Assembly: GCA_028289445.1 (NCBI GenBank) | Contig: JANQPO010000004.1 | Span: 248,001 to 312,000 of the forward strand | DNA from: Tepidamorphaceae bacterium | GTDB taxonomy: Bacteria > Pseudomonadota > Alphaproteobacteria > Rhizobiales > JAKSCL01 | Length of the DNA stretch: 64,000 nt | Reading direction: 5' to 3' | In this document: positions 1 through 64,000 of the stretch, in pieces | Layout of the letters: the number at the start of each line of letters is the position of its first letter | How positions within the stretch are numbered: the stretch's first letter is position 1 | The notes under the pieces: generated by a model | Told to the model about the DNA's origin: nothing | The model's database searches: none | Seen by the model: the letters and a program-made list of their open reading frames with translations, nothing else | Program-made: the position numbers and the translations under genes

Positions 1-77
1 AAAACCGTGCCGCAGCCGATGTGGCTCGCCTCATCAACGATCGAATTTCGACCTATTTCGCGACGCGTCCGCTTTAG
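1..77 (+). CDS. lptE: LptE-like LPS-assembly lipoprotein, C-terminal end only
   Basis: The frame beginning at base 3 reads about 24 codons (NRAAADVARLINDRISTYF and a few more) to a TAG at 75-77. The alanine-rich helix ending in a 'Y-F-A-x-R' tail is what LptE C-termini look like in Hyphomicrobiales, and lptE commonly lies directly upstream of holA. LptE is the outer-membrane lipoprotein that plugs the LptD barrel during lipopolysaccharide insertion. The rest of the gene lies left of the window, so the identification rests on a short tail plus synteny. Confidence 0.55.
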   Translation, partial: NRAAADVARLINDRISTYFATRPL

Positions 78-99
78 GCGAAGCCATCCGAAACGCACC

Positions 100-1125
100 A
101 TGACGAGCCTTAAATCCGCCGCGATTCCAGATTTCCTCGCCAAACCGGACCCGCGTCGGCCGATCGTCCTGTTTTATGGACCCGATCAAGGCCTGTCGTC
201 ACAAAGAGCCGCCGCACTAGCTCAAACGCTTGCTCATAACGCGCCCGAATCGATTATGCGGCTGGACGGCGACGCCTTGGCGGTGGATCCCGGCCGTCTT
301 GCCGAGCACGCCCATGCACAAAACCTGTTCGCCCCAGTTCGCGTCATCCGTGTGCGCGACGGCGTTCAAAGCCTGATGCCGTCGATCAAACCGCTTCTGG
401 CGGATCCGCCAAGCGATGTCGCGATCCTCATTGAGGCTGGAGATCTGAAGAAAGGCGCGCCGCTTCGCAAAGCCGTCGAGGAATCGAACGTCGCCGTCGC
501 AATTGCAAGTTATCCCGACACCGATCGCGATATCGGTCGTCTCATCGATGATATGGTTTTGTCCGCCGACAAGTCGATTGCACCTCTGGCCCGCGATACC
601 CTGATCGAACGGCTCGGGAGCGACCATGCGGTCTCTCGGTCTGAGATCGAGAAGCTTCTGACTTATGTCGGCGATCAAAAGACCATTGATGACGTCGACA
701 TTGCCGCCGTTTGTGGCGACAGCGCTGCGGCTCGACTGGATGCTTTCAGCGATGCCATCGGCAGCGGGTTGCCGGACGCAGCGCTCGATCATCTGCGTCG
801 GCTGGCTGGCGAAGGCGTTGATGAGTCGCGCCTCCTCACCGCGCTAATCCGACATTTTACCAATCTTTACAAAGTATTAACGCTGAAAGCCGACGGCGAA
901 ACGATCCAGGACGCACTTCGCTCGTTTCGGCCGCCGCTACACTATCGGCAACGCGATGCACTTCAGATCCACGCCAAGACTTGGTCGCGCGCAGCCGTCG
1001 AGACGGCACTGATGTTGCTGTATTCGGCGCTCAGCGATAGCCGGCGCGACGCTGACTTGGCACCGATCATTGCCTCTCGTGTCGCGCTAAGGCTGGCCGA
1101 GACGGCACGTCGCAGCGCGCGATAA
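100..1125 (+). CDS. holA: DNA polymerase III subunit delta
   Basis: HolA opens the beta sliding clamp and is a core part of the clamp loader at the replication fork. The protein (341 aa from this start, the usual size is about 340) opens with residues typical of alphaproteobacterial HolA, including 'RRPIVLFYGPDQGL' where the degenerate AAA+ P-loop sits, and ends in the helical collar domain. The reading frame is open back to base 7, but that upstream stretch overlaps the end of lptE in another frame, so the ATG at 100 (23 bp after the lptE stop) is preferred. It is convergent with parB, with one base between the stops. Confidence 0.93.
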   Translation: MTSLKSAAIPDFLAKPDPRRPIVLFYGPDQGLSSQRAAALAQTLAHNAPESIMRLDGDALAVDPGRLAEHAHAQNLFAPVRVIRVRDGVQSLMPSIKPLLADPPSDVAILIEAGDLKKGAPLRKAVEESNVAVAIASYPDTDRDIGRLIDDMVLSADKSIAPLARDTLIERLGSDHAVSRSEIEKLLTYVGDQKTIDDVDIAAVCGDSAAARLDAFSDAIGSGLPDAALDHLRRLAGEGVDESRLLTALIRHFTNLYKVLTLKADGETIQDALRSFRPPLHYRQRDALQIHAKTWSRAAVETALMLLYSALSDSRRDADLAPIIASRVALRLAETARRSAR

Positions 1126-1126
1126 A

Positions 1127-2053
1127 CTATCCGCGCAGGAGCGTGCAGACCGCGTCAAGCTGCTCCAGTGTCGAATAGGCGATCCGAACTTCGCCCTTGC
1201 CGTTGCGATCATCGATCCGAACGATGAGCCCAAGCGCTTCAGAGAGTTGATCCTGAAGCATCCGCGTATCGGCATCCATCCCAATGCCGCCGTCGGCATC
1301 GCCTGCCGGCGCTTCGCTTGGCGGGCTTGACGCTTTCTCGGACGGCCTTTGCGCCGTCTTGACGTCTTCCACCTCCGGATCGCGGGCCAGGACCTCCGCG
1401 TCGCGCACGCTCATCTCGCCCTCGATAATGCGCTGCGCCAAAGCCTCGGGATCGTCGGCCGTGATCAAGGTGCGGGCATGGCCGGCCGTCAGCGCGCCAC
1501 TTTCGATATGTGCGACAACGCTTTCGGGCAGCTTTAGAAGCCGCAATGTGTTGGCGACATGGCTTCGGCTCTTGCCGATCATCTCCGCCATATCCGTTTG
1601 CGTGTAGCCGAATTCGTCGATCAGTCGTTGATAGCCTGATGCTTCTTCGATGGCGTTCAGATCGGTGCGCTGAACGTTCTCGACGATCGCCACCTCCAGC
1701 GCCTCGCGCTCGGACATTTCGACAATGATGACGGGCACATCGGACAGCCCGGCCTTTTGCGCGGCCCGCCAGCGACGCTCGCCAGCGATGATTTCATAGG
1801 GCTCCTGGGGTCCGGTTGTCGGCCGCACCAGAATCGGTTGCACGATGCCCTTGGCGCGAACCGATTGTGTGAGATCGTCCAAATCTGCGGCGTTGAAATT
1901 CCGCCGCGGATTGTTCGGGTTCGGCGCGATAAACTCGATCGGTACTTTGCGCTGTCCCCGCGCCCGGTCGATCGCCTCCGACTCCGTTTGCACCTCACCA
2001 ATCAACGCGGCCAAACCGCGACCGAGCCGTGTCCGCTGCTTATCGTCATTCAT
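1127..2053 (-). CDS. parB: Chromosome-partitioning protein ParB
   Basis: ParB is the CTP-dependent DNA clamp that loads at parS sites near the origin and spreads to form the segregation complex. The 308-aa protein has the N-terminal 'LGRGLAALIGE' lead (residues 10-20, the ParA-contact region), the CTP-binding box GERRWRA (91-97), the ENVQRTDLNAIEEA box (125-138), a helix-turn-helix at about 150-175, a variable acidic/serine linker, and a C-terminal dimerisation domain. It follows parA on the same strand with a 48-bp gap, so the two form one operon. Its target sites are recognisable nearby at 3597, 5594 and 9864. Confidence 0.96.
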   Translation of the reverse strand: MNDDKQRTRLGRGLAALIGEVQTESEAIDRARGQRKVPIEFIAPNPNNPRRNFNAADLDDLTQSVRAKGIVQPILVRPTTGPQEPYEIIAGERRWRAAQKAGLSDVPVIIVEMSEREALEVAIVENVQRTDLNAIEEASGYQRLIDEFGYTQTDMAEMIGKSRSHVANTLRLLKLPESVVAHIESGALTAGHARTLITADDPEALAQRIIEGEMSVRDAEVLARDPEVEDVKTAQRPSEKASSPPSEAPAGDADGGIGMDADTRMLQDQLSEALGLIVRIDDRNGKGEVRIAYSTLEQLDAVCTLLRG

Positions 2054-2101
2054 CGTCGATATCGCCCTTCCCTGCCGGCCTTTCGCCGAATTGTCGACCG
2101 C

Positions 2102-3025
2102 CTACGCGGCTTCCAAAGCACGTTCCTTTTGAATGATCTCGGTGGCCAGGCGTACATAAGCTTGGCTGCCGGCGCAATGGACATCATACAGCAAGACGGG
2201 TTTGCCGTGCGATGGCGCTTCTGAAACGCGGACATTGCGCGGAATGACGGTGTCGTACACGGCGTTGCCCATATATGCGCGAACATCGGCGACGACCTGG
2301 TTCGCCAGATTATTGCGCTTGTCGAACATCGTCAGAACGACGCCATGAATGCTCAGCGTCGGGTTCAGCGTTCGACGCACCTCTTCGACCGTCTTCAAGA
2401 GCTGGCTCAGGCCCTCCAGCGCGAAAAACTCGCATTGCAGCGGGACCAGAACGCTATCTGCGGCCGTCAGCGCATTGACTGTCAAAAGATTGAGCGATGG
2501 CGGGCAGTCGATGAGGACGTAATCAATGCTGGCGCTCGATCCGATCGACTCCGAATGTTCCGGATACGAATCTATACTTCTTTCTATTGGATTATTTCGC
2601 GAATGAATCGTTTTCAATCCGTCGATAGCGGCACGCAGCCGATAATTGCGGTCCGGCAACTCGGCGATTTCGAGTTCGACGCCAAGGAGATCGAGCGTGC
2701 TTGGCGCCACGTAGAGCCGCGGTACCAGCGTTGGGCGAACGGCCTCCCAGAGCGTGGCTTCGCCCATCATGACGTCATACGTCGAGATCTGGCGCTCGCC
2801 TCGATCGATACCCAAACCGGTACTGGCATTACCTTGTGGATCGACATCGATGACAAGCGCAGTTTTGCCAATCGCAGCCAACGCCGTGGCGAGATTGACG
2901 GCGGTCGTCGTTTTCCCAACTCCGCCTTTTTGATTAGCAAGTGTAATAACACGTGGCGTCGTCATTGCGCGCATCGCGACCTGGTGCTCTCGCTGCCTAT
3001 CTGCCATCATCGGTTGCTCCGTCAC
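2102..3025 (-). CDS. parA: Chromosome-partitioning ATPase ParA (with an unusual insertion)
   Basis: ParA is the Walker-type ATPase that moves ParB-parS complexes. The deviant Walker A motif KGGVGKTTT is at residues 33-41, Walker B near 'YVLIDCPPSLN' (169-179). Family members usually run straight from the 'NYRLRAAI' helix into the Walker B strand; here about 25 extra serine-, isoleucine- and glutamate-rich residues (about 139-166, DNA 2528-2611) intervene and their DNA is clearly more AT-rich than the rest of the gene. The first ATG (3025) overlaps the end of rsmG by 29 bp; the internal ATG at residue 21 (MTTPRVITLANQ, 2965) is an equally plausible start and matches common ParA N-termini better. 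The gene lies between rsmG and parB, as usual. Confidence 0.93.
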   Translation of the reverse strand: MTEQPMMADRQREHQVAMRAMTTPRVITLANQKGGVGKTTTAVNLATALAAIGKTALVIDVDPQGNASTGLGIDRGERQISTYDVMMGEATLWEAVRPTLVPRLYVAPSTLDLLGVELEIAELPDRNYRLRAAIDGLKTIHSRNNPIERSIDSYPEHSESIGSSASIDYVLIDCPPSLNLLTVNALTAADSVLVPLQCEFFALEGLSQLLKTVEEVRRTLNPTLSIHGVVLTMFDKRNNLANQVVADVRAYMGNAVYDTVIPRNVRVSEAPSHGKPVLLYDVHCAGSQAYVRLATEIIQKERALEAA

Positions 3026-3674
3026 GCCGCTTGAGCTCCGTAATTGTTAGCACCGTCCCGGTCGGATCACAGAGGCTTTTTTCGCGATTCGCAGAAAATT
3101 TCCAATCTCGATTTGCGTCGGTGACTTCATCCTCGACCGACTGCCCTTTCAAAAATATGCCAGTGGCGCCTCTCGATAACCACGGGACTGCATAGGTGAA
3201 GAGCGCGGTAAGCGGCGCTAACGCGCGCGACGTCACGCCGTCGATGAGCCCCACATCCTCAAAGTTCAGCGTCTCCAGGCGTCGTGTGAGGACAAGAGTA
3301 TTGAGATCCAACGTTCGCGCAACTTCACGTAAAAACGCGGACTTCTTCCCATTGGCTTCGACGAGTATGGTCTTGCTCGATGGATCATCCGCCAGAAGTG
3401 TTGCGATCACGAGGCCGGGAAAGCCGGCGCCGCTTCCCATGTCGAGCCAGATGCGAGCGGCGGGTGCATGACGCAAGACCTGCGCACTATCGCAGAAATG
3501 TCGCGTCCAAATATCGTCGGCGGTCGACTGCCCGATGAGATTGATTCGACTTTGCCATCGTGTGAGTAGGTCCGCGTATACCTTCAGTCGGACCAACGTT
3601 TCACGTGAAACCAATTCCGGTCGGCCCTCCGATAGGACCTGGACATCCCGCTGAATGGCCTCGGTATTTCTCAT
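2997..3674 (-). CDS. rsmG: 16S rRNA (guanine-527-N7)-methyltransferase
   Basis: RsmG (GidB) methylates N7 of G527 in 16S rRNA using S-adenosylmethionine. The protein is 225 aa, near the usual 205-240, with the SAM-binding loop 'DMGSGAGFPG' at residues 78-87. It lies 3 bp downstream of mnmG on the same strand and runs into parA, the standard mnmG-rsmG-parA order. Residues VSRET near position 22-26 are encoded by a parS palindrome embedded in the gene, a feature that recurs in gidB of many bacteria. The ATG at 3674 directly follows the mnmG stop. Confidence 0.95.
   Translation of the reverse strand: MRNTEAIQRDVQVLSEGRPELVSRETLVRLKVYADLLTRWQSRINLIGQSTADDIWTRHFCDSAQVLRHAPAARIWLDMGSGAGFPGLVIATLLADDPSSKTILVEANGKKSAFLREVARTLDLNTLVLTRRLETLNFEDVGLIDGVTSRALAPLTALFTYAVPWLSRGATGIFLKGQSVEDEVTDANRDWKFSANREKSLCDPTGTVLTITELKRRDGATDDGR
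3597..3612. promoter_or_regulatory. parS: parS site inside rsmG
   Basis: The 16-mer CGTTTCACGTGAAACC differs from the general parS consensus TGTTTCACGTGAAACA only at its two outermost bases and contains a perfect 14-bp palindrome. It lies within codons 21-26 of rsmG, 0.6 kb from parA. ParB is expected to load here. Confidence 0.9.
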
Positions 3675-3677
3675 ACA

Positions 3678-5540
3678 TCACGCGGACTGTGATGTGGTTT
3701 TCTTTAGATAGGCGTCGAGATAGATCATCGCACTTGGTGTCATGCCATCAATCCCCGCCGCATCCCGCAGCGTTTCGGGGCCGGATTCCTCAAGTTTTTT
3801 CCTGAGCTCCATCGAGAGTCCCGGGAGCGATAGAAAGTCCAGGTCGGTCGGGATACGCGTCGCCGCATTGCGCCGATAGGTCTCGATATCGCGCCGTTGA
3901 CGACCCAAATAGACAGCATAGATCGCATCGGTCTGCACTTGACGCCGAAGCTCCGGGGAAATCGAGCCGAGGTCCGGCCAAAGCCCGATAAGCGTATCGA
4001 ACGAAATATCGGGGTACGACAGGAGATCGTACGCGGTGCGCCACTGTCCGTCTCGGTTAACCTGAAGGCCATGCCGAAGTGCGGTATCGGGTGTGACACG
4101 GTATTCCTTCAGCGTCTGTGTGGCCCGATCAAGCGCGTCCCTTTTCGCGTGGAACGCTTTTGCGCGTTGCGCGCCAACGCAACCGACACGAAGGCCGATC
4201 TCCGTCAGGCGCTGATCGGCATTGTCGGCGCGCAACGAAAGCCGGTATTCGGCGCGCGACGTGAACATACGGTAGGGTTCGCGCGCGCCACGCTTGATCA
4301 GGTCATCGACCAGAACGCCGAGATAGCCATCGGCGCGATCGAAGATGATGGCATCCGATTGGCCAGCCTGTGCCGCCGCGTTCAGTCCCGCGATCAGTCC
4401 CTGTGCCGCCGCCTCTTCATACCCAGTCGTACCGTTGATCTGACCCGCAAGATAGAGGCCCGCAATCGATCGGACTTCGAGAGTGGGCAGCAGGCTTCGC
4501 GGATCGACATAGTCATACTCGATCGCATATCCGGGTTCTTCGATTTCAACTTTCTCTAGTCCGGGTATGGTTCGTACGAATGCCACTTGTACGTCTTCGG
4601 GAAGCGAGGTCGAAATGCCGTTGGGATAGATTCGATCCGTATCTAATCCCTCCGGTTCAAGAAAGATTTGATGACTATCGCGATCGGCAAATCGGACGAT
4701 TTTGTCCTCGATCGATGGGCAATACCGCGGTCCGATGCCATCGATCTGCCCTGAGTACATGGCCGATCGATCAAGGTTGCCGGCAATGATGCGGTGCGTT
4801 TCCTCGTTCGTCCGCGTGATGTGGCAGTCCACTTGTGGCAGGCTAACGGCCTCAGTCAGCGCCGAAAAGAAAGTCGGATCGAGATCGCCAGGCTGACGAT
4901 CCAGTCCTGACCAATCGATAGTCTTGCCATCGAGGCGCGGCGGTGTTCCGGTCTTCAATCGACCCATGGGGAGACCGGAATTGTAGAGAACGGATGAAAG
5001 AGCGTTGGCCGGCGCCTCGCCACGGCGTCCTGCTGGGATACGCTTTTTGCCAACATGGATCACGCCGCGCAGAAAAGTTCCGGTCGTGAGCACGACCGCA
5101 CCACAGCGCAATACGGTCCCATCGCCAAGCCCTACCCCGCGAACGCAATGATCGTCGATGTCGAGTGTCGTAACCTCACCCTCGACGATGTCGAGGTTGT
5201 CGTAGGCGCGAAGAGCCGCTTGACTCGCGTCCTTGTAGACCTTGCGGTCGGCCTGTGCCCGCGGCCCTTGCACGGCCGCGCCCTTGCGGCGATTGAGCAA
5301 GCGAAATTGGATTCCGGCCGCGTCGGCGATGCGCCCCATCAATCCATCCAGCGCATCGATCTCCCGGACCAGATGCCCCTTGCCAAGGCCACCGATCGCT
5401 GGGTTGCACGACATCGTCCCAATCGCGTCGAAACTGTGCGTCGCAAGCGCCGTTCGAGCCCCCATACGCGCAGCGGCGGCTGCCGCCTCTAACCCGGCAT
5501 GGCCGCCACCGACCACAATCACGTCGTAGGCCTTGGTCAT
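3678..5540 (-). CDS. mnmG: tRNA 5-carboxymethylaminomethyl-uridine-34 synthase, FAD subunit
   Basis: MnmG (GidA) works with MnmE to modify U34 of tRNAs reading split codon boxes, using FAD, NADH and methylene-tetrahydrofolate or glycine. Length is 620 aa, as normal. The dinucleotide fold GGGHAG is at residues 11-16, the '[19 protein letters not shown]' signature near 46-64, and the second signature '[16 protein letters not shown]' near 367-382. It is followed after 3 bp by rsmG and preceded by mnmE on the same strand, with 95 bp between them that contain a parS site. Confidence 0.97.
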
Positions 5541-5593
5541 CAGCTTACAGTCGCTTCCACTCGCTCATTGGCGCGCCGTATATACCTATTTTG

Positions 5594-5609
5594 CGTTTCA
5601 CGTGAAACC
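5594..5609. promoter_or_regulatory. parS: parS site between mnmG and mnmE
   Basis: The same 16-mer as the rsmG site, CGTTTCACGTGAAACC (14 of 16 match to TGTTTCACGTGAAACA, perfect 14-bp palindrome). It lies in the 95-bp gap between mnmE and mnmG, so it is not under coding constraint, which strengthens the assignment. Confidence 0.9.
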
Positions 5610-5635
5610 CCATACGTAACCGACTGCATTGCGAC

Positions 5636-6946
5636 CTATTTTCCCAAACAGAACTCGGAGAAGATCAGATCGAGTAGCATATCGGCGTCGACCGATCCTG
5701 TCAGACGGCCAAGGCTATCGACAGCCTGTCGAAGATTGTCGACGCGAATGTCAGTTAGAAGATCAGTGCCGGAGTTGTACCGCTTCAGGTGCCCGCACGC
5801 TTCGTTCAAGCATTGCCGATGACGTGCGCGTGTGATGAGTGCTGTTTCGCGGCCCGAGGTCTGGGTTTCTGCAAACGTCTTCAGTCGCCTTACGAGGTCG
5901 CTTATGCCGTCTCCCGTCTTTGCGGAGAGCTTGATCTCCGCGACCAGATCATCGTCAACGCTTCGATCGGATTTGTTCCCGACAACCCATATCGGCACTT
6001 TGCCGCCCGCCGACGCCGGTACTGGATCAGTGAGATCGACAAGCCAGATGATCAAATCCGCATTGGCCATCCGATCTTCAGCGCGTCGAACGCCCTCGCG
6101 CTCGATCGCGTCACTTGTCTCCTGAAGCCCGGCCGTATCGATCAGGGTGACGGCCGTGCCGGCCAGGTCGAGGTTGACCTCAAGCAGGTCGCGCGTGGTT
6201 CCAGCGATCGGCGACGTAATCGCGATGTCACGCGCCGCCAAACGATTGAGAAGGGTCGACTTTCCAGCATTCGGCGCGCCAGCGATGACAATCGTGAGCC
6301 CATCTCGAATACGTTCGCCGAGATGATTGTCGTCAAGAAGCGCGGCCATTTCCATCTGCAGAGCACGCGCGTCATGGGCGACCTCTTCGTCGATCGACTC
6401 CGTGATCTCGCCTTCGTCTGCGAAGTCAAATCCCGCCTCCGCCAAAGCGAGACAGCGGATAAGGCGCTGACGCCAATCTTCAATGCGACGATGGAAGGCG
6501 CCATCTAGCGATCGTATGGCTTGCAGGCGCTGCGACTTGGTTTCCGCCTCGACCAGGTCGGCAAGTCCCTCGATCTGTGTGAGGTCCAGCTTGCCGTTCT
6601 CGAATGCGCGCCGCGTGAATTCGCCCGGATCGGCCGGGCGCATGAGATCCATTCTGCCAAGCGCGTCGAGAAGTCCTTTGATGACGGCGCGACTGCCATG
6701 AACATGATATTCAACGCAATCCTCGCCGGTAAAACTCTTCGGTGCTTCAAAGGCAAGAACAAGAGCGCGATCGATGATGTCCCCATCCCGCGGATCACGC
6801 AAAGTTCTCAGAACAGGTTTCCGTGTCGGCAGCATCGCGCCCGTAAGGGTTTCCGCGCCTGCCCCGCTTTGAGGGCCGCTGGTTCGAATAACCGCAACCC
6901 CGGATTTCCCAGGCGGTGTCGAGACCGCGAAGATCGTGTCAGACAT
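5636..6946 (-). CDS. mnmE: tRNA modification GTPase MnmE
   Basis: MnmE (TrmE) is the GTPase partner of MnmG in U34 modification. From the ATG at 6946 the protein is 436 aa and starts MSDTIFAVSTPPGKSG, the family's standard opening; a longer start 12 bp upstream is possible but adds nothing conserved. The N-terminal folate-binding domain is followed by helices, the inserted G domain with P-loop GAPNAGKS (223-230) and 'DTAGLQET', and the C-terminal FCLGK box with the catalytic cysteine at the very end. It is divergent from the decayed gene at 6979. Confidence 0.96.
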   Translation of the reverse strand: MSDTIFAVSTPPGKSGVAVIRTSGPQSGAGAETLTGAMLPTRKPVLRTLRDPRDGDIIDRALVLAFEAPKSFTGEDCVEYHVHGSRAVIKGLLDALGRMDLMRPADPGEFTRRAFENGKLDLTQIEGLADLVEAETKSQRLQAIRSLDGAFHRRIEDWRQRLIRCLALAEAGFDFADEGEITESIDEEVAHDARALQMEMAALLDDNHLGERIRDGLTIVIAGAPNAGKSTLLNRLAARDIAITSPIAGTTRDLLEVNLDLAGTAVTLIDTAGLQETSDAIEREGVRRAEDRMANADLIIWLVDLTDPVPASAGGKVPIWVVGNKSDRSVDDDLVAEIKLSAKTGDGISDLVRRLKTFAETQTSGRETALITRARHRQCLNEACGHLKRYNSGTDLLTDIRVDNLRQAVDSLGRLTGSVDADMLLDLIFSEFCLGK

Positions 6947-6978
6947 GGCGTGATACATCTCGTATAGAGGGGATCGGC

Positions 6979-8450
6979 ATGTCGATGCCCCATCAGTATC
7001 TTCGATTTATGAATCGGTTGCACCAATCATCAAGCCCCTATCTGCTTCGGCATGAAGACAACCCAGTTCATTGGTGCAAATGGGGCCTGAAGCATTAGAA
7101 GGGGCACAACGAGACAACAAACCGATCGTCTCAAGCATCGGCTATACGGCTTGTCACTATTGCCAACTTATAGCGCCCGAATCTCTTGAAGACGACGAGA
7201 CGGCCGACGTGCTGAACCAGCACTTAATCTCGATAAAAGTCGATCTCGAAGAGCGGCCGGATGTGGATCAAGTGCACATGTTGGCCCTTCACGCTTGGAG
7301 GGCGCAGCGCGGCTGGCCTTGGTCGATGTTTCCAAAGCCAGATGCCACGCCGTTTTGGGGTGGGACCTATGTTCCAAGAGTCCCGCGATATGGGCAGCTC
7401 GCATTAACACAGGTCCTCAATGCGATCATCGATCTATACCAGACGACGCCCAACAAAGTCGACCGAAACGGTTAGGAGCTTCGACGCATCTTGACGGAGA
7501 GCAAAACGTCAGCGACGGGTCGGACTCAATTCGACGACATAGTAGAGCCCGCCGCCAATCATGCTTGAATGCATCCGATCCCGTCCGCGATGGGACACGG
7601 CGCGTGCCAAAATCTCCCAACATCTCGCTCCTGGAGGTTTCGCACACAGGAAAACCTCCACGCCGCTCAGGTCGGTCACACACTCCCGACCATGGGCAAT
7701 AGTGAAGCCTATGACCGCCTCGGCGGCGAGTTCGCACGCTATTGTTTTGATGAGATCTGGCTCATGCCGCATTTTCAAGCGATGCTCTACGTCAAGCGCC
7801 CAGCTCCTGCGATTGATGGCGTATGCGCCAAAAGCGCACGCGAATCCTCTGTTTGCTGAAAAGGTCGAAGAAGCCGCTGGCTGGCTCGAGCGCGATCTGA
7901 CCGTCGACGGCAAGCACTATGTCTATCATCAAAGGCGATCGCGGATGCTCTGAGTCCCGGTTCTAAGCCATTCTGAAGCGCCTACAACATCAACGGGAGC
8001 GGCAATATCGAATTGAAGTCGATCCCGAACCTTTTGAAATCCAATCCTCAATACGGAACCGAATCGGAAAACCGGTTGCGCAAGAACCGAGAGATGCGCC
8101 TTGCGGCACGTAAGAAGCGTACTCCACGATCGCGCGACGGATAAAGCGCTGGCCGACTGGACCGGATATCTCGGTGAAGCTCGAGCCGTATACGGCTACC
8201 GTTTTACACGGCTCGAATGGTTCGCGGGATCGGGTGGGCTTTTCGTGGCCGCAGCTGACGACAACGGTATTATCCCCCGACCCCTTGCGGGAGCCGATGA
8301 AGCCACGTCAAACGCATGAGGGCCGGCGGCGCAGGCGTTCGTCTCCATGTGCTCTCGGGAAAATCGCACTATGGGGATCGCGCCAATGAGATCGTCGAGC
8401 GATGCGCCGATTAGGCCAAGAGGAATGTCTTTGGTATCGCGCTCTAAGGC
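6979..8450 (+). pseudogene. Decayed thioredoxin-domain gene (YyaL/SPATA20, DUF255 family)
   Basis: Pieces of one DUF255/YyaL-type protein can be read in order but in different frames. They are 'MNRLHQSSSPYLLRHEDNPV' (from 7009), the thioredoxin part 'KPIVSSIGYTACHYCQ' and 'VDLEERPDVDQVHM' (7074-7475), 'GGEFARYCFDEIWLMPHF' (about 7720-7780), 'EKVEEAAGWLERDLTVDGKH' (about 7860-7915), and 'ATDKALADWTGYLGEARAVY' (about 8133-8190). Intact relatives are about 670 aa and run to an alpha-barrel domain; here stops and frameshifts break it into at least four segments and much of the middle is missing. It lies between mnmE and rho. The right boundary is approximate. No intact product is expected. Confidence 0.85.
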
Positions 8451-8496
8451 TCTCAGACCGGCGCTAGACGCCCAGTCTAAGTATCTTGGAGGTGTC

Positions 8497-8547
8497 CTTT
8501 GTCGCAGACGCGTTCAAGGCCCTGCAGCAGCCGCTACAGCGACAAAG
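8497..8547 (-). terminator. Inverted repeat abutting the rho stop codon
   Basis: Perfect 9-bp arms CTTTGTCGC (8497-8505) and GCGACAAAG (8539-8547) flank 33 bases and end exactly at the rho stop codon. The long loop contains further self-complementary bases (GCAGC/GCTGC-type). There is no strong U-tract, so it may be a 3'-end stability hairpin or a weak terminator rather than a canonical intrinsic one. Confidence 0.4.
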
Positions 8548-9813
8548 CTATGTGTTCATAGAGTCGAAGAACTCGGAATTGCTCTTCGTCTGCTTGAGCT
8601 TGTCGATGAGAAATTCGATGGCATCGACCGTTCCCATCGGCGCCAGAATGCGGCGCAGCACAAAAACTTTCTTGAGCTCGTCGGGCGGTACAAGGAGTTC
8701 TTCCTTCCGGGTGCCGGACTTTTGGATATCGATCGCCGGGAATGTTCGCTTGTCCGCGACCTTGCGATCAAGGACAATTTCCGAGTTGCCGGTGCCCTTG
8801 AACTCTTCGAAGATCACCTCATCCATGCGGCTACCGGTATCAATCAACGCCGTCGCGATGATGGTCAGCGATCCACCCTCTTCGATATTCCGCGCGGCGC
8901 CAAAGAACCGTTTTGGCCGCTGAAGAGCGTTAGCATCCACACCGCCGGTCAACACTTTGCCCGACGAGGGAACGACAGTGTTATAAGCTCGTCCGAGGCG
9001 CGTGATAGAATCAAGCAGGATCACGACATCCCGTCCATGCTCGACGAGCCGCTTGGCTTTTTCGATCACCATCTCCGCGACTTGTACGTGACGCGACGCC
9101 GGCTCATCGAATGTCGAAGACACGACCTCGCCGCGCACAGAGCGCTGCATGTCGGTCACTTCTTCCGGTCGCTCATCGATCAACAACACGATCAAGTAGC
9201 ATTCTGGATGATTGGCAGTCACTGAATGCGCAATGTTCTGAAGGATGACGGTTTTGCCCGTCCGCGGCGGCGCGACGATAAGCGCACGCTGGCCTTTACC
9301 AAGCGGCGAAACGAGATCGATGACGCGCGCTGAACGATCCTTGATCGTCGGATCATCGATTTCCATCTTGATGCGTTCATCAGGATAGAGCGGCGTCAGA
9401 TTATCGAAGTGAATCTTATGGCGCGCCTGCTCGGGATCCTCGAAATTGATCGCATTGACTTTCAAGAGCGCAAAGTATCGTTCGCCATCCTTTGGGCTGC
9501 GAATCTGGCCCTCGACCGTATCTCCGGTCCGCAGGCTGAACCGGCGAATCTGCGAGGGGCTGATATAGATATCATCGGGACCGGCAAGGTAGTTCGCGTC
9601 GGGAGAGCGCAGAAAGCCAAAACCGTCCTGCAACACCTCGACAACGCCTTCACCGATGATCTCGACATCCTGACCGGCAAGCTGCTTCAGGATCGCAAAC
9701 ATCAGTTCCTGTTTGCGAAGCGTGCTTGCGTTCTCGACGTCGAGGTCTTCCGCAAAAGCCAATAGCTCTGTCGGCGACTTGGCCTTAAGGTCCTTGAGTT
9801 TCATTTCCCGCAT
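8548..9813 (-). CDS. rho: Transcription termination factor Rho
   Basis: Rho is the hexameric RNA-dependent ATPase that ends many transcripts. The ATG at 9813 gives [20 protein letters not shown], the normal alphaproteobacterial start, and a 421-aa protein of usual length; an ATG 15 bp upstream is also open. The N-terminal Rho domain and cold-shock-like RNA-binding fold ('[20 protein letters not shown]', about 67-86) precede the Walker A region '[13 protein letters not shown]' and the Q-loop/R-loop region. Rho, hemJ and hemE follow one another on this strand, in the common order for the order Hyphomicrobiales. Confidence 0.97.
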
Positions 9814-9863
9814 GGGGATAAGCATCACATGTTGTGGGAGAGATGGTGTGCCGGGGCGCGAAT

Positions 9864-9879
9864 TGCTTCACGTGAAACA
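9864..9879. promoter_or_regulatory. parS: parS site upstream of rho
   Basis: TGCTTCACGTGAAACA matches the parS consensus TGTTTCACGTGAAACA at 15 of 16 positions, the best match in the window. It lies in the hemJ-rho gap, 50 bp upstream of the rho start and about 1.6 kb from the putative origin. Confidence 0.88.
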
Positions 9880-9978
9880 CTGGAGTTGTTTTTGGTTTCC
9901 CGTGATCGGCTTGCCCTTCCCATACGCGAGGGCTGATGGGAATTCAACCCTTTTGTGGTGTCGCCTCTCGAAAAGTCA

Positions 9979-10416
9979 TCAAAATGGCTTCACGACCGCA
10001 AAGATGACAATAGCGATCATAATGACCGTCGGGATTTCGTTGATTGCGCGGTAGAATCGCGTGCTACACGAATTGGCATCACGCGCGAATGATGCAACGC
10101 ATCGCAGCAGGTAGATATGATACCCCGTCAGAAGCAAAACCAGGACGAGTTTGACGTGAAGCCAAATCGTTCCACTTCCGAATCCGATGCCGTAAATCAG
10201 AATTAGAACAAGCGCCAAGACCCACGAAACAATCATCGCCGGTGTCATGATTGCATAGGCCAATCGGCGCTCCATCACCTTGAATGTTTCCGACTGCACC
10301 GATCCTCGCTCGGCGTCCACGTGATAGACGAAGAGGCGCGGCAAGTAGAGAAGACCCGCCATCCATGCAATGACTGCTATGACATGAAATGCCTTGACCC
10401 AAAGATACCCCATCAC
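9979..10416 (-). CDS. hemJ: Protoporphyrinogen oxidase HemJ
   Basis: HemJ is the integral-membrane protoporphyrinogen IX oxidase used by most alphaproteobacteria in haem synthesis. The 145-aa protein has four predicted membrane helices and the conserved N-terminal histidine/arginine pattern in 'FHVIAVIAWMAGLLYLPRLF' (residues 10-29). It overlaps the end of hemE by the ATGA tetranucleotide at 10413-10416, indicating translational coupling to the uroporphyrinogen decarboxylase that acts earlier in the same pathway. Confidence 0.93.
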   Translation of the reverse strand: MMGYLWVKAFHVIAVIAWMAGLLYLPRLFVYHVDAERGSVQSETFKVMERRLAYAIMTPAMIVSWVLALVLILIYGIGFGSGTIWLHVKLVLVLLLTGYHIYLLRCVASFARDANSCSTRFYRAINEIPTVIMIAIVIFAVVKPF

Positions 10417-11447
10417 GAGACAGGGACGAGATCGCGAACGCGTTTGACCAAATGGTGGACATGATCAATCGGCGTCGTCGGCAATATACCGTGGCCGAGA
10501 TTAGTAATCCAAGGTCCCGCCATGAGTGAGGTAGACAATTGCTCGATCGCGCTGTCAATCGCATCGGGCCCGACGATAAGCGCGTCCGGATCGATATTGC
10601 CCTGTACCGCGACGTGTTGCTGGAGATCAGCAGCCGCCCAGGCAAGATCGATATCCGGATCAACCGAAACCCCAGCAACGCCGGGAATTTCAGCGATCTT
10701 TGGATAGCCGTCCGGCGCCTTTCGCGGAAACACGATGATGGGTGTCTGCGGGGAATGTGCCTTTAGAGCCTCGACGATCTTGGTAATCGGCTGAAGGCTC
10801 CAGCGATCGAAATCAGCCCCGTGCAGAACCTGCGCCCAACTTTCAAAGATCTGGACAATGTCTGCGCCGGCGTCGATCTGAGCGCATAGATAATCGATCG
10901 AAGCCTCGGTGAGCCGATCCACTATGCCTTGAAGCGCATCAGGATTGTTCCGGGCAAGATGACGTATCGGTGCGAGATCGGGTGTTCCTCGCCCCGCCAC
11001 CATGTAGCTTCCAACCGTCCAAGGTGCACCACAAAACCCAATCACCGCTGTCTCGTCTGTGAGCGTCTGACGTAGCCGTCTCACGGTTTCGAATGACGGT
11101 TCCAGATGTGCGAGAAAAGACTGGCGGTCATAGTCAGGAAGCATCGTACTTGCATCGATCGGATCGAGTCGCGGTCCCTCGCCTTCGGCAAACCAAAGGT
11201 TCTGCCCCAATGCATGAGGGACAACGAGAATATCCGAGAACAGAATAGCGGCATCGAACTGGAAACGCCTGATCGGCTGAAGGGAGACCTCCGTTGCCAT
11301 ATCGGGATCGTAGCATAGGTCGAGAAACCCACCGGCCTTGGAGCGAAGGGCACGATATTCCGGCAGATAGCGACCAGCTTGGCGCATCAACCAAATGGGG
11401 GGCGGATGGACAATCTGACCGTTGAGAACTTGCAGGATTCGAGACAT
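10413..11447 (-). CDS. hemE: Uroporphyrinogen decarboxylase
   Basis: HemE decarboxylates the four acetate side chains of uroporphyrinogen III to give coproporphyrinogen III. At 344 aa it is full length; the substrate-pocket signatures 'WLMRQAGRYLPEYRALR' (18-34) and 'GFCGAPWTVGSYMV' (about 138-151) are present. It points away from the intergenic origin candidate at 11448-11861; in Caulobacter and relatives the chromosomal origin adjoins hemE. Confidence 0.97.
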   Translation of the reverse strand: MSRILQVLNGQIVHPPPIWLMRQAGRYLPEYRALRSKAGGFLDLCYDPDMATEVSLQPIRRFQFDAAILFSDILVVPHALGQNLWFAEGEGPRLDPIDASTMLPDYDRQSFLAHLEPSFETVRRLRQTLTDETAVIGFCGAPWTVGSYMVAGRGTPDLAPIRHLARNNPDALQGIVDRLTEASIDYLCAQIDAGADIVQIFESWAQVLHGADFDRWSLQPITKIVEALKAHSPQTPIIVFPRKAPDGYPKIAEIPGVAGVSVDPDIDLAWAAADLQQHVAVQGNIDPDALIVGPDAIDSAIEQLSTSLMAGPWITNLGHGILPTTPIDHVHHLVKRVRDLVPVS

Positions 11448-11686
11448 GAGAAAAGAAAAAATCTTGGTTTGAATTGCTATTGATTTTTATTGATGGGCTG
11501 GCGATGGGGATCGGTAAATCTCGACAGAATGTTCAGTCTCGATCGCGAATGAAACACATGGCATGACTGGCAGCCAAGGTCCACGGTGGAAATCATGGAT
11601 TACGATAAATCACTGTAATCAATAGGGAAAATTTCGACGCTTCGAGCAGGATCATCTACTTTCCTGTGAAAATTCGGTAGATCGCA

Positions 11687-11695
11687 TGAGGATAA
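11687..11695 (-). promoter_or_regulatory. DnaA-box-like 9-mer
   Basis: On the minus strand this reads TTATCCTCA, 8 of 9 matches to the consensus TTATCCACA. It lies in the middle of the candidate origin. Confidence 0.5.
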
Positions 11696-11809
11696 ACCCG
11701 TGACAATGCTGCACGTGGGATTAGGGGATGATTCCTCCCGGCAATCAACATGTTGATAGAAGCAACGGGCTCACGTGAAAAAACGGTACCGATCCGCCGG
11801 ACATTGTGG

Positions 11810-11818
11810 TTATTCACA
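11810..11818 (+). promoter_or_regulatory. DnaA-box-like 9-mer
   Basis: TTATTCACA fits the relaxed DnaA box TTWTNCACA and matches TTATCCACA at 8 of 9. It lies 44 bp upstream of the PPSR start, at the right end of the candidate origin. Confidence 0.6.
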
Positions 11819-11861
11819 TCTCGTCCGCGTATTTCGCGGTTATACGATCCAGGATTGACCG

Positions 11862-12707
11862 ATGCCGACCCGGCGGGCGCGCAGCTTTTTCCATCTCCAT
11901 ATGGTGTCGGACGCGACCGGCGAAACCCTGCTTACGGTCGCACGTGCCGCGACAGCGCGCTATTTCGCGGTTCAGCCAATTGAGCATGTCTACCCCATGG
12001 TCCGAACGCGCCGGCAGCTTGAGACGGCGCTGGGGGAGATCGAGGAAGCGCCGGGCATCGTGCTTTACACCATGGTGGATACCGGGCTCTCGAAGCGGAT
12101 AGATGATCGGTGTGCCGAGCTTGGATGTCCTGCCGTCTCGATCCTGGAACCCGTTCTAACGACGTTTCAGAACTATCTGGGCGCTGAACAGCGACCGCGC
12201 GTTGGTGCGCAATATGTTCTCGACGGCAATTACTACAAGCGCATCGACGCGCTCAACTACACGCTTGTTCACGATGACGGGCAGATGCCCGAGGGCTGGA
12301 ACGAGGCGGATATCATCTTGGTTGGCATTAGCCGAACGTCAAAAACGCCAACCAGCATCTATCTGGCCAATCGCGGCTACAAGACCGCAAATGTCCCCAT
12401 GGTGCCCGATGTACCCCTGCCCTCGGCCCTGTTTGACGCCGAAAATCCACTGATCGTTGGACTGGTCGCATCGGCTGAGAGAATTCGCCAGGTGCGCGAA
12501 AATCGGCTGTTGGGCCTTAATGCTGAAGTCGACACCACATATGTCGACAGGATCGCAATCGCCGATGAGATTGCAAAGAGCCGTCGATTTTTCCAACAAA
12601 ATGCCTGGCCGGTCATCGATGTCTCGCGTCGTTCGATTGAGGAAACCGCGGCAACCGTCATTTCTCTCTATTCAAAGCGCGCGCAAGAGTCAGGCGCAGT
12701 CACGTGA
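11862..12707 (+). CDS. Pyruvate, phosphate/water dikinase regulatory kinase-pyrophosphorylase (DUF299)
   Basis: Members of this family phosphorylate (with ADP) and dephosphorylate a threonine of pyruvate phosphate dikinase or PEP synthetase, setting gluconeogenic flux. The 281-aa protein begins with the family's 'FHLHMVSDATGETL' (10-23) and carries the unusual C-terminal P-loop 'GISRTSKTP' (155-163) followed by 'GYKTANVPMVPDVPLP'. It overlaps maf by 4 bp, beginning a tightly packed run PPSR-maf-aroE-coaE-dnaQ. The ATG at 11862 is the first in frame after the origin region. Confidence 0.93.
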   Translation: MPTRRARSFFHLHMVSDATGETLLTVARAATARYFAVQPIEHVYPMVRTRRQLETALGEIEEAPGIVLYTMVDTGLSKRIDDRCAELGCPAVSILEPVLTTFQNYLGAEQRPRVGAQYVLDGNYYKRIDALNYTLVHDDGQMPEGWNEADIILVGISRTSKTPTSIYLANRGYKTANVPMVPDVPLPSALFDAENPLIVGLVASAERIRQVRENRLLGLNAEVDTTYVDRIAIADEIAKSRRFFQQNAWPVIDVSRRSIEETAATVISLYSKRAQESGAVT

Positions 12708-13333
12708 TGGATACTTCTGGCGCGCTGCAAACCGGACGGCGGCTCGTTCTCGCGTCTGCTTCCGAGGCGCGGCGGTCTCTCCTGGCAAACGCCGGACTGC
12801 GATTCGATGTGTGCCCAGCGAACATCGATGAGGAGGCCATCAGGGAAGCGATCCTCAAGGACACCGCCGTCACACCGGCCGATCTCGCCCAGATCTTGGC
12901 AGAGGCGAAGGCCGATGCGCTTGATGGCGACATACTCGACGCGATGGTCATCGGAAGCGACCAGACATTGGAGTTTGACGGACGACTGATATCAAAGGCG
13001 CCGACGATCGATGACGCCAGACGCCAGCTCTTGGCGATGCGCGGCAAATCCCATCAGCTTCATTCAGCAGCCACGCTCATGCGTGCTGGATCGGTCATCT
13101 GGCGCCACGTGGAAAGCGTGACAGTGACGCTGAGATCCTTCTCGCCGGAATTTCTGGGCCACTATCTGGCCCATATCGGCGACGCGGCGTGCCAGAGCGT
13201 CGGGGGTTATCAAATTGAAGGCGCCGGTGCGCAACTGATCGAACGTATCGAAGGAGATTACTTCGCGGTGCTCGGCTTGCCCCTTCTCCCACTTCTCCAA
13301 GCGTTACGTGAAAACGGTGCGTTGGAACGATGA
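12704..13333 (+). CDS. maf: Maf-family nucleotide pyrophosphatase
   Basis: Maf proteins hydrolyse non-canonical or modified nucleoside triphosphates. The entry motif 'LVLASASEARRSLL' (16-29) and the 'IGSDQTLEFDGRLISKAP' strand (84-101) are clear. The arginine/lysine details that separate dTTP/UTP-specific from 7-methyl-GTP-specific enzymes cannot be settled by eye; the 'SxARR' and 'DQTLEFDG' forms resemble the 7-methyl-GTP (YceF-like) group. The start overlaps PPSR and the stop overlaps aroE, each by 4 bp. Confidence 0.9.
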   Translation: MMDTSGALQTGRRLVLASASEARRSLLANAGLRFDVCPANIDEEAIREAILKDTAVTPADLAQILAEAKADALDGDILDAMVIGSDQTLEFDGRLISKAPTIDDARRQLLAMRGKSHQLHSAATLMRAGSVIWRHVESVTVTLRSFSPEFLGHYLAHIGDAACQSVGGYQIEGAGAQLIERIEGDYFAVLGLPLLPLLQALRENGALER

Positions 13334-14172
13334 CCGATCATCCCAAAGCCTGTGTGATCGGCGATCCGGTCGAACACTCGCTTTCACCGATCATCCATGG
13401 CTATTGGCTTCGGCAGATGGGTATTGCCGGGCGATATGAAAAAGTCCGCGCGACGCCCGATGAATTCCCGTCGATATTGGAGCAGTTGGCGGCAAATGGA
13501 TATTCCGGGGCCAACATCACGATTCCGCATAAAACCGCGGCCGCAGCGCTCGTCGACCAACTCCACCCGTCGGCATATGGAATGGGTGCGGTGAATACAA
13601 TTTGGTATACAGATAATCGGCTTATCGGCGCAAATAGCGACGTTACGGGGTTCTTGGCCCATTTAGATGGAACGGTACCGAAATGGCGACAAACGGTATC
13701 GAACGCACTGGTCATTGGCGCTGGAGGTGCAGCGCGTGCGATCGTGGCCGGCCTATCGAATATCGATGGTATTTCCGTTTCGATTACGAATCGAACATTG
13801 GAAAACATGGTAAGACTGATAGGCGATTTGGAAGCCAATGCGTCGATCATCGATTGGCATGATCGCGTCGAAGCACTACCCGATGTCGATCTTGTGGTGA
13901 ACACGACATCGCTCGGGATGGCCGGGCAGCCATCCTTGGACCTGGATCTTACGTCCGCGTCCTCAACTGCGATTGTCTCCGATATTGTCTACACGCCGCT
14001 GGAAACGCCGCTCCTGGCGGCCGCGCGAGCGCGTGATCTCCGAACAGTCGATGGGCTAGGCATGCTGCTACACCAAGCGGTTCTTGGGTTTGAAAAATGG
14101 TTCGGTCAGACGCCGGTCGTGGACCAGGGGCTGCGCGACGATGTTCGTGCGCATCTCGCGGCCCGGGCGTAA
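13330..14172 (+). CDS. aroE: Shikimate dehydrogenase (NADP+)
   Basis: AroE reduces 3-dehydroshikimate to shikimate in aromatic amino-acid synthesis. The substrate loop 'NITIPHKTAAAALVDQ' contains the catalytic lysine (near residue 68), and the NADP-binding 'GAGGAARAIVAGLSN' (about 131-145) follows. The 280-aa length is standard. The ATG overlaps the maf stop; coaE begins 9 bp after the aroE stop, so the genes are almost certainly cotranscribed. Confidence 0.95.
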   Translation: MTDHPKACVIGDPVEHSLSPIIHGYWLRQMGIAGRYEKVRATPDEFPSILEQLAANGYSGANITIPHKTAAAALVDQLHPSAYGMGAVNTIWYTDNRLIGANSDVTGFLAHLDGTVPKWRQTVSNALVIGAGGAARAIVAGLSNIDGISVSITNRTLENMVRLIGDLEANASIIDWHDRVEALPDVDLVVNTTSLGMAGQPSLDLDLTSASSTAIVSDIVYTPLETPLLAAARARDLRTVDGLGMLLHQAVLGFEKWFGQTPVVDQGLRDDVRAHLAARA

Positions 14173-14181
14173 CTGCGCGCC

Positions 14182-14772
14182 ATGACCATCATCGGCCTGA
14201 CCGGCTCAATCGGCATGGGAAAGACCACCACCGCCGGCATGTTTCGCACATGCGGCATTCCCGTGCACGACGCCGACGCAACCGTGCATAGGCTTTACAA
14301 TGGCCGCGCTGCTCCGGCGATCGAAAGGGAATTCCCAGGCAGCACTTCGCCGTCGGGGGTCGATCGGGCCGAGCTTTCGCGGATGATTGTCGGCCGGCCG
14401 GACAAGCTGGCAAAGCTGGAGTCCATCGTCCATCCGCTTGTGAGGGAAGAAGAGGCGTCGGCGGTTGCCGCAGCCAAGGCGAAGGGCCATCGCCACATGG
14501 TTCTCGACATACCGCTGCTCCTTGAAACTGGCTCTGACCGACGCTGCGATGTCATTGTCGTTGTCACAGCAGACGCCGCGGTCCAACGCAAAAGAGTGCT
14601 GGTCAGACCCGGTATGACCGAAGAGAAGTTTGAGGCTCTGCTTGCAAACCAATGGTCGGACTCAAGAAAGCGACGTGCTGCGCATTTTCTTGTGAATTCA
14701 GGGTATGGCCATGAAAGTGCGATGCGCCAGGTGTATGATATTGTGTGTGCCGTGCAGATGATCAGAGCATGA
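14182..14772 (+). CDS. coaE: Dephospho-CoA kinase
   Basis: CoaE carries out the last step of coenzyme A synthesis, phosphorylating the 3'-hydroxyl of dephospho-CoA. The P-loop 'GLTGSIGMGKTTTAGMF' sits at residues 4-20, 'LDIPLLLETG' near 110-119 and the lid region follows. Length (196 aa) is typical. The gene lies between aroE and dnaQ in the standard origin-proximal order. Confidence 0.95.
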   Translation: MTIIGLTGSIGMGKTTTAGMFRTCGIPVHDADATVHRLYNGRAAPAIEREFPGSTSPSGVDRAELSRMIVGRPDKLAKLESIVHPLVREEEASAVAAAKAKGHRHMVLDIPLLLETGSDRRCDVIVVVTADAAVQRKRVLVRPGMTEEKFEALLANQWSDSRKRRAAHFLVNSGYGHESAMRQVYDIVCAVQMIRA

Positions 14773-14809
14773 AAATGTTGGATCGGTGCCGAATCGATAG
14801 AGGAAAATT

Positions 14810-15523
14810 ATGAGGGAAATCGTTCTCGATACGGAAACGACCGGGCTAGATCCAAAGACCGGCGATCGGATCGTGGAGATCGGCTGCGTCGAGCTTGTTA
14901 ACCATATTCCAAGCGGCGAGGCGTTTCACGAATACATGAACCCGGAGCGCTCGATGCCGCAGGAGGCCTATCGGGTACACGGGCTTTCAGACGATTTTCT
15001 GGCCGATAAACCGAAGTTTGAGGCCATAGCCGAGCGATTTTTAGCGTTCATCAAGGGCGCGCGGCTGGTCATTCACAATGCGAGCTTCGACATCGGTTTC
15101 CTGAATGCGGAGTTAACCCGTCTGAACCACGATCCAATCCCGATGCATCAGGTCGTCGACACGCTCGACCTGGCGCGGCGCAAGCATCCAGGTGCGCAGA
15201 ATAATCTCGACGCGCTCTGCAATCGTTACGGAATCGATTCAAGCCATAGAGATAAACACGGCGCGCTGCTCGATGCCGATCTTCTGGCGCATGTCTACAT
15301 CGAACTTATCGGCGGGCGTCAGTCGGCGCTCGATCTGGACAGTACCAAGGCTGTCGCGGGCAGGGCACGCACGTCACAATCGTCCGCTGGCCGACCAACG
15401 CCGTTGGAACAGCGGCTGAGCCCAGACGATCTGGAGCGCCATCGCAGTTTCGTCGAAGGTTTGGGCGAGGCGCCCGTGTGGGCCCATTTTGATCGTGAGA
15501 TCGCCAGCGACGGGGCGAAGTAG
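14810..15523 (+). CDS. dnaQ: DNA polymerase III subunit epsilon (proofreading exonuclease)
   Basis: DnaQ is the 3'-5' exonuclease of the replicative polymerase. The Exo I motif 'VLDTETTGLDP' is at residues 4-14, Exo II around 'VIHNASFDIGFLNAEL' (about 85-100) and Exo III around 'HGALLDADLLAHVY' (about 149-162), all with the metal-binding acidic residues and the histidine. The 237-aa length fits. The ATG at 14810 follows a GAGGAAAATT ribosome-binding stretch. Confidence 0.95.
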   Translation: MREIVLDTETTGLDPKTGDRIVEIGCVELVNHIPSGEAFHEYMNPERSMPQEAYRVHGLSDDFLADKPKFEAIAERFLAFIKGARLVIHNASFDIGFLNAELTRLNHDPIPMHQVVDTLDLARRKHPGAQNNLDALCNRYGIDSSHRDKHGALLDADLLAHVYIELIGGRQSALDLDSTKAVAGRARTSQSSAGRPTPLEQRLSPDDLERHRSFVEGLGEAPVWAHFDREIASDGAK

Positions 15524-15577
15524 GGGGTCAACGCGCGTTTTTGTCCCGTGGATGCGGGTTATCGAAAGGGCGGAACC

Positions 15578-16120
15578 CTATGCGGTGCCTTGAACGGGAC
15601 TGGTCTCTGCGTCCTGCGCCGCCTTAGCCTGTTCCAGTTTCTGTCGGTAGAGAACCGAGAAATCGATCGGATCAATGAGCAGGGGCGGGAATCCGCCGTT
15701 GCGCGTTGCCTCGGCGATGATTTGACGCGCGAAGGGGAATAGGATCCGCGGGCATTCGATCATGACGAGCGGATGAAGGTTCTCTTCTGGCACATTCTGG
15801 ATCTTGAAGATGCCGCCATAGTTTAGCTCAACGGCGAAGACGACGGTTTCCGCGTCGTCATTCTCACCGGCCTTCGCTTTCGCCTTGGCCTCGACCGCAA
15901 GATCCACCTCGAACATGTCAGTGCCAAGCGGTTTGGCGTTGACGTTCACGTTGATCTCGATCTTGGGATTGCTGTTTTGCTGGGTCAGTGAGCGAGGCGC
16001 ATGCGGGTTCTCGAAGGAGAGATCTTTGACGTATTGCGTCAGAACGCCCAGGCTCGGAACGGCTGCCTCGTTCTGGCCGCCATTCCCAGTGTTGGCGGCA
16101 CCTGTCTCTTGATCTGCCAT
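15578..16120 (-). CDS. secB: Protein-export chaperone SecB
   Basis: SecB is the tetrameric cytosolic chaperone that keeps preproteins unfolded and hands them to SecA. 'LTQYVKDLSFENPHAPRSL' (27-45) and the later 'LMIECPRILFPFARQIIAE' strand, with the acidic SecA-contact stretch, are diagnostic. The protein is 180 aa with a short alanine/asparagine-rich N-terminal extension, as in related alphaproteobacteria. It is convergent with dnaQ. Confidence 0.96.
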   Translation of the reverse strand: MADQETGAANTGNGGQNEAAVPSLGVLTQYVKDLSFENPHAPRSLTQQNSNPKIEINVNVNAKPLGTDMFEVDLAVEAKAKAKAGENDDAETVVFAVELNYGGIFKIQNVPEENLHPLVMIECPRILFPFARQIIAEATRNGGFPPLLIDPIDFSVLYRQKLEQAKAAQDAETSPVQGTA

Positions 16121-16229
16121 TGATGTTCCAGTGCAAGTCGGCCGCCAACGAGGCGCGCCAGTGTTAAATCGCGGCTTCGGCTAACATGTGCGCCCAACCG
16201 AGACAAGTCGACGGCCGAAATTCCGGATG

Positions 16230-16703
16230 TTAGCGACCGGTCGACGCCGAATCATCGACATCGATCTCGATCGCCTCGCCGTCGATCACACCCGCTTCGT
16301 GCGCGTGCTGTGCGTGACCGGATGTCGCAACGGTGACGCGGCCGGATCCGACGATCCACTCTAGCAGCCTGCGTCCGATGGTCTGCCGGATCGCGGGGAC
16401 GAAGAGCAGAAAACCCAGCGCATCGGTCATGAAACCCGGCGTCAGCAGCAAGACGGCAGCGACCAGGAGAAACAATCCATCGGCAAGGCGGCCGAGCGGC
16501 ATGCGGCCGGCGTCCATTTCAGCCCGCGCCCGCGCTAAGACCGACAAGCCTTGCTGGCGCAACAGCACCGTTCCAATCATCGCGGTCAAAACGACAAGAC
16601 CAAGTGTGGCCCAAATACCGATTTGACCGCCAATTGTGATGAAGAGGGCGATCTCAATGATCGGGACCGTCACAAACAGAACAAAGGGAATCAGATTAAT
16701 CAC
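16230..16703 (-). CDS. fxsA: FxsA-family membrane protein
   Basis: FxsA (suppressor of F exclusion of phage T7 in E. coli) is a small inner-membrane protein with several hydrophobic helices. Here the first 30 residues form one helix, 'GIWATLGLVVLTAMIGTVLL' a second, and 'LFLLVAAVLLLTPGFMTDAL' a third; 'LLLTPGFMTDALGFLLFVP' is the family hallmark. The tail is acidic and soluble. It lies 109 bp from secB on the same strand and is divergent from the Tim44-domain gene, as commonly found in Hyphomicrobiales. Confidence 0.9.
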   Translation of the reverse strand: MINLIPFVLFVTVPIIEIALFITIGGQIGIWATLGLVVLTAMIGTVLLRQQGLSVLARARAEMDAGRMPLGRLADGLFLLVAAVLLLTPGFMTDALGFLLFVPAIRQTIGRRLLEWIVGSGRVTVATSGHAQHAHEAGVIDGEAIEIDVDDSASTGR

Positions 16704-16962
16704 GCAGAATCGTCCAAATCGCGACGCGGCCGGTCTGGAATAGACCGCCGGTCAGCATACATATAGTGACATATAGGCAATTAAAGCGCACAATTGCATC
16801 TCGCTAGGCGGATGGCGCGGAGACAGGACAAAATTATTCACCGTGCCATCTCGACTTCGATGCCGAAAACGGCGATGACACAATGGGGAGCGCGTGTGTT
16901 TGGCGCTTGGCCGTTGGCCGTAGCGCCCACTATTCCGTTTGGTCCAAGCTCGAACTGAAGAC

Positions 16963-17688
16963 ATGAACGCTGTATTCGACGTCTACACACTGATCTTTCT
17001 TGTTGTCGCCGTGGTGATCTTTCTACGGTTGCGCAATGTTCTGGGCCGTCGCACCGGCAATGAACGGCCACCGTTCGATCCGTTAGCCCGCAGCGGCAAG
17101 CCGCAAAAAAGCGGCGCCAATGACGACAAGGTCGTCGCCATGCCGCAGCGAGGCGGCGAGGCGCCGCCGCGGCAAGTGACCGGTCCGCCTGACGACGAGG
17201 AGATCGATCCATGGCGCGGCATTGCCGAGCCGGATTCCGACTTGGCGAAACAGCTCAACAAGGTCCGTGCGGTCGATCCAAGCTTCGACGGTCCGGATTT
17301 CCTCAATGGCGCGCGGATCGCCTATGAGATGATCGTAACCGCCTTCGCCGAAGGCGATCGAAAGACGCTGCGACCGCTCCTAAGCCCGGACGTTTATGAC
17401 GGTTTCGTCGCTGCGATCGCCGATCGCGAGGAGCGTGGTGAAATTATCGAATCGCGGTTCATTGGCATCGACTCGGCGGATATCGAAGCGGCCGAAATCA
17501 AAAGCGAGCAAGCCCAGGTCACCGTGCGTTTCAAGAGTTCGCTCGTATCTGTGACGCGTGACAAGGCCGGGGAGGTCGTCGATGGCGATCCGAAAGCCGT
17601 CTCCGATGTCACCGACGTTTGGACCTTCGCCCGGCCCCTCGGCTCCCGCGATCCGAACTGGCAGTTGGTCGCGACTGAATCCGCCTGA
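16963..17688 (+). CDS. Tim44/TimA-family membrane-anchored adaptor protein
   Basis: The 241-aa protein has one N-terminal membrane helix ('FDVYTLIFLVVAVVIFLRLR', 4-23), a proline/glycine-rich linker, and a C-terminal Tim44-like domain beginning around 'ILNGAR/AYEMIVTAFAEGD' and ending in 'WTFARPLGSRDPNWQLVAT'. Bacterial Tim44-domain proteins are relatives of the mitochondrial import subunit; their bacterial role is unproven. The ATG at 16963 is chosen because it puts the membrane helix at the N-terminus. It is followed after 3 bp by mltA, so the two are cotranscribed, with smr after them. Confidence 0.88.
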   Translation: MNAVFDVYTLIFLVVAVVIFLRLRNVLGRRTGNERPPFDPLARSGKPQKSGANDDKVVAMPQRGGEAPPRQVTGPPDDEEIDPWRGIAEPDSDLAKQLNKVRAVDPSFDGPDFLNGARIAYEMIVTAFAEGDRKTLRPLLSPDVYDGFVAAIADREERGEIIESRFIGIDSADIEAAEIKSEQAQVTVRFKSSLVSVTRDKAGEVVDGDPKAVSDVTDVWTFARPLGSRDPNWQLVATESA

Positions 17689-17691
17689 TCC

Positions 17692-18885
17692 GTGCAAGGC
17701 TATGTGGCGGGACGTTTATTGGCGTTCAGCCTTTGCGTCTCGACATGGCTTTTGTCCGGCTTTGCCATGGCGTGTGCCACTATGAGCGCGTCGACAAAGG
17801 CCACGCTGAAGCCCATCCCGTTCTCAGCGCTCACTGGCTGGGCGGACGATGATGTCGCGGCAGCCTTTGCGCCGTTCTTGCGAACCTGCACACGCATCCA
17901 AGACGCCGGCGCAGCGCCCCGACCGGCTGTTGCGCCGGATTCAAGCCTGCTCTCCGTGTGTAAGATCGCAGCAGCGCTTGGCGCGAACCCGAACCCGCGG
18001 ACGATCCGAACTTTCTTCGAGGCCCATTTCGCGCCGCATGAGATCGTTGCGCCTACATCGAAGCTGACAGCGTACTACGAACCCGTCGTTGAAGGCGCAC
18101 GCACGCCGACGGATCGGTTTCGCCATCCGCTCTACACGAAGCCAGACGATCTCGTGACGGCAGCGGACGCAGCCGAAACGAGTATTGTCTTACCGCACGG
18201 CCTTGAAGCGGCGCAGCGACAAGGCGAAGGATTGGCGCCTTACGCCACAAGGGCCGAGATCGACGCTGGCGCTTTGGCCGGCAAGGGGCTGGAGCTCATC
18301 TATCTCGCCGATGCCGCCGATGCCTATTTCGTCCACATCCAGGGATCGACTCGCGTGCGGCTACCGGACGGCACACTGGAGCGCTATGGCTTCGCCGCGA
18401 AAAACGGCCATCCCTACCGCTCCGTCGGCCGCGCTCTGCTGGACAGCGGCACCATTCCGCCAGAAGCGGCGACGGCCGAAGACGTCAAGGCTTGGATGCG
18501 CGCCAATCCCAAGAGCGCCCGCACATTCATGCAGGTGAATCCCTCCTATGTTTTTTTCCAAAGGATCGAGGGCCTCGATACAGATCTCGGTCCGATCGGC
18601 GGCGCCGGCGTGCCGCTGACGTCGGGGCGCAGCCTAGCCGTCGATCATACGCTTCACGCCTATGGCTTGCCGTTTTGGATCGAGTCCCAACTCCCGGTCG
18701 GCGAGGGCGGGCGCATGGCGTCGTTCAGACGATTGATGATCGCGCAGGACACCGGCGCCGCGATCACCGGTCCGGCGCGCGGCGATCTCTTTTGGGGCAC
18801 GGGCCCCGAAGCCGGTGCGATCGCCGGGCGCGTCAACAATCCGGGCCGGTTCGTGGTGCTTCTGCCATGCGGGGCCGGGGAATGA
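17692..18885 (+). CDS. mltA: Membrane-bound lytic murein transglycosylase A
   Basis: MltA cleaves peptidoglycan glycan strands with 1,6-anhydro product formation. The start is a GTG at 17692, 3 bp after the preceding stop; the N-terminal 30 residues are hydrophobic with a cysteine in 'GFAMACATMS' that could be a lipoprotein-like site but is not a clean lipobox. The MltA core ('LTAYYEPVVEGARTP') is followed by the 3D domain with 'RSLAVDHTLHAYGLPFWIE' and 'AQDTGAAITGPARGDLFWG', including catalytic aspartates. The stop overlaps the smr start (ATGA). Confidence 0.92.
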   Translation: MQGYVAGRLLAFSLCVSTWLLSGFAMACATMSASTKATLKPIPFSALTGWADDDVAAAFAPFLRTCTRIQDAGAAPRPAVAPDSSLLSVCKIAAALGANPNPRTIRTFFEAHFAPHEIVAPTSKLTAYYEPVVEGARTPTDRFRHPLYTKPDDLVTAADAAETSIVLPHGLEAAQRQGEGLAPYATRAEIDAGALAGKGLELIYLADAADAYFVHIQGSTRVRLPDGTLERYGFAAKNGHPYRSVGRALLDSGTIPPEAATAEDVKAWMRANPKSARTFMQVNPSYVFFQRIEGLDTDLGPIGGAGVPLTSGRSLAVDHTLHAYGLPFWIESQLPVGEGGRMASFRRLMIAQDTGAAITGPARGDLFWGTGPEAGAIAGRVNNPGRFVVLLPCGAGE

Positions 18886-19430
18886 GCGAGCGAAAGCCGC
18901 CTGGACCGATCCCGAAGGATCATGCGTTGTGGATCTCGTATGCCCGCGAGGTCGCGCCCTTGCATCGCAAGGATGCGCCTCCCGTTTCGGACGAGGCCGC
19001 TCGAAAACCACAGAAAGAAGCCGCAGACACGCGGCGGTCAGCACAATCCGCCCCACCGCAGCGTCCGACGGCACCCACCGGCCTCGATCGCAAGACTCGT
19101 CAGAAGGTGACGCGCGGCCGCATGGCGATCGAAGCGACGATTGATCTCCACGGCATGCGGCAGGCGGAGGCGCATCAAGCCCTCGTTCGCTTCATCAAGG
19201 CATCGAGCGCCGCCGGGCGTGGCATCGTCCTGGTGATCACCGGGAAGGGTCGAACACCGGGCACAGATGAACCCTGGTGGCAGGCGCGCGAAAGCGGCGT
19301 CTTGCGTCGTCTGGTTCCGGACTGGCTGAGACAGGCCGATCTCTCGCCGCTCGTCGTTGGCTATGAACCCGCCGCGCGCAATCATGGCGGCGACGGCGCT
19401 TTCTACGTTCGTCTTCGTAGACGTCGCTAG
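18882..19430 (+). CDS. Smr-domain protein
   Basis: The 182-aa protein has a basic, proline-rich N-terminal half and a C-terminal Smr domain with the signature 'IDLHGMRQAEAHQAL' and 'VLVITGKGRTPG'. Smr domains are related to the MutS2 C-terminus and have endonuclease or RNA-cleavage activity in some members. The ATG at 18882 overlaps the mltA stop codon, a standard coupling; a longer upstream frame is only the mltA complement frame. The mltA-smr pair after a Tim44-domain gene is conserved in this order of bacteria. Confidence 0.88.
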   Translation: MSERKPPGPIPKDHALWISYAREVAPLHRKDAPPVSDEAARKPQKEAADTRRSAQSAPPQRPTAPTGLDRKTRQKVTRGRMAIEATIDLHGMRQAEAHQALVRFIKASSAAGRGIVLVITGKGRTPGTDEPWWQARESGVLRRLVPDWLRQADLSPLVVGYEPAARNHGGDGAFYVRLRRRR

Positions 19431-19477
19431 AGCATGGTCGCGAAAAGGCGGGATGGGTTCTCGGATAAGAACTTGCG
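19431..19477. repeat. Degenerate Hyphomicrobiales-type intergenic palindrome
   Basis: The whole smr-hslU gap resembles the dispersed palindrome of rhizobial genomes (AGCATG...CGAAAAG...GGTT.TCGG...). Here it begins AGCATGGTCGCGAAAAGGCG, followed by GGGTTCTCGG and a degenerate right arm. A second relative is at 56290. It could fold into a hairpin at the convergent 3' ends. Confidence 0.5.
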
Positions 19478-20782
19478 CTAAAGAATATAGCGGCTGAGAT
19501 CGGCGTTCTTGGCGAGATCGCCGATATTTCGCTCGACGAACTCCGCATCGATCGTGATCTCTTCGCCGGACCGGTCCGGTGCGGTGAACGAAATCTCGTC
19601 GAGCACCCGCTCCATCACCGTTTGCAGGCGCCTTGCGCCGATGTTCTCCACGGTCGAATTGATCTCCACGGCAAGCGTCGCGATGGCGTCGACGGCATCG
19701 TCGGTAAATGTCAGCTCAAGCTCCTCCGTCGCCATCAGCGCGACATACTGCTTGATGAGACAAGCCTCGGTCTCCGTCAGAATGCGCCGGAAGTCCTCCT
19801 TGTCGAGGGGTCGCAACTCGACCCGGATTGGCAGTCGGCCCTGAAGCTCCGGCAACAGGTCCGACGGCTTGGCGATATGAAACGCGCCAGACGCGATGAA
19901 GAGGATATGGTCCGTCTTCACCGGCCCGTGCTTGGTCGCCACCGTCGTGCCCTCGATCAGCGGCAAGAGGTCGCGCTGCACGCCTTCCCGCGACACGTCG
20001 CCGGCGCGGCCTTCGCGGGCGCAGATCTTGTCGATCTCGTCGAGGAAGACGATACCGTTGTTCTCGGTGATCGAGACCGCTTCCTGAATGAGCTGGTCCT
20101 CATCGAGAAGCTTATCGGATTCCTCTGCGATCAGCAGTTCGTAAGAGTCCTTGACCAGGACGCGGCGCGTCTTGGTGCGGCCGCCGAACGCCTTGCCCAG
20201 CATGTCGTTCAAATTGATCATGCCGATATTGGCGCCGGGCATGCCCGGGATTTCGAGACCGCCGAGCCCGCCGCCGGTGTCGCGCACCTCGACTTCGATT
20301 TCCTTGTCGTCGAGTTCGCCTGAGCGCAATTTCTGACGGAAGGAATCGCGCGTTGATTTCGATGCGGTTTCCCCGACCAGCGCATCGACCACGCGCTCTT
20401 CGGCGTTGAGGTGGGCGCGGGCCGACACGCCTTTGCGCTTGGTCTCGCGCACCAGGCCAATCGCGGCTTCGACCAGGTCGCGGACAATCTGTTCGACATC
20501 GCGGCCGACATAGCCGACTTCGGTGAACTTGGTTGCCTCGACCTTGATAAATGGCGCATTGGCCAGCTTGGCGAGCCGGCGGGAAATCTCCGTCTTGCCG
20601 ACGCCGGTCGGTCCGATCATGAGGATGTTCTTCGGCAGCACCTCCTCGCGCATCGTGTCGTCCAGCCGCTGCCGTCGCCAGCGATTGCGCAACGCGATGG
20701 CGACCGCGCGCTTGGCGTCCTTCTGGCCGATAATGAACCGGTCCAGCTCGGAGACGATCTCGCGGGGCGAAAAGTCGGTCAT
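19478..20782 (-). CDS. hslU: ATP-dependent protease ATPase subunit HslU
   Basis: HslU unfolds substrates for the HslV peptidase. The 434-aa protein has '[20 protein letters not shown]' at the start, Walker A 'GPTGVGKTE' (57-65), the inserted I domain (about 110-235), Walker B '[11 protein letters not shown]' and the C-terminal tail ending 'SRYIL', which docks into HslV. hslV lies 27 bp upstream on the same strand, so they form an operon. Confidence 0.97.
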
Positions 20783-20809
20783 GATGAGGGGCTCAAACGA
20801 AAGACAGAC

Positions 20810-21382
20810 TCAAGCGGCATCGAGACTCTCGATAACCAGCTGCGTGTTGGTATAGACACAAATGTCAGCGGCGATCGCCATCGCCTTGCGGGCGATGTCT
20901 TCGGCGGAGTCGTCCGTGTCGGCCAGCGCCCGTGCGGCCGCCAGGGCGTAGTTGCCGCCGGACCCGATCGCCATGATGCCGTCTTCCGGCTCCAGGACAT
21001 CGCCGGTGCCGGTCAGAACCAGGCTGACCGACTTGTCCGCCACCAGCATCATCGCTTCCAGGCGGCGCAGATAACGGTCCGTGCGCCAATCCTTTGCCAT
21101 CTCGACGCACGCCCGCGTCAGCTGTCCCGGATACTGCTCAAGCTTGCTCTCAAGCCGCTCAAACAGCGTGAACGCATCCGCCGTCGCTCCGGCGAAGCCG
21201 CCGATCACGTCACCATTGGCAAGCGGCCGCACCTTCTTCGCATTGTGCTTGATCACCGTCTGGCCAAGACTCACCTGACCGTCGCCGGCGATCACCACTT
21301 TGCCACCCTTTCGGATGGTCAGGATTGTGGTGCCGTGCCAGGTCGGGAGCGGCGCGGTCGGCGATGAGCCGGCATTTGTCAT
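20810..21382 (-). CDS. hslV: ATP-dependent protease proteolytic subunit HslV
   Basis: HslV is the threonine peptidase of the HslUV complex. A 16- to 17-residue propeptide precedes the catalytic threonine in '[20 protein letters not shown]'; '[14 protein letters not shown]' lies in the second half. The length (190 aa) includes this alphaproteobacterial propeptide. It is divergent from hisB, the usual arrangement in Hyphomicrobiales. Confidence 0.97.
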
Positions 21383-21531
21383 GAAGGTCTCCGGAGCGTC
21401 AATGCGCCCCTATGTAGGCCGTTTGCCGACAAACGCAAATCTTCTCTTTCGTGTCATCGCGAGTGGCCACGGCTGGGACTTCTTGCTAAAAGCCGTCGCG
21501 ATCAATACCGAGACCGAATACGTTCGCCGTT

Positions 21532-22119
21532 ATGCGCCAAGCCACGATTACCCGCGAAACCCGCGAAACCCAGATTACCGTGTCGGTCGACCTCGACGGC
21601 ACTGGCAAGTCGACGATTCAAACTGGCGTCGGCTTTCTCGATCACATGCTCGATCAAATCGCACGCCACGGCCTGTTCGATCTGACGGTGGAGGCCAAGG
21701 GCGATCTCCACATCGACGATCACCACACGGTGGAAGATATCGGGATAACCCTGGGACAAGCTGTGGCACAAGCACTTGGCGACAAGCGCGGCATTCGCCG
21801 CTATGCCGCCGTGACACTGCCCATGGATGAAGCGCTTTCTCGCGTCGCCCTCGATTTCTCGGGCCGGCCAGTTCTAGTGTGGCGGGTTGGGTTTTCCCGC
21901 GACAAGATCGGCACGCTTGATACCGAGCTGGTGCGCGAGTGGTTTCACGCCTTTGCGATGAACGCCGGCCTGACGCTGCATGTGGAAACGTTTTACGGCG
22001 ACAATGCACACCACGTCGCGGAGAGTTGCTTCAAGGGACTGGCGCGCGCGCTTCGTCAAGCCGTTGAAATCGATCCGCGCGATGCCGACCGAGTGCCGTC
22101 CACCAAAGGCTCGCTTTAG
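21532..22119 (+). CDS. hisB: Imidazoleglycerol-phosphate dehydratase
   Basis: HisB (monofunctional type) removes water from imidazole glycerol phosphate in histidine synthesis. Both metal-binding motifs are present: '[13 protein letters not shown]' (about 60-72) and '[16 protein letters not shown]' (about 160-175). The 195-aa length is normal. It starts a short plus-strand run hisB-DUF2628-hisH with 5-bp and 4-bp junctions. Confidence 0.97.
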
Positions 22120-22124
22120 GACCG

Positions 22125-22619
22125 ATGGCGAAAACATTCACAATTCATCTGCCGCCAGGCGGCGCAGCGCGAACGATTGCCGGCGCCGACACTTTGATCT
22201 TCGTGAAGGACGGCTTCGTCTGGCTCGCGTTCCTGTTTCCGATCCTGTGGATGCTCTTTCACTTCATGGGATGGCCGATCCTTGGCTATCTCGCGCTCAT
22301 TTTGGTCGCGGAGGTCATACTCGTCATGCTGGATGCCAGCGATGCCGCGATGATTGCCGCAGCACTGCTGCTTCAGATCGTGTTCGGCTTCGAAGCGAAC
22401 GCTGTCCGGCGCTGGAGCCTCAAGCGGAAGGGCTGGCAGCTGATCGGTGTCGTCAACGGACGCGATCTGTCGGAAGCGGAGGAAAAGGCGTTCGATTGGT
22501 GGCTGTCCGGCGCCTTACGCGGCGTAGCACCGGTCGAGATCGCGATGGAGCCTGACGCCGAGCCGCAAGACGAGCCGGAGGTCATTGGTCTGTTTCCATC
22601 GCCCGAGGCTAAAACTTGA
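22125..22619 (+). CDS. DUF2628-type membrane protein
   Basis: This 164-aa protein has a soluble start, two or three hydrophobic helices between about residues 35 and 85 ('[20 protein letters not shown]', then '[20 protein letters not shown]'), and an acidic C-terminal tail. Genes of this type commonly lie between hisB and hisH in Hyphomicrobiales, and this one overlaps hisH by 4 bp. No enzymatic motif is visible and no role in histidine synthesis is established. Confidence 0.8.
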
Positions 22620-23263
22620 CGACAGCCATCATCGATTACGGCTCGGGCAATTTGCGTTCGGCTGAAAAGGCATTTGCGCGCGCTGCTGAGGAAAATGGGG
22701 CCGATGCCGATGTCCGGGTCACGCGAGAACCGGATACGGTAGCCGGCGCGGACCGCATCGTTTTACCCGGTGTCGGCGCGTTCGCCGACTGCGCCGAAGG
22801 GCTGGATGCGGTTCCGGGACTTGCCACCGCGCTAACGGAAGCCGTTGTTGACAAGGGTCGACCGTTTCTTGGCATCTGCGTTGGCATGCAGTTGATGGCC
22901 ACGCGCGGCGAGGAGCGTCGCACAACACCGGGGTTCGACTGGATACCGGGTGCAGTGCGGCGGATTACGCCCAGCGATCCGGCGCTGAAAATCCCCCATA
23001 TGGGCTGGAACACGATCGAAGCCCAACCGCACGCGCTTCTGGCTGGGATCGAGACCGGTCGGGATGGCCTGCATGCCTATTTCGTCCACTCCTTTCATTT
23101 GGAGGCGGACGATCCCGCGCATGTTGTGGCGACGGCCGACTATGGCGGACCGGTTACCGCGATCGTCGCGCGCGACAATCTCTTCGGCACCCAGTTTCAC
23201 CCGGAGAAGAGTCAGACGCTGGGCCTGAAGTTGATCGCCAATTTCCTGTCCTGGGCGCCGTAA
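22616..23263 (+). CDS. hisH: Imidazole glycerol phosphate synthase, glutaminase subunit
   Basis: HisH releases ammonia from glutamine for HisF. The glutamine amidotransferase class I triad is visible: cysteine in '[12 protein letters not shown]' (about 81-92) and the histidine-glutamate pair in 'TQFHPEKSQ' near the C-terminus. In related genomes hisA and hisF follow at once; here the next gene is convergent (bufD) and no histidine gene follows, so the pathway is split here. Confidence 0.95.
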
Positions 23264-23416
23264 CCTGATACGCCAAGGAGCGCGCGAACCCGAAGGGTTC
23301 ATACGGTCGAATGGCCATCGGCCAGCCGGACCCCGGGCGGTCCAGCGGACCATCCCGAACGCACTCAAAATTCAGCAAATGGCCTCATCCGAATTTGCCG
23401 CTTCACACATGCGGGT

Positions 23417-23989
23417 TCAATTCGGCTCTGTGATCCGTTGCGTAGCAAATCGCCGGCCAAACAAGAAATCTAGTGACACGAAACCGGGTCCCCGAAGAAC
23501 CAGGAACAAGAGCAAGAATACCCACAGTGCCCTTTGATCGAGGATCACGGCGTTGGACAGATTGTCGAACCACGCGCCGATCGTGGCGGCATCGACACCG
23601 TGAAACGCGATGTCCACATAGCTCTGGACGATGATGAAAACGATCATTCCGAGCGCCGCCAGTCGCGTAAACAAGCCGATCACAATCAAGATGGGCAGAA
23701 TAACCTCAGCGTAGGAGCCAGCGTAAACAATAAGCCCGTAGGGAAAAAAGGCGACTTGTGACGCGTCATAACCCGCCGCCTCTACAATCGGCGGCACAAT
23801 CTGAAAATAGGCCGCATCCGCAATCGAAAACGGTCCGCCTTCGAACTTTGTGAGCGCGGAATTCATGAAGTACATGAAGAGGACACCGGCAAAAACGACC
23901 CGGGCCGCAAGACCCATGAGCCACCCGTCGGTTGCCCGGTCCAACGAATCAACGAGCGTTTTATGAAGGTTGAAAAGCCCTGAAATCAT
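23417..23989 (-). CDS. bufD: DoxX-family membrane protein of the bufferin operon (BufD)
   Basis: The 190-aa protein has at least four membrane helices typical of DoxX proteins ('ARVVFAGVLFMYFMNSALTK', 'VILPILIVIGLFTRLAALGM', 'VILDQRALWVFLLLFLVLRG'). DoxX proteins recur as the last gene of bufferin-type clusters. The start overlaps the end of bufC by 4 bp, so it is translationally coupled. Its job in the cluster (transport, redox, membrane scaffold) is not established; the assignment rests on family and position. Confidence 0.82.
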   Translation of the reverse strand: MISGLFNLHKTLVDSLDRATDGWLMGLAARVVFAGVLFMYFMNSALTKFEGGPFSIADAAYFQIVPPIVEAAGYDASQVAFFPYGLIVYAGSYAEVILPILIVIGLFTRLAALGMIVFIIVQSYVDIAFHGVDAATIGAWFDNLSNAVILDQRALWVFLLLFLVLRGPGFVSLDFLFGRRFATQRITEPN

Positions 23990-24795
23990 CGATTGCCCCC
24001 TGGGGTAGGCCGCTCGATGGCCATGACGCAGCCGGTCTCGAACAGGCCCGATAGATGAAGCGATAGATCAAATTCCGAAACCTGATCGGCCGCTACATCT
24101 GCGGCCGATTGAAGCGTCTGGCCCCTCATCAGGCCCGCAAGAAACTCTCCAGCCCCGCCTGAAAGCGCGCGCGTATTTACCTCGATTGCGGGTCGCACGA
24201 CAAGCGCGTCTTCACTGGCAGAGATATCCGGCGGACTTAGTTCGGAGCGCCCCGTGCAGTCTGCCCAGATCGAGACAATTGGATACTTCGAACGCACCAA
24301 ATGCGTAGAGGGATGAAATGTGAACCTCACATCTCCGACGTCTTCGGGTGGAATGTCGCCAAGCTTTTCGATCGGCACTGATGTTGCGTCCGCTGCGTGA
24401 TACGCTTGAAGCTGCGCCCATTCGAGCCGGGCAATGTCGGCGAGATAGGGCACCTGGCTCGCCGGCGGAAAATCCGATAGGAAATAGGCAAAATCGCCTC
24501 CGAAGCGAAAGAGCAGCGGTGATCTGGGCGGGAATTGCACGGCGAATTCGCGCGCCGTTGCCCTGAAGAACTCCGATCCGACAAGTGCCTCCACGGCCGG
24601 ATAGGTCGCAGCTAACGCATCAATCTCCGCAGTCGCGACATTGTTGCGGTAGACATTGAAGCGTTTGATCGGCGGTACCGAACCTGGATGTGTCACGTCC
24701 TCGGGCACCGGGCCGTCTGGGCGACGCAAGGACGCGGCGAACGCACGTTGTTGTTTAGACAGCGATGGCACCACGTCGATCCGCCGACTTTTCAC
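23986..24795 (-). CDS. bufC: DUF2063 partner protein of the bufferin-modifying enzyme (BufC)
   Basis: The 269-aa protein carries the DUF2063 N-terminal domain: 'QQRAFAASLRRPDGPVPEDV', 'RFNVYRNNVATAEIDALAATYPAVEALVG' pattern (split here as RFNVYRNNVATAE and ATYPAVEALVG), then 'PYLADIARLEWAQLQAYHAA'. Proteins of this family pair with DUF692 oxidases and are thought to recognise the precursor peptide. The start overlaps the 3' end of bufB by 41 bp; a shorter GTG start at residue 8 or 9 would reduce that. It lies in order after bufB and before bufD. Confidence 0.88.
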   Translation of the reverse strand: MKSRRIDVVPSLSKQQRAFAASLRRPDGPVPEDVTHPGSVPPIKRFNVYRNNVATAEIDALAATYPAVEALVGSEFFRATAREFAVQFPPRSPLLFRFGGDFAYFLSDFPPASQVPYLADIARLEWAQLQAYHAADATSVPIEKLGDIPPEDVGDVRFTFHPSTHLVRSKYPIVSIWADCTGRSELSPPDISASEDALVVRPAIEVNTRALSGGAGEFLAGLMRGQTLQSAADVAADQVSEFDLSLHLSGLFETGCVMAIERPTPGGNR

Positions 24796-25642
24796 CTAAC
24801 AGGATCGCTTCTGCCGCCAAAGCCTCGTTGAACAGGGTTTGCCAGTCTGGGATGTCGGTATCCCACTCGACCAATGTCGGAAGCGCACCCGCGCTCCGAA
24901 TGGTCCGGTCATAGAGCGCCCATACGGGATCCGCAACCGCACGGTCATGCGCATCGATCAACAGCAAGCACCCCTCATCGTCGCTGTCTGGTGCGTGCCC
25001 TCCCAGATGAATCTCGCCAACGCTTTCAAGCGGGAACGCATCCAGATAGGCATGAGCCGACATGTCGTGATTTGCAGCCGATACGAAGACATTGTTGACG
25101 TCGAGCAGCAGTCCACACCCCGTGCGTTTGGAAACTTCGGACAGAAACTCCACCTCGCTCATCGTGCTCGTCTGAAAGGCAATATAGGTCGACGGGTTCT
25201 CAAGAAGCATCTGCCGTCCAAGAACGGTCTGTACTTCGTCGATGTGGTTGCAAACGGTTTGAAGAGTTTCCCGATTGTAGGGGACCGGCAGCAGGTCGGT
25301 CAGGTAGATATCTTCATGTGTGGACCATGCCAAATGCTCCGAAAACAGCCCCGGTTCGTATCGGTCCACCAGTTTTTTCAAGCGAAGAAGGTGATCTTGG
25401 TCAAGTGGCTGAGACGCACCTATCGAAAGACCGACACCATGCAGGGATAGCGGCCATTCACGTCTTATCCGGGTCAGATAATGGTGCGGCGCACCTCCGT
25501 CCCCCATGTAGTTTTCCGCATGCACCTCGAACCATCCGATGTCCGGTTTGACGGACAGGATGTCTTCGTAGTGCTCTGCCTTCAGGCCGACGCCGGCGCG
25601 TGAGGGAATTTCCGCAGCGATCATTGGATTGATGATGGGCAT
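24755..25642 (-). CDS. bufB: DUF692 iron-dependent peptide-modifying oxidase (BufB, MbnB/TglH-like)
   Basis: DUF692 enzymes are TIM-barrel multi-iron oxidases that modify cysteines of ribosomal peptides (methanobactin MbnB, TglH, bufferin BufB). From the ATG at 25642 the protein is 295 aa. Motifs in order are FEVHAENYM (38-46), HGVGLS (68-73), SEHLAWS (101-107), LENPSTY (147-153), LLDVNNVF (179-186), EIHLGGH (210-216) and VEWDTDIP (258-265); the conserved histidine, glutamate, aspartate and asparagine positions would ligate iron. Starts at 25681 or 25624 are also possible. The gene lies between the precursor bufA and its partner bufC. Confidence 0.92.
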   Translation of the reverse strand: MPIINPMIAAEIPSRAGVGLKAEHYEDILSVKPDIGWFEVHAENYMGDGGAPHHYLTRIRREWPLSLHGVGLSIGASQPLDQDHLLRLKKLVDRYEPGLFSEHLAWSTHEDIYLTDLLPVPYNRETLQTVCNHIDEVQTVLGRQMLLENPSTYIAFQTSTMSEVEFLSEVSKRTGCGLLLDVNNVFVSAANHDMSAHAYLDAFPLESVGEIHLGGHAPDSDDEGCLLLIDAHDRAVADPVWALYDRTIRSAGALPTLVEWDTDIPDWQTLFNEALAAEAILLGEKSADRRGAIAV

Positions 25643-25687
25643 TGATGGCGGACCGCATCTGACTGACGCGATCCGCCACAATCATGA

Positions 25688-26017
25688 TCAGGTTGGAAGG
25701 TCGCGATCGAGCTGCTCAAGCGATCCCGTCCGGTCGCCAGGAAGTTCAAACTGGGCGTTCGCTTCCTCGACGCCATATTTCACGCAGTCGCCCTTGGGGA
25801 CAAGTGTCCAGGCATTGCCTTGATAGTCGACGGTCGACGTTCCGGCGCAAGTCGTTCCCGGGCCGGCAGCGCAGTCGTTCTGGCCTTTAAGCGAAATGCC
25901 GTAACATTTTTCCTTCGCTTGTGCGTCAGCTGTCGTCGGTGTGCCCGCAGCACCCACAGCGACTGCCACCGCGCCTGCAATCGCGGCCGCCGTGAAGTGT
26001 TTTGTTGACTTGGCCAT
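25688..26017 (-). CDS. bufA: Bufferin-type precursor peptide (BufA1, DUF2282)
   Basis: The 109-aa product has a long signal sequence ('[16 protein letters not shown]') cut near 'ADAQA', followed by a short core with four cysteines at 38, 49, 57 and 78 in the DUF2282 pattern ('[17 protein letters not shown]', 'TTCAGTS', 'VPKGDC'). In bufferins such cysteines are converted to thiooxazoles or joined as disulfides and the exported product sequesters copper. The C-terminal stretch after C78 (about 30 residues, acidic, no cysteine) is longer than in many relatives. The operon order YHS-bufA-bufB-bufC-bufD is intact. A GAGGAGACT ribosome-binding stretch lies 7 to 8 bases before the ATG. Confidence 0.88.
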
Positions 26018-26084
26018 TTAGGAGTCTCCTCTTTTCAGCATTTTGGGATAGCGACAAGAAACATGTAAATCGGATGAACCGGTG

Positions 26085-26636
26085 TCAATCCGACTCCGGG
26101 GCAAGCGTGGTATAGGTGCCATTGTTGGCGTCGATCGCGGTCCAGAGCTTATCAGAAGCCGGTGCAGTCTCCTTCGACGACCAATTGTTGTCGGCAGTTT
26201 CGATGAATCCCGTGATGTCTTCTTCCCAGAAGTTCACGACGTTCGGCGTGATATTCAGGTAAAGCTTGCCGTCGACGATACGCCACAGATTCGGGTTAGC
26301 CGGCACCTTGCCTCCTTTCGCAAGTCCGTATGCGCAATGGCCGTCGTATTGTGGCGCATACTTCTCAGGATTCGCCAGGAATCTGTCGCGGTTTTCCTCA
26401 CTTGCAAATGCCCATTTGGCACCATTCCAATCAGCCGTGATCGACGCCTTGCCGGGGATCGCGGACGGCTGTTTCGACCCGACCGCCGATTGTTCCAGAG
26501 AGAAATACGCGACCGGATCATAGCCAGACACTGCAAACCCGGTTTCGTCGACATATTGCTGACCCGCATATGCTTGCGAATACGCAATCACGGCGAGAAA
26601 AGCGCCAGACAAATATGATGAAATACGTTTCCGCAT
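26085..26636 (-). CDS. Exported YHS-domain protein
   Basis: The ATG at 26636 gives 183 aa with a signal peptide ('SGAFLAVIAYSQAYA', cut before GQQYVDE). A YHS domain follows ('SGYDPVAYFSLEQSA', 'FASEENRDRFLANPEKYAPQ', 'DGHCAYGLAKGGKVP', 'RIVDGKLYLNI'). YHS domains are small folds often found in copper or heavy-metal contexts and may bind metal. It lies 67 bp upstream of bufA on the same strand and may be the operon's first gene. The C-terminal third (about 50 residues, 'FWEEDITGFIETADNNWS' on) has no motif I recognise. An open extension upstream to 26891 lacks conserved sequence. Confidence 0.82.
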   Translation of the reverse strand: MRKRISSYLSGAFLAVIAYSQAYAGQQYVDETGFAVSGYDPVAYFSLEQSAVGSKQPSAIPGKASITADWNGAKWAFASEENRDRFLANPEKYAPQYDGHCAYGLAKGGKVPANPNLWRIVDGKLYLNITPNVVNFWEEDITGFIETADNNWSSKETAPASDKLWTAIDANNGTYTTLAPESD

Positions 26637-27041
26637 CTTGCGCACTCCTGATTTGGGGCGGGAACAGTGGCAAACGGTCAAAGCCCCGGGGAATCTCGAC
26701 CGTGACGACTGCGAAAAATCGGGAACTCCCCAGAGAAAGCAACTCAACGTCAAACACAAAATCGTGTGGAACGTATGACGACGGGCATTTTCAACGCCAG
26801 CTCCTACCAAGAGATCGCAACACCCCCTGGCAAGGCCATCCATCATGTCTCCAAAGCGGGGATAAGTCTGTCTACTGAGGCGCCTGCGCATGAACTGCGC
26901 AACCCGGAAGGCACCTGAAGTGGCGCTCTCCCATAATGCCCGGACAAAGCGGGGTGAACTCCAATATGGCTCGAAAGCCTACCTCAGGGAGGGCTACTTT
27001 TCAGGGGGGCAGGCCAATAACAAGGAAACTTATCAGGAAAG
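26637..27041. other. Gene-free stretch between the YHS gene and tRNA-Leu
   Basis: No coding pattern is convincing on either strand. The segment must hold the promoter of the minus-strand YHS/buf operon on its left side; I see a possible TTTGACC at about 26675-26685 (minus strand) but no clear partner -10. The rest, next to the 3' end of the tRNA, shows no repeat or element that I can name. Confidence 0.5.
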
Positions 27042-27353
27042 TGGTGCGGGTGGTGAGACTCGAACTCACACTCCCTTGCGGGAACCAGATTTTGCTTACC
27101 AACTACGGCTTTCGCCGCTCCGCCAGATGGCGGATTTGTGGTCTGGACTTTCTCTTCACCTTACCCCGGATGCGCTCCGCGGCTTAGGTGGGTGCCGTCA
27201 AGTCTCTACACCTTTCCCTGATCGGGACTTGGCTCGGGATTGGCATCAGCCGGACTGGAAGCGTTCCCCGAATTTGACACCTGCACTGACCGGGTTTCCC
27301 CGGCAAGGACCCCATACGAAGTCTGGCGCGTCTACCAGTTCCGCCACACCCGC
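27042..27353 (-). tRNA. tRNA-Leu (probably CAA) interrupted by a group I intron
   Basis: Read on the minus strand, the gene begins GCGGGTGTGGCGGAACTGG (acceptor and D arm), runs to CCAGACT (anticodon 5' stem and U33), and resumes after the intron as CAAAATCTGG, the variable arm, the T arm GTGAGTTCGAGTCTCAC and CACCCGCACCA. GCGGGTG pairs with CACCCGC, CCAGA with TCTGG, and CCA is encoded. Exons are 27320-27353 (34 nt) and 27042-27094 (53 nt), 87 nt mature, with the long variable arm of class II tRNA. The anticodon loop CU-CAA-AA requires splicing between U33 and C34. Confidence 0.9.
27095..27319 (-). ncRNA. Self-splicing group I intron in the tRNA-Leu anticodon loop
   Basis: The 225-nt insertion ends in G, as group I introns do, and contains blocks that closely resemble the 205-nt Azoarcus tRNA-Ile intron. 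These are GTCAAATTCGGGGAA (27264-27278, P3/P4 region), GAGCCAAGTCCC (P5/P6 region), AGGTGTAGAGACTTGACGGC followed by ACCCACCTAAG (27183-27213, P7/P3/P8 core), and GAAAGTCCAGACC (P9 side). An internal guide GGGGTC lies a few bases into the intron and pairs with the exon end GACT/GACTT through U-G wobble. It is too short for a homing endonuclease gene. Confidence 0.88.
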
Positions 27354-27362
27354 ACGGCGGCC

Positions 27363-27392
27363 TTCATACGCGCAAACGCTGGCGGCGCCAAG
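27363..27392 (-). promoter_or_regulatory. Candidate tRNA-Leu promoter
   Basis: On the minus strand CTTGGC (27387-27392) and TATGAA (27363-27368) are separated by 18 bp, and the -10 ends 10 bp before the tRNA 5' end at 27353. CTTG-type -35 boxes are common in alphaproteobacterial stable-RNA promoters. Confidence 0.5.
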
Positions 27393-27424
27393 AGTGTTTG
27401 ACGAGGATTGAGGCAAAGGCCGCG

Positions 27425-28378
27425 CTAGGCGCAGTGGGCAGCGTCCGGTGACCAGCGATGGATGACGACCGAGGGGTCGGCCGACAACCGCGCGCGGGCA
27501 GAAAGCCACATCTTCCGCCATGCATCGGGGTCACGCAGTTCGGTTTCCGGATGCGCTCGGCTGCGTGCGACGAAATCCGGGAACATCGGCCGGCCGGTCG
27601 GCTCGCCAGTGACGCTGTAGCGCACATCGAAGCTCCACCTGATGCCGGGCGTGCGATTTTCCAGCGAGCCGTGGATCGTGAGCGGATGGAAAAGGATGAC
27701 GCCGCCAGACTTGACCGGTAGCGGCCGCGCCGCGTCCTCGTCGAAGAACCGCGTCGGGATGCCGACCTGCGGGTTGGGGCAGTGAAGCTTCATCTCGCCC
27801 TTGTGGCTTTTTGGGATGACCTGGAGACAGCCATTCTCCACGGTCGCATCGGTGACGGCGATCCAGGCCGTGATCATGCGGGTGCGGTCGGCCTCTTCCA
27901 GCGTCACGGCGCGGTCTTGGTGCCAATCCGTCGAGGTCAGATGCGCTCGGATTTCGCCGGCTTTGATATCTGCGGCCGGCGGCTTGATGCGGACATGCTG
28001 GATCGGATTGGAGACGATCTCCGGCCCGATCAGATCTTCCACCACGTCGAGCAGGCGGTCATGGCTCAAGAGACCGAAGGCAGCCGGTCCGGCATGAAAC
28101 GGCAGGTCCGGCGCGATCGGTCCGCCGGGAAGCGAGATGTCCATGGGCTGGAAATACTCAAGTCCGGCGCGGTAGGCGGCGATGATTTGATCATCGAAGC
28201 TCGCGCTGATCAGTGCGGGATCGAGCTTCCCTTCCGAGACCCAATCGGCCACGAGGCCTGACATCAACGCTTCGTATTCCGCGATCAGCGGATCGAGACA
28301 GCTTTCCCGATCGATCACATCCTCAACGACCAGATAGCCGTTCTCATCGAAAAAGCGATGTTGGTCGGCGCTCAACAT
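27425..28378 (-). CDS. Phytanoyl-CoA dioxygenase family protein
   Basis: This 317-aa protein belongs to the PhyH branch of Fe(II)/2-oxoglutarate oxygenases. The iron-binding HxD is in 'STDWHQDRAVTLEEA' (near the middle), the distal histidine in 'LFHPLTIHGSLENRT', and an arginine for 2-oxoglutarate follows in 'PGIRWSFDVRY'. The ATG at 28378 gives 'MLSADQHRFFDENGYLVVED', the usual PhyH opening; the frame stays open a further 339 bp upstream but overlaps the divergent dehydrogenase gene. Substrate unknown. Confidence 0.85.
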   Translation of the reverse strand: MLSADQHRFFDENGYLVVEDVIDRESCLDPLIAEYEALMSGLVADWVSEGKLDPALISASFDDQIIAAYRAGLEYFQPMDISLPGGPIAPDLPFHAGPAAFGLLSHDRLLDVVEDLIGPEIVSNPIQHVRIKPPAADIKAGEIRAHLTSTDWHQDRAVTLEEADRTRMITAWIAVTDATVENGCLQVIPKSHKGEMKLHCPNPQVGIPTRFFDEDAARPLPVKSGGVILFHPLTIHGSLENRTPGIRWSFDVRYSVTGEPTGRPMFPDFVARSRAHPETELRDPDAWRKMWLSARARLSADPSVVIHRWSPDAAHCA

Positions 28379-28529
28379 GGGAGGCTCCGCGTAGTCGTGC
28401 GTCTGGCGCAGTATGCCGTCGCTGGCCGGCCAATGAAAGCTGACATCGCCGTATAGATTCGCGCTTGTGCGGATCGGCGCTTCTGTGACAGGGGTTGCGC
28501 GACAACCAAGAACAACAAGGACATTCATC

Positions 28530-29426
28530 ATGAGGGCAGGGGTCATCGGTCTTGGCGATATGGGGTCCGGCCTCGCCAAGAACCTCATCGCGGCCGGCTT
28601 CGAGACGTGCGGTCTCGATCTCAGTCCAGCGCGCGTTGAGGCATTCAAAGTGCTCGGCGGCCAGCCGATGGAGTCCGCCGCCGAGGTTGGCCGAAACGCT
28701 GACATCGTCTTCGTCATGGTGATGAACGGCGATCAGGCGAAACAGGTCATTCTCGGTGATGACGCAAGCGCCGGACTTGTCTCGACCATGCAGTCCGGCG
28801 GCATCGTCATGCTGACGGCGACGATCAAGGCCGGCGAGGCGCGTGAGATTGCGGCCGGTCTTGAGGGATCCGGGATAGATTTGATCGACAGTCCCGTCAG
28901 CGGCGGATTTCCAGGCGCGCAAGGCGGCACGTTGACGCTGATGGCGGCTGGCAGCGACGATGCGCTCGAGCGGGCGAAGCGAGCGATGGAGGCCGTCGGC
29001 GGAACGATCCACGTCGTCGGATCAGAGGCAGGTATGGGTCAGACCGTCAAAGCCTGTCTGCAATCGCTCATCGGCGCGATCTTTTCCGCGACCTTCGAGG
29101 CGTCGGCACTTGCCGCCAAGGCCGGTGTGTCGGGCCAGGTGATCCACGATGTGTTTTCGACATCGTCGGCTGGCTGCGGTCTTGTGAAGACCTCGCTTTC
29201 GAACATCATCGATCGCAAGTTCGAGGGCACCGGCAGCCACATCAACACGATGTACAAGGACCTGACCATTGCCATGGACCTCGCACGCGATCTGGGTGTT
29301 CCTCTGTTCACTGCGGCGACGGCCATGCAGCTTTTCCAGGCCGGCAAGACGAAGTATCCCGATGGCGACAATTGGATCGTCACGAAAGTGATGGAAGACA
29401 TCATCGGCGCGGAGCTCAATCGATAG
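28530..29426 (+). CDS. NAD(P)-dependent beta-hydroxyacid dehydrogenase (3-hydroxyisobutyrate dehydrogenase family)
   Basis: The 298-aa enzyme has the Rossmann motif 'GVIGLGDMGSGLAKNLIAAG' at the start, the substrate motif 'DSPVSGGFPGAQGGTLTLM' (about 117-135) and the catalytic lysine region 'GMGQTVKACLQSL' (about 165-180). Relatives oxidise 3-hydroxyisobutyrate, tartronate semialdehyde, L-threonate and similar acids; the exact substrate cannot be told. It is divergent from the PhyH dioxygenase with 151 bp between starts, suggesting a shared regulatory region. The ATG at 28530 matches the family start; an upstream ATG at 28467 is less likely. Confidence 0.85.
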   Translation: MRAGVIGLGDMGSGLAKNLIAAGFETCGLDLSPARVEAFKVLGGQPMESAAEVGRNADIVFVMVMNGDQAKQVILGDDASAGLVSTMQSGGIVMLTATIKAGEAREIAAGLEGSGIDLIDSPVSGGFPGAQGGTLTLMAAGSDDALERAKRAMEAVGGTIHVVGSEAGMGQTVKACLQSLIGAIFSATFEASALAAKAGVSGQVIHDVFSTSSAGCGLVKTSLSNIIDRKFEGTGSHINTMYKDLTIAMDLARDLGVPLFTAATAMQLFQAGKTKYPDGDNWIVTKVMEDIIGAELNR

Positions 29427-29559
29427 CGCGCTGAGCAATCGCAGACCGTTTCAATTGCAGGCTTCCGTCAGCACATACATCGTCTTTCTACCGACCGTGG
29501 CATAGGCGGCGCGAACATGTTAGAGCGCCGACAAAATGCGATTGTCAGCCTCGGAGTTC

Positions 29560-30192
29560 ATGTCCGACACGATTCATTCCGCCGCGCCGCGCAAGACGAC
29601 GGCTCTGCTCGACGCGCTTGTTGCCGAAGTCATCGCCGCCAAGGGCGACGGCGCGACGATCACGCTCGGCGAGTTGATCGACCAGTTGAAGGAGCGGGCG
29701 ATCGGTCTCGTGCTCCTCATTCTTGCGCTGCCCTGCTGCCTTCCCTTTGTCTACGGTGTGCCCCAGGCGGTGGCATTGCCCATGCTGTTCTTCGCTGGGC
29801 AAATGGCGATCGGCCGGCGCACGTTGTGGCTGCCGGAGAACTTGCGCGCGCGAAGCTTCCAGGTCGCGACATTGAAAGACATCATCGACCGCGGGCGCCG
29901 CTACATCGGCTGGTTCGAGGCCGTGGCACATCCGCGTCTCGCCGCGCTCACCTCGCCGACGGGAACGACGATCGTCGGGGCACTGCTTCTCATCCCGACG
30001 GCCTCGATCCTCGTTCCGCTTCCGCTGACCAACACCGTGCCCGGCGCCGGCGTCGCCATTGCCTCGGTCGGCTTGATCGAGCGTGACGGCCTTCTCGTGC
30101 TGTTCGGACTGCTTGTCGGGCTGGTCTGGGTCGCGATCCTGGTGATCGGCGGACCAGCGGCGATCTACTGGCTGGTTAACCAAGTCCGATGA
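29560..30192 (+). CDS. exoD: ExoD-family membrane protein
   Basis: The 210-aa protein has the ExoD layout: a soluble start ('TTALLDALVAEVIAAKGDGA', 'ITLGELIDQLKERAIG') and several membrane helices ('LVLLILALPCCLPFVYGVPQ', later 'LLVLFGLLVGLVWVAILVIG'). ExoD is linked to exopolysaccharide synthesis and alkali tolerance in Rhizobium, its biochemical role being unclear. It overlaps dsbB by 4 bp, so the two are cotranscribed. The ATG at 29560 follows TCGGAG; the upstream ATG at 29536 is possible. Confidence 0.85.
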   Translation: MSDTIHSAAPRKTTALLDALVAEVIAAKGDGATITLGELIDQLKERAIGLVLLILALPCCLPFVYGVPQAVALPMLFFAGQMAIGRRTLWLPENLRARSFQVATLKDIIDRGRRYIGWFEAVAHPRLAALTSPTGTTIVGALLLIPTASILVPLPLTNTVPGAGVAIASVGLIERDGLLVLFGLLVGLVWVAILVIGGPAAIYWLVNQVR

Positions 30193-30716
30193 TCGGCGTC
30201 CTTCGACAGTTCAGTGGCACCCAATTCGCGCTCGCCGCTCTAGGGCTGGCGGCGCTCACGATCGCCGGCGCCTGGGCCTTCGAGATCGTCGGCGGGTATC
30301 AGCCCTGCGCGCTATGCCTGACGCAGCGCAACCCCTATTACTTTGGCATCCCGCTCCTCGCGATTGCGGTACTAATCGCGGTGCGAGGCTCGCATCGAGG
30401 CGCGCTCCGAACACTTCTGGGCCTGGCCACTGCCGTGTTTCTCGTCGGAGCTGGCTACGGCGTCTATCATTCGGGTGTCGAATGGGGATGGTGGCCGGGG
30501 CCTGCGGCCTGCGGTGCCGGCAGCGATACGGCGGAGTCCGTCGGCGACCTTTTGACGCAGCTTGAAACGGTGCAGATCATCCGCTGCGACGAGGTCCAGT
30601 GGCGCGCCTTCGGGCTCACCTTCGCCAACTACAATGTGCTGATTTCGCTGGCGATCGCCATGCTGTCGCTTGGCGCGCTCAGCCGAACCTACGGTTCCAG
30701 TTCGGTATCCCAGTAG
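30189..30716 (+). CDS. dsbB: Disulfide bond formation protein B
   Basis: DsbB reoxidises DsbA by passing electrons to quinone. The 175-aa protein has four membrane helices, the first redox pair C40-x-x-C43 in 'YQPCALCLTQRNPYYF' and the second pair C108/C133 in the periplasmic loop ('GPAACGAGSD', 'IIRCDEVQW'). It is translationally coupled to exoD. The 3' end overlaps the convergent HNH gene by 28 bp. Confidence 0.92.
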   Translation: MIGVLRQFSGTQFALAALGLAALTIAGAWAFEIVGGYQPCALCLTQRNPYYFGIPLLAIAVLIAVRGSHRGALRTLLGLATAVFLVGAGYGVYHSGVEWGWWPGPAACGAGSDTAESVGDLLTQLETVQIIRCDEVQWRAFGLTFANYNVLISLAIAMLSLGALSRTYGSSSVSQ

Positions 30717-31246
30717 AGGAAGTCGAGCCAGCTTTCGTGCAAATGGTTCGGCGGGAACAGCCGTCCATTGCTGTGAAGGTCCTGCATCGTGGGCCGATAA
30801 GGCGGCTGCGCCGGCCACATTTTGGCGTCATCCGGCATCTTGCCGCCCTTCCTCAAATTGCAGGGCGCGCAGGCCGCGACGACATTTTCCCAAGTCGTCT
30901 GACCGCCGCGCGAGCGTGGGATCAGGTGGTCGAAGGTCAGGTCGTTCGCGGCGCCGCAATACTGGCAGGTGAAGCGGTCGCGCAGGAAGACGTTGAAGCG
31001 CGTAAAGGCCGGGTGCCGGGTGGGCCGAATATAGTCTTTCAGCGCCACCACGCTCGGCAGCTGCATTTCAAAGCTCGGACTGTGCACCACCTTGTCGTAG
31101 TGCTCGACGATATTCACCCGGTCAAGGAACACCGCCTTGATGGCATCCTGCCAGGACCAGAGCGACAAGGGGAAGTACGAGAGCGGACGATAATCGGCAT
31201 TCAACACGAGCGCGGGACACGCGTCGGGCGAAACGTGGACAGTCAA
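30689..31246 (-). CDS. HNH endonuclease family protein
   Basis: The 185-aa protein has the zinc ribbon-type HNH fold: 'FTCQYCGAANDLTFDHLIPR' then 'GGQTTWENVVAACAPCNLRK', giving the C-x-x-C pairs, the catalytic histidine and the asparagine. The family is widespread and chromosomal in Hyphomicrobiales as a housekeeping-like HNH protein, sometimes annotated as a restriction nuclease without evidence. It stands alone here, its 3' end overlapping convergent dsbB by 28 bp, with no methylase nearby. A phage-like context is absent. Confidence 0.88.
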   Translation of the reverse strand: MTVHVSPDACPALVLNADYRPLSYFPLSLWSWQDAIKAVFLDRVNIVEHYDKVVHSPSFEMQLPSVVALKDYIRPTRHPAFTRFNVFLRDRFTCQYCGAANDLTFDHLIPRSRGGQTTWENVVAACAPCNLRKGGKMPDDAKMWPAQPPYRPTMQDLHSNGRLFPPNHLHESWLDFLYWDTELEP

Positions 31247-31351
31247 CTTCGGCTCCCCATCATGATTCGCACTCCTGAGCGTTTGCGCCGCGACACTCTA
31301 CAGGCTTCATGTCATACGTGTGAAGCCTTTGTTGGGATTTCATTAACCAAT

Positions 31352-31993
31352 TCAAACCGGTGTCGCATCCTTGCCGCGACCGGTTGCCGCATAGTAGGCC
31401 CAAAACAGGCGTGCCGCTGTCGCACGCCAAGGCGACCAGCGCTCCGACATGGCGTAGAGATCCTTTTCCCCTGGCCGCTCGCCGAGGTCGAACGCATGTT
31501 GGATGGCGTTCTGCAGAGCCACGTCGCGGGCGGGAAAAAGATCTGGGTGCCCGCAGCAGAACATCAAATAGACTTCGGCCGTCCAGGGACCGATGCCGTG
31601 AAGCGCAGTCATGGCAGCGATCGCATCGGTGCCGTCGAGGCGGGCAACGGCGTCTAGATCGAAGCCATCGACGATTGCTTGCGACACCGCCCGCAACGTC
31701 TTTTGCTTGGGTCGCGACAAGCCGGCCTCGCGGAGTGCATCGTCATCGACCCGACAAAAGACGGTTGCCTCGAATGGATCGACGGCCTGTGTGAGACGCC
31801 CCCAGATCGCGTTGGCGCTGGCCTTTGAGACCTGCTGTGAAACGACAATTTCGGCGAGGCCGCGAAAACCGGGCGCCGCACGACGCAACGGCACTGCGCC
31901 GGCAACCTTGAGCACCTTGGCAAGGCGCTTGTCGGCCGTGGTCAGCCCTTTCAGGGCGTCAGCAATGTCCGCGTCGCAATCGATGATGCGCAT
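31352..31993 (-). CDS. DNA-3-methyladenine glycosylase II-like (AlkA/HhH-GPD)
   Basis: The 213-aa protein has the HhH-GPD core 'ALHGIGPWTAEVYLMFCCGH' and the catalytic aspartate in 'FPARDVALQNAIQHAF'. It lacks the iron-sulfur loop of EndoIII and the Ada domain, matching the short AlkA-like group that removes alkylated purines. It is divergent from gluQ with 62 bp between starts, which would contain both promoters. Confidence 0.9.
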   Translation of the reverse strand: MRIIDCDADIADALKGLTTADKRLAKVLKVAGAVPLRRAAPGFRGLAEIVVSQQVSKASANAIWGRLTQAVDPFEATVFCRVDDDALREAGLSRPKQKTLRAVSQAIVDGFDLDAVARLDGTDAIAAMTALHGIGPWTAEVYLMFCCGHPDLFPARDVALQNAIQHAFDLGERPGEKDLYAMSERWSPWRATAARLFWAYYAATGRGKDATPV

Positions 31994-32055
31994 CCCGGCC
32001 GGCCGCCTTATGGTGAATTTGTCTTCTTCGACGGATCATAGCGCCCTCAGTCCCG

Positions 32056-32952
32056 ATGTCATCCCGACACGTTTTTCGCTTCGCGCCGAGCCCGAACGGG
32101 CTGCTGCATCTCGGCCATGCCTATTCGGCGATCCTCAATTTTGATCTGGCGCGCCGCACCGGCGGTCGGTTTCTGGTCCGCATCGAAGATATTGATCTGG
32201 GTCGGGCACGGCCGGAATTCGAGCAGCAGATCTATGAGGATCTCGCCTGGCTCGGGCTTCAATGGGAAGAGCCGGTTTTGCGCCAGTCGACACGGTTCTC
32301 GGTCTATGAAGAGGCCCTCGACCGATTGCGTGCGCTGGACCTCGTCTATCCCTGCTATGCCACACGGGCCGAGATCCGCGCTGCTGTTGCCGCAAAGACA
32401 GGCGACTGGCCCAGCGATCCCGATGGTCAGCCGCACTACCCCGGTCTGTGGCGCGACCCGCCACGCACGGCGCTGTTGCGCAGGAAGGCCGAGGACGCAC
32501 CGTTCGCCCTTCGCCTAAAAATCGACGCAGCAATGAGGACCGCCGGACTCGATCCGGGCGCCGCGGTCGCTTGGCAGGAGACCGATGGACAATTCACCTC
32601 CGAGGCTTCGGCGCGACCTGCTGACTGGGGCGATGTGGTGATCGCCCGCAAGGATATCCCGACCAGCTATCACTTGGCCGTGGTCGTCGACGACGCGGCC
32701 CAGGGGATCACCGATGTCGTGCGCGGTTTCGACCTGAAGCCGGCGACGGCATTGCACCGCCTGCTGCAGACATTGCTCGGTCTTCCGGAACCTGTTTATC
32801 GACACCATCGACTGATTCTGGACGATCGCGGCGAGAAGCTTTCAAAGAGCCGCGACAGCGAGACATTGTCAGCGCTCCGCGACAGCGGCATGTTGCCGTC
32901 CGATGTTCGCCGGCGCATCGATCTGCCTTATGAGATCATGGCGCCGGAATGA
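32056..32952 (+). CDS. gluQ: tRNA glutamyl-Q(34) synthetase
   Basis: GluQRS attaches glutamate to queuosine in tRNA-Asp, not to an acceptor end. The 298-aa protein has the class I signature 'FRFAPSPNGLLHLGHAYSAI' (5-24, HLGH as HIGH) and 'EKLSKSRDSE' as KMSKS, but no anticodon-binding domain, which is what separates GluQRS from GluRS at this length. In the zinc region only one cysteine cluster ('YPCYATRAE') is seen. Its 3' end overlaps the convergent AEC transporter by 17 bp. Confidence 0.9.
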   Translation: MSSRHVFRFAPSPNGLLHLGHAYSAILNFDLARRTGGRFLVRIEDIDLGRARPEFEQQIYEDLAWLGLQWEEPVLRQSTRFSVYEEALDRLRALDLVYPCYATRAEIRAAVAAKTGDWPSDPDGQPHYPGLWRDPPRTALLRRKAEDAPFALRLKIDAAMRTAGLDPGAAVAWQETDGQFTSEASARPADWGDVVIARKDIPTSYHLAVVVDDAAQGITDVVRGFDLKPATALHRLLQTLLGLPEPVYRHHRLILDDRGEKLSKSRDSETLSALRDSGMLPSDVRRRIDLPYEIMAPE

Positions 32953-33880
32953 TCCTGAGCCACAGAGAGACCGTGACGACGGCGATAGCCGAAGAGACAG
33001 CGATGGCGCTGGACGACATGCGCATGCCGGTGCCGTAGCGCACGGCGACGAGATATGAATTGACGCCGCAGGGCGCCGCCGCGAACAGGAGCGCCGCTCC
33101 GAGCCAAACGGCCGGCAGATCGAACACAAGCGTGCCCAGGACAAGAACGATAAGCGGATGCGCGACCAGCTTCAGGCTGGTGATGCTTAATGTCGCGCGC
33201 AGGTCGCCGGCAATGCCATAGCGGCGAAGCGCCAGGCCCAATGAAAACAATGCGACCGTGCCCGCCGTGTCGGCGATCGCGTCGATCAAATCCTTGCCCG
33301 GGCCGCCAAGCGGCAATCCCGATGCCTGCCAAAGCGCACCGGCTGCCAGGCCGATGATGATGGGATGCAGAGCGATCGACCGAATGATCGCCTTGCCCGT
33401 AACGAACCAATCGCGCCCTTCCGTCTTCGCCAATTCCATCAGCACGGCGGCGACTGTCATCATCAGCGGCAAGTGGATCAACAAGAGCGTGACGAGCGGA
33501 ACCTCGCCGGCCTCGCCGTAGACGGCGAGGACGAGGGGGATGCCGACGAGCACCGTATTGGACTGCGACGCTGTAAATCCGGCGACGGTGCCGGTTTCCA
33601 AGTCGCGCCCGAGCCATCTCATGATGAGTGCCGTGGCGCCGATCCAAGACACCGCCACGCCAGCGAAATAAGTCAGCCAATAGGGCCAGGGCGAAATCGC
33701 CGGCCAGAAGCCCTCGGCGATGATCCGAAACAAGAGGCAGGGGATCGCGATCGTGTAGGCGAACGCCGACAGACCTTCGGCCACAGTGTCCGACAAAAGC
33801 CCCGTCAGTCGCGCGAGATAACCCGCGCCGATCAACCCGAATACGGGTAGAATAATGGCTGCGATATCGCCGATGCCCAT
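32936..33880 (-). CDS. AEC-family transporter (auxin efflux carrier-like)
   Basis: This 314-aa protein has about ten hydrophobic helices in the two-fold AEC pattern, starting 'GIGDIAAIILPVFGLIGAGY', with the conserved mid-region 'ASQSNTVLVGIPLVLAVYG' (N-T-x-x-x-G-x-P-L). The ATG at 33880 puts the first helix at the N-terminus; a start 27 bp upstream is also open. Relatives transport malate, malonate or other small organic acids; the substrate is unknown. Confidence 0.82.
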   Translation of the reverse strand: MGIGDIAAIILPVFGLIGAGYLARLTGLLSDTVAEGLSAFAYTIAIPCLLFRIIAEGFWPAISPWPYWLTYFAGVAVSWIGATALIMRWLGRDLETGTVAGFTASQSNTVLVGIPLVLAVYGEAGEVPLVTLLLIHLPLMMTVAAVLMELAKTEGRDWFVTGKAIIRSIALHPIIIGLAAGALWQASGLPLGGPGKDLIDAIADTAGTVALFSLGLALRRYGIAGDLRATLSITSLKLVAHPLIVLVLGTLVFDLPAVWLGAALLFAAAPCGVNSYLVAVRYGTGMRMSSSAIAVSSAIAVVTVSLWLRIIPAP

Positions 33881-34039
33881 GGAGACCCCGAGGCGCCGAA
33901 GTGGCACCCAGGGGTGGTTAGGGGCTGGCCGTCAACGGGTCAAGTTTAGGGCTGGGCATTGCCCGATGGTCCGGCGTTGAGATGGGTCCATTGTAGCCAC
34001 CCGAGGACGGGCACCAGGGTTCCGATGGCAAATGTGTAT

Positions 34040-34387
34040 TTAGAACCCTTGCCGCTGATTTCGCGGAGATTGTCGCTGAACTGGCGGCCGGCGATTGAGA
34101 AAGCGGCGATCGAGCCGGTCATCCACCTCGACAACAACATCGGGCATCCACAAGGCCTCCGGCAGGATAGTCACCTGGCCCCGATCGACATCGCCGGATG
34201 ACGCCGCGAAACGTCCATTGGCAGTGTAGGCGGACGGGGACAGTGCGTCGCTCGACTGGACTGTGACCGGACCGTGTGGCGCGTAGATAACAATGGGCGG
34301 ATCATCTGGAAGACCGCCGGCGTCGGCGGGCGCGGCGGACAAAGCCGCGACGTTGAGAGCGATGGCGATGTAAGCCCAGTTCCGCAT
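34040..34387 (-). CDS. Small exported protein of unknown function
   Basis: From the ATG at 34387 the frame encodes 115 aa with a good signal peptide ('NWAYIAIALNVAALSAAPADAG') and a basic tail ('RRFLNRRPPVQRQSPRNQRQ'). I do not recognise a family. The C-terminal half has unusual arginine-rich composition and overlaps another possible 64-codon frame on the same strand (33946-34140), so a frameshift near 34100 cannot be excluded. It lies between the AEC transporter and ethylmalonyl-CoA mutase on the same strand. Confidence 0.45.
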   Translation of the reverse strand: MRNWAYIAIALNVAALSAAPADAGGLPDDPPIVIYAPHGPVTVQSSDALSPSAYTANGRFAASSGDVDRGQVTILPEALWMPDVVVEVDDRLDRRFLNRRPPVQRQSPRNQRQGF

Positions 34388-34497
34388 GGTTCGAACCCTC
34401 ATACCGGGGGGTGTGGACTGTTTCGCATCCGAATCGCCCCGCATTCGCACAATCGCGAACGTTTCCGAAGACGAAGCAAGTCTCGTGCCGACGCCCG

Positions 34498-36492
34498 TTA
34501 CGCGGCTTGATCGCCCTGCCGTTCGACGATCGCGACGATATCGTTGATGATCTCCGTGATTTGGAAGTCCTTCGGCGTATAGACCGCAGCGACGCCTGCC
34601 GATTTGAGGGTCTCCTCGTCCTCCGGCGGGATGATTCCGCCGACGACGACGGGAACGCGGGACAGTCCGAGGCCGCGCATTCGGTCCATGATCTCGGTGA
34701 CGAGCGGGACGTGCGAGCCGGAAAGAATCGACAGACCGACGGCATGAACGCCTTCCTCCATCGCCGCATTGGCGATTTCAGCGGGTGTCAGACGGATGCC
34801 TTCGTAGACGACGTCCATGCCGCAATCCCGCGCCCGGACCGCGATCTGCTCGGCGCCGTTGGAGTGGCCGTCGAGACCCGGCTTGCCGACCAGGAACTTT
34901 AGGCGGCGGCCGAGCTTCTGCGAAACCGCCTCGACCCGTGTGCGCACGTCCTCCAAATCGCCTTCGGGCGCAGAAGCCGCCGCAGCCACGCCGGTCGGTG
35001 CGCGATATTCGCCAAAGACCGTCCGCATCACCTGACCCCATTCGCCGGTCGTCGCACCTGCTTTCGCGCAGGCGATCGACGCGGGCATGATGTTCTCGCC
35101 GGCACGGGCGGCAGCTTCCAAGTCGCCCAGCGCCGTGTCGACGGCCGATGTGTCGCGTGCCGCCCGCCACGCCGCCAGGCGCTCGATCTGTTCGGCCTCC
35201 GCAGCCGGATCGACGGTCAGGATATCGCCCTCGCCTGCCGTCAAAGGCGACGGTTCGGTTTCAGCGTAGGCATTGACACCCACGACAATCTGTTCGCCGG
35301 CTTCGATCGCGGCCAGCCGCTTCGTGTTTGAGGCCACCAGCGCACGCTTCATGTATGAAGTCTCGATCGCGGCCACGGCCCCGCCCATCTCGTCGATCTT
35401 GGCCAGTTCGGCGCGCGCTTCGGTCTTTAGACGCTCGACGGTTTCATCGATCACCGTCGATCCGTCGAAAATGTCGCCATACTCAAGAAGGTCGGTCTCG
35501 TGGGCTACGATCTGTTGAAGCCTGAGCGACCATTGTTGATCCCACGGCCTTGGTAGGCCAAGCGCCTCGTTCCACGCGGGCAGCTGCACAGCGCGCGCTC
35601 TGGCCTTCTTCGACAAGGTGACCGCCAGCATTTCCAGGAGAATGCGGTAGACATTGTTTTCCGGCTGCTGCTCGGTCAGTCCCAGTGAGTTGACCTGGAC
35701 GCCATAGCGAAAGCGTCGGTAGCGCTCGTCCTCGACGCCGTATCGGTCGCGACAGATATCGTCCCATAGGTCGACAAACGCCCGCATCTTACATATTTCG
35801 GTTACGAAACGAATGCCGGCGTTGACGAAGAACGAGATCCGGCCGACGACCTTCGGGAAGTCCGCGTCCGGCACCTGGCCGCCCTGCTTCACCGCGTCAA
35901 GCACGGCGATCGCCGTCGCCAACGCATAGGAGAGTTCCTGCACCGGCGTCGCGCCAGCCTCCTGCAAGTGATAGGAGCAGACATTCATCGGGTTCCAGCG
36001 CGGCAGCTCCCGATAGCTGAAACTGATCATATCGGTGATCAGTTTGACGCTCGGCCGGGGGGGAAAAACATACGTCCCGCGCGACAGATATTCTTTGATG
36101 ATGTCGTTTTGCGTCGTTCCGGAAAGATCGGCGCGATCGACGCCTTGCTCCTCCGCCGCGGCGATATAGAGCGCCAGGAGCCAGGCCGCCGTGGCGTTGA
36201 TCGTCATTGAGGTGTTCATCTGGTCAAGCGGGATACCGTCGAACAGCGTCCGCATGTCGCCTAGATGCGAAATCGGCACGCCAACCTTTCCCACCTCGCC
36301 CCGCGCCAACTCGGCATCGCTGTCGTAGCCGGTCTGGGTCGGCAGGTCGAACGCGACCGAAAGACCGGTCTGACCTTTTTCAAGGTTCTTGCGATAGAGC
36401 GCATTCGATGCGGCGGCCGTCGAATGGCCCGCATAAGTGCGAAAAATCCAGGGTTTGTCGCGTTGGCTAGATTGGTCCGTGTCAGTCGTCAT
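34498..36492 (-). CDS. ecm: Ethylmalonyl-CoA mutase (MeaA)
   Basis: Ecm rearranges (2R)-ethylmalonyl-CoA to methylsuccinyl-CoA with adenosylcobalamin in the ethylmalonyl-CoA pathway for acetyl-CoA assimilation. From ATG 36492 the protein is 664 aa. The catalytic barrel ('RTYAGHSTAAASNALYRKNL', 'FDLPTQTGYDSD', 'WNPMNVCSYHLQEAGATPVQ') is followed by the B12-binding domain with 'GKPGLDGHSNGAEQIAV' (D-x-H-x-x-G) and 'VVVGGIIPPEDEE'. The single-chain form with these signatures matches Ecm rather than methylmalonyl-CoA mutase. ccr is divergent 0.55 kb away. No cobalamin riboswitch was seen upstream. Confidence 0.93.
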   Translation of the reverse strand: MTTDTDQSSQRDKPWIFRTYAGHSTAAASNALYRKNLEKGQTGLSVAFDLPTQTGYDSDAELARGEVGKVGVPISHLGDMRTLFDGIPLDQMNTSMTINATAAWLLALYIAAAEEQGVDRADLSGTTQNDIIKEYLSRGTYVFPPRPSVKLITDMISFSYRELPRWNPMNVCSYHLQEAGATPVQELSYALATAIAVLDAVKQGGQVPDADFPKVVGRISFFVNAGIRFVTEICKMRAFVDLWDDICRDRYGVEDERYRRFRYGVQVNSLGLTEQQPENNVYRILLEMLAVTLSKKARARAVQLPAWNEALGLPRPWDQQWSLRLQQIVAHETDLLEYGDIFDGSTVIDETVERLKTEARAELAKIDEMGGAVAAIETSYMKRALVASNTKRLAAIEAGEQIVVGVNAYAETEPSPLTAGEGDILTVDPAAEAEQIERLAAWRAARDTSAVDTALGDLEAAARAGENIMPASIACAKAGATTGEWGQVMRTVFGEYRAPTGVAAAASAPEGDLEDVRTRVEAVSQKLGRRLKFLVGKPGLDGHSNGAEQIAVRARDCGMDVVYEGIRLTPAEIANAAMEEGVHAVGLSILSGSHVPLVTEIMDRMRGLGLSRVPVVVGGIIPPEDEETLKSAGVAAVYTPKDFQITEIINDIVAIVERQGDQAA

Positions 36493-36594
36493 CGCTGCGC
36501 CTACCCTCGCTGATGGCTCTATGCCATCCGCGAGCATACTGCGCTGCAACAAATCCGGCCAGTAGCTATTCCGTCTAGGTGCGGTGCGTTGCGC

Positions 36595-36882
36595 TTAAAC
36601 GGAAATGCGCGATTTGACGAAACACCAGAGCAAAAGCGTCCAAATGGCGCAGCCGGTGGCCAGCGCAATGGCACGAAGATAGTCCTGAAACAGATTTGTT
36701 CCCATGTAGACGGCTAACATCAGTCCGGCGACCGCTCCGACGCTCAAAAGGAGCGTATTACCGATCGTCCCGGCGCCGTTGTCGCGCATGGCATTGTCCA
36801 AAAGCCACCCGCCGGCGACGCAAAGCGCAAGGCAAAAGCCCAGCAAATACAAAGGAATATCGCCAAAGAGCTCGAGGATCAT
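36595..36882 (-). CDS. Small membrane protein of unknown function
   Basis: The 95-aa product has three hydrophobic helices ('PLYLLGFCLALCVAGGWLLD', 'IGNTLLLSVGAVAGLMLAVY', 'AIALATGCAIWTLLLWCFVK') and a short polar start. Its ATG is preceded by GAGAGAGG. It lies between the divergent ethylmalonyl-CoA-pathway genes ecm and ccr, on the ecm strand. I cannot assign a family. Confidence 0.6.
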   Translation of the reverse strand: MILELFGDIPLYLLGFCLALCVAGGWLLDNAMRDNGAGTIGNTLLLSVGAVAGLMLAVYMGTNLFQDYLRAIALATGCAIWTLLLWCFVKSRISV

Positions 36883-37047
36883 GGCCTCTCTCCAGAGCTA
36901 ACACATCGTAAATCTAGCACGCAGCCTCTAAACGAATCGTATCCGGACAAAGGTCGAATCGCTGCGACTGCGAAGTTTTGCTTTAATGCAGTGCACAAAA
37001 AGGGCATCTTATCCGGCGATAGCCTTGGACCGGCGAAGGACGAAACA

Positions 37048-38340
37048 ATGGCAACGGCAGTAGCAGAAGCGGCGGCACCCGAGTATGAGGCGCCGATCAA
37101 GGACCTCTACGATATCGGCGAAATTCCGCCGCTCGGCCATGTTCCGGAGAAGATGCACGCTTGGGCGATCCGTCGCGAGCGCCACGGTCCGCCCGAAGAT
37201 GCCATGCAGATCGAGGTGGTTCCGACCTGGCCGGTTGGCGATGATGAGGTGTTGATCCTCGTGATGGCGGCCGGCGTCAATTACAACGGAATCTGGGCCG
37301 GTCTTGGCGAGCCGATTTCGCCCTTCGACGGCCATGGCGCGCCCTATCACATCGCCGGCTCCGACGCGTCGGGGATTGTGTGGGCGGTTGGCTCCAAGGT
37401 GAAGCGCTGGAAAGTTGGCGATGAAGTCGTTGTGCACTGCAACCAAGACGACGGCGATGACGAGGAGTGCAATGGCGGCGATCCAATGTTCTCGCAGTCG
37501 CAGCGCATTTGGGGCTACGAGACGCCGGACGGTTCCTTCGCACAATTCACGCGCGTTCAGGCACGCCAGCTCATGCCCCGGCCAAGACACCTAAGCTGGG
37601 AAGAAGCGGCCTGCTACACGCTGACATTGGCCACGGCCTATCGCATGCTCTTTGGGCACCGGCCGCATATTCTAAGGCCGGGCGATAACGTTCTGGTCTG
37701 GGGCGCTTCGGGCGGCCTGGGCGTATTCGCGGTTCAAATTTGCGCGGCCGCCGGCGCCAATGCGATCGGCGTTATCTCCGGCGACGACAAGCGCGACTTC
37801 GTCATGTCGCTGGGCGCCAAGGGCGTCATCAACCGTAAGGACTTCGACTGTTGGGGCCAGCTTCCGCCGGTTAATTCGGAGGATTACAAGACCTGGTTCG
37901 GCGGAGTACGCAAGTTCGGCAAGGCGATCTGGGATATCACCGGCAAGGGCGTGAACGTCGACATTGTCTTTGAACACCCAGGCGAAGCGACGTTTCCCGT
38001 ATCCACTTTCGTGGTCAAGCGCGGCGGCATGGTGGTGATCTGCGCCGGCACGACGGGCTTCAACCTAACCATGGACGCTCGCTATGTCTGGATGCATCAA
38101 AAGCGCATCCAAGGCTCCCACTTCGCGCATCTGAAACAAGCCGCCGCCGCCAACAAGCTCGTCATTGAGCGGCGCATCGATCCGACCATGTCGGAGGTTT
38201 TTGCCTGGGCCGATATCCCCAAAGCCCACACCAAAATGTGGCAGAACAAACATGCGCCGGGCAACATGGCGGTCCTCGTCAATGCCCAGCGGACGGGTCT
38301 GCGGACGTTCGAAGACGTTTTGGCGGCGTCGGGCACCTAG
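37048..38340 (+). CDS. ccr: Crotonyl-CoA carboxylase/reductase
   Basis: Ccr reductively carboxylates crotonyl-CoA to ethylmalonyl-CoA with NADPH and CO2, the key step of the ethylmalonyl-CoA pathway. The 430-aa medium-chain dehydrogenase-type protein shows 'MAAGVNYNGIWAGLGEPISP', 'HCNQDDGDDEECNGGDPMFS', 'RIWGYETPDGSFAQF', the Rossmann loop 'LVWGASGGLGVFAVQI' and 'YVWMHQKRIQGSHFAH', all Ccr-specific rather than plain enoyl reductase. The ATG at 37048 (ATGGCAACGGCAGT) matches usual starts; an in-frame ATG at 36991 is less likely. Confidence 0.95.
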   Translation: MATAVAEAAAPEYEAPIKDLYDIGEIPPLGHVPEKMHAWAIRRERHGPPEDAMQIEVVPTWPVGDDEVLILVMAAGVNYNGIWAGLGEPISPFDGHGAPYHIAGSDASGIVWAVGSKVKRWKVGDEVVVHCNQDDGDDEECNGGDPMFSQSQRIWGYETPDGSFAQFTRVQARQLMPRPRHLSWEEAACYTLTLATAYRMLFGHRPHILRPGDNVLVWGASGGLGVFAVQICAAAGANAIGVISGDDKRDFVMSLGAKGVINRKDFDCWGQLPPVNSEDYKTWFGGVRKFGKAIWDITGKGVNVDIVFEHPGEATFPVSTFVVKRGGMVVICAGTTGFNLTMDARYVWMHQKRIQGSHFAHLKQAAAANKLVIERRIDPTMSEVFAWADIPKAHTKMWQNKHAPGNMAVLVNAQRTGLRTFEDVLAASGT

Positions 38341-38508
38341 CGGCCGGTAGTGTTGTCTATGCGGGGCTAACCGCTGGCTGAGATTTGCACACCGGCCACT
38401 GTGCGGGTTTGCCAATCCGGCACCGATACATCACACTCCCGAATCGGGCGGGCCAAGTCACGTTCTGGCCCGGCGCGTAGGCGATTGGGTTCAAATTCGG
38501 AGCGACCA

Positions 38509-39210
38509 ATGACGGGCGCGATCGGCCGAACGACCGTCGGCCTCTTCATTCTTGCGGGATCGGTGAGCGGCGCCTGGGCGAGCGATCCCGCTTCGGGCCT
38601 CTTTTCACCCAGCGTTTACGACTGGTCGGGTGCCTATTTCGGTGTTCATGCCGGTGGCAAGATCTCGTCGGAGACCGAGTTTCACAGCGACGATGTCAAC
38701 GGCGATACCAATCTGGATATCGCGGGCGGTGCGATCGGGATCTATGCCGGATACAACTGGCAGCACGGCCGCTGGGTCATCGGCCTGGAAGGCGACGTCT
38801 CGGCGGTGTTCAGCGCGGACGATTCGCGTACAGTCCAAGTTGTGACCGGTGGCGGACTTGTCGCCAGCCGCTACGCCGCGGACCTAACCTTCAATGGCAA
38901 TCTGCGTGGACGGGTCGGCTACGCCTTTGACCGGCTTTTGCCCTTTGTCGCCGTCGGCGTCAGCGCCGCGCGCTATGAAGCCGAGATCGTCATTCCGACG
39001 GTCGGACGAGAGTCCGAGGATGCCCTCTTCATCGAGTATTCGCTGGGCGCCGGCATCGACTACGCGCTCAGGCACAATGTCCTCCTTCGGATCGAGTACA
39101 TCTACGAGCATTTCGACCGCGAGGACCTGTTCTCGATCATCGATGCCGAGCAAGCGCTTAAACCGCACATAGTGCGCGGCGGCGTAGCCGTGAAATTCGG
39201 CGCTCTGTGA
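38509..39210 (+). CDS. Outer-membrane beta-barrel protein (Omp25/31-like)
   Basis: The 233-aa protein has a signal peptide ('TVGLFILAGSVSGAWA', cut before SDPASG), the barrel start 'DWSGAYFGVHAGGKIS', alternating glycine and aromatic strands ('GIYAGYNWQHGRWVIGLEGD') and the strand 'LRGRVGYAFDRLLPFVAVGV'. This is the small eight-strand barrel family common in Hyphomicrobiales. The ATG at 38509 is chosen for the signal peptide. A separate small gene follows at 39290. Confidence 0.85.
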   Translation: MTGAIGRTTVGLFILAGSVSGAWASDPASGLFSPSVYDWSGAYFGVHAGGKISSETEFHSDDVNGDTNLDIAGGAIGIYAGYNWQHGRWVIGLEGDVSAVFSADDSRTVQVVTGGGLVASRYAADLTFNGNLRGRVGYAFDRLLPFVAVGVSAARYEAEIVIPTVGRESEDALFIEYSLGAGIDYALRHNVLLRIEYIYEHFDREDLFSIIDAEQALKPHIVRGGVAVKFGAL

Positions 39211-39273
39211 AGGAGGAACGCGGACTTGCCGCAATCGCTCCTGCGCATTACCTTGGACGAATCGTCAACAAGC

Positions 39274-39287
39274 GAAAGGAGGTGATC
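39274..39287 (+). promoter_or_regulatory. Exceptionally long Shine-Dalgarno sequence
   Basis: GAAAGGAGGTGATC is complementary over all 14 bases to the conserved 3' end of bacterial 16S rRNA (GATCACCTCCTTTC). GGAGG ends 7 bp before the ATG at 39290. Ordinary sites in this window match only 4-6 bases. Confidence 0.85.
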
Positions 39288-39289
39288 TG

Positions 39290-39370
39290 ATGTCGAGTGA
39301 GATTCACGTGCGGAAACCGCGGTCTGGATCGTTTACGGGTGCATCGGAGCAGCCTCTGGTGCTTCGGTAG
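39290..39370 (+). CDS. 26-codon small protein with near-maximal ribosome binding site
   Basis: ATG at 39290 reads MSSEIHVRKPRSGSFTGASE and six more residues (QPLVLR) to TAG at 39368. It is basic at the start, with no membrane helix. The 14-nt complementarity to 16S rRNA just upstream is what points to real translation. It lies 80 bp after the beta-barrel gene on the same strand, and is followed by two hairpins (39386-39441) that would form a defined 3' end. I do not recognise a family; it could also be a regulatory leader peptide or a decoy ribosome-binding RNA. Confidence 0.6.
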   Translation: MSSEIHVRKPRSGSFTGASEQPLVLR

Positions 39371-39385
39371 ACGATCGGGATTTCA

Positions 39386-39444
39386 TCCGGGCTGACGGTT
39401 TCAGCCGGACTCACGGAAAGGCCGCCCTAGAGGCGGCCTTTCTT
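39386..39444 (+). terminator. Paired hairpins; the second an intrinsic terminator
   Basis: Hairpin 1: TCCGGGCTGA (39386-39395) pairs with TCAGCCGGA (39401-39409) with one bulged G and a 5-base loop. Hairpin 2: AAAGGCCGCC (39417-39426) pairs exactly with GGCGGCCTTT (39432-39441), then TCTT. It ends one base before the lepA stop, so it may serve both strands. Confidence 0.85.
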
Positions 39445-41281
39445 ATTCTTCCATCTTCAACGCTTGAATGAACGCGTCCTGCGGGATTTCCACCTTGCCG
39501 AACTGGCGCATCTTCTTCTTGCCCTTCTTTTGCGCCTCCAGCAGCTTGCGCTTGCGCGACACGTCGCCGCCATAGCATTTCGCCGTCACGTCTTTTCGAA
39601 GCGCCCGGATCGTTTCGCGGGCGATGATCTTGCCGCCGATCGCCGCCTGAACCGGGATCTGGAACAGATGGCGCGGGATCAGCTCCTTCAGCTTCTCGCA
39701 CATCGCTCGGCCGCGCGTTTCGGCCGCCGACCGGTGCACCAGCATGGAGAGCGCGTCGACCGGCTCGCCGTTGACTAGAATCTGCATCTTGACCAGGTCG
39801 CCGGCCTGAAGACCGGTGATCACGTAGTCGAAGCTCGCATAGCCCTTTGAGATCGATTTCAGCCGGTCGTAGAAATCGAAGACAACCTCATTGAGCGGTA
39901 GGTCGTATTTCAGCATCGCCCTCTGACCGACATAGGATAGGTCCTTCTGCACGCCGCGCCGGTCTTGGCAGAGCTTCAGGATCGGACCCAAATATTCGTC
40001 GGGCGTGAGAATCGTCGCTTCGATCCACGGTTCACGGATTTCGGCGATCTTCATGACGTCGGGCAGGTCGGCCGGGTTGTGCAGTTCCTCCGACGTGCCA
40101 TCGCGCATCGCGACGTCGTAGACGACTGACGGCGCCGTTGCGACGAGATCGAGATCGAACTCGCGCTCCAGACGCTCCTGAATGATCTCCAGATGGAGAA
40201 GACCCAGGAAGCCGCAGCGAAAGCCGAAACCGAGCGCGGCGGACGTTTCCATCTCAAAAGAAAAGCTCGCATCGTTGAGCCGCAGTCGGCCCATCGCGGC
40301 CCGCAATGCTTCAAAGTCAGCGGCATCAACGGGGAAGAGACCGCAAAAGACCACCGGCTGAGCCGGCCGAAAGCCGGGCAAGGGGGCGTCGGTCGGATTG
40401 CGGTCGTCGGTGATCGTGTCGCCGACGCGTGTGTCGGCGACTTCTTTGATCGACGCCGTGATAAAACCAATTTCACCGGGGCCGAGCGCTTTGACGTCGA
40501 TGAGTTTCGGGGTGAAGACACCGACCTTGTCGATCGTGTAGGTCGCGCCGGTCCCCATCATGCGGACCTTTTGGCCCTTCTTGATCGTGCCATCGATGAC
40601 GCGGATCAGCACGATCACGCCGAGATAAGCATCGTACCAGGAGTCGACCAGCATCGCTTTCAGCGTTGCGTCGGCGTTGCCGCGGGGCGGTGGCAGTCGG
40701 GTGACGATCCCTTCCAGCACGTCCTCGATACCGAGTCCGGTTTTTGCAGAGATCTCAATCGCATCCGATGCGTCGAGGCCGATGACATCCTCGATTTGAG
40801 TGCGCACGCGGTCAGGCTCGGCCGCTGGCAGGTCGATCTTGTTCAGGACCGGGACGATTTCGTGGTCGACCTCGATCGCCTGGTACACGTTAGCGAGCGT
40901 CTGCGCCTCGACGCCCTGTGAGGCATCGACGACAAGCAACGAACCTTCGCACGCCGCCAGCGACCGGTTGACCTCATAGGCGAAATCGACATGGCCGGGT
41001 GTGTCGATGAGGTTCAACGTATAGGTCTCGCCATCTTTGGCCTTGTAGATAAGGCGCACCGTCTGCGCCTTGATCGTGATGCCGCGCTCGCGCTCGATGT
41101 CCATGGAATCGAGGACCTGCTCCTTCATCTCGCGCGCGGAAAGCGAGCCGGTCGTCTGAATCAACCGGTCGGCCAGCGTCGACTTGCCATGGTCGATATG
41201 AGCGACAATGGCGAAGTTTCGAATGGTCGGGATGTCGCTTGCGCCAGTTTCGGTGTTGGCGCGGTCAAGCGTTTGGGTCAT
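39443..41281 (-). CDS. lepA: Elongation factor 4 (LepA)
   Basis: LepA/EF-4 is a ribosome-associated GTPase that acts in initiation/back-translocation under stress. At 612 aa with the G1 box '[14 protein letters not shown]' (near 28-41), '[16 protein letters not shown]' (G3), '[13 protein letters not shown]' (G4) and the conserved C-terminal '[20 protein letters not shown]', identification is certain. It ends next to the hairpin terminator shared with the convergent small gene. Confidence 0.97.
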
Positions 41282-41340
41282 GGCGCGCTAGATAACACCC
41301 GCCATGCCCGTCGAAAAGGGGCCGCTTTGGCGCTTGTGCC

Positions 41341-42360
41341 CTATATGGTCATGACGATCCGACCGTCGATCGCGCCGGCCTCCATACGCTCGAAAATCGA
41401 ATTGATATCGTCCAGCTTCTCGGTCGTAAAATGTGCGCCGACCTTGCCTTCGGCGGCGAAGTCGAGCGCCTCGGTCAAGTCCTGTCGCGTGCCGACGATG
41501 GAGCCGCGAATGGTCTTGCGAAAGAGCACGGTCTCGAAGACGGGGACCGGGAAATCGCCGGGCGGCAGCCCAACCATGGACATTGTCCCGCCCCGTGCGA
41601 GCATGCCGATCGCCTGTTTGAAGGGTTCGAGCGCGACGGCGGTGATCAGGACACCCTCCGCGCCGCCGCCCTTTTGAACTTCGGCGACGACATCGGTTTT
41701 GGTCGCGTTCAAAGCCATATCGGCGCCGAGCGACTTCGCGAGCGCGAGTTTCCGATCGTCGATGTCGACGGCAATCACATGCAAACCCATCGCCTTGGCG
41801 TATTGTACCGCCATGTGCCCTAGGCCGCCGATACCGGAAATCACGACCGTCTGGCCGGGCCGGGTGTCGGTTTCCTTCAGGCCTTTGTAGACGGTAACGC
41901 CGGCGCAAAGCACAGGTGCTGCCGCATCGAGGGCCACGCCGTCCGGCAGGTGTCCAACATAGTTCGGATCGGCCAGCACATATTCGGCAAAGCCGCCATT
42001 GACGCTGTAGCCGGTGTTCTGCTGGTCGGCGCAAAGGGTCTCCCAGCCGGTCGTGCAATGGCGGCAATGGCCACAGGCCGTATGCAGCCAGGGCACGCCG
42101 ACCCTGTCGCCCTCTTTAACTGCAGTGACACCGGCGCCGACACCGTCCACGACGCCGACGCCTTCATGTCCGGGGATGAACGGTGGTTGCGGCCTGACGG
42201 GCCAATCCCCACGCGCGGCGTGAAGGTCCGTGTGGCAAACGCCGCTCGCTTCGATCTTGACGCGGATTTTGCCCGGGAGAACATCTGGCTTTTCGACGTC
42301 GCGAATCTCGAGCGGCTTGTCGAACGCATGAACGACGGCAGCTTTCATCGTGGCTGTCAT
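41341..42360 (-). CDS. adhP: Zinc-dependent alcohol dehydrogenase (AdhP-like)
   Basis: The 339-aa medium-chain enzyme has the catalytic zinc ligands in 'ASGVCHTDLHAARGDWP' and 'GHEGVGVV', the structural zinc cysteines in 'HTACGHCRHCTTGWETLC' and the NAD-binding 'ISGIGGLGHMAVQYAKAMG' (near 170-190). This is the AdhP type acting on ethanol and other primary alcohols. It lies on the lepA strand, 59 bp upstream of lepA's start, and may be cotranscribed with it. Confidence 0.9.
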   Translation of the reverse strand: MTATMKAAVVHAFDKPLEIRDVEKPDVLPGKIRVKIEASGVCHTDLHAARGDWPVRPQPPFIPGHEGVGVVDGVGAGVTAVKEGDRVGVPWLHTACGHCRHCTTGWETLCADQQNTGYSVNGGFAEYVLADPNYVGHLPDGVALDAAAPVLCAGVTVYKGLKETDTRPGQTVVISGIGGLGHMAVQYAKAMGLHVIAVDIDDRKLALAKSLGADMALNATKTDVVAEVQKGGGAEGVLITAVALEPFKQAIGMLARGGTMSMVGLPPGDFPVPVFETVLFRKTIRGSIVGTRQDLTEALDFAAEGKVGAHFTTEKLDDINSIFERMEAGAIDGRIVMTI

Positions 42361-42581
42361 GGCAAGGTCCTTGACGCTTGATCTCGATAGAGGGAGTCGG
42401 AATTTTGATGAGGAAGAATTGGAGGCCGGCGCGAAACCGTCTTTGATCTCGCTCAGCCATCGCTGCCGAAATTTTAGTCAGCGTTGGGACCACGCCAGCG
42501 GGTGCCATTGATTCAGGACAATTTCTTCTGGCGTCCAATGGCCATACTGGCAGAAAGGGTACCACCTTGGGAGAGCGTCAA

Positions 42582-43007
42582 ATGTACTCTACGGTTCTGG
42601 TTGCCATCGACGGATCGGGTCACGCGAAAAAAGCGGCACAGCACGCCGCCGGCATCGCCGCGAAGTTCGGCGCCAAGCTCATTGTGATGACCGCGAACGA
42701 GGGACGTTTATCGGGCGCATTGCAGGAGTTTGCCGAGACGGAAGATCTGTCGGTCAGTGAGGTTTGCGATCGCGTCAACGAGAGCGCGTCAACGGTCGCG
42801 CAGGAGGAGGGCGTCGCGAAGATCGATAACATCGTGGCCGTGGGCGATCCCGCCGAGGCCATTCTCAAGACGGCGGACCTGCACAAGGCCGATCTGATCG
42901 TCGTCGGCACCCGTGGTCTTGGGCCACTTCAGGGCATGTTGCTGGGGTCCGTGGCGCGCAAGGTCGTGCAATTGTCGCAGCGCCCCTGCCTCGTCGTCCA
43001 CGAATAA
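42582..43007 (+). CDS. Universal stress protein (UspA family)
   Basis: The 141-aa UspA domain begins 'MYSTVLVAIDGSGHAKKAAQ' and has the ATP-binding signature 'VVGTRGLGPLQGMLLGSVAR' (G-x-x-G-x9-G-S/T) and 'RPCLVVHE' at the C-terminus. ATG 42582 is preferred over 42567 for the family start; a GGGAGAG ribosome-binding stretch precedes it. It is divergent from adhP, with 221 bp between. Confidence 0.9.
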   Translation: MYSTVLVAIDGSGHAKKAAQHAAGIAAKFGAKLIVMTANEGRLSGALQEFAETEDLSVSEVCDRVNESASTVAQEEGVAKIDNIVAVGDPAEAILKTADLHKADLIVVGTRGLGPLQGMLLGSVARKVVQLSQRPCLVVHE

Positions 43008-43029
43008 GGCGTTCCGTTTCGCTTGGGCT

Positions 43030-43770
43030 TTACGCTGCGGCCGGCCAGCCGACCCGGCCGAGCCCGGGTAGCTTGATAGCGGGTCGGCGCACGTCGAGCC
43101 CGAGCGTCGATCCGAGAACGTGGAACTCCAAACCTTCCACCCAGCCAAGCGCGACACCGGCATAGCCTTTTGCAGACAGTTGCCAGCCAGTGTTCGATGG
43201 CGTCGGCATGATCGAAAGCCAGGTCTCGGCGAAGTCCTTGCCGACGGCCAGCGGCGATAGGTGCGGATCGAAGCCCGGCACCTGGCGCGCGATGAAGGCG
43301 ACGAACGTGTTGGAATTCGGACCAGGCCACAATCCGTAGCCACCATGATCGCCATAGGGATAGGTTTCGACGGCTGCCACAATATCCGGGATCATCGCCT
43401 CCGCCGCTGCGCCGCGCACGTCGTAGACAATATCCGGATCGCGCCCGAACCAGCGGCCGTCGGGCGGAAACGCGTTCACCCGCAGCGGCCGCCCCCAGCC
43501 CATGACGTCGAAGCGCAGATATTGGTCGGCACCTGCCGGTTTCACGACGATCCAGGAATGAACGGCGAAAATGCCGCGCCAGCGATAAGCCCGGCTGGCA
43601 AAAACCTGCACCACGGCCTCAGGCGTCGCCGCGGGATCGGGCGAAAGACCGGATGGCGAGCGATCCGCTCGGCTCCAATGCGACTGCTTGGCCGACAACG
43701 CGTAGGACGCGGCCGACACGAGAACCGGTGCAATCAACAGGACGGCAATGCCGAGGAGTACGCTGCGCAT
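43030..43770 (-). CDS. DUF3750-type membrane-anchored protein
   Basis: The 246-aa protein has one N-terminal membrane helix ('RSVLLGIAVLLIAPVLVSAA') and a soluble domain with 'FAVHSWIVVKPAGADQYLRF', 'VMGWGRPLRVN' and 'YGLWPGPNSNTFVAFIARQV'. The G-P-N-S-N-T-F motif and the WIVVK strand fit the uncharacterised DUF3750 family. The function is unknown. It is convergent with the universal stress protein. Confidence 0.75.
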   Translation of the reverse strand: MRSVLLGIAVLLIAPVLVSAASYALSAKQSHWSRADRSPSGLSPDPAATPEAVVQVFASRAYRWRGIFAVHSWIVVKPAGADQYLRFDVMGWGRPLRVNAFPPDGRWFGRDPDIVYDVRGAAAEAMIPDIVAAVETYPYGDHGGYGLWPGPNSNTFVAFIARQVPGFDPHLSPLAVGKDFAETWLSIMPTPSNTGWQLSAKGYAGVALGWVEGLEFHVLGSTLGLDVRRPAIKLPGLGRVGWPAAA

Positions 43771-43839
43771 GGCCGGTCAGATAGGTGCCGATGTCCGGAA
43801 CCGCAAATCAAACCTTCACGAGCGCAAGGTCTGTCCGCG

Positions 43840-45036
43840 CTAAAGCCGCTGTAGCAACTCCGCCGTTGGATAGGAGTCGGGCGGCAAACCCAGCCGGATC
43901 TGTTCCGCTTTCACGGCCGCGCGCGTGTTGGCGCCGATGATGCCGTCGATCTTGCCGACATCGTAGCCCCGGCTAGCCAGACGCTGTTGCAGAGCTTTCA
44001 CCTGGTCGATCGACAGCGGCGTAACGCCCTTGCCTGGATCGACCTTGCGTGCGCCGGCGAGGCGCGTGGCGAAATAGGCAGCGGTGACCGTGTAGACGGC
44101 GGACTGGTTCCATTCCAGATAGATGCGGAAATTCGGATAGGCCAAGAACGCCGGTCCGTTGCGGCCCATGGGCAGGACGAGCGAAGCCGCGAGATTATCG
44201 CCCGGGAGCGGCGATCCGTCGCGCCGGGCAACGCCCCAGGCCTGCCACTGACTGCGTGGATGACTGATGTAAAGGTCCGCCTCCTGCCACGGCACGCCGT
44301 CGGAGACACGCACTTCCTCAAGCCAGGGCTCGCCGGCGCGCCAGCCGAGCCCACGGATGAAATTCGCGGTCGATGCAATAACATCCGCTTTGCTGCCCTT
44401 GAGATCGACCCGGCCATCTCCGTCGGCGTCGACACCGAAGCGCAGATAATCGCCAGGCAGGAACTGGGTCTGGCCGATCTCACCCGCCCAGGCGCCGACC
44501 ATCTGGCTGAGCGGTAGATCGCCCCGATCGACGAGCTGGCCGGCGGCAATCAATTGCGGCCTGAAAAGCTGAGGGCGACGACAGTCATAGGCCAGGGTGG
44601 CAAGTGCATTGATGGTGTTGAAATCGCCTTGAACGGCGCCGAAATCGGTCTCCAGTCCCCAGAACCCCGTGATCACCGCGCCAGGGACGCCATACTCGCT
44701 TTCGGCGGCGGCGAATTGGCTGGCATAGGTCTTGAGATGCTGTTTGCCGACCGTTAGCCGGTTGGAGCTGACCATGCGGCCGGAAAACTTCAAGAAGCTT
44801 TGCGCGAACACGCCTTGCCCGCGATCACGTGAGATGACCCGTTTGCTGTAACGCGCACCGGACAGAGCCGATAGACCGCGCTCGCCGACCCCACTGGCGC
44901 GCGCTTCGTCCAAGACGCCATTCAGCCAGGTGCCGTAATCGCCGCCGCATTGCTGCGCCAGCGCCGGCCCGGCGGCCGCCGTCAAGATGACCGCAAAAGT
45001 AAGAGAAATCCTTCGCACTGCTCGTCGTCCTCCCAT
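43840..45036 (-). CDS. Lytic murein transglycosylase, MltB type with peptidoglycan-binding domain
   Basis: The 398-aa exported protein has a signal peptide ('ISLTFAVILTAAAGPALAQQ'), the catalytic glutamate in 'VITGFWGLETDFGAVQGDFN' (the MltB/SLT70-related family), 'MVGAWAGEIGQTQFLPGDYL' and a C-terminal PG_binding_1 domain ('QVKALQQRLASRGYDVGKID'). The MltB catalytic region is followed by this domain, as in many alphaproteobacterial MltB paralogues. It sits in its own transcription unit between DUF3750 and EamA. Confidence 0.9.
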   Translation of the reverse strand: MGGRRAVRRISLTFAVILTAAAGPALAQQCGGDYGTWLNGVLDEARASGVGERGLSALSGARYSKRVISRDRGQGVFAQSFLKFSGRMVSSNRLTVGKQHLKTYASQFAAAESEYGVPGAVITGFWGLETDFGAVQGDFNTINALATLAYDCRRPQLFRPQLIAAGQLVDRGDLPLSQMVGAWAGEIGQTQFLPGDYLRFGVDADGDGRVDLKGSKADVIASTANFIRGLGWRAGEPWLEEVRVSDGVPWQEADLYISHPRSQWQAWGVARRDGSPLPGDNLAASLVLPMGRNGPAFLAYPNFRIYLEWNQSAVYTVTAAYFATRLAGARKVDPGKGVTPLSIDQVKALQQRLASRGYDVGKIDGIIGANTRAAVKAEQIRLGLPPDSYPTAELLQRL

Positions 45037-45101
45037 CGATCCCGAATCAGTGATTCATCCGGAAGATGTAGCCGTTAGTCGATGAAGGTCAATTGACGGC
45101 G

Positions 45102-45998
45102 CTATTGCGGCGCGGAGATGACGGCGAGTACGATCCCAAGCCCGACCACAGCCATCCAGATCGATCGTCTCAGACCGACGGGCTCCTTCAGCCAGACCCA
45201 GGCGGTCAGTGCCGTGACCGCCGAAAACGCAGAGAACCCGATGGCAGCGCCAACCCGGCCCACGCCCTGGGAGCCGATGAGAAAACTGGCCAGCGCCAAT
45301 GTCTCTAACGCGGATTGAAGAACCACGAGGCGCAGCGTCGGCCCATCGGGCCAGCGCCGGGTCCGGCCGCGCGCACTCTCGATGGCGAAGAGTCCGAAGA
45401 CGCCGATCAGCGCAAACGCCCGGTTGAGGTAAAGCGCGCCCATCACCCCGATAAGGTCGCCGGCCTCCTGGGCCAGGAACATGCGAACCGCAATCGTCGT
45501 GCCTGCGGCGAGGCCCAGCAACGCGGTGATCCGCAAATGCGCGGCGGTGTACGTCTCGCCGGTCCGTCCGCGCCGCGCCAACATGGCGACGCCGAAGAAA
45601 ACCAAAAGGGCCGCTAGTCCCTGCTGCCAGACAAACGGGGCGCCGAAGGCAACATTGAGCGCAACCAGGATGATCGAGAAAACGGATGCGGACGGCGAAG
45701 CCACCGATACCGGTCCGCGCGCCAGGGCGAGGTAGATGAAGTTGAGCGCAATCAGCGTCAAGATGCCGGAGATCGCGGACGCGATCCAAGCATAGGCGTG
45801 CCAGACCGGCCAGCCGTCCGTCGCGATCATCCAGACGGTCAGGATCGCCGTCGAAAACCCCATGACCGCCAGAAAGAGGACGGACATGGACACGCGCTGG
45901 GCAGTCACCCGCGCGATGCAGTCCGAAACACCGATGAAAGACGCGCCAAGCCCGCCCCATACTACGCCTAGCACGCCAGCTCCCCTTACTCTTGCCAC
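45102..45998 (-). CDS. EamA-family drug/metabolite transporter
   Basis: The 298-aa protein has ten hydrophobic helices in two EamA repeats. Repeat 2 shows 'SFLIGSQGVGRVGAAIGFSA' and the proline/arginine end 'KEPVGLRRSIWMAVVGLGIV'. The substrate cannot be deduced. It lies 66 bp upstream of the mltB-type gene and on the same strand. Confidence 0.82.
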   Translation of the reverse strand: MARVRGAGVLGVVWGGLGASFIGVSDCIARVTAQRVSMSVLFLAVMGFSTAILTVWMIATDGWPVWHAYAWIASAISGILTLIALNFIYLALARGPVSVASPSASVFSIILVALNVAFGAPFVWQQGLAALLVFFGVAMLARRGRTGETYTAAHLRITALLGLAAGTTIAVRMFLAQEAGDLIGVMGALYLNRAFALIGVFGLFAIESARGRTRRWPDGPTLRLVVLQSALETLALASFLIGSQGVGRVGAAIGFSAFSAVTALTAWVWLKEPVGLRRSIWMAVVGLGIVLAVISAPQ

Positions 45999-46053
45999 CC
46001 AGTGTCGGTCTCAATAGACGCGTTCGGCAAAGGTTTCCAGGCGAGATGCCAGC

Positions 46054-46458
46054 CTAGCCTGTCTTCGAGGAGCCGCCGGCAATGTCCTCCAGGATGGGAC
46101 AGTCTGGCCGGCCGTCACCATGGCAGTTCGCGGCCAGATGCTCCAATGTTCTTGCCATGGCATCGAGTTCGGTGATCTTGGCGCGCAACTCGCCGATGTG
46201 CTCCAGCGCCAGCGCCTTGACTTCGGCGCTGGCCCGATCGCGGTCCTGCCACAGCGCGATCAGCTTGCCGATCTGATCGATCGAGAAGCCAAGATCGCGG
46301 GCGCGACGTACGAAGCGCAGAAGGTGCACGTCGTTCTCCGCGTAAACGCGATAGCCGGATTCCGTCCGCGCGACCGGACCGATCAGGCCGATTTCCTCGT
46401 AATACCGGATCATCTTTGCAGAGACACCGGTCGCTGTCGCGGCGCTACTGATATTCAT
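46054..46458 (-). CDS. cueR: Copper-responsive MerR-family regulator CueR
   Basis: CueR senses Cu(I) and untwists a 19-bp-spaced promoter to activate copper efflux. The 134-aa protein has the MerR winged helix ('[20 protein letters not shown]') and C112 and C120 in 'CHGDGRPDC', the CueR metal loop with the same spacing as the E. coli sensor. It overlaps copA by 4 bp and is cotranscribed, so it should autoregulate via the promoter at 48754. Confidence 0.92.
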
Positions 46459-48722
46459 GTCGTCTCTCTCCCCAATTCACGCGCTGGTGAGAACCGGGTT
46501 AGACGCAGCGCGTTGCCGACAACGAACAGGCTAGAGAGCGCCATGGCGCCGGCCGCGATCATCGGCGACAACCGCCAACCAAAGGCGGGATAAAACACAC
46601 CGGCTGCCACGGGGATCAAAAGCGTATTGTAGCCGAAGGCCCAAAAGAGGTTCTGTCGAATGTTGCGCATCACCGCGCGCGACAGAGCGACAGCTCGCGG
46701 AACACCCGCCAAGTCCCCGGCAACAAGCACGACATCGGCGCTTTCGATCGCGACATCCGTACCAGTCCCGATCGCGATGCCGACATCGGCTGTCGCCAAG
46801 GCCGGTGCGTCATTGATGCCGTCGCCAACGAAAGCGATCCGCTTGCCGGTCGCCTTCAAATCGGCGACGACGGAAGCCTTGCCCTCCGGCAATACCTCGG
46901 CAACCACATTGTCGATCCCCATCCGCGCTGCAACGGCCTCCGCCGTCGCGCGGTTATCGCCGGTGATCATCACAATGCCGAGGCCCAGGTGGTGCAAGGC
47001 CTTGATGGCCTCCGGCGTGCTTGGCCGCACGGGATCGGCGACGGCGATAACGGCGACGACTTTTGCATCGATGGCGACGAGGAAGGCCGTTCGACCGTCG
47101 ATTGAAAACGCGCGTGCCTGAGCAGCGAGGTCCCCGAGCGGTATGCCGATCCGTTCCATCAGACGCGCCGATCCAACTGCGACCTGGCGACCATCGACCG
47201 TTCCCGTCACGCCGTGACCTGCTATCGCCGAGAAATCGATTGGATCCGACAACTCGACGCCAGCTTCCGTCGCGGCCGAGACAACCGCGTTGCCGATTGG
47301 ATGTTCGGAGCGCCGCTCCAGCGATCCGGCGAACCGCAAGACTTCGGCCTCTGAGACACCCGGTGCGCAATGGATGTCCGTGACCTCCGGCACACCCGCT
47401 GTCAGGGTTCCGGTCTTGTCGACGGCCACGATGTCGACGGAGGCGAGGGACTGCAGCGCGTCGCCCTTTCGAAACAGCACACCCAACTCGGCGGCGCGAC
47501 CAAGTCCGGCGATGATCGAGGTCGGCGTCGCCAGACCCATGGCACAGGGACAGGCGATGATGAGCACGGCGACGGCGCTGACAAGGGCGAATGGCAGCCC
47601 CGACAGGCTCGCCAGCGCGAACCAGATGACGAAGGTGACAAGCGCAATCGCCAGCACGGCGGGCACAAACCAGCCCGTCACCCTGTCGACCAGCGCTTGG
47701 ATCGGAAGTTTGGCGCCCTGAGCGCGGCGCACGGTTTCGACGATGCGCGCGAGCACAGTTTCCGCGCCGACAGCCGTCGCGACATAGTCGAACGTGCCGG
47801 TCGTATTCAGCGTGCCACCGACGACGCCATCGCCAGGTCCGATGCGAACCGGCATCGGTTCGCCGGTCAGCATGGCCTGATCGACATGGGACTCTCCAGA
47901 CAACACCCGGCCGTCGACCGGAATGCGGTCGCCCGGTCGAATGACGATCCGGTCGCCGACCGTAAGATCGTCGATGGACACTTTGCGCTCGCCGGCATCG
48001 CGCACAACGATTGCCGTTTCGGGCCTGAGGTTTTGCAGCCGAGCAATGGCCTGTCCGGTTCGCCCCTTGGCGCGATCTTCCAACGCGCGCCCGATTAGGA
48101 TCAGCGTGACGATCACGGCGGCGGCTTCGAAATAGACGCTTCGGCTCGCTGCCGGGAGAAGAGTGGGAACGAAGGTGACCACGGTCGAATAGGACCAAGC
48201 TGCGCCGGTTCCAAGCGCCACCAGGGCATCCATGTCCGGTCGCCCGTGAAAAAGCGCCGGTATACCGCGTCGAAAGAACCGCAATCCCGGTCCGAACAAC
48301 ACAAGCGACGCGAGGACGAACTGGGCGATCAGATAGGTCGAGTGGCCGATCGCAACCGTGATGAGGGCATGCAAGCCGGGAATGAAGTGGCCGCCCATCT
48401 CTGCCAGAAACAGCGGCAAGGTCAGCGCGGCCGCCAGAAGCGCATCGCGCCAGGTGTCCATTGGCGCCACGCGATCCGCCGGCTGCTCAGCCATATCGAC
48501 CAGTGTCGCCGGATAGCCGGCTTCGGCCAGGGTCTCCGCGATCGTCAACGCGGCGCCTTTGTCGCGTATATCGACCCGCACTTCCTTGCGCGTCAGGTCG
48601 ACGACCGCGTTGTGGATCGCCGGGTGGTTAGCCAACGCCTTCTCGATCCGCCCAACACAGGATGCGCAGGACATAGCGTCGATCTGATAGACGACTGGCG
48701 CTTTTTCGGCGGTCGCGCTCAC
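46455..48722 (-). CDS. copA: Copper-exporting P1B-type ATPase
   Basis: CopA pumps Cu(I) out of the cytoplasm. The frame is open to 48857, but the promoter lies inside it and leaves no ATG before the metal-binding domain, so a GTG at 48722 is the likely start (755 aa). One N-terminal HMA domain has C19-x-x-C22 ('[15 protein letters not shown]'). The membrane metal site is C391-P-C393 ('[15 protein letters not shown]'), the phosphorylated aspartate is D435 in '[10 protein letters not shown]', and '[10 protein letters not shown]' and '[10 protein letters not shown]' are present. The MerR promoter is upstream and cueR downstream. Confidence 0.95.
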
Positions 48723-48753
48723 GCAATGAAACCCTGGAGCCAATGACCGCTGG

Positions 48754-48784
48754 AATATAAAGCTTCCCATGATGGTAAGGTCAA
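48754..48784 (-). promoter_or_regulatory. CueR-type copA promoter with 19-bp spacer
   Basis: On the minus strand TTGACC (48779-48784) and TATATT (48754-48759) are separated by exactly 19 bp (48760-48778), and a near-dyad CTTACCATCATGGGAAG lies in the spacer. A 19-bp spacer with a dyad is the hallmark of MerR-family promoters, and CueR is encoded in the same operon. The transcript would start near 48747. Confidence 0.88.
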
Positions 48785-49045
48785 GGTCACCCGGCGAACA
48801 TCTGCCACGCCGAGTCTGCTCCGCTGTCTCGATTAGGGTGCGCGCGGGCGTTGTCATAAAACGGTGTCTTTGCAGCCGCTAAATCGCCGGCAGTTCATCG
48901 CATCCCTTCGCAGCCAGTTTTTGCGATCACTCCAATCGTCTAGACGTCGACGGTCCGCCTGTGGTCAACTCTTGCGTGAAGGGATAAGCGGCGAAGGCTG
49001 CGATGACGTTGAAACCCGAATGACGACCCTTCATTGGAGGCGAAC
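48785..49045. other. Non-coding gap between copA promoter and ugpB
   Basis: This 261-bp stretch must hold the ugp promoter. No gene or clear -35/-10 pair is visible to me; an open frame of 61 codons on the plus strand (48864-49049) has no recognisable protein features and no ribosome-binding site. Confidence 0.5.
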
Positions 49046-50353
49046 ATGAAACTCACGAAAAAACTAATGGTGGCGGCTATGGCCGTCGTTTGGGCGATGC
49101 CAGCAAGCGCTCAAACCGAAATCGAATGGTGGCACGCCTTCACCGGGCGCTTGGGCGAGTTGCTAGCCAAGCAGGTGGAGGACTTTAACGCCTCGCAGTC
49201 CGATTACAAGGTCGTTGCCACGCACAAGGGCAATTATTCCGAGACGCTGAATGCCGGTATCGCGGCGTTCCGTGCCGGCGAACAACCCCATATCCTGCAA
49301 GTCTTCGAGGTCGGTACGGCGACCATGATGGCTGCGGGCGGCGCCATCAAGCCCGTCTACGAAGTGATGGCCGAAGCTGGTGCCGAATTCGATCCGGAGT
49401 CTTACCTTGCGGCAGTTGCCGGTTATTACACGACGACGGACGGCGATATGCTTTCGCTGCCCTATAACAGCTCGACACCGGTGCTTTATCTCAATCAGGA
49501 CGCGCTTCAGGCCGCTGGATTGGATCCGCAGGCGCGGCCTAAGACCTGGCCTGAAGTCGAAGAGATTTTGAAAGCGCTCAAGGCCTCCGGTCACGAATGC
49601 CCGCTCACCACGGCCTGGCAATCCTGGGTGCACCTGGAGAACTTCTCCGCCTATCACGATGTGCCTTTCGCCTCGAAAGAGAACGGCTTCTCGGCGCTAG
49701 ACACCGAGCTGCGGTTTAACGGCGAACTGCAAGTCACGCATATCGGCAAGATGGGTGAATGGGCCAAGGACGGTCTCTTCATCTACTCCGGTCGCCGCAA
49801 CGAGGGCGGCGCTCGATTCCGGTCAGGTGAATGCGCGTTGTTCACCGAATCGTCCGCCGGCTATGCCGGTGTGAAGGCGGAAGCCCAGTTTCCGTTCACC
49901 GTCACAAACCTGCCCTACTGGGAAGCCGGCGGCGCGCCACAGAACACCATTATCGGCGGTGCCTCACTATGGGTGATGACCGGCCACTCGCCTGAGGAGT
50001 ACAAGGCAGTTGCGGCCTTCTTGTCCTTCCTGTCGACCTCCGGCGTCCAGGCCGCCTGGCATCAGAACACGGGCTATCTACCGATCACGACTGCAGCCTA
50101 TGAGCAGACGAAGTCGGAAGGCTTCTACGATGCCAATCCTGGCACCGACATCGCCATCATCCAGATGACGGGTAAGGCACCGACAGCGAACTCCAAAGGT
50201 TTGCGGCTCGGCTCCTTCGATCAGATTCGCGGCATTATCGACGAAGAGTTGGAAGCAGTCTGGTCGGGCAACAAAACCGCGCAGGAAGCGCTTGATGCTG
50301 CCGTGGAACGCGGCAATCAGCTTCTGCGTCGTTTCGAGCGCGCCAACCAGTAA
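49046..50353 (+). CDS. ugpB: sn-Glycerol-3-phosphate ABC transporter, periplasmic binding protein
   Basis: The 435-aa solute-binding protein has a signal peptide ('KLMVAAMAVVWAMPASA', then QTEIEW) and the UgpB features 'EIEWWHAFTGRLGELLAKQV', 'PHILQVFEVGTATMMAAGGA' and 'LPYNSSTPVLYLNQDALQAA'. UgpB delivers glycerol-3-phosphate or glycerophosphodiesters to UgpAE. The ATG at 49046 follows GGAGG. The order ugpB-ugpA-ugpE-ugpC is complete. Whether it serves phosphate supply or another sugar phosphate cannot be told. Confidence 0.9.
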   Translation: MKLTKKLMVAAMAVVWAMPASAQTEIEWWHAFTGRLGELLAKQVEDFNASQSDYKVVATHKGNYSETLNAGIAAFRAGEQPHILQVFEVGTATMMAAGGAIKPVYEVMAEAGAEFDPESYLAAVAGYYTTTDGDMLSLPYNSSTPVLYLNQDALQAAGLDPQARPKTWPEVEEILKALKASGHECPLTTAWQSWVHLENFSAYHDVPFASKENGFSALDTELRFNGELQVTHIGKMGEWAKDGLFIYSGRRNEGGARFRSGECALFTESSAGYAGVKAEAQFPFTVTNLPYWEAGGAPQNTIIGGASLWVMTGHSPEEYKAVAAFLSFLSTSGVQAAWHQNTGYLPITTAAYEQTKSEGFYDANPGTDIAIIQMTGKAPTANSKGLRLGSFDQIRGIIDEELEAVWSGNKTAQEALDAAVERGNQLLRRFERANQ

Positions 50354-50413
50354 GGCAATCTGCAGCAGTCGGGGGCGCTGGCCCCCGGCTGTGCGTCCGA
50401 CCGCGAAGTCTTC

Positions 50414-51295
50414 ATGGAAAAGCGCGTCACGTTCAGCCACAAGGCGCTGCCGTACCTGCTCGTCGCGCCGCAGCTTGTCATCACTTTCGTATTTTTCCTG
50501 TGGCCGGCCAGCCAGGCGATTTGGCAGTCGTTGTTCCTGCCCGATCCGTTCGGTCTCTCGTCCGAGTTCGTCGGGCTGGAGAACTTCCGCTTTCTCTTCG
50601 GCGACCGCTATTACTTGGAGTCGTTCACGACCACGGCGATCTTTTCGCTCGCGGTAACCGCGCTCTCCATGTCCTCCGCATTGCTTTTGGCGGTCATGGC
50701 CGATCGCGTCATCCGTGGCGCGACAGCCTATAAAACCCTACTGATCTGGCCCTATGCCGTCGCCCCTGCGATTGCTGGCGTGATGTGGTTGTTCATGTTT
50801 AATCCATCGATCGGGCTGATCGCGTACTACTTGAAATTCCTGGGCTACAACTGGAACCATGTGCTGAACGGCGGCGAAGCGATGTTCCTTGTCGTCGTTG
50901 CGGCGTCGTGGAAGCAGATCAGCTACAATTTTCTGTTCTTCCTGGCCGGCCTCCAGGCCATTCCGAAATCGCTGATTGAGGCCGCGGCCATAGACGGCGC
51001 GGGCCGGACCTATCGGTTCTGGACGATCATCTTCCCGCTTCTGTCGCCGACAACGTTTTTCTTGCTGGTCGTCAACATCGTCTACGCCTTCTTCGAGACC
51101 TTCGGCATCATCCATACGGTCACGGCCGGCGGTCCTGAGCGATCGACGACCATCCTGGTCTACAAGATTTACGCCGACGGCTTTGTCGGTCAGGACCTGG
51201 GATCGTCCGCCGCTCAATCCGTCATTTTAATGGTCGTCGTGGCCATCCTCACCGTCGTCCAGTTCCGCTTCATCGAGCGGCGGGTGCACTACTAG
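50414..51295 (+). CDS. ugpA: Glycerol-3-phosphate ABC transporter, permease A
   Basis: The 293-aa inner-membrane subunit has six helices and the permease EAA loop '[20 protein letters not shown]' (near 192-211) that contacts the ATPase. The start '[20 protein letters not shown]' is typical for UgpA. It follows ugpB by 60 bp. Confidence 0.93.
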
Positions 51296-51306
51296 GGATC
51301 GGCGGG

Positions 51307-52143
51307 ATGGTTGAAAAACGAGGTATCGGTTTCTTTCTCACCCACGCGGTGTTGATCCTTGGGATCGCCGTCGTCGGCCTGCCGATCTACCTCACACTTG
51401 TCGGCTCGACAGTCACGCAGCAGGACATCATTCAACCGCCTCTGCCGCTCGTTCCCGGGCCGCATCTGGTCAAGAACTACTCCGACGCACTGTTCTCCGG
51501 CGTAAACGTCCCCGTCATGCGCATGCTGGCTAATTCCATGGTCATGGCGTTGGGGATTGCGATCGGCAAGATCGTGATTTCGATCCTGTCGGCCTATGCG
51601 ATCGTCTATTTCCGCTTTCCGTTCCGCATGTTCGCGTTCTGGACGATCTTCATTACGTTGATGCTACCGGTGGAAGTGCGCATCGTCCCGACCTTTGAAG
51701 TCGCGGCCGACCTCGGACTGTTGAATTCCTATGCCGGCCTGACCCTGCCCTTGATCGCTTCGGCGACCGCCACCTTCTTGTTTCGACAGTTCTTCTTGAC
51801 CGTGCCCGACGAACTCGTCGAGGCGGCGCGTATCGACGGCGCCGGCCCAGTCCGGTTCTTCAAGGACATTCTCCTTCCCCTGTCGCGGACGAACATCGCC
51901 GCGCTCTTCGTCATCCTCTTCATCTTCGGTTGGAACCAGTATTTATGGCCGCTTCTCATAACAACCGAGCCTGAAATGAACACAATCGTGGTCGGCATCA
52001 AGCAGATGCTGCCGACGGCCGATGATTGGGGCAACTGGCCCGTGACGATGGCGACGGCGATGTTGGCCATGATCCCGCCGGTCTTCGTCGTGGTGGTGAT
52101 GCAGCGCCTCTTCGTCAAAGGTCTGATCGAGACGGAGAAGTAA
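51307..52143 (+). CDS. ugpE: Glycerol-3-phosphate ABC transporter, permease E
   Basis: The 278-aa second permease has six helices and the EAA loop '[20 protein letters not shown]' (near 174-193). Downstream '[20 protein letters not shown]' is the UgpE signature. It is 11 bp after ugpA. Confidence 0.93.
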
Positions 52144-52148
52144 CGCGA

Positions 52149-53234
52149 ATGGCAGAAATCAAACTCAGCGACCTGCGCAAAAGCTACGGCCGAACAGAGG
52201 TCCTCCATGGTATCGACCTGGAGGTGGCCGACGGCGAGTTCATCGTCATCGTCGGTCCGTCCGGCTGCGGCAAGTCGACCCTTTTGCGCATGGTTGCCGG
52301 GCTCGAAACGGTGACGGCCGGCTCGATCGAGATCGCCGGTCGTGCCGTCAACGATGTCGAGCCCAAGGATCGCGACATCGCCATGGTGTTTCAGACCTAT
52401 GCGCTTTATCCGCACATGTCCGTTTTCGGGAATATGGCCTATGGGCTGAAGATCGCCGGCCTGTCGAAATCCGAGATCGACGAGCGCGTTCAAAAGGCCG
52501 CCCGCATGTTGGAGCTTTCTGAGCTTCTCGAACGAAAGCCCCGTCAGCTGTCCGGCGGTCAGCGCCAGCGGGTTGCCATGGGGCGGGCCATCGTCCGCGA
52601 TCCGAGCGCCTTTCTGTTCGACGAGCCGCTGTCCAATCTGGACGCGAAACTGCGCGTTCAAATGCGCCTGGAGATCAAGCAACTCCAGCGCTCGCTCGGC
52701 ACAACCTCGCTCTATGTCACCCACGACCAGGTCGAGGCCATGACGCTGGCCGATCGTCTCGTAGTCATGAATGCCGGCGTGGCGGAGCAGATCGATACAC
52801 CGATTTCGGTTTACGAGCATCCAGCCAGCACCTTCGTCGCCGGCTTCATCGGCTCGCCGGCAATGAACTTTCTGAACGCAACGGTCGGATCGAACGGTGC
52901 GTCACTGGATCTCACAGAAGGTGGGTCGATCGCTCTCGAAGCAGCAGAATTGGCCAAGAATGGCGGACGAGATGTCGTTGCCGGCATCCGTCCCGAACAC
53001 GTTGAGACTGCGTCCTCCGAGAAAGCGCAGCTGACACTTCACGTGACCGCGGTCGAAACGCTGGGCGCCGACACCCTCGCCCATGGTGGCGTCAATGGTC
53101 CTGGAACCGGGTTCACGGTGCGCCTGGCCGGTACGGCAAAGGTCCAGGAGGGCGACGCCGTGCCGCTTGCCATCGCGCCGGGTGCGCTCCATCTCTTTGA
53201 GCGAGACAGCGGTCGACGTATCGCCGATGTATGA
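52149..53234 (+). CDS. ugpC: Glycerol-3-phosphate ABC transporter, ATPase
   Basis: The 361-aa ATPase has Walker A '[13 protein letters not shown]' (36-48), the LSGGQ signature '[19 protein letters not shown]' and Walker B '[16 protein letters not shown]', plus a C-terminal TOBE domain used for regulation in this (MalK-like) subfamily. The ATG at 52149 (5 bp after ugpE) is chosen; the open frame further upstream is shadow. It ends the ugp operon. Confidence 0.93.
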
Positions 53235-53385
53235 GGCAAAACGAAAATGGCGCGGCCCAATGCAACGCTTCGAGCTTAAGGGGCTTGCGTCCGCCGCGTC
53301 GAAATGGATGAATAGCATTTGACCAATTCCGCGCGGCGATCGCGCCAATCACACAACAACGACATATCTCGACGGGGAGGGTTCA

Positions 53386-53862
53386 GTGGCAACAGTATCA
53401 ATGACGGTGAACGGCAAGGCGGTTCAGGCAACGGTCGAAGACCGAACCTTGCTGGTCGATCTCTTGCGCGAGACTCTCGGCCTGACGGGAACCCATGTTG
53501 GCTGCGACACATCACAGTGTGGCGCCTGCGTGATCCACATGAACGGTCGTGCGGTGAAGGCCTGCACGAAACTCGCAGCGCAGGCCGAAGGTGCCGACAT
53601 CACGACCATCGAAGGCTTGGCCACCGACGGGGCGCTGCATCCGATGCAGGAAGCCTTTCGCGAGCATCATGGCTTGCAGTGCGGGTTCTGTACCCCCGGC
53701 ATGATCATGTCGGCCGTCGAAATGATTGATCGGCTGGGCTCCGATATCGACGAAGCCACGATCCGCGAGCAGCTTGAAGGCAATATCTGTCGCTGCACCG
53801 GCTACCACAACATCGTCAAAGCTATTCAATCCGCCGCCGGCCAGATGGGCTCGAACGCCTAG
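53386..53862 (+). CDS. coxS: Molybdenum hydroxylase small subunit (2Fe-2S), CoxS-like
   Basis: This 158-aa subunit has a plant-type ferredoxin domain with '[20 protein letters not shown]' and a four-cysteine helical domain with '[16 protein letters not shown]' and '[13 protein letters not shown]'. It passes electrons from the molybdenum site to the FAD subunit. It begins the coxS-coxL-coxM run (S-L-M order), 151 bp after ugpC. Confidence 0.93.
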
Positions 53863-53914
53863 TCTGCCGGACAACAAACAACGCGGAACTGATGATTTTC
53901 GAGGAGACGTCACG

Positions 53915-56281
53915 ATGGGTGCAGAAGGAATCGGCGCGCGGGTCAAGCGCAAGGAAGACAAGCGGTTCATTACCGGCCTGGGCAAGTACACCGACGATGT
54001 AGAACTCCCGCGCGCGACGCACGCGGCTTTCGTGCGGTCGGAGCACGCGCATGCGAGGATCGGCGGCATCGATGCGTCCGCCGCCAAGGCGATGCCGGGT
54101 GTCGTCGACGTGCTGACCGGCGATCAACTTGTCGCCGATGGCATCGGCAATCTGATTTGCGGCTGGGCGATCTCGTCGAAAGACGGCTCGCCGATGAACA
54201 TGGGCGCCTATCGGGCACTTGAGCATGAGATCGTGCGCCATGTCGGCCAGGCGATCGCCGTGGTTATCGCGGAGACCGACAGTCAGGCCCGCGATGCTGC
54301 GGAGGCGGTCAGTGTTAGCTACGAAGAGCTTCCGGCTGTCGCCTCCGTTGAGGACGCGCTGAAGGCCGGCGCGCCGCAACTTCACCCCGAAGCCGCCGGC
54401 AATCTGATCTACGACTGGGAGATCGGCGACAAGGCGGCCGTCGACTCAGCGCTTTCAGGTGCCGCCCATGTCACCCGCATGGAGATCACCAACAACCGTC
54501 TGGCGCCGAACGCCATGGAGCCGCGCGCCGCTCTCGCCTCCTACGATCCGGCGGAGGAGCACTACACGCTCTACACCACCAGCCAGAACCCGCACGTGGC
54601 GCGTCTGGTGCTGTCGGCGTTTTATGCCGTCGCGCCCGAGCACAAGCTGCGCGTGATCGCGCCCGATGTCGGTGGTGGATTCGGATCGAAAATCTACATC
54701 TATCCCGAAGAAATCGTCTGTCTGTGGGCGTCGAAGAAGATCGGCGGGCGGCCGGTCAAGTGGACGGCGCAGAGGGCGGAATCCTTCGTCACCGATGCCC
54801 ATGGCCGCGACCACGTCACCGTCGCCGAAATGGCCTTCGATGCCGACAACAAGATCATCGGCTTCAAGGTCAACACCAAGGCGAACTTCGGCGCTTATAT
54901 GTCGCTGTTCTCGTCCTGCGTGCCGACCTATCTCTACGCTACGCTGTTGTCGGGCCAGTACAATATCCCGGCGATCTATTGCGACGTTCAGGCCGTCTAC
55001 ACCAACACGGTGCCGGTCGACGCTTATCGCGGCGCCGGTCGGCCCGAGGCGACCTATGTCGTCGAGCGGATGATGGAAACGGCCGCGCGCGAGCTGGGCG
55101 TCGATCCGACCGATCTTCGCGCCAAGAACTTCATCCAGGAGTTCCCACACCAGACGCCGGTGATCATGTGCTACGACGCCGGCGGTTACGATGCCCACAT
55201 GGCAGCCGCCAAGGAAGCTATCGACTATGCCGGCTTCCCGGCCCGCAAGGCGGAAGCAGCCTCAAGGGGCAAGCTGCGCGGCATCGGCACGTCCTGTTAC
55301 ATCGAGGCCTGCGGCATCGCGCCATCGGCCGCCGTCGGATCGCTGGGCGCTGGCGTGGGCTTATGGGAATCGGCCGAAGTGCGGGTCAATCCGGTCGGCA
55401 CGATCGAGATCCTTACCGGTTCGCACAGCCACGGCCAGAGCCATGAAACGACGTTCGCCCAGGTTGTCGCCGACCGGCTCGGCGTTCCGATCGACACGGT
55501 CGCGATCGTCCACGGCGATACCGACAAGGTGCAGTTCGGCATGGGCACCTACGGGTCCCGGTCCGGCGCCGTCGGCATGAGCGCCATCGTCAAGGCGATG
55601 GAAAAGGTCGAGGCGAAGGCGAAGAAGATCGCCGCCCACCTGCTTGAGGCCGACGAGGGTGACATCGTCATCGAAAATGGCGAGTTCAAGGTTGCCGGCA
55701 CCGACCAGGCGAAGACCATGACCGATATCGGCCTTGCTGCCTACACGGCCCACAACCTGCCGGAAGGCATGGAGCCGGGGCTGAAGGAGGGCGCGTTCTA
55801 CGATCCGACCAACTTCACCTTCCCGGCCGGCACCTATATGTGCGAGGTCGAGATCGACCCGGCGACCGGCCAGACGGAGATCGTCAACTTCGTCGCCGCC
55901 GACGACTTTGGCACGATCATCAACCCAATGGTGGTCGAGGGCCAGGTGCATGGCGGTCTGGTTCAAGGTATCGGCCAGGCGCTTCTGGAGAACGCGGTCT
56001 ATGACGACTCCGGTCAGCTCCTGTCGGGCTCCTACATGGACTATTGCATGCCGCGCGCCGATGACGTCCCGTCGTTCGAGGTCCGCCACACGACGACCGT
56101 GTGTCCGGGCAATCCGCTCGGCATGAAGGGTTGCGGCGAGGCCGGCGCCATCGGGTCGCCGCCGGCGGTCATCAACGCGGTCACCGACGCGATCGGCAAC
56201 AACGATCTGTCCATGCCGGCGACACCGGAAAAGGTGTGGTCGGCCATCGGCGCTGCCGGCATGCCGCAGGCGGCTGAGTAA
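53915..56281 (+). CDS. coxL: Form II CO dehydrogenase-like molybdenum hydroxylase large subunit
   Basis: The 788-aa subunit holds the molybdenum cofactor. The active-site loop reads AYRGAGR (370-376); true aerobic CO dehydrogenases (form I) have AYXCSFR, so this is form II, a group whose substrate is disputed and which may oxidise aldehydes, purines or other carbon compounds. Other conserved stretches include '[18 protein letters not shown]', '[20 protein letters not shown]' and '[20 protein letters not shown]' (as [20 protein letters not shown]). The ATG at 53915 follows GAGGAG. Confidence 0.92.
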
Positions 56282-56289
56282 TAGCGAGG

Positions 56290-56316
56290 CCCGAAAAGCG
56301 GGGACCGGTTTTCGGG
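56290..56316. repeat. Palindrome of the rhizobial dispersed type
   Basis: CCCGAAAA (56290-56297) and TTTTCGGG (56309-56316) are perfect 8-bp arms around GCGGGGACCGG. The core CGAAAAGxGGGxACCGGTTTTCGG is a known palindromic motif in Hyphomicrobiales intergenic DNA. It lies in the 176-bp coxL-coxM gap and could end or stabilise transcripts there. Confidence 0.6.
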
Positions 56317-56457
56317 CAAGCCGAGCGATGAAAGAAATGACGCGCCGATAAGGAACCCGTAGGGAGAAATCCAAGAGGCGCGGAGCGCTCGCAGAGCGCG
56401 ACAGGGAAGGAAACAAAGAGGCGAGGAGTGCCGATAGGCACGACCGGGAGAACAAAA

Positions 56458-57255
56458 ATGTATCAGACCACGTATCATAAAGCCGCCAGCGTCGCCGAGG
56501 CCGTATCGCTGTTGTCGGGCGCTGAGGACGGCAAACTTTTGGCCGGCGGCCACACGTTGCTTCCGACGATGAAACAGCGTCTCGCCTCACCGTCGGATAT
56601 CATCGACATCACCGGCATTGCCGAACTGAACGGCATCGATGCCAGCGGCGACACCGTGACCGTCGGCGCGGCGACGCCCCACGCCGATGTCGAGACCTCG
56701 GCGGCGGTCAAGGGCGCTATCCCGGCGCTGGCCGCGCTGGCCGGCACGATCGGCGATCCGCATGTCAGGAATGTCGGAACGCTCGGCGGCTCCATCGCCA
56801 ACGCGGACCCGGCGGCCGACTATCCGGGCGCCGTATTGGGCTTGGGCGCGACGGTCCACACCAATCAGCGCACGATTGCGGCCGACGACTTCTTCACCGG
56901 CCTATTCGAAACGGCGCTCAATGACGACGAGATCATCACGTCGGTCGCCTTCCCGGTTCCGGCGCAGGCGGCCTACGCGAAGTTCCCGAACCCCGCCTCG
57001 CGCTATTCGATGACGGGCGTGTTCGTCGCCAAGATGAAGGACGGCTCGGTGCGCGTCGCCGTCACGGGCGCCGGCGATGATGGCGTGTTCCGCTCATCGG
57101 CGTTGGAGGCCGCTTTGTCGTCGAACTGGTCGGCGGACGCGGTCGACGGGGTGGATATCTCAGCGGACGGCCTTTTGTCCGACATCCACGCCTCGGCGGC
57201 CTATCGCGCCAATTTGATCAAGCAAATGGCCAAGCGCGCCGTCGCTGCGGCTTAG
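56458..57255 (+). CDS. coxM: Molybdenum hydroxylase FAD subunit, CoxM-like
   Basis: The 265-aa subunit has the FAD-binding stretches '[18 protein letters not shown]' (32-49) and '[20 protein letters not shown]' (about 99-118) with '[16 protein letters not shown]' after it. It accepts electrons from the iron-sulfur subunit. Unlike the tight coxS-coxL junction (52 bp), coxM is 176 bp from coxL, with a palindrome in the gap. The ATG at 56458 is the family start. Confidence 0.93.
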
Positions 57256-57326
57256 GGACGCTGTTTCTTTACGCTCGCTGCGCTCGGGTGCTTTCTTTTC
57301 CAGGCGCATAATCCTTGCGCTTTCCG

Positions 57327-57663
57327 TATCACGTCACCTAGCCCATAACCCCGACGAGCGCAGCGAGGCGGATCAGGATTATGGGCCAAGAAAAGATTTC
57401 GCTCACGGCCATTCCTCGCCTGCGGCGAGGGCCTCCGCGAGGGCACGCCATAAGGCGCGACGGCCATTCGGCCTTGCCTCGCTACGCTCGGGTTTCATAT
57501 CACGTCACCTAGCCCATAACCCCGACGAGCGCAGCGAGGCGGATCAGAATTATGGGCCAAGCAAAGATTTCGCTCACGGCCATTCCTCGCCTGCGGCGAG
57601 GGCCTCCGCGAGGGCGCGCCATAAGGCGCGACGGCCATTCGGCCTTGCCTCGCTACGCTCGGT
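57327..57663. repeat. Two tandem copies of a 171-bp-period repeat
   Basis: Copy 1 is 57327-57492, copy 2 is 57498-57663. Both begin TATCACGTCACCTAGCCCAT and both end CTCGCTACGCTCGG, with only scattered differences (for example GATCAGGATTATGG against GATCAGAATTATGG). Each contains short inverted repeats such as CTCGCCTGCGGCGAG and CCTCCGCGAGG. Fragments of the motif (CGCTCGCTGCGCTCGGG) also appear at about 57278. No protein is encoded. Confidence 0.85.
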
Positions 57664-57915
57664 TCCGCTTTTCGCCGTCCCGGAAGGCGCGAAGCGACTA
57701 TCCGGGACCTCGTCTCATGTGGCTGCGGCGAGGTCCCGGCTCTCCGCTCCACTCCGGCCGGGACTGTGACCAAGGGAATGAGCCGCTTTGAACGCATTCC
57801 GCCTTATCGCTTTGTAAAGACTACGCCCGATCTCCGCCTCTTTGGTCCTTGATCGTTAGGACTTCCCCGCTAAGGATCGCCGACACGGTAGAGTTGTAGC
57901 GATTCGGGGAGTGGC
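57664..57915. repeat. GC-rich palindromic non-coding stretch
   Basis: Contains TCCCGG...CCGGGA-type segments (GTCCCGGAAGG at 57677, TATCCGGGACCTCG at 57698, GAGGTCCCGGCTC at 57729) that could fold over each other, resembling dispersed palindromes. No start with a ribosome site or coding bias is seen. It may contain the promoter of the following gene. Confidence 0.5.
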
Positions 57916-58930
57916 GTGCGCGGTTTGGAGAGTTTCAGGCGATGGCGCCGATTGGGGAATGGGTGTGCCAGTCGCTTTGACCGGCGATGGCGCTTGGCAC
58001 TCTCTTGGATGCGCGCTACCCATCGCGGCCGTTCCGACCGCAAGGGTGCGGTTGAATTTTCCTTTGGGCAGATCACCGCGGCCGCGGTCAGATGGAGGGC
58101 TGTGCGCGCGGGGCCACCGAACGTGGCTGCTGTTGCGGTACTTTTGTTAGTCTTATCGTCTCTGGCTGCGCTTGCGGATCGGATTCCTGGGACCGCTGCG
58201 AGCGGCCGGCATGTGTATTTCACCGAGGATATGAGCTCGGTAAGCATCGAACTCACGGCTGTGAACGAGCGCTACCATCAACACATAAGCCTCCCACGGG
58301 CATTCTTGTATTTTGTGCCGGGATACAGAGATCCACCTCACAGAGAATTGCCTGACGAAGTATCGTCAGATTCCGCTTTCCTCGTGATGACATTTGATGG
58401 TGATCCGCTTTCGATCGCGGTCAGGGCGCTTCAAATCGCATACTACCAAAGGGAAGACAAAGAGAGACACAGGCTGGGCAGTGCAACCGCCGTCAAACAA
58501 TTACGGCCGGAGACCGCTTGGGTGCGCATGAGCGCATCGCTTTTTACCGAAGAGAGAGCTTGTATACTATGAGCATAGGAATAGATATAACAAATTAAAG
58601 AAGATGAATGACTCGATCAACATGCTAGAATATTACATTAATCCGAATATTGGCCCACTTTTTTACGGAGATCATGAGTCGGATGAATTTTTGCGCATAA
58701 AATGCTTAGCCGGGTTAAATGATATCCAGTATTGTAAATACTTCTTTTTTATCAGCAGAAATATTTCAGCGGATGCCAGCTTTTTGGACCTGCGCCGCCA
58801 TGGCGGACGTGATTTTGCGAATGAGAAAATTCGACAGATCCGAAAGGTGCTTTGCCCTCGCATCGGCTGCGACGGCGTCGGAGAGAATGGGGAATTCCTG
58901 CTCTGGCACGGAATTGAAACGGGAGAATAG
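57916..58930 (+). pseudogene. Membrane-anchored unknown protein split by a frameshift in a GA tract
   Basis: The first frame (57916-58572) encodes a membrane helix ('NVAAVAVLLLVLSSLAALAD') and a periplasmic domain ('SIELTAVNERYHQHISLPRA', 'YFVPGYRDPPHRELPD'), ending soon after 'SLFTEERACIL'. The last residues are off-frame. A second frame is open from before 58559 (RELVYYEHRNRYNKL) to the stop at 58930 ('GPLFYGDHESDEFLRIKC', 'YCKYFFFISRNISADASF'). Restoring two bases in the AGAGAGAG run (58551-58558) joins them into one protein. The 3' half is markedly AT-rich. The true start is uncertain (ATG 58009 or GTG nearby). Confidence 0.6.
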
Positions 58931-58974
58931 CGATGACGGTTACCCAATTGACACAGGCACTCGGCACCTCTCCA

Positions 58975-60486
58975 CTAAAGCGTCTTCAGATACTCCACCA
59001 ACGTATCCTTGTCCTCGTCGGAGAGCGTCGTGCCGTAGACATGGCCGCCCTTGCCGTTGCCGCGCTCGGTGGTGTCGAGCCTGAAGACACGCGGGCACGC
59101 TGCCGACTGGCCGGTTGAGACGAAGCCGACATTGACCGGATCGTAGAGATCGCAGCCGCGCCAGAAGACCTCGGGCCGTTCGTCCTCGGGCTTCAAGAGA
59201 TCGCGCAGCGATGGGACCGCGCCATTGTGGAGATAGGGTCCGCGCAGCCAGATGCCGTCGAGCGGCTGGCTCGCATAGCCGATATCCTTGACCATGTCCT
59301 TGCGGAACACGCCGATCTCCTCCGCCTTGGCATTGGTCGCATCGGCGTGTTCCTGCTGCCACGTGTCGAAGCGTTCGCGGTCCGTGCCGATCTCCTCGAT
59401 CGGGACGACCTTGCCGAAATAGGTGCCGCCCTCGGCGTGGCAGTCGGCGCAGTTGGCATTGAACACCACGCGGCCGATCGCCGCTTTTTCGCGGTCGACC
59501 GGGAACGGATACTTCGGCGCCTTCTTCGCCCGCAGGAAGGTGCGCATACGCTCCATGAGCGCTGTCACGCGCTCCGGCGGCGCGCCGAGACCGAGCGCGG
59601 AATCGATGAAGACGGCGAGCGGGTCTTGCGTCTCGCCGGCCCAGTTCAGCGACTGGCCTTCGCGAACGGACATGTTCCAGATCGACGGGAAGTCGGCATT
59701 GTCGACCGTGCCGTCGTCCTCAAGACCGACCAGGTTGAACTTGGTGAGATTAAACGGCCCGTCGCGACCGGGACCCCAGGCGGGGCGGCCCTCGGCGTGC
59801 ATCCAGGCAAACTCCTCCGCCTGCTCCAGGATCCGCTTCTTGGCAATCGGCAGGATCGCGAACCGGTAGATCAGCTTGTCGTCGAAGCGCAGGTCGAAAT
59901 TGCGCGCCATTTCCGGGATCAGGATATCGGCGCTCCAGCGTGGGTCTCTCGCGGCAGCCTCCAGGAAATCGAGAAATGCCATCACATTGGTCGTGTGCGA
60001 CGGCCCGGTCGGCACGACGACCGGGATCGCGTCCGGTTCGGTGCGATAGGTTGCGGCGTGGCAGACGCCGCAGTTCTGCGTGATGCGCTCGAACCCCATC
60101 ACCTTTTTTGAGAAGCCAACGGGCAGTTCGCGGCCTTGTTCCCACGGAATACCGAGCGCCCGATAGCCGCCCGGTCCCGGCAGAAGGTCGGCAAAGACCC
60201 GCGGCAGGGCGTGGAACAGGGGATAGGGGATGCCGCGATCCCATTCGGATTCGAGCGAGCCGTATTTGAACCACTCCTCCGCCATGTCGGTGCAGACCTG
60301 GTCGCGGCGGCTTTCCTCGACATCGCCGCACACGTCCTGGGGAACGATCCGGAAGAACTTGATATAGGCATAGCCGGCGCCAGCCAGCGCGATCACGCTC
60401 AAAAGCATGATCATGTCGGCAAGTTTGCGCCAAAACCCACGCTTTTTCTTTGGTTTAGCTGATGTCGTCGCTTCGGCGGTCGCCAT
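58975..60486 (-). CDS. Membrane-anchored dihaem cytochrome (peroxidase/rubber-oxygenase superfamily)
   Basis: From ATG 60486, 503 aa with a basic start, one N-terminal membrane helix ('MIMLLSVIALAGAGYAYIKF') and two haem c sites C139-x-x-C-H143 ('NCGVCHAATYR') and C346-x-x-C-H350 ('NCADCHAEGG'). Other motifs include 'DFPSIWNMSVREGQSLNWAG', 'GPYLHNGAVPSLRDLL' and 'GKGGHVYGTTLSDEDKD'. The arrangement of two CxxCH sites with a 'LHNG.VP' motif places it with the dihaem peroxidase-like family that includes RoxA-type rubber oxygenases; neither activity is proved. It is the last gene of a minus-strand operon of at least four. Confidence 0.85.
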   Translation of the reverse strand: MATAEATTSAKPKKKRGFWRKLADMIMLLSVIALAGAGYAYIKFFRIVPQDVCGDVEESRRDQVCTDMAEEWFKYGSLESEWDRGIPYPLFHALPRVFADLLPGPGGYRALGIPWEQGRELPVGFSKKVMGFERITQNCGVCHAATYRTEPDAIPVVVPTGPSHTTNVMAFLDFLEAAARDPRWSADILIPEMARNFDLRFDDKLIYRFAILPIAKKRILEQAEEFAWMHAEGRPAWGPGRDGPFNLTKFNLVGLEDDGTVDNADFPSIWNMSVREGQSLNWAGETQDPLAVFIDSALGLGAPPERVTALMERMRTFLRAKKAPKYPFPVDREKAAIGRVVFNANCADCHAEGGTYFGKVVPIEEIGTDRERFDTWQQEHADATNAKAEEIGVFRKDMVKDIGYASQPLDGIWLRGPYLHNGAVPSLRDLLKPEDERPEVFWRGCDLYDPVNVGFVSTGQSAACPRVFRLDTTERGNGKGGHVYGTTLSDEDKDTLVEYLKTL

Positions 60487-60507
60487 GGCCCTGACCCTCA
60501 ACAGACC

Positions 60508-62091
60508 CTAAAACGTCTTTAGGTATTCGATCAGCGCGCGCTTATCGCTGTCGGCAAGCGTCGTGCCGTAGAGATGCCCACCGCTACCATTGCCCTTGCA
60601 GACGCCGCCGTCGCATGTGCCGTTGTTGTTCGGCGCGTTGCCACCGCATTGGGCGCGGCCTGCCTGGTCGGTCATGAAGCAGAAGAGATGGCGGCGCTCA
60701 TCCGCGGGCAGTCGGATCGACCGGGACTCGAAGCCGACATTGACCGGATCGTAGCGATCGCTGCCCCGATAGAAGGCCTTCGGTCGGTCGGCTGGGTCTT
60801 GAAGCATGTTCCACAGCGTCGGCACCGACCCGTTGTGCAGATAAGGCGCGCGCAGCCAGAGGCCGTCGAGCGGTGCGTTGGCGTAGCCTTGGGTCTTGCG
60901 GAAGTTCTGGAAGCGTTCCTCGCCGTAAGACGCGTAGAGCATGTTTTGATTGTAGGCGAGGTCGAGCGTGTAGTTGTCGAGCCGATAGCGATCGGTCGCG
61001 ATTTGGGCGATCGGCGTGACCGTCCCGACATCGTCGCCGGAGAAATCGCGGCCGGTCACACCATGACAGCTCGCGCAGTTCGCGAGGTAGATCGACCGCC
61101 CGCGCTCAGCGATTTCGGAATCGAAATGATCTGGAAACAGATCGGCAAACTTTGGTGGTTCGGCGTCCAAGAGCCAGTCTTCCATGACTTTGATGGACCG
61201 GCGATCAAGCAGTGGCGGCAAAGCGCCGGTGCCGAAAGCGGCGGAGCGGTTGCGTTCTTCAACCTTCGTGTTGTTGCCGTCCCAGTGAAGCTGCATGCCC
61301 TGCCGCTGCCGTTGCAGCCAGACCGATGGAAAGTCGACGACGCCGATCCGCTCGTTCTCCGGCACTTGGTTGGGCGGCCAGTTGAACAGCGCCTTGGCCG
61401 GCGAGAACGTGTCGAACCGGCCCGGTCCAAACGCCGGCTCGTGCGCGGCGAATTGAAAACGATCGGCAATCGTCAAGATGCGCTGGCGGACCTGATAGAC
61501 GGCGAAGAACTTGAAGATCAGCCGGTTGATCCAGTCGAGCTCGACATCGAGCGCGTCGATCTGGCCGATGATGTCCTCCGGCGTGAACCGCTCGTCGATG
61601 GCCGCAGCGATCATGAAGTCCTGAAAGGCCTGAAGGTCGAGGGTGTTCGCCGGCATGCCGGCATAGATCACCGGCGCGCCATCGCCGGCCGGCCGCACCT
61701 GGCCGGCATGACACGAGGCGCAATTTACGAAGATGCGCTCGATACCCTGGTAGTTCCGAAGCGCCGTACCGACCGGGCGCTCGCGCCGGAGTTCGGGTGG
61801 CAGATCGTTCTCGTCCTCATAAAGGAATCCGAACGCCGCCCACCCTTCGTCTTCGCGGCCTTCCGGCATGTGGTCGCGAAAGAGCACCGGCATGATCTTC
61901 CAGATCGCGTAAGGGAAGCCGAAATTGCGGTCGCCGCCGGTCGATCCGTATTTGAAATGGGCGACCGGGTCGTCGAAGGCCTCCGCCCGGTCCGTCAAAA
62001 GGCGGACCGCCATATAGGCACCGAACACGACAACCGCGACGCCGGCCAAAACCGAGAGTCGCTTGAACCAACGCCACAGGAAACTCATCAT
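60508..62091 (-). CDS. Second membrane-anchored dihaem cytochrome, paralogue of the downstream gene
   Basis: From ATG 62091, 527 aa: an N-terminal membrane helix ('LSVLAGVAVVVFGAYMAVRL') and haem sites C124-x-x-C-H128 ('NCASCHAGQVRPAG') and C339-x-x-C-H343 ('NCASCHGVTGRDFS'). It shares 'DFPSVWLQRQRQGMQLHWDG', 'APYLHNGSVPTLWNMLQDPA' and 'GSGGHLYGTTLADSDKRALI' with the next gene. This clear pairing suggests a duplication with divergence or two subunits. It lies 21 bp before the next gene and 16 bp after the previous. Confidence 0.85.
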   Translation of the reverse strand: MMSFLWRWFKRLSVLAGVAVVVFGAYMAVRLLTDRAEAFDDPVAHFKYGSTGGDRNFGFPYAIWKIMPVLFRDHMPEGREDEGWAAFGFLYEDENDLPPELRRERPVGTALRNYQGIERIFVNCASCHAGQVRPAGDGAPVIYAGMPANTLDLQAFQDFMIAAAIDERFTPEDIIGQIDALDVELDWINRLIFKFFAVYQVRQRILTIADRFQFAAHEPAFGPGRFDTFSPAKALFNWPPNQVPENERIGVVDFPSVWLQRQRQGMQLHWDGNNTKVEERNRSAAFGTGALPPLLDRRSIKVMEDWLLDAEPPKFADLFPDHFDSEIAERGRSIYLANCASCHGVTGRDFSGDDVGTVTPIAQIATDRYRLDNYTLDLAYNQNMLYASYGEERFQNFRKTQGYANAPLDGLWLRAPYLHNGSVPTLWNMLQDPADRPKAFYRGSDRYDPVNVGFESRSIRLPADERRHLFCFMTDQAGRAQCGGNAPNNNGTCDGGVCKGNGSGGHLYGTTLADSDKRALIEYLKTF

Positions 62092-62107
62092 GACTCGCCC
62101 CCCTGCG

Positions 62108-63667
62108 TCATGACCCTTGGTCCATCTTATCGAGAAGGGCGGCAACAATCACCCGTCGCTGGAACGGACCTTCGGCGAAAATCTCTGGGGGCAGATCTTC
62201 GATGGCCGTGTCGAGCGAGGCCACGTCATCGATCACAGAGATCGTTGCCGTGATCGCTGCCCAGGGTTCGTCAAGCGCAAGTGTGAGAGACGAGAGACGC
62301 TCGCCGGTGGCAAGCCGTGCAGGTGCGCCGGTACCCTGATGAAGGGCAAGCGTTAACGTGTTGCCACTGCGCGATGACGTGTCATCGGCGATCTGTACGC
62401 GATGAAGCGGCGCGCGGTCGACCAGTCGAAGCGTGTCGATCCGCCCGCCGACAATGCGCTCATCGTCCAATTGAACGAAGCCGGAGAGTTGCAGGGCTTC
62501 GTTTGTTTCGCAGTCGAATCGAACCTCGTCGGGCCGTGTGTCATGCCGTGCGAGCCGCGCAACGCAAGCGGACTGAAATCGCTGCCGCTCACCGTCGCGT
62601 GTCATCAATCGAGAAGCGATCGCCGCGATATCGCGATCGGGAAGAAGCATCGCGAGGGAGCGAACGGCCCTGTGCATATCGGCAATTCGATCGCCGGACA
62701 CTGGCCAGATTATCCGGCTTGGGCGCGCTGTCTCGGGATCGAAAACACCGGCGGCCTGAACGATGTCGCCGGGGGCGATGCCGGCCTCAAGGTCAACTGC
62801 CGGGTTACGGCTCGGGATTTGAAAATCGGCAAGCGCGAAACCCTGAGGCCAATCCGCATTAAGCCGCTCCTGGAGTGTTTCCGCCAGTTCGCCATGGTCG
62901 GCAACGGCCCGGTCGCCGCCCAGGCGAAAACGGAGAGCGGTCGTCAGGAGCCCGGTTCGGCAGCGCCGCGCCCGGTCGCCGGGGTCGCACACCTCGCGCC
63001 ACAGCCATTGTGCTGCAATTAGGTCGTTGGCGCGGGCGACCGACTGATCGAAGGCGTCTGGCTCATCGATCCCTCGCCTGACGGGAATACCGTGGAACGT
63101 ATCGCCTAGACCGGTAAGCCGCGCCGAAATCGCCGGGTTGCCGTTCGTCTCGTCCCAAAGCGGCGCGGAAAAGATTGGTGCACCGCCTTGATGACAGGTA
63201 AGGCAGATGTCCCGGTCCACGGGTGCGAAGATGTTCGGTTGATCGGCGCTGTAGTCTTCGATCGTTCGGAACTCGAACTGGCCGCTTTCCTCGCTGAACG
63301 CGATGGCCTCGATGATACCCGATGCCGGTTGGAAGCCGAGGAACACGCGGTCTTTCAATGCCGGGCCCGCGCCCGCATCCTGATCCACCGCGACGACGAT
63401 CCGGGGCGATACGAAATAGTCCGGATCGGCGGAAAACCGCTGAAGGGAACGACCGATCGGGATCAGCGCGGTTCGCACCTGAGCCGGCGCGATGCGCGCA
63501 TTGAGCGCCGCAACAAGGGCTTCAAACGGATAGGGCGTCCCGCCGCTTGCTTCGCTGAAGATTTCATCAAGTGCTGACACCGGCGTTTCCGCCTGGGCCG
63601 CGCCGATCGACAGGCCAACCGTCAGCGCGGTGACCAATGCAGCACGGCGTGTGCGCGGGGCGGTCAT
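62108..63667 (-). CDS. Exported protein with a single haem c site, unknown family
   Basis: From ATG 63667, 519 aa with a signal peptide ('AALVTALTVGLSIGAAQA') and one haem c motif C155-x-x-C-H159 in 'DRDICLTCHQGGAPIFSAPL'. The rest shows beta-rich low-complexity character without other motifs I recognise. Its position upstream of the two dihaem cytochromes suggests a partner in the same periplasmic process. The gene before it ends 7 bp away. Confidence 0.75.
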   Translation of the reverse strand: MTAPRTRRAALVTALTVGLSIGAAQAETPVSALDEIFSEASGGTPYPFEALVAALNARIAPAQVRTALIPIGRSLQRFSADPDYFVSPRIVVAVDQDAGAGPALKDRVFLGFQPASGIIEAIAFSEESGQFEFRTIEDYSADQPNIFAPVDRDICLTCHQGGAPIFSAPLWDETNGNPAISARLTGLGDTFHGIPVRRGIDEPDAFDQSVARANDLIAAQWLWREVCDPGDRARRCRTGLLTTALRFRLGGDRAVADHGELAETLQERLNADWPQGFALADFQIPSRNPAVDLEAGIAPGDIVQAAGVFDPETARPSRIIWPVSGDRIADMHRAVRSLAMLLPDRDIAAIASRLMTRDGERQRFQSACVARLARHDTRPDEVRFDCETNEALQLSGFVQLDDERIVGGRIDTLRLVDRAPLHRVQIADDTSSRSGNTLTLALHQGTGAPARLATGERLSSLTLALDEPWAAITATISVIDDVASLDTAIEDLPPEIFAEGPFQRRVIVAALLDKMDQGS

Positions 63668-63674
63668 GACAGTC

Positions 63675-64000
63675 CTATTGGACCGCCGCTTGGCGCGCCT
63701 GCTCGCCAATCCAGCAATCCTCGGCGACATCGCCGCCGCCCATAAAGTCAGCCGCGCCGGCCTCTGCGACCTCTGGATTGTAGAGCGTGAAGTTCAACAG
63801 AAACGCTTTGTGGACATAGGCCCGGCCCAGATAAAAGCCCGGCCGGACCATCCTGATCTCGTCGCGCACCTGTAGGCCGCCGCGTCCGGCGAGACTGTCG
63901 GGGCCTTTTTGATAGCCGGCGATCTCGTCGGAGAACATGTAGTCGATGATGATCGATTCGCGCCGACCGTCGAGGAGGCTCTGGCCGCAATAGAGCTTCG
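63675..64000 (-). CDS. Unknown protein, C-terminal part (gene runs off the right edge)
   Basis: The minus-strand frame is open from the window edge through 'KLYCGQSLLDGRRESIIIDY' and 'MVRPGFYLGRAYVHKAFLLN' to a stop at 63675, ending 'DCWIGEQARQAAVQ'. No haem motif or membrane helix is seen in this last 108 residues, and no family is recognised. It is 7 bp upstream of the single-haem-site gene, on the same strand, so it belongs to the same operon. The beginning is outside the window. Confidence 0.65.
   Translation of the reverse strand, partial: KLYCGQSLLDGRRESIIIDYMFSDEIAGYQKGPDSLAGRGGLQVRDEIRMVRPGFYLGRAYVHKAFLLNFTLYNPEVAEAGAADFMGGGDVAEDCWIGEQARQAAVQ

Follow-up and report, generated by a model that had tools for sequence, protein, structure and literature searches.

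An exported YHS-domain protein leads a complete Buf1 bufferin operon and may serve as a thiol-redox accessory in a subset of bufferin systems

Few families of MNIO-made peptides are as large as the bufferins, whose fate after export is little understood. In published systems an MNIO and its partner make thiooxazoles and the exported peptide binds copper (PMC12452194, PMC12668002); in the Buf1 bufferins the modified cysteines are the two central ones, and a disulfide joins the outer pair (PMC12452194). The window, meaning the whole stretch of 64,000 nucleotides analyzed here, carries a Buf1 operon preceded by the gene of an exported YHS-domain protein, and the question raised by this locus is what such a protein does at the head of a bufferin unit. 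The preferred reading, which is held tentatively and at a little less than an even chance, is that of a complete Buf1 operon led by a periplasmic thiol-redox accessory used by a subset of bufferin systems.

The five genes run on the minus strand from position 26636 to position 23417 in the order yhs, bufA, bufB, bufC, and doxX (Table 1). A gap of 67 bp separates yhs from bufA and one of 45 bp separates bufA from bufB, with overlaps of 41 bp between bufB and bufC and of 4 bp between bufC and doxX. No terminator-like site was found in the 67-bp gap, and the one weak promoter-like match overlapping it occurs at the rate of shuffled sequence. The translated bufA ORF contains four cysteines, at positions 38, 49, 57, and 78. 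BufB could be aligned with PDB entry 3bww and with MbnB, with the conserved His, Asp, and Glu motifs matched, and is the single BufB found in the 3.9-Mb genome; a PDB search with BufC gave no match, and the DUF2063 and DoxX matches both exceed the Pfam gathering scores. Judged by curated family scores, the gene set is far beyond chance and the locus is a complete Buf1 bufferin operon. The preliminary description had placed bufA–bufD consecutively on one strand behind an exported YHS gene, with four cysteines in BufA and DUF692, DUF2063, and DoxX domains in the proteins that follow; the coordinates and the Pfam and NCBIfam scores bear this out. A tRNA-Leu gene lying a short way upstream of the operon (27045-27353, minus strand) is split by a group I intron (Rfam RF00028, 56 bits; intron model 27118-27328). 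ARAGORN found no tRNA in the window; joining the intron flanks gives an 87-nt tRNA-Leu, whose reading as UAA or CAA varies with the exact junction.

Table 1. Genes of the YHS-led bufferin operon in the window
Gene	Coordinates	Strand	Product and features	Family match
yhs	26085..26636	-	183 aa; signal peptide MRKRISSYLSGAFLAVIAYSQAYA; single Cys101 in DGHCAYG; first gene of unit	NF041384 (YHS_seleno_dom) 140 bits, cut-off 70; PF04945 34.7 bits
bufA	25688..26017	-	Buf1 precursor, 109 aa; signal peptide	DUF2282 (PF10048) 82.7 bits
bufB	24755..25642	-	MNIO (DUF692) maturase	NF050167 (MNIO_BufB) 395 bits, cut-off 310
bufC	23986..24795	-	MNIO partner, PME type 1; GTG start	PF09836 (DUF2063) 85 bits
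bufD (doxX)	23417..23989	-	DoxX-family membrane protein	PF07681 32.4 bits, cut-off 23.6

The BufA signal peptide and four cysteines, the family matches, and the BufB alignment together show the bufferin core (bufA–bufD) to be one further, ordinary example of a known system. The Buf1 operon CC3254-CC3257 of Caulobacter (DUF2282-DUF692-DUF2063-DoxX) shares with it the four core genes, their order, and the exported four-cysteine precursor, whereas the unit in the window is led by YHS, has no sigma-F-like motif above chance, and belongs to a genome without NrsF. The pairing of an MNIO with a PME1 partner is also common to the captophorins or oxazolins (fontiphorin, gonophorin), in which the two proteins put thiooxazoles on cysteines of copper-binding peptides (PMC12668002); those peptides carry EGKCG repeats, whereas the precursor in the window is a DUF2282 protein with four scattered cysteines.

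Adjacency of YHS and bufA proved far more frequent than chance allows. Among the 385 genomes of a survey of the class, the proportions of which rest on an even draw from GTDB species, DUF2282 was found in 135, the YHS family in 116, and both in 61. At least 14 of these 61 (nine genera, eight families) have YHS next to bufA on its upstream side and in the same orientation, where copy number and genome size lead one to expect about 0.02. The same arrangement was present in four of 61 genomes centered on the order of the window, each of another family, and, outside the class but within the phylum, in three of 25 loci, all of a single family (f233). A further 75 class loci with bufA had no linked YHS, but most had been picked after the known linked loci were set aside and so give no independent rate. 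A profile of linked YHS proteins retrieved 80 loci, 25 with YHS-bufABC(D), from Kiloniellaceae, Rhodovibrionaceae, Geminicoccaceae, Rhodospirillaceae, Granulosicoccaceae, and a Chromatiales symbiont, and on a mobilizable plasmid of Thalassobaculum sp. OXR-137 the genes YHS-DUF2282-DUF692-DUF2063-DoxX-sigma70-NrsF form a single block; gene calls in these related loci are ORF-based. Two YHS_seleno_dom genes stand near each other on one strand at four places (L145 461-1505, G133:C148, G405:C122, and G400:C16).

In linked operons, mostly 130-280 nt separate the YHS stop from the first BufA cysteine codon; with about 110 nt subtracted for the signal peptide, this gives an estimated intergenic gap of roughly 20-165 bp. 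The published MNIO survey took in genes of uncertain relevance only when they lay within 10 bp of a known gene (PMC12452194), a rule that would hide genes spaced in this way; it reports further conserved genes in extremely low proportions only, YHS not being mentioned among them, and no paper joining YHS with DUF692 or with DoxX was found in the literature searched. The standing of YHS as an extra member beyond the core definition, as first described, is thus upheld by its recurrence upstream of bufA and by its absence from that survey. Co-conservation, proposed at the outset as the check on a YHS partner, holds in part: linkage is far above chance and extends over several families, but it is found in only about a tenth of the DUF2282-bearing genomes among the matches listed, and YHS is therefore a recurrent accessory gene of bufferin operons and not a core one.

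Phylogenetic analysis revealed how this neighborhood has moved. The linked YHS proteins fall into sister branches A, whose members (the copy in the window among them) have the long form, and B, with the standard form, and solo copies are interspersed among them. A single clade of all linked copies was rejected (AU p = 5.8e-67), which implies that the neighborhood was gained or lost repeatedly; taken by itself the rejection is compatible with several gains or with one old gain and many losses. On the BufB tree YHS linkage takes 14 changes, at least three of them forced by well-supported branches. The operons of Granulosicoccaceae resemble branch A in YHS, BufA, and DoxX, the DoxX proteins being 61-64% identical to those of branch A but 27-33% identical to those of the gamma operons used for comparison, and a single BufB clade is allowed (AU p = 0.17); on these sequence comparisons, the cassette appears to have crossed between classes as a whole. 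A mosaic operon in this family, with a gamma BufB and alpha YHS and BufA, was ruled out by the same DoxX identities and AU value. In family f133 a branch-A YHS precedes a distant BufB lineage, and joining these BufBs to branch A gave AU p = 0.058, which is suggestive only of a separate recruitment of the same YHS type. Most BufA proteins linked to a branch-A YHS (L071-L163) have a long tail after the fourth cysteine (approximately KYGVEExxAxFELPGDRxGSLExLxRDLP). As a mark of YHS linkage this tail fails: it is missing in the linked f133 operons and present in an unlinked operon of the window's own family (L067), and is therefore taken as lineage-specific. In one Rhodospirillaceae locus (L110 5947-9065) a branch-A YHS is convergent with the buf operon and bufB lies in several reading-frame pieces, through decay or sequencing error.

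The evidence on the role of the YHS protein lies in its residues and in its gene neighbors. It matches NF041384 over its full length at twice the curated cut-off and has its cysteine at the GxC/GxU site of that family (C101 in DGHC), the position occupied by selenocysteine (GxU) in at least one relative (PMC13188914). The matched YHS stretch, residues 61-97, contains no cysteine, and the mature protein has one cysteine, one histidine, and no methionine. The column of Cys101 is cysteine in 144 of 150 family members, and each of the 38 linked copies counted has exactly one cysteine. Branch-A copies, 77 in all, invariably read GHCA at the motif and the 10 linked branch-B copies G[FYW]CA, so that the thiol is conserved and the histidine is not. 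No in-frame TGA was found at the active site in the fetched loci, where read-through TGAs occur away from the conserved site, either toward the N terminus or in flanking sequence. The only clearly significant matches of the family in a PDB sequence search were eukaryotic axonemal chains. The window's genome has three YHS_seleno_dom copies, one of which (L070 4511-5119; G000:C18, ~139741), far from the buf genes, reads GGHG for GGHC and has lost the cysteine.

Export, a cysteine-free YHS stretch, one retained cysteine beside an unretained histidine, selenocysteine in a relative, and a thioredoxin gene between YHS and bufA in two linked operons (L235 and L253) favor a thiol-redox role over copper storage. 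By analogy with published Buf1 systems, BufB and BufC would convert the two central cysteines of this BufA to thiooxazoles in the cytoplasm, and the modified peptide would be exported via Sec to buffer copper in the periplasm. YHS would be the lead gene of a co-transcribed, copper-induced unit, and its product a periplasmic accessory protein. The conserved cysteine of this protein would, under copper stress, most probably do redox chemistry through its thiol and not serve to store copper. The obvious candidate for its target is the outer, disulfide-forming cysteine pair of BufA, and copper-damaged thiols are another. Against this reading count the many bufferin operons without YHS, which are the majority, the existence of solo YHS copies, and the single cysteine, which in the absence of a resolving one needs an external reductant. 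A recurrent exported protein with one cysteine, sometimes accompanied by thioredoxin, is a concrete candidate for a missing periplasmic step of bufferins. The reviews consulted treat NF041384 only as a selenoprotein family, whereas linkage ties the branch in the window to bufferins and offers a first testable function to a family known mainly from selenoprotein lists. It is possible, but on balance rather doubtful, that bufferins have in this branch of an orphan (seleno)protein family a redox partner of their own in the periplasm, one taken up on several occasions and disseminated as a cassette of five genes; if so, the YHS family would acquire a function for the first time, and a redox step would have to be added to the maturation of bufferins or to their release of copper.

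Of the alternatives, the one that survives best is that YHS is a general envelope-stress protein, repeatedly brought under the same promoter and having no action on the bufferin. Numerous YHS_seleno_dom genes stand alone, linkage is the less common condition and was often gained or lost, and the reading is kept alive by the solo copies inspected (Thalassospira and Rhodobacteraceae; close relatives), which have no recognizable metal-related neighbors. It sits poorly with the constant order and strand, YHS right before bufA, in both YHS branches and on the plasmid, and with the distribution of branch A, where DUF2282 accompanies YHS in 10 of 11 class genomes as compared with 125 of 374 others (Fisher p = 1.7e-4, kinship ignored); the odds ratio in class genomes is 2.9 when the YHS family is taken as a whole. 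This alternative is judged rather unlikely.

Some YHS domains occur in copper ATPases. This background, the copper-buffering type of the operon, and the His-Cys pair conserved in branch A lend some appeal to the role suggested in the preliminary description, in which YHS binds copper or another metal and gives it to, or takes it from, the mature bufferin in the periplasm. The suggestion fared badly when set against the residues: the cysteines that mark the metal-binding YHS of copper ATPases would lie inside the YHS stretch, which here has none, the mature protein offers one cysteine, one histidine, and no methionine, and linked branch-B copies have Phe, Tyr, or Trp in place of the histidine. 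On residue conservation and gene neighbors, the thiol-redox role is favored and metal binding appears improbable. That YHS is a second BufBC substrate, with Cys101 converted to a thiooxazole, was set aside as highly improbable, since the likeness of DGHCA to the EGKCG of MNIO-modified peptides, for all that the protein has a signal peptide, is encoded ahead of the MNIO gene, and could fall within a published view that MNIOs may modify proteins besides peptides (PMC12452194), is confined to branch A, where DGHCA-type motifs are equally fixed in unlinked copies, the linked branch-B copies having GG[FYW]CA without the acidic and basic residues.

The regulators found at other linked operons fit a place of YHS as the first gene of the unit. 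The window's operon has no AraC-, TetR-, or MerR-type neighbor, and the motif GTAACC-N16-CGAA for sigma-F was not above its shuffled rate upstream of YHS, so no regulatory link is claimed. Elsewhere, YHS is flanked by a divergent AraC-type gene with a Cupin_6 domain at three loci (L158, L235, and L253) and by a divergent TetR gene at two (L156 and L157), and at L155 there are a MerR gene and a cation-efflux gene upstream. One of these loci (L253 3006-4807) consists of YHS, thioredoxin, bufA, and doxX with adjoining bufB and bufC missing, so that its precursor would depend on enzymes encoded elsewhere or stay unmodified.

What the first reader, a model, noticed from the sequence alone, without database searches (positions are those of the whole stretch)
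27042..27353. tRNA-Leu gene split by an Azoarcus-like group I intron
The minus strand shows two tRNA halves that fit together (acceptor, D, anticodon, long variable arm, T arm, encoded CCA) with 225 nt between them that contain group I core blocks (GTCAAATTCGGGGAA, GTGTAGAGACTTGACGGC, GAAAGTCCAGACC). The 3' splice requires a terminal G, so the insertion would be between U33 and C34, giving anticodon CAA. Known bacterial examples sit in tRNA-Leu(UAA), tRNA-Arg(CCU), tRNA-Ile(CAU) and initiator tRNA; an insertion 5' of the anticodon in a CAA leucine tRNA would be unusual. Standard tRNA finders may miss it.
Basis: partly seen in the sequence, partly recalled or inferred. Interest (0 to 1): 0.85.

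Follow-up and report, generated by a model that had tools for sequence, protein, structure and literature searches.

The report
Self-splicing intron inside a leucine tRNA
In this bacterium the only gene found for one leucine tRNA is cut in two by a small RNA that very probably splices itself out, at a spot just before the anticodon where bacterial tRNA introns are not described in the papers I could search, although some phages carry such introns too.

Summary
The minus strand of 27042-27353 is a tRNA-Leu gene with encoded CCA, interrupted by 225 nt (27095-27319) that match the Rfam group I intron model over its full length (56 bits, gathering 50, E 1.6e-11). Joining U33 to C34 gives a normal 7-nt anticodon loop, CUCAAAA, anticodon CAA. 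The joined exons match intact tRNA-Leu(CAA) genes of related Rhizobiales at 83-86% over full length. No other tRNA-Leu(CAA) was found in the 99.9%-complete genome, and ARAGORN without an intron setting finds no tRNA in the window. The ribozyme itself is ordinary: small, tRNA-type, without an ORF. The site is unusual. Other bacterial introns examined sit at 34|35 in Leu(UAA) or 36|37 in Thr(GGU), Thr(UGU) and Arg(CCU). Pattern screens of about 1,100 genomes found no second CAA case. One 211-kb IMG/VR phage contig has an intron at the identical site of its tRNA-Leu(CAA), and other phage tRNAs carry relatives at 33|34 to 36|37, each after a U. The gene lies in a neighbourhood (ExoD/DsbB/HNH) shared with intron-free relatives, so the intron probably entered a resident gene. 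Splicing is inferred, not shown.

The parts
27320..27353 (-). 5' exon of tRNA-Leu (acceptor 5' strand, D arm, anticodon stem 5' strand, C32 U33)
   Evidence: ARAGORN with introns; identical cut in script
27095..27319 (-). group I intron, 225 nt, no ORF, inserted between U33 and C34; last base G (omega-G) at 27095
   Evidence: RF00028 56 bits, full-length model match; conserved 3' end GGUAAG; ARAGORN i(35,225)
27042..27094 (-). 3' exon of tRNA-Leu (anticodon C34 A35 A36, A37 A38, long variable arm, T arm, acceptor, encoded CCA)
   Evidence: ARAGORN; 53/53 match to the spliced query
27308..27311 (-). internal guide sequence GGUC pairing with exon GACU (27320-27323) to form P1, U33-G wobble at the splice site
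   Evidence: pairing script; pairing is inferred
27290..27303 (-). P2 hairpin CCGGG-GAAA-CCCGG with GNRA tetraloop
   Evidence: sequence; consensus helix columns 37-63
27276..27281 (-). P3 5' strand GGUGUC
   Evidence: covarying helix columns 67-72/165-170
27191..27196 (-). P3 3' strand GGCACC
   Evidence: covarying helix
27200..27204 (-). P7 5' strand GACUU (guanosine-binding site helix)
   Evidence: Rfam alignment; helix assignment by comparison with the family
27146..27150 (-). P7 3' strand AAGUC
   Evidence: Rfam alignment; U/A covariation with ACUA...UAGU introns
27106..27117 (-). P9 hairpin CGGC-GAAA-GCCG with GNRA tetraloop
   Evidence: consensus helix columns 245-258, with covariation

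Best explanation
A small tRNA-type (IC3-like) group I intron interrupts the only tRNA-Leu(CAA) gene found in this genome, between U33 and C34. The precursor tRNA is transcribed with the intron in its anticodon loop. The intron folds into P1-P9. Exogenous guanosine, bound in P7, attacks after U33, which is held in a U-G wobble in P1. The freed U33 3' hydroxyl then attacks after the terminal G of the intron, joining U33 to C34 and giving the loop CUCAAAA. Gene structure, fold and joint are supported by sequence comparison. Transcription, self-splicing and use of the tRNA are inferred from established group I chemistry. The intron most likely entered a resident chromosomal gene, from a pool of tRNA introns shared with phages and plasmids; the donor is not identified.
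For: Full-length RF00028 match, single in the genome. Exon joint reproduces intact tRNA-Leu(CAA) of relatives: G005 86%, G018 85%, G016 84%, G014 83% over 87 nt. No other CAA gene among the genome's tRNAs; Leu UAA, UAG, CAG and GAG are intact. De novo consensus fold of 12 tRNA introns recovers P2, P3, P4, P5, P6, P8 and P9, with compensatory double changes at 31 of 47 pairs. 3' end GGUA-N-G shared. A phage contig has an intron at the same site of tRNA-Leu(CAA). Neighbourhood with ExoD, DsbB and HNH shared with intron-free relatives. A core-only tree puts the window with phage-type introns, support 99/98.
Against: No transcript or splicing data. Two adjacent U-G pairs in P1 leave the 5' cut ambiguous by one base. 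P10 is weak (C34-G, then a mismatch; read from sequence). A tree on a different alignment placed the window with a phage tRNA-fMet intron inside the bacterial Leu(UAA) group, so ancestry is unsettled. The phage introns were found with a pattern sharing the P7/P3 bases, which favours their grouping. The genome is in 26 contigs, so an intact second copy in a gap is not fully excluded.
Confidence: 0.92

Rival explanations
1. The intron is spliced one base later: the 5' cut falls after the second U and the 3' cut after the C, so the tRNA is a second tRNA-Leu(UAA) at the classical 34|35 site and the intron ends in C.
For: P1 can extend by one more U-G pair over that U, and CUU|AAAA is the commonest site in relatives.
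Against: Group I introns need a terminal G (established knowledge) and the relatives fitted here end GGUA-N-G. The genome already has an intact tRNA-Leu(UAA) and no other CAA gene. The exon bodies match CAA genes of relatives.
Confidence: 0.04
2. A decayed, non-splicing intron in a tRNA pseudogene; UUG is read by tRNA-Leu(UAA) through wobble.
For: tRNA-Leu(UAA) exists and could in principle read UUG. No transcript data.
Against: Conserved core blocks, P3, P7, tetraloops and all tRNA stems are intact. UUG is 15% of leucine codons in 17 neighbouring genes, more than UUA or CUA, so the tRNA is likely used.
Confidence: 0.03
3. The whole intron-bearing tRNA gene was brought in as a unit by a phage or plasmid and replaced the native copy (a rival about origin only; it is compatible with splicing as described).
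For: Phages carry intron-bearing tRNA-Leu(CAA). The same-family genome G001 has a CAA tRNA with a different acceptor stem, GCCCCUG instead of GCGGGUG.
Against: The gene lies near ExoD, DsbB and HNH genes, as in several intron-free relatives. The ten neighbouring proteins searched match ordinary chromosomal families, no integrase or phage gene. The exons are close to other Rhizobiales, while the phage exons read GCGAGCGUGG...CACUCGU.
Confidence: 0.1

Closest known systems
[quoted passage not shown]
   Same: Same kind of ribozyme (RF00028), size, 3' end GGUA-N-G, leucine tRNA, cut after a U in the anticodon loop
   Different: Those sit between U34 and A35 of the UAA isoacceptor; here U33|C34 of CAA. 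P3 and P7 pairs differ: GGUGUC/GGCACC and ACUU/AAGU, versus CUGCUC/GGGCAG and ACUA/UAGU
Azoarcus tRNA-Ile(CAU) group I intron (IC3)
   Same: Small ORF-less intron in a proteobacterial tRNA; P3 and P7 blocks resemble it (from memory, not aligned here)
   Different: Azoarcus sits after U36 of a CAU tRNA (from memory); here U33|C34 of CAA
Phage contig IMGVR_UViG_3300025103_000004, tRNA-Leu(CAA) intron (L217:2808-3035 minus)
   Same: Identical tRNA identity and identical site 33|34, 228 nt, same core type GUGUAGAGACUUGACGGC
   Different: Different exons and peripheral loops; lies on a 211-kb viral contig that also encodes a tRNA-His guanylyltransferase
Tritonibacter mobilis megaplasmid tRNA-Thr(UGU) intron (L218)
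   Same: Best-scoring DNA match seen in the plasmid collection, 77.7% over 82% of the intron; same P3 and P7 bases
   Different: Site 36|37 of a threonine tRNA; the joined exons occur intact, 100% identical, in Ruegeria sp. TM1040

Membership tests
Group I introns (Rfam RF00028) | Score above the curated gathering threshold over the full model | tested here: met
   56.0 bits against 50, positions 1-253 of 253
Group I introns (Rfam RF00028) | 5' exon ends in U, paired with G in P1 | tested here: met
   GACU/GGUC with U33-G; a second U-G lies next to it
Group I introns (Rfam RF00028) | Last intron base is G | tested here: met
   G at 27095 before C34
Group I introns (Rfam RF00028) | P3-P8 and P4-P6 helices supported by covariation | tested here: met
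   31 of 47 consensus pairs have compensatory changes in 12 introns; P4 is nearly invariant there, and P7 was read from the Rfam alignment
Group I introns (Rfam RF00028) | Guanosine-dependent self-splicing | not testable with these tools
   Needs RNA
IC3 tRNA introns (Azoarcus type) | Small size, insertion in a tRNA anticodon loop, GNRA loops in P2 and P9 | tested here: met
   225 nt; CCGGG-GAAA-CCCGG and CGGC-GAAA-GCCG
IC3 tRNA introns (Azoarcus type) | Formal subgroup assignment or alignment with Azoarcus | not tested
   No held copy of the Azoarcus intron and no subgroup models
tRNA-Leu(UAA) intron lineage | Insertion between U34 and A35 of the UAA isoacceptor | tested here: not met
   33|34 in CAA; separate intact UAA gene

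The most novel reading that the evidence does not exclude
Phages keep a diverse pool of group I introns that can sit after almost any U of a tRNA anticodon loop (33|34 to 36|37), some with an HNH endonuclease gene, and this pool seeds bacterial tRNA genes. The window would be a bacterial case of the 33|34 class, which separates U33 from the anticodon.
Probability: 0.45. Interest if true: 0.7.

Novelty: new variant of a known kind. Interest (0 to 1): 0.5.

Why it matters
Held reviews describe bacterial tRNA group I introns as few, mostly immediately downstream of the anticodon (PMC4033280), and phage introns as all lying in protein genes (PMC3984707, 2014). A bacterial and a phage tRNA-Leu(CAA) with introns at 33|34 extend both statements. 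The rule seen here, that the intron follows a U wherever the loop offers one, makes mobility by reverse splicing versus endonuclease homing testable. Practically, such genes vanish from default tRNA annotation and make a genome look as if it lacked an isoacceptor.

Tried and rejected
Default ARAGORN misses the gene. Pattern GTADGCAAAATCTG in 397 order genomes gave 12 hits besides the window, all chance. Pattern screens for the CAA junction: class 385 genomes and phylum 398 genomes gave only the window; the other class hits that could be read are Leu(UAA) or Arg(CCU) introns. The sets overlap, the order set was screened with a narrower pattern, and exact patterns miss diverged cores, so 'only one' holds for these patterns. 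Phage blastn gave only short or partial matches. A first tree on all columns conflicts with the core-only tree; a sister relation between the window and L217 is neither supported nor rejected (AU p 0.13). My automatic splice-site fit gave wrong fits for a number of loci (for example L058, L071, L205, L212); I used only rows with the GGUA-N-G end and a sensible tRNA. A search for more introns with the same P3/P7 bases in the phylum returned only the window. Literature searches found no report of a bacterial tRNA-Leu(CAA) group I intron; subscription papers are not held.

Full report
What is there. On the minus strand, 27353-27320 reads GCGGGTGTGGCGGAACTGGTAGACGCGCCAGACT and 27094-27042 reads CAAAATCTGGTTCCCGCAAGGGAGTGTGAGTTCGAGTCTCACCACCCGCACCA. 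Joined, they give an 87-nt tRNA-Leu with a long variable arm, encoded CCA and the loop CUCAAAA. The 225 nt between them hit Rfam RF00028 over the whole model at 56.0 bits, E 1.6e-11; it is the only Rfam hit in the window and the only RF00028 hit in the genome. ARAGORN finds no tRNA in default mode; with introns allowed it returns tRNA-Leu(caa) with a 225-nt intron.

Is it the only CAA gene? RF00005 found 44 other tRNAs in the 3.95-Mb, 26-contig genome (99.89% complete). They include Leu UAA, UAG, CAG and GAG, but no CAA. UUG is 15% of leucine codons in 17 neighbouring genes. The gene therefore probably matters, although tRNA-Leu(UAA) may read UUG by wobble.

Where are the splice sites? Intact tRNA-Leu(CAA) genes of relatives in the order (G005, G018, G016, G014) are 83-86% identical to the joined exons over full length and carry CUCAAAA uninterrupted. 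The 3' boundary is fixed by the terminal G and by the family end GGUA-N-G. The 5' boundary is inferred: P1 pairs GACU with GGUC, U33 against G, but the next intron base U can also wobble with G. Cutting after U33 gives a 7-nt loop; cutting after the next U would give 8.

Fold. A consensus of 12 tRNA introns, with no structure supplied, recovers P2, P3, P4, P5, P6, P8 and P9. Of 47 pairs, 31 show a change on both sides with pairing kept. P3 covaries strongly, GGUGUC/GGCACC here against CUGCUC/GGGCAG in Rhizobiales Leu(UAA) introns. P7 covaries as ACUU/AAGU against ACUA/UAGU; P7 is a pseudoknot, so that program does not draw it. P2 and P9 end in GAAA loops.

Comparison with other bacteria. RF00028 matched 35 of 297 order genomes. 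The loci inspected carry Leu(UAA) introns at 34|35, Thr(GGU) at 36|37 and Arg(CCU) at 36|37. A junction pattern covering both Leu types found 16 of 385 class genomes, and only the window was CAA. A CAA-only pattern found the window alone in 398 phylum genomes.

Phages. The same CAA junction pattern in IMG/VR found one contig, IMGVR_UViG_3300025103_000004 (211 kb). Its tRNA-Leu(CAA) has a 228-nt intron at the same 33|34 site. A core pattern found 29 viral contig stretches. Those with a clear tRNA fit include Arg(UCU) at 34|35, Arg(UCU) at 33|34 (L236) and at 36|37 (L246), initiator-like CAU at 33|34 (L245), Asn(GUU) at 35|36, Ser(UGA) at 34|35, Leu(UAA) at 34|35, and CAU tRNAs L033 and L035 read by eye at 36|37. 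In each the last 5' exon base is U. In three introns of this kind (viral L230, bacterial L206, uncultured phage L221) an ORF of 153-189 codons ending in an HNH-like motif (LELDHIDG...LLCPNCHA) lies between P4 and P7 (motif read by eye).

Origin. Within 1.5 kb of their CAA gene, nine intron-free relatives have DsbB, ExoD or HNH homologues of the window's neighbours at 29.5-31.3 kb. The window's gene thus sits in an ancestral neighbourhood, and the intron probably came in later. Donor and route are open. A core-only tree groups the window with phage and Tritonibacter introns (99/98), but an all-column tree did not, and the phage set was chosen by a shared motif. For Tritonibacter the empty site is clear: Ruegeria sp. 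TM1040 has the identical joined tRNA without the intron.

Mechanism. Standard two-step group I splicing is by far the likeliest reading. It rests on the family match and established chemistry, not on an experiment here.

Novelty. The ribozyme is an ordinary member of a known class. Isoacceptor and site are new among the genomes and papers searched. A review in the library places bacterial tRNA introns mainly just downstream of the anticodon, and a 2014 review states that phage introns lie only in protein genes. I therefore call it a new variant of a known kind.

Noticed in passing
L227, L228, L229, L231, L232, L236, L243, L244, L245, L246, L032-L035 and others (IMG/VR contigs): Group I introns in many phage tRNA genes (Arg, Asn, Ser, Leu, CAU) at anticodon-loop sites 33|34 to 36|37, each after a U. 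A 2014 review (PMC3984707) says phage introns lie only in protein genes.
   Followed up: partly
L230 (about 3760-4290), L206, L221: ORFs with an HNH-like motif inside tRNA group I introns, between P4 and P7: likely homing endonucleases.
   Followed up: partly
L220 (pCTX-M3 61823-62121) and more than 1,250 plasmid records: 1266 plasmid records, mostly enterobacterial, match the intron at 60-80% identity. The one inspected is a group I intron-bearing tRNA-Leu(UAA) next to an AAA-ATPase gene and aac(3)-IId; its nearest tree neighbour is a Rhizobiales intron, which hints at the source of that module.
   Followed up: partly
L226: Phage tRNA with intron whose spliced loop would read CUUCAAA, anticodon UCA: a possible UGA-reading tRNA.
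   Followed up: no
L218 and Ruegeria sp. TM1040 NC_008042.1 23609-23684: Tritonibacter mobilis megaplasmid tRNA-Thr(UGU) with a group I intron; Ruegeria carries the 100% identical joined tRNA without it, a clean empty site.
   Followed up: partly
L222 (KT997847.1 about 22100-22290): Group I-like core between two annotated capsid CDS of a marine podovirus: probably an intron splitting the capsid gene.
   Followed up: no
L049, genome G167 contig C36 10660-10912 and 12146-12405: Two strong group I introns (82 and 89 bits) 1.5 kb apart; ARAGORN finds no tRNA in L049, so the host gene is probably something else.
   Followed up: no
L217 7403-8128 minus: The 211-kb phage contig with the same-site intron also encodes a tRNA-His guanylyltransferase (PHROG 4717, E 1.5e-90).
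   Followed up: no
window 30689-31246 minus: Free-standing HNH protein (PF14279/PF01844) 3.3 kb from the intron; homologues lie near tRNA-Leu(CAA) in intron-free relatives too, so probably not the intron's endonuclease.
   Followed up: partly
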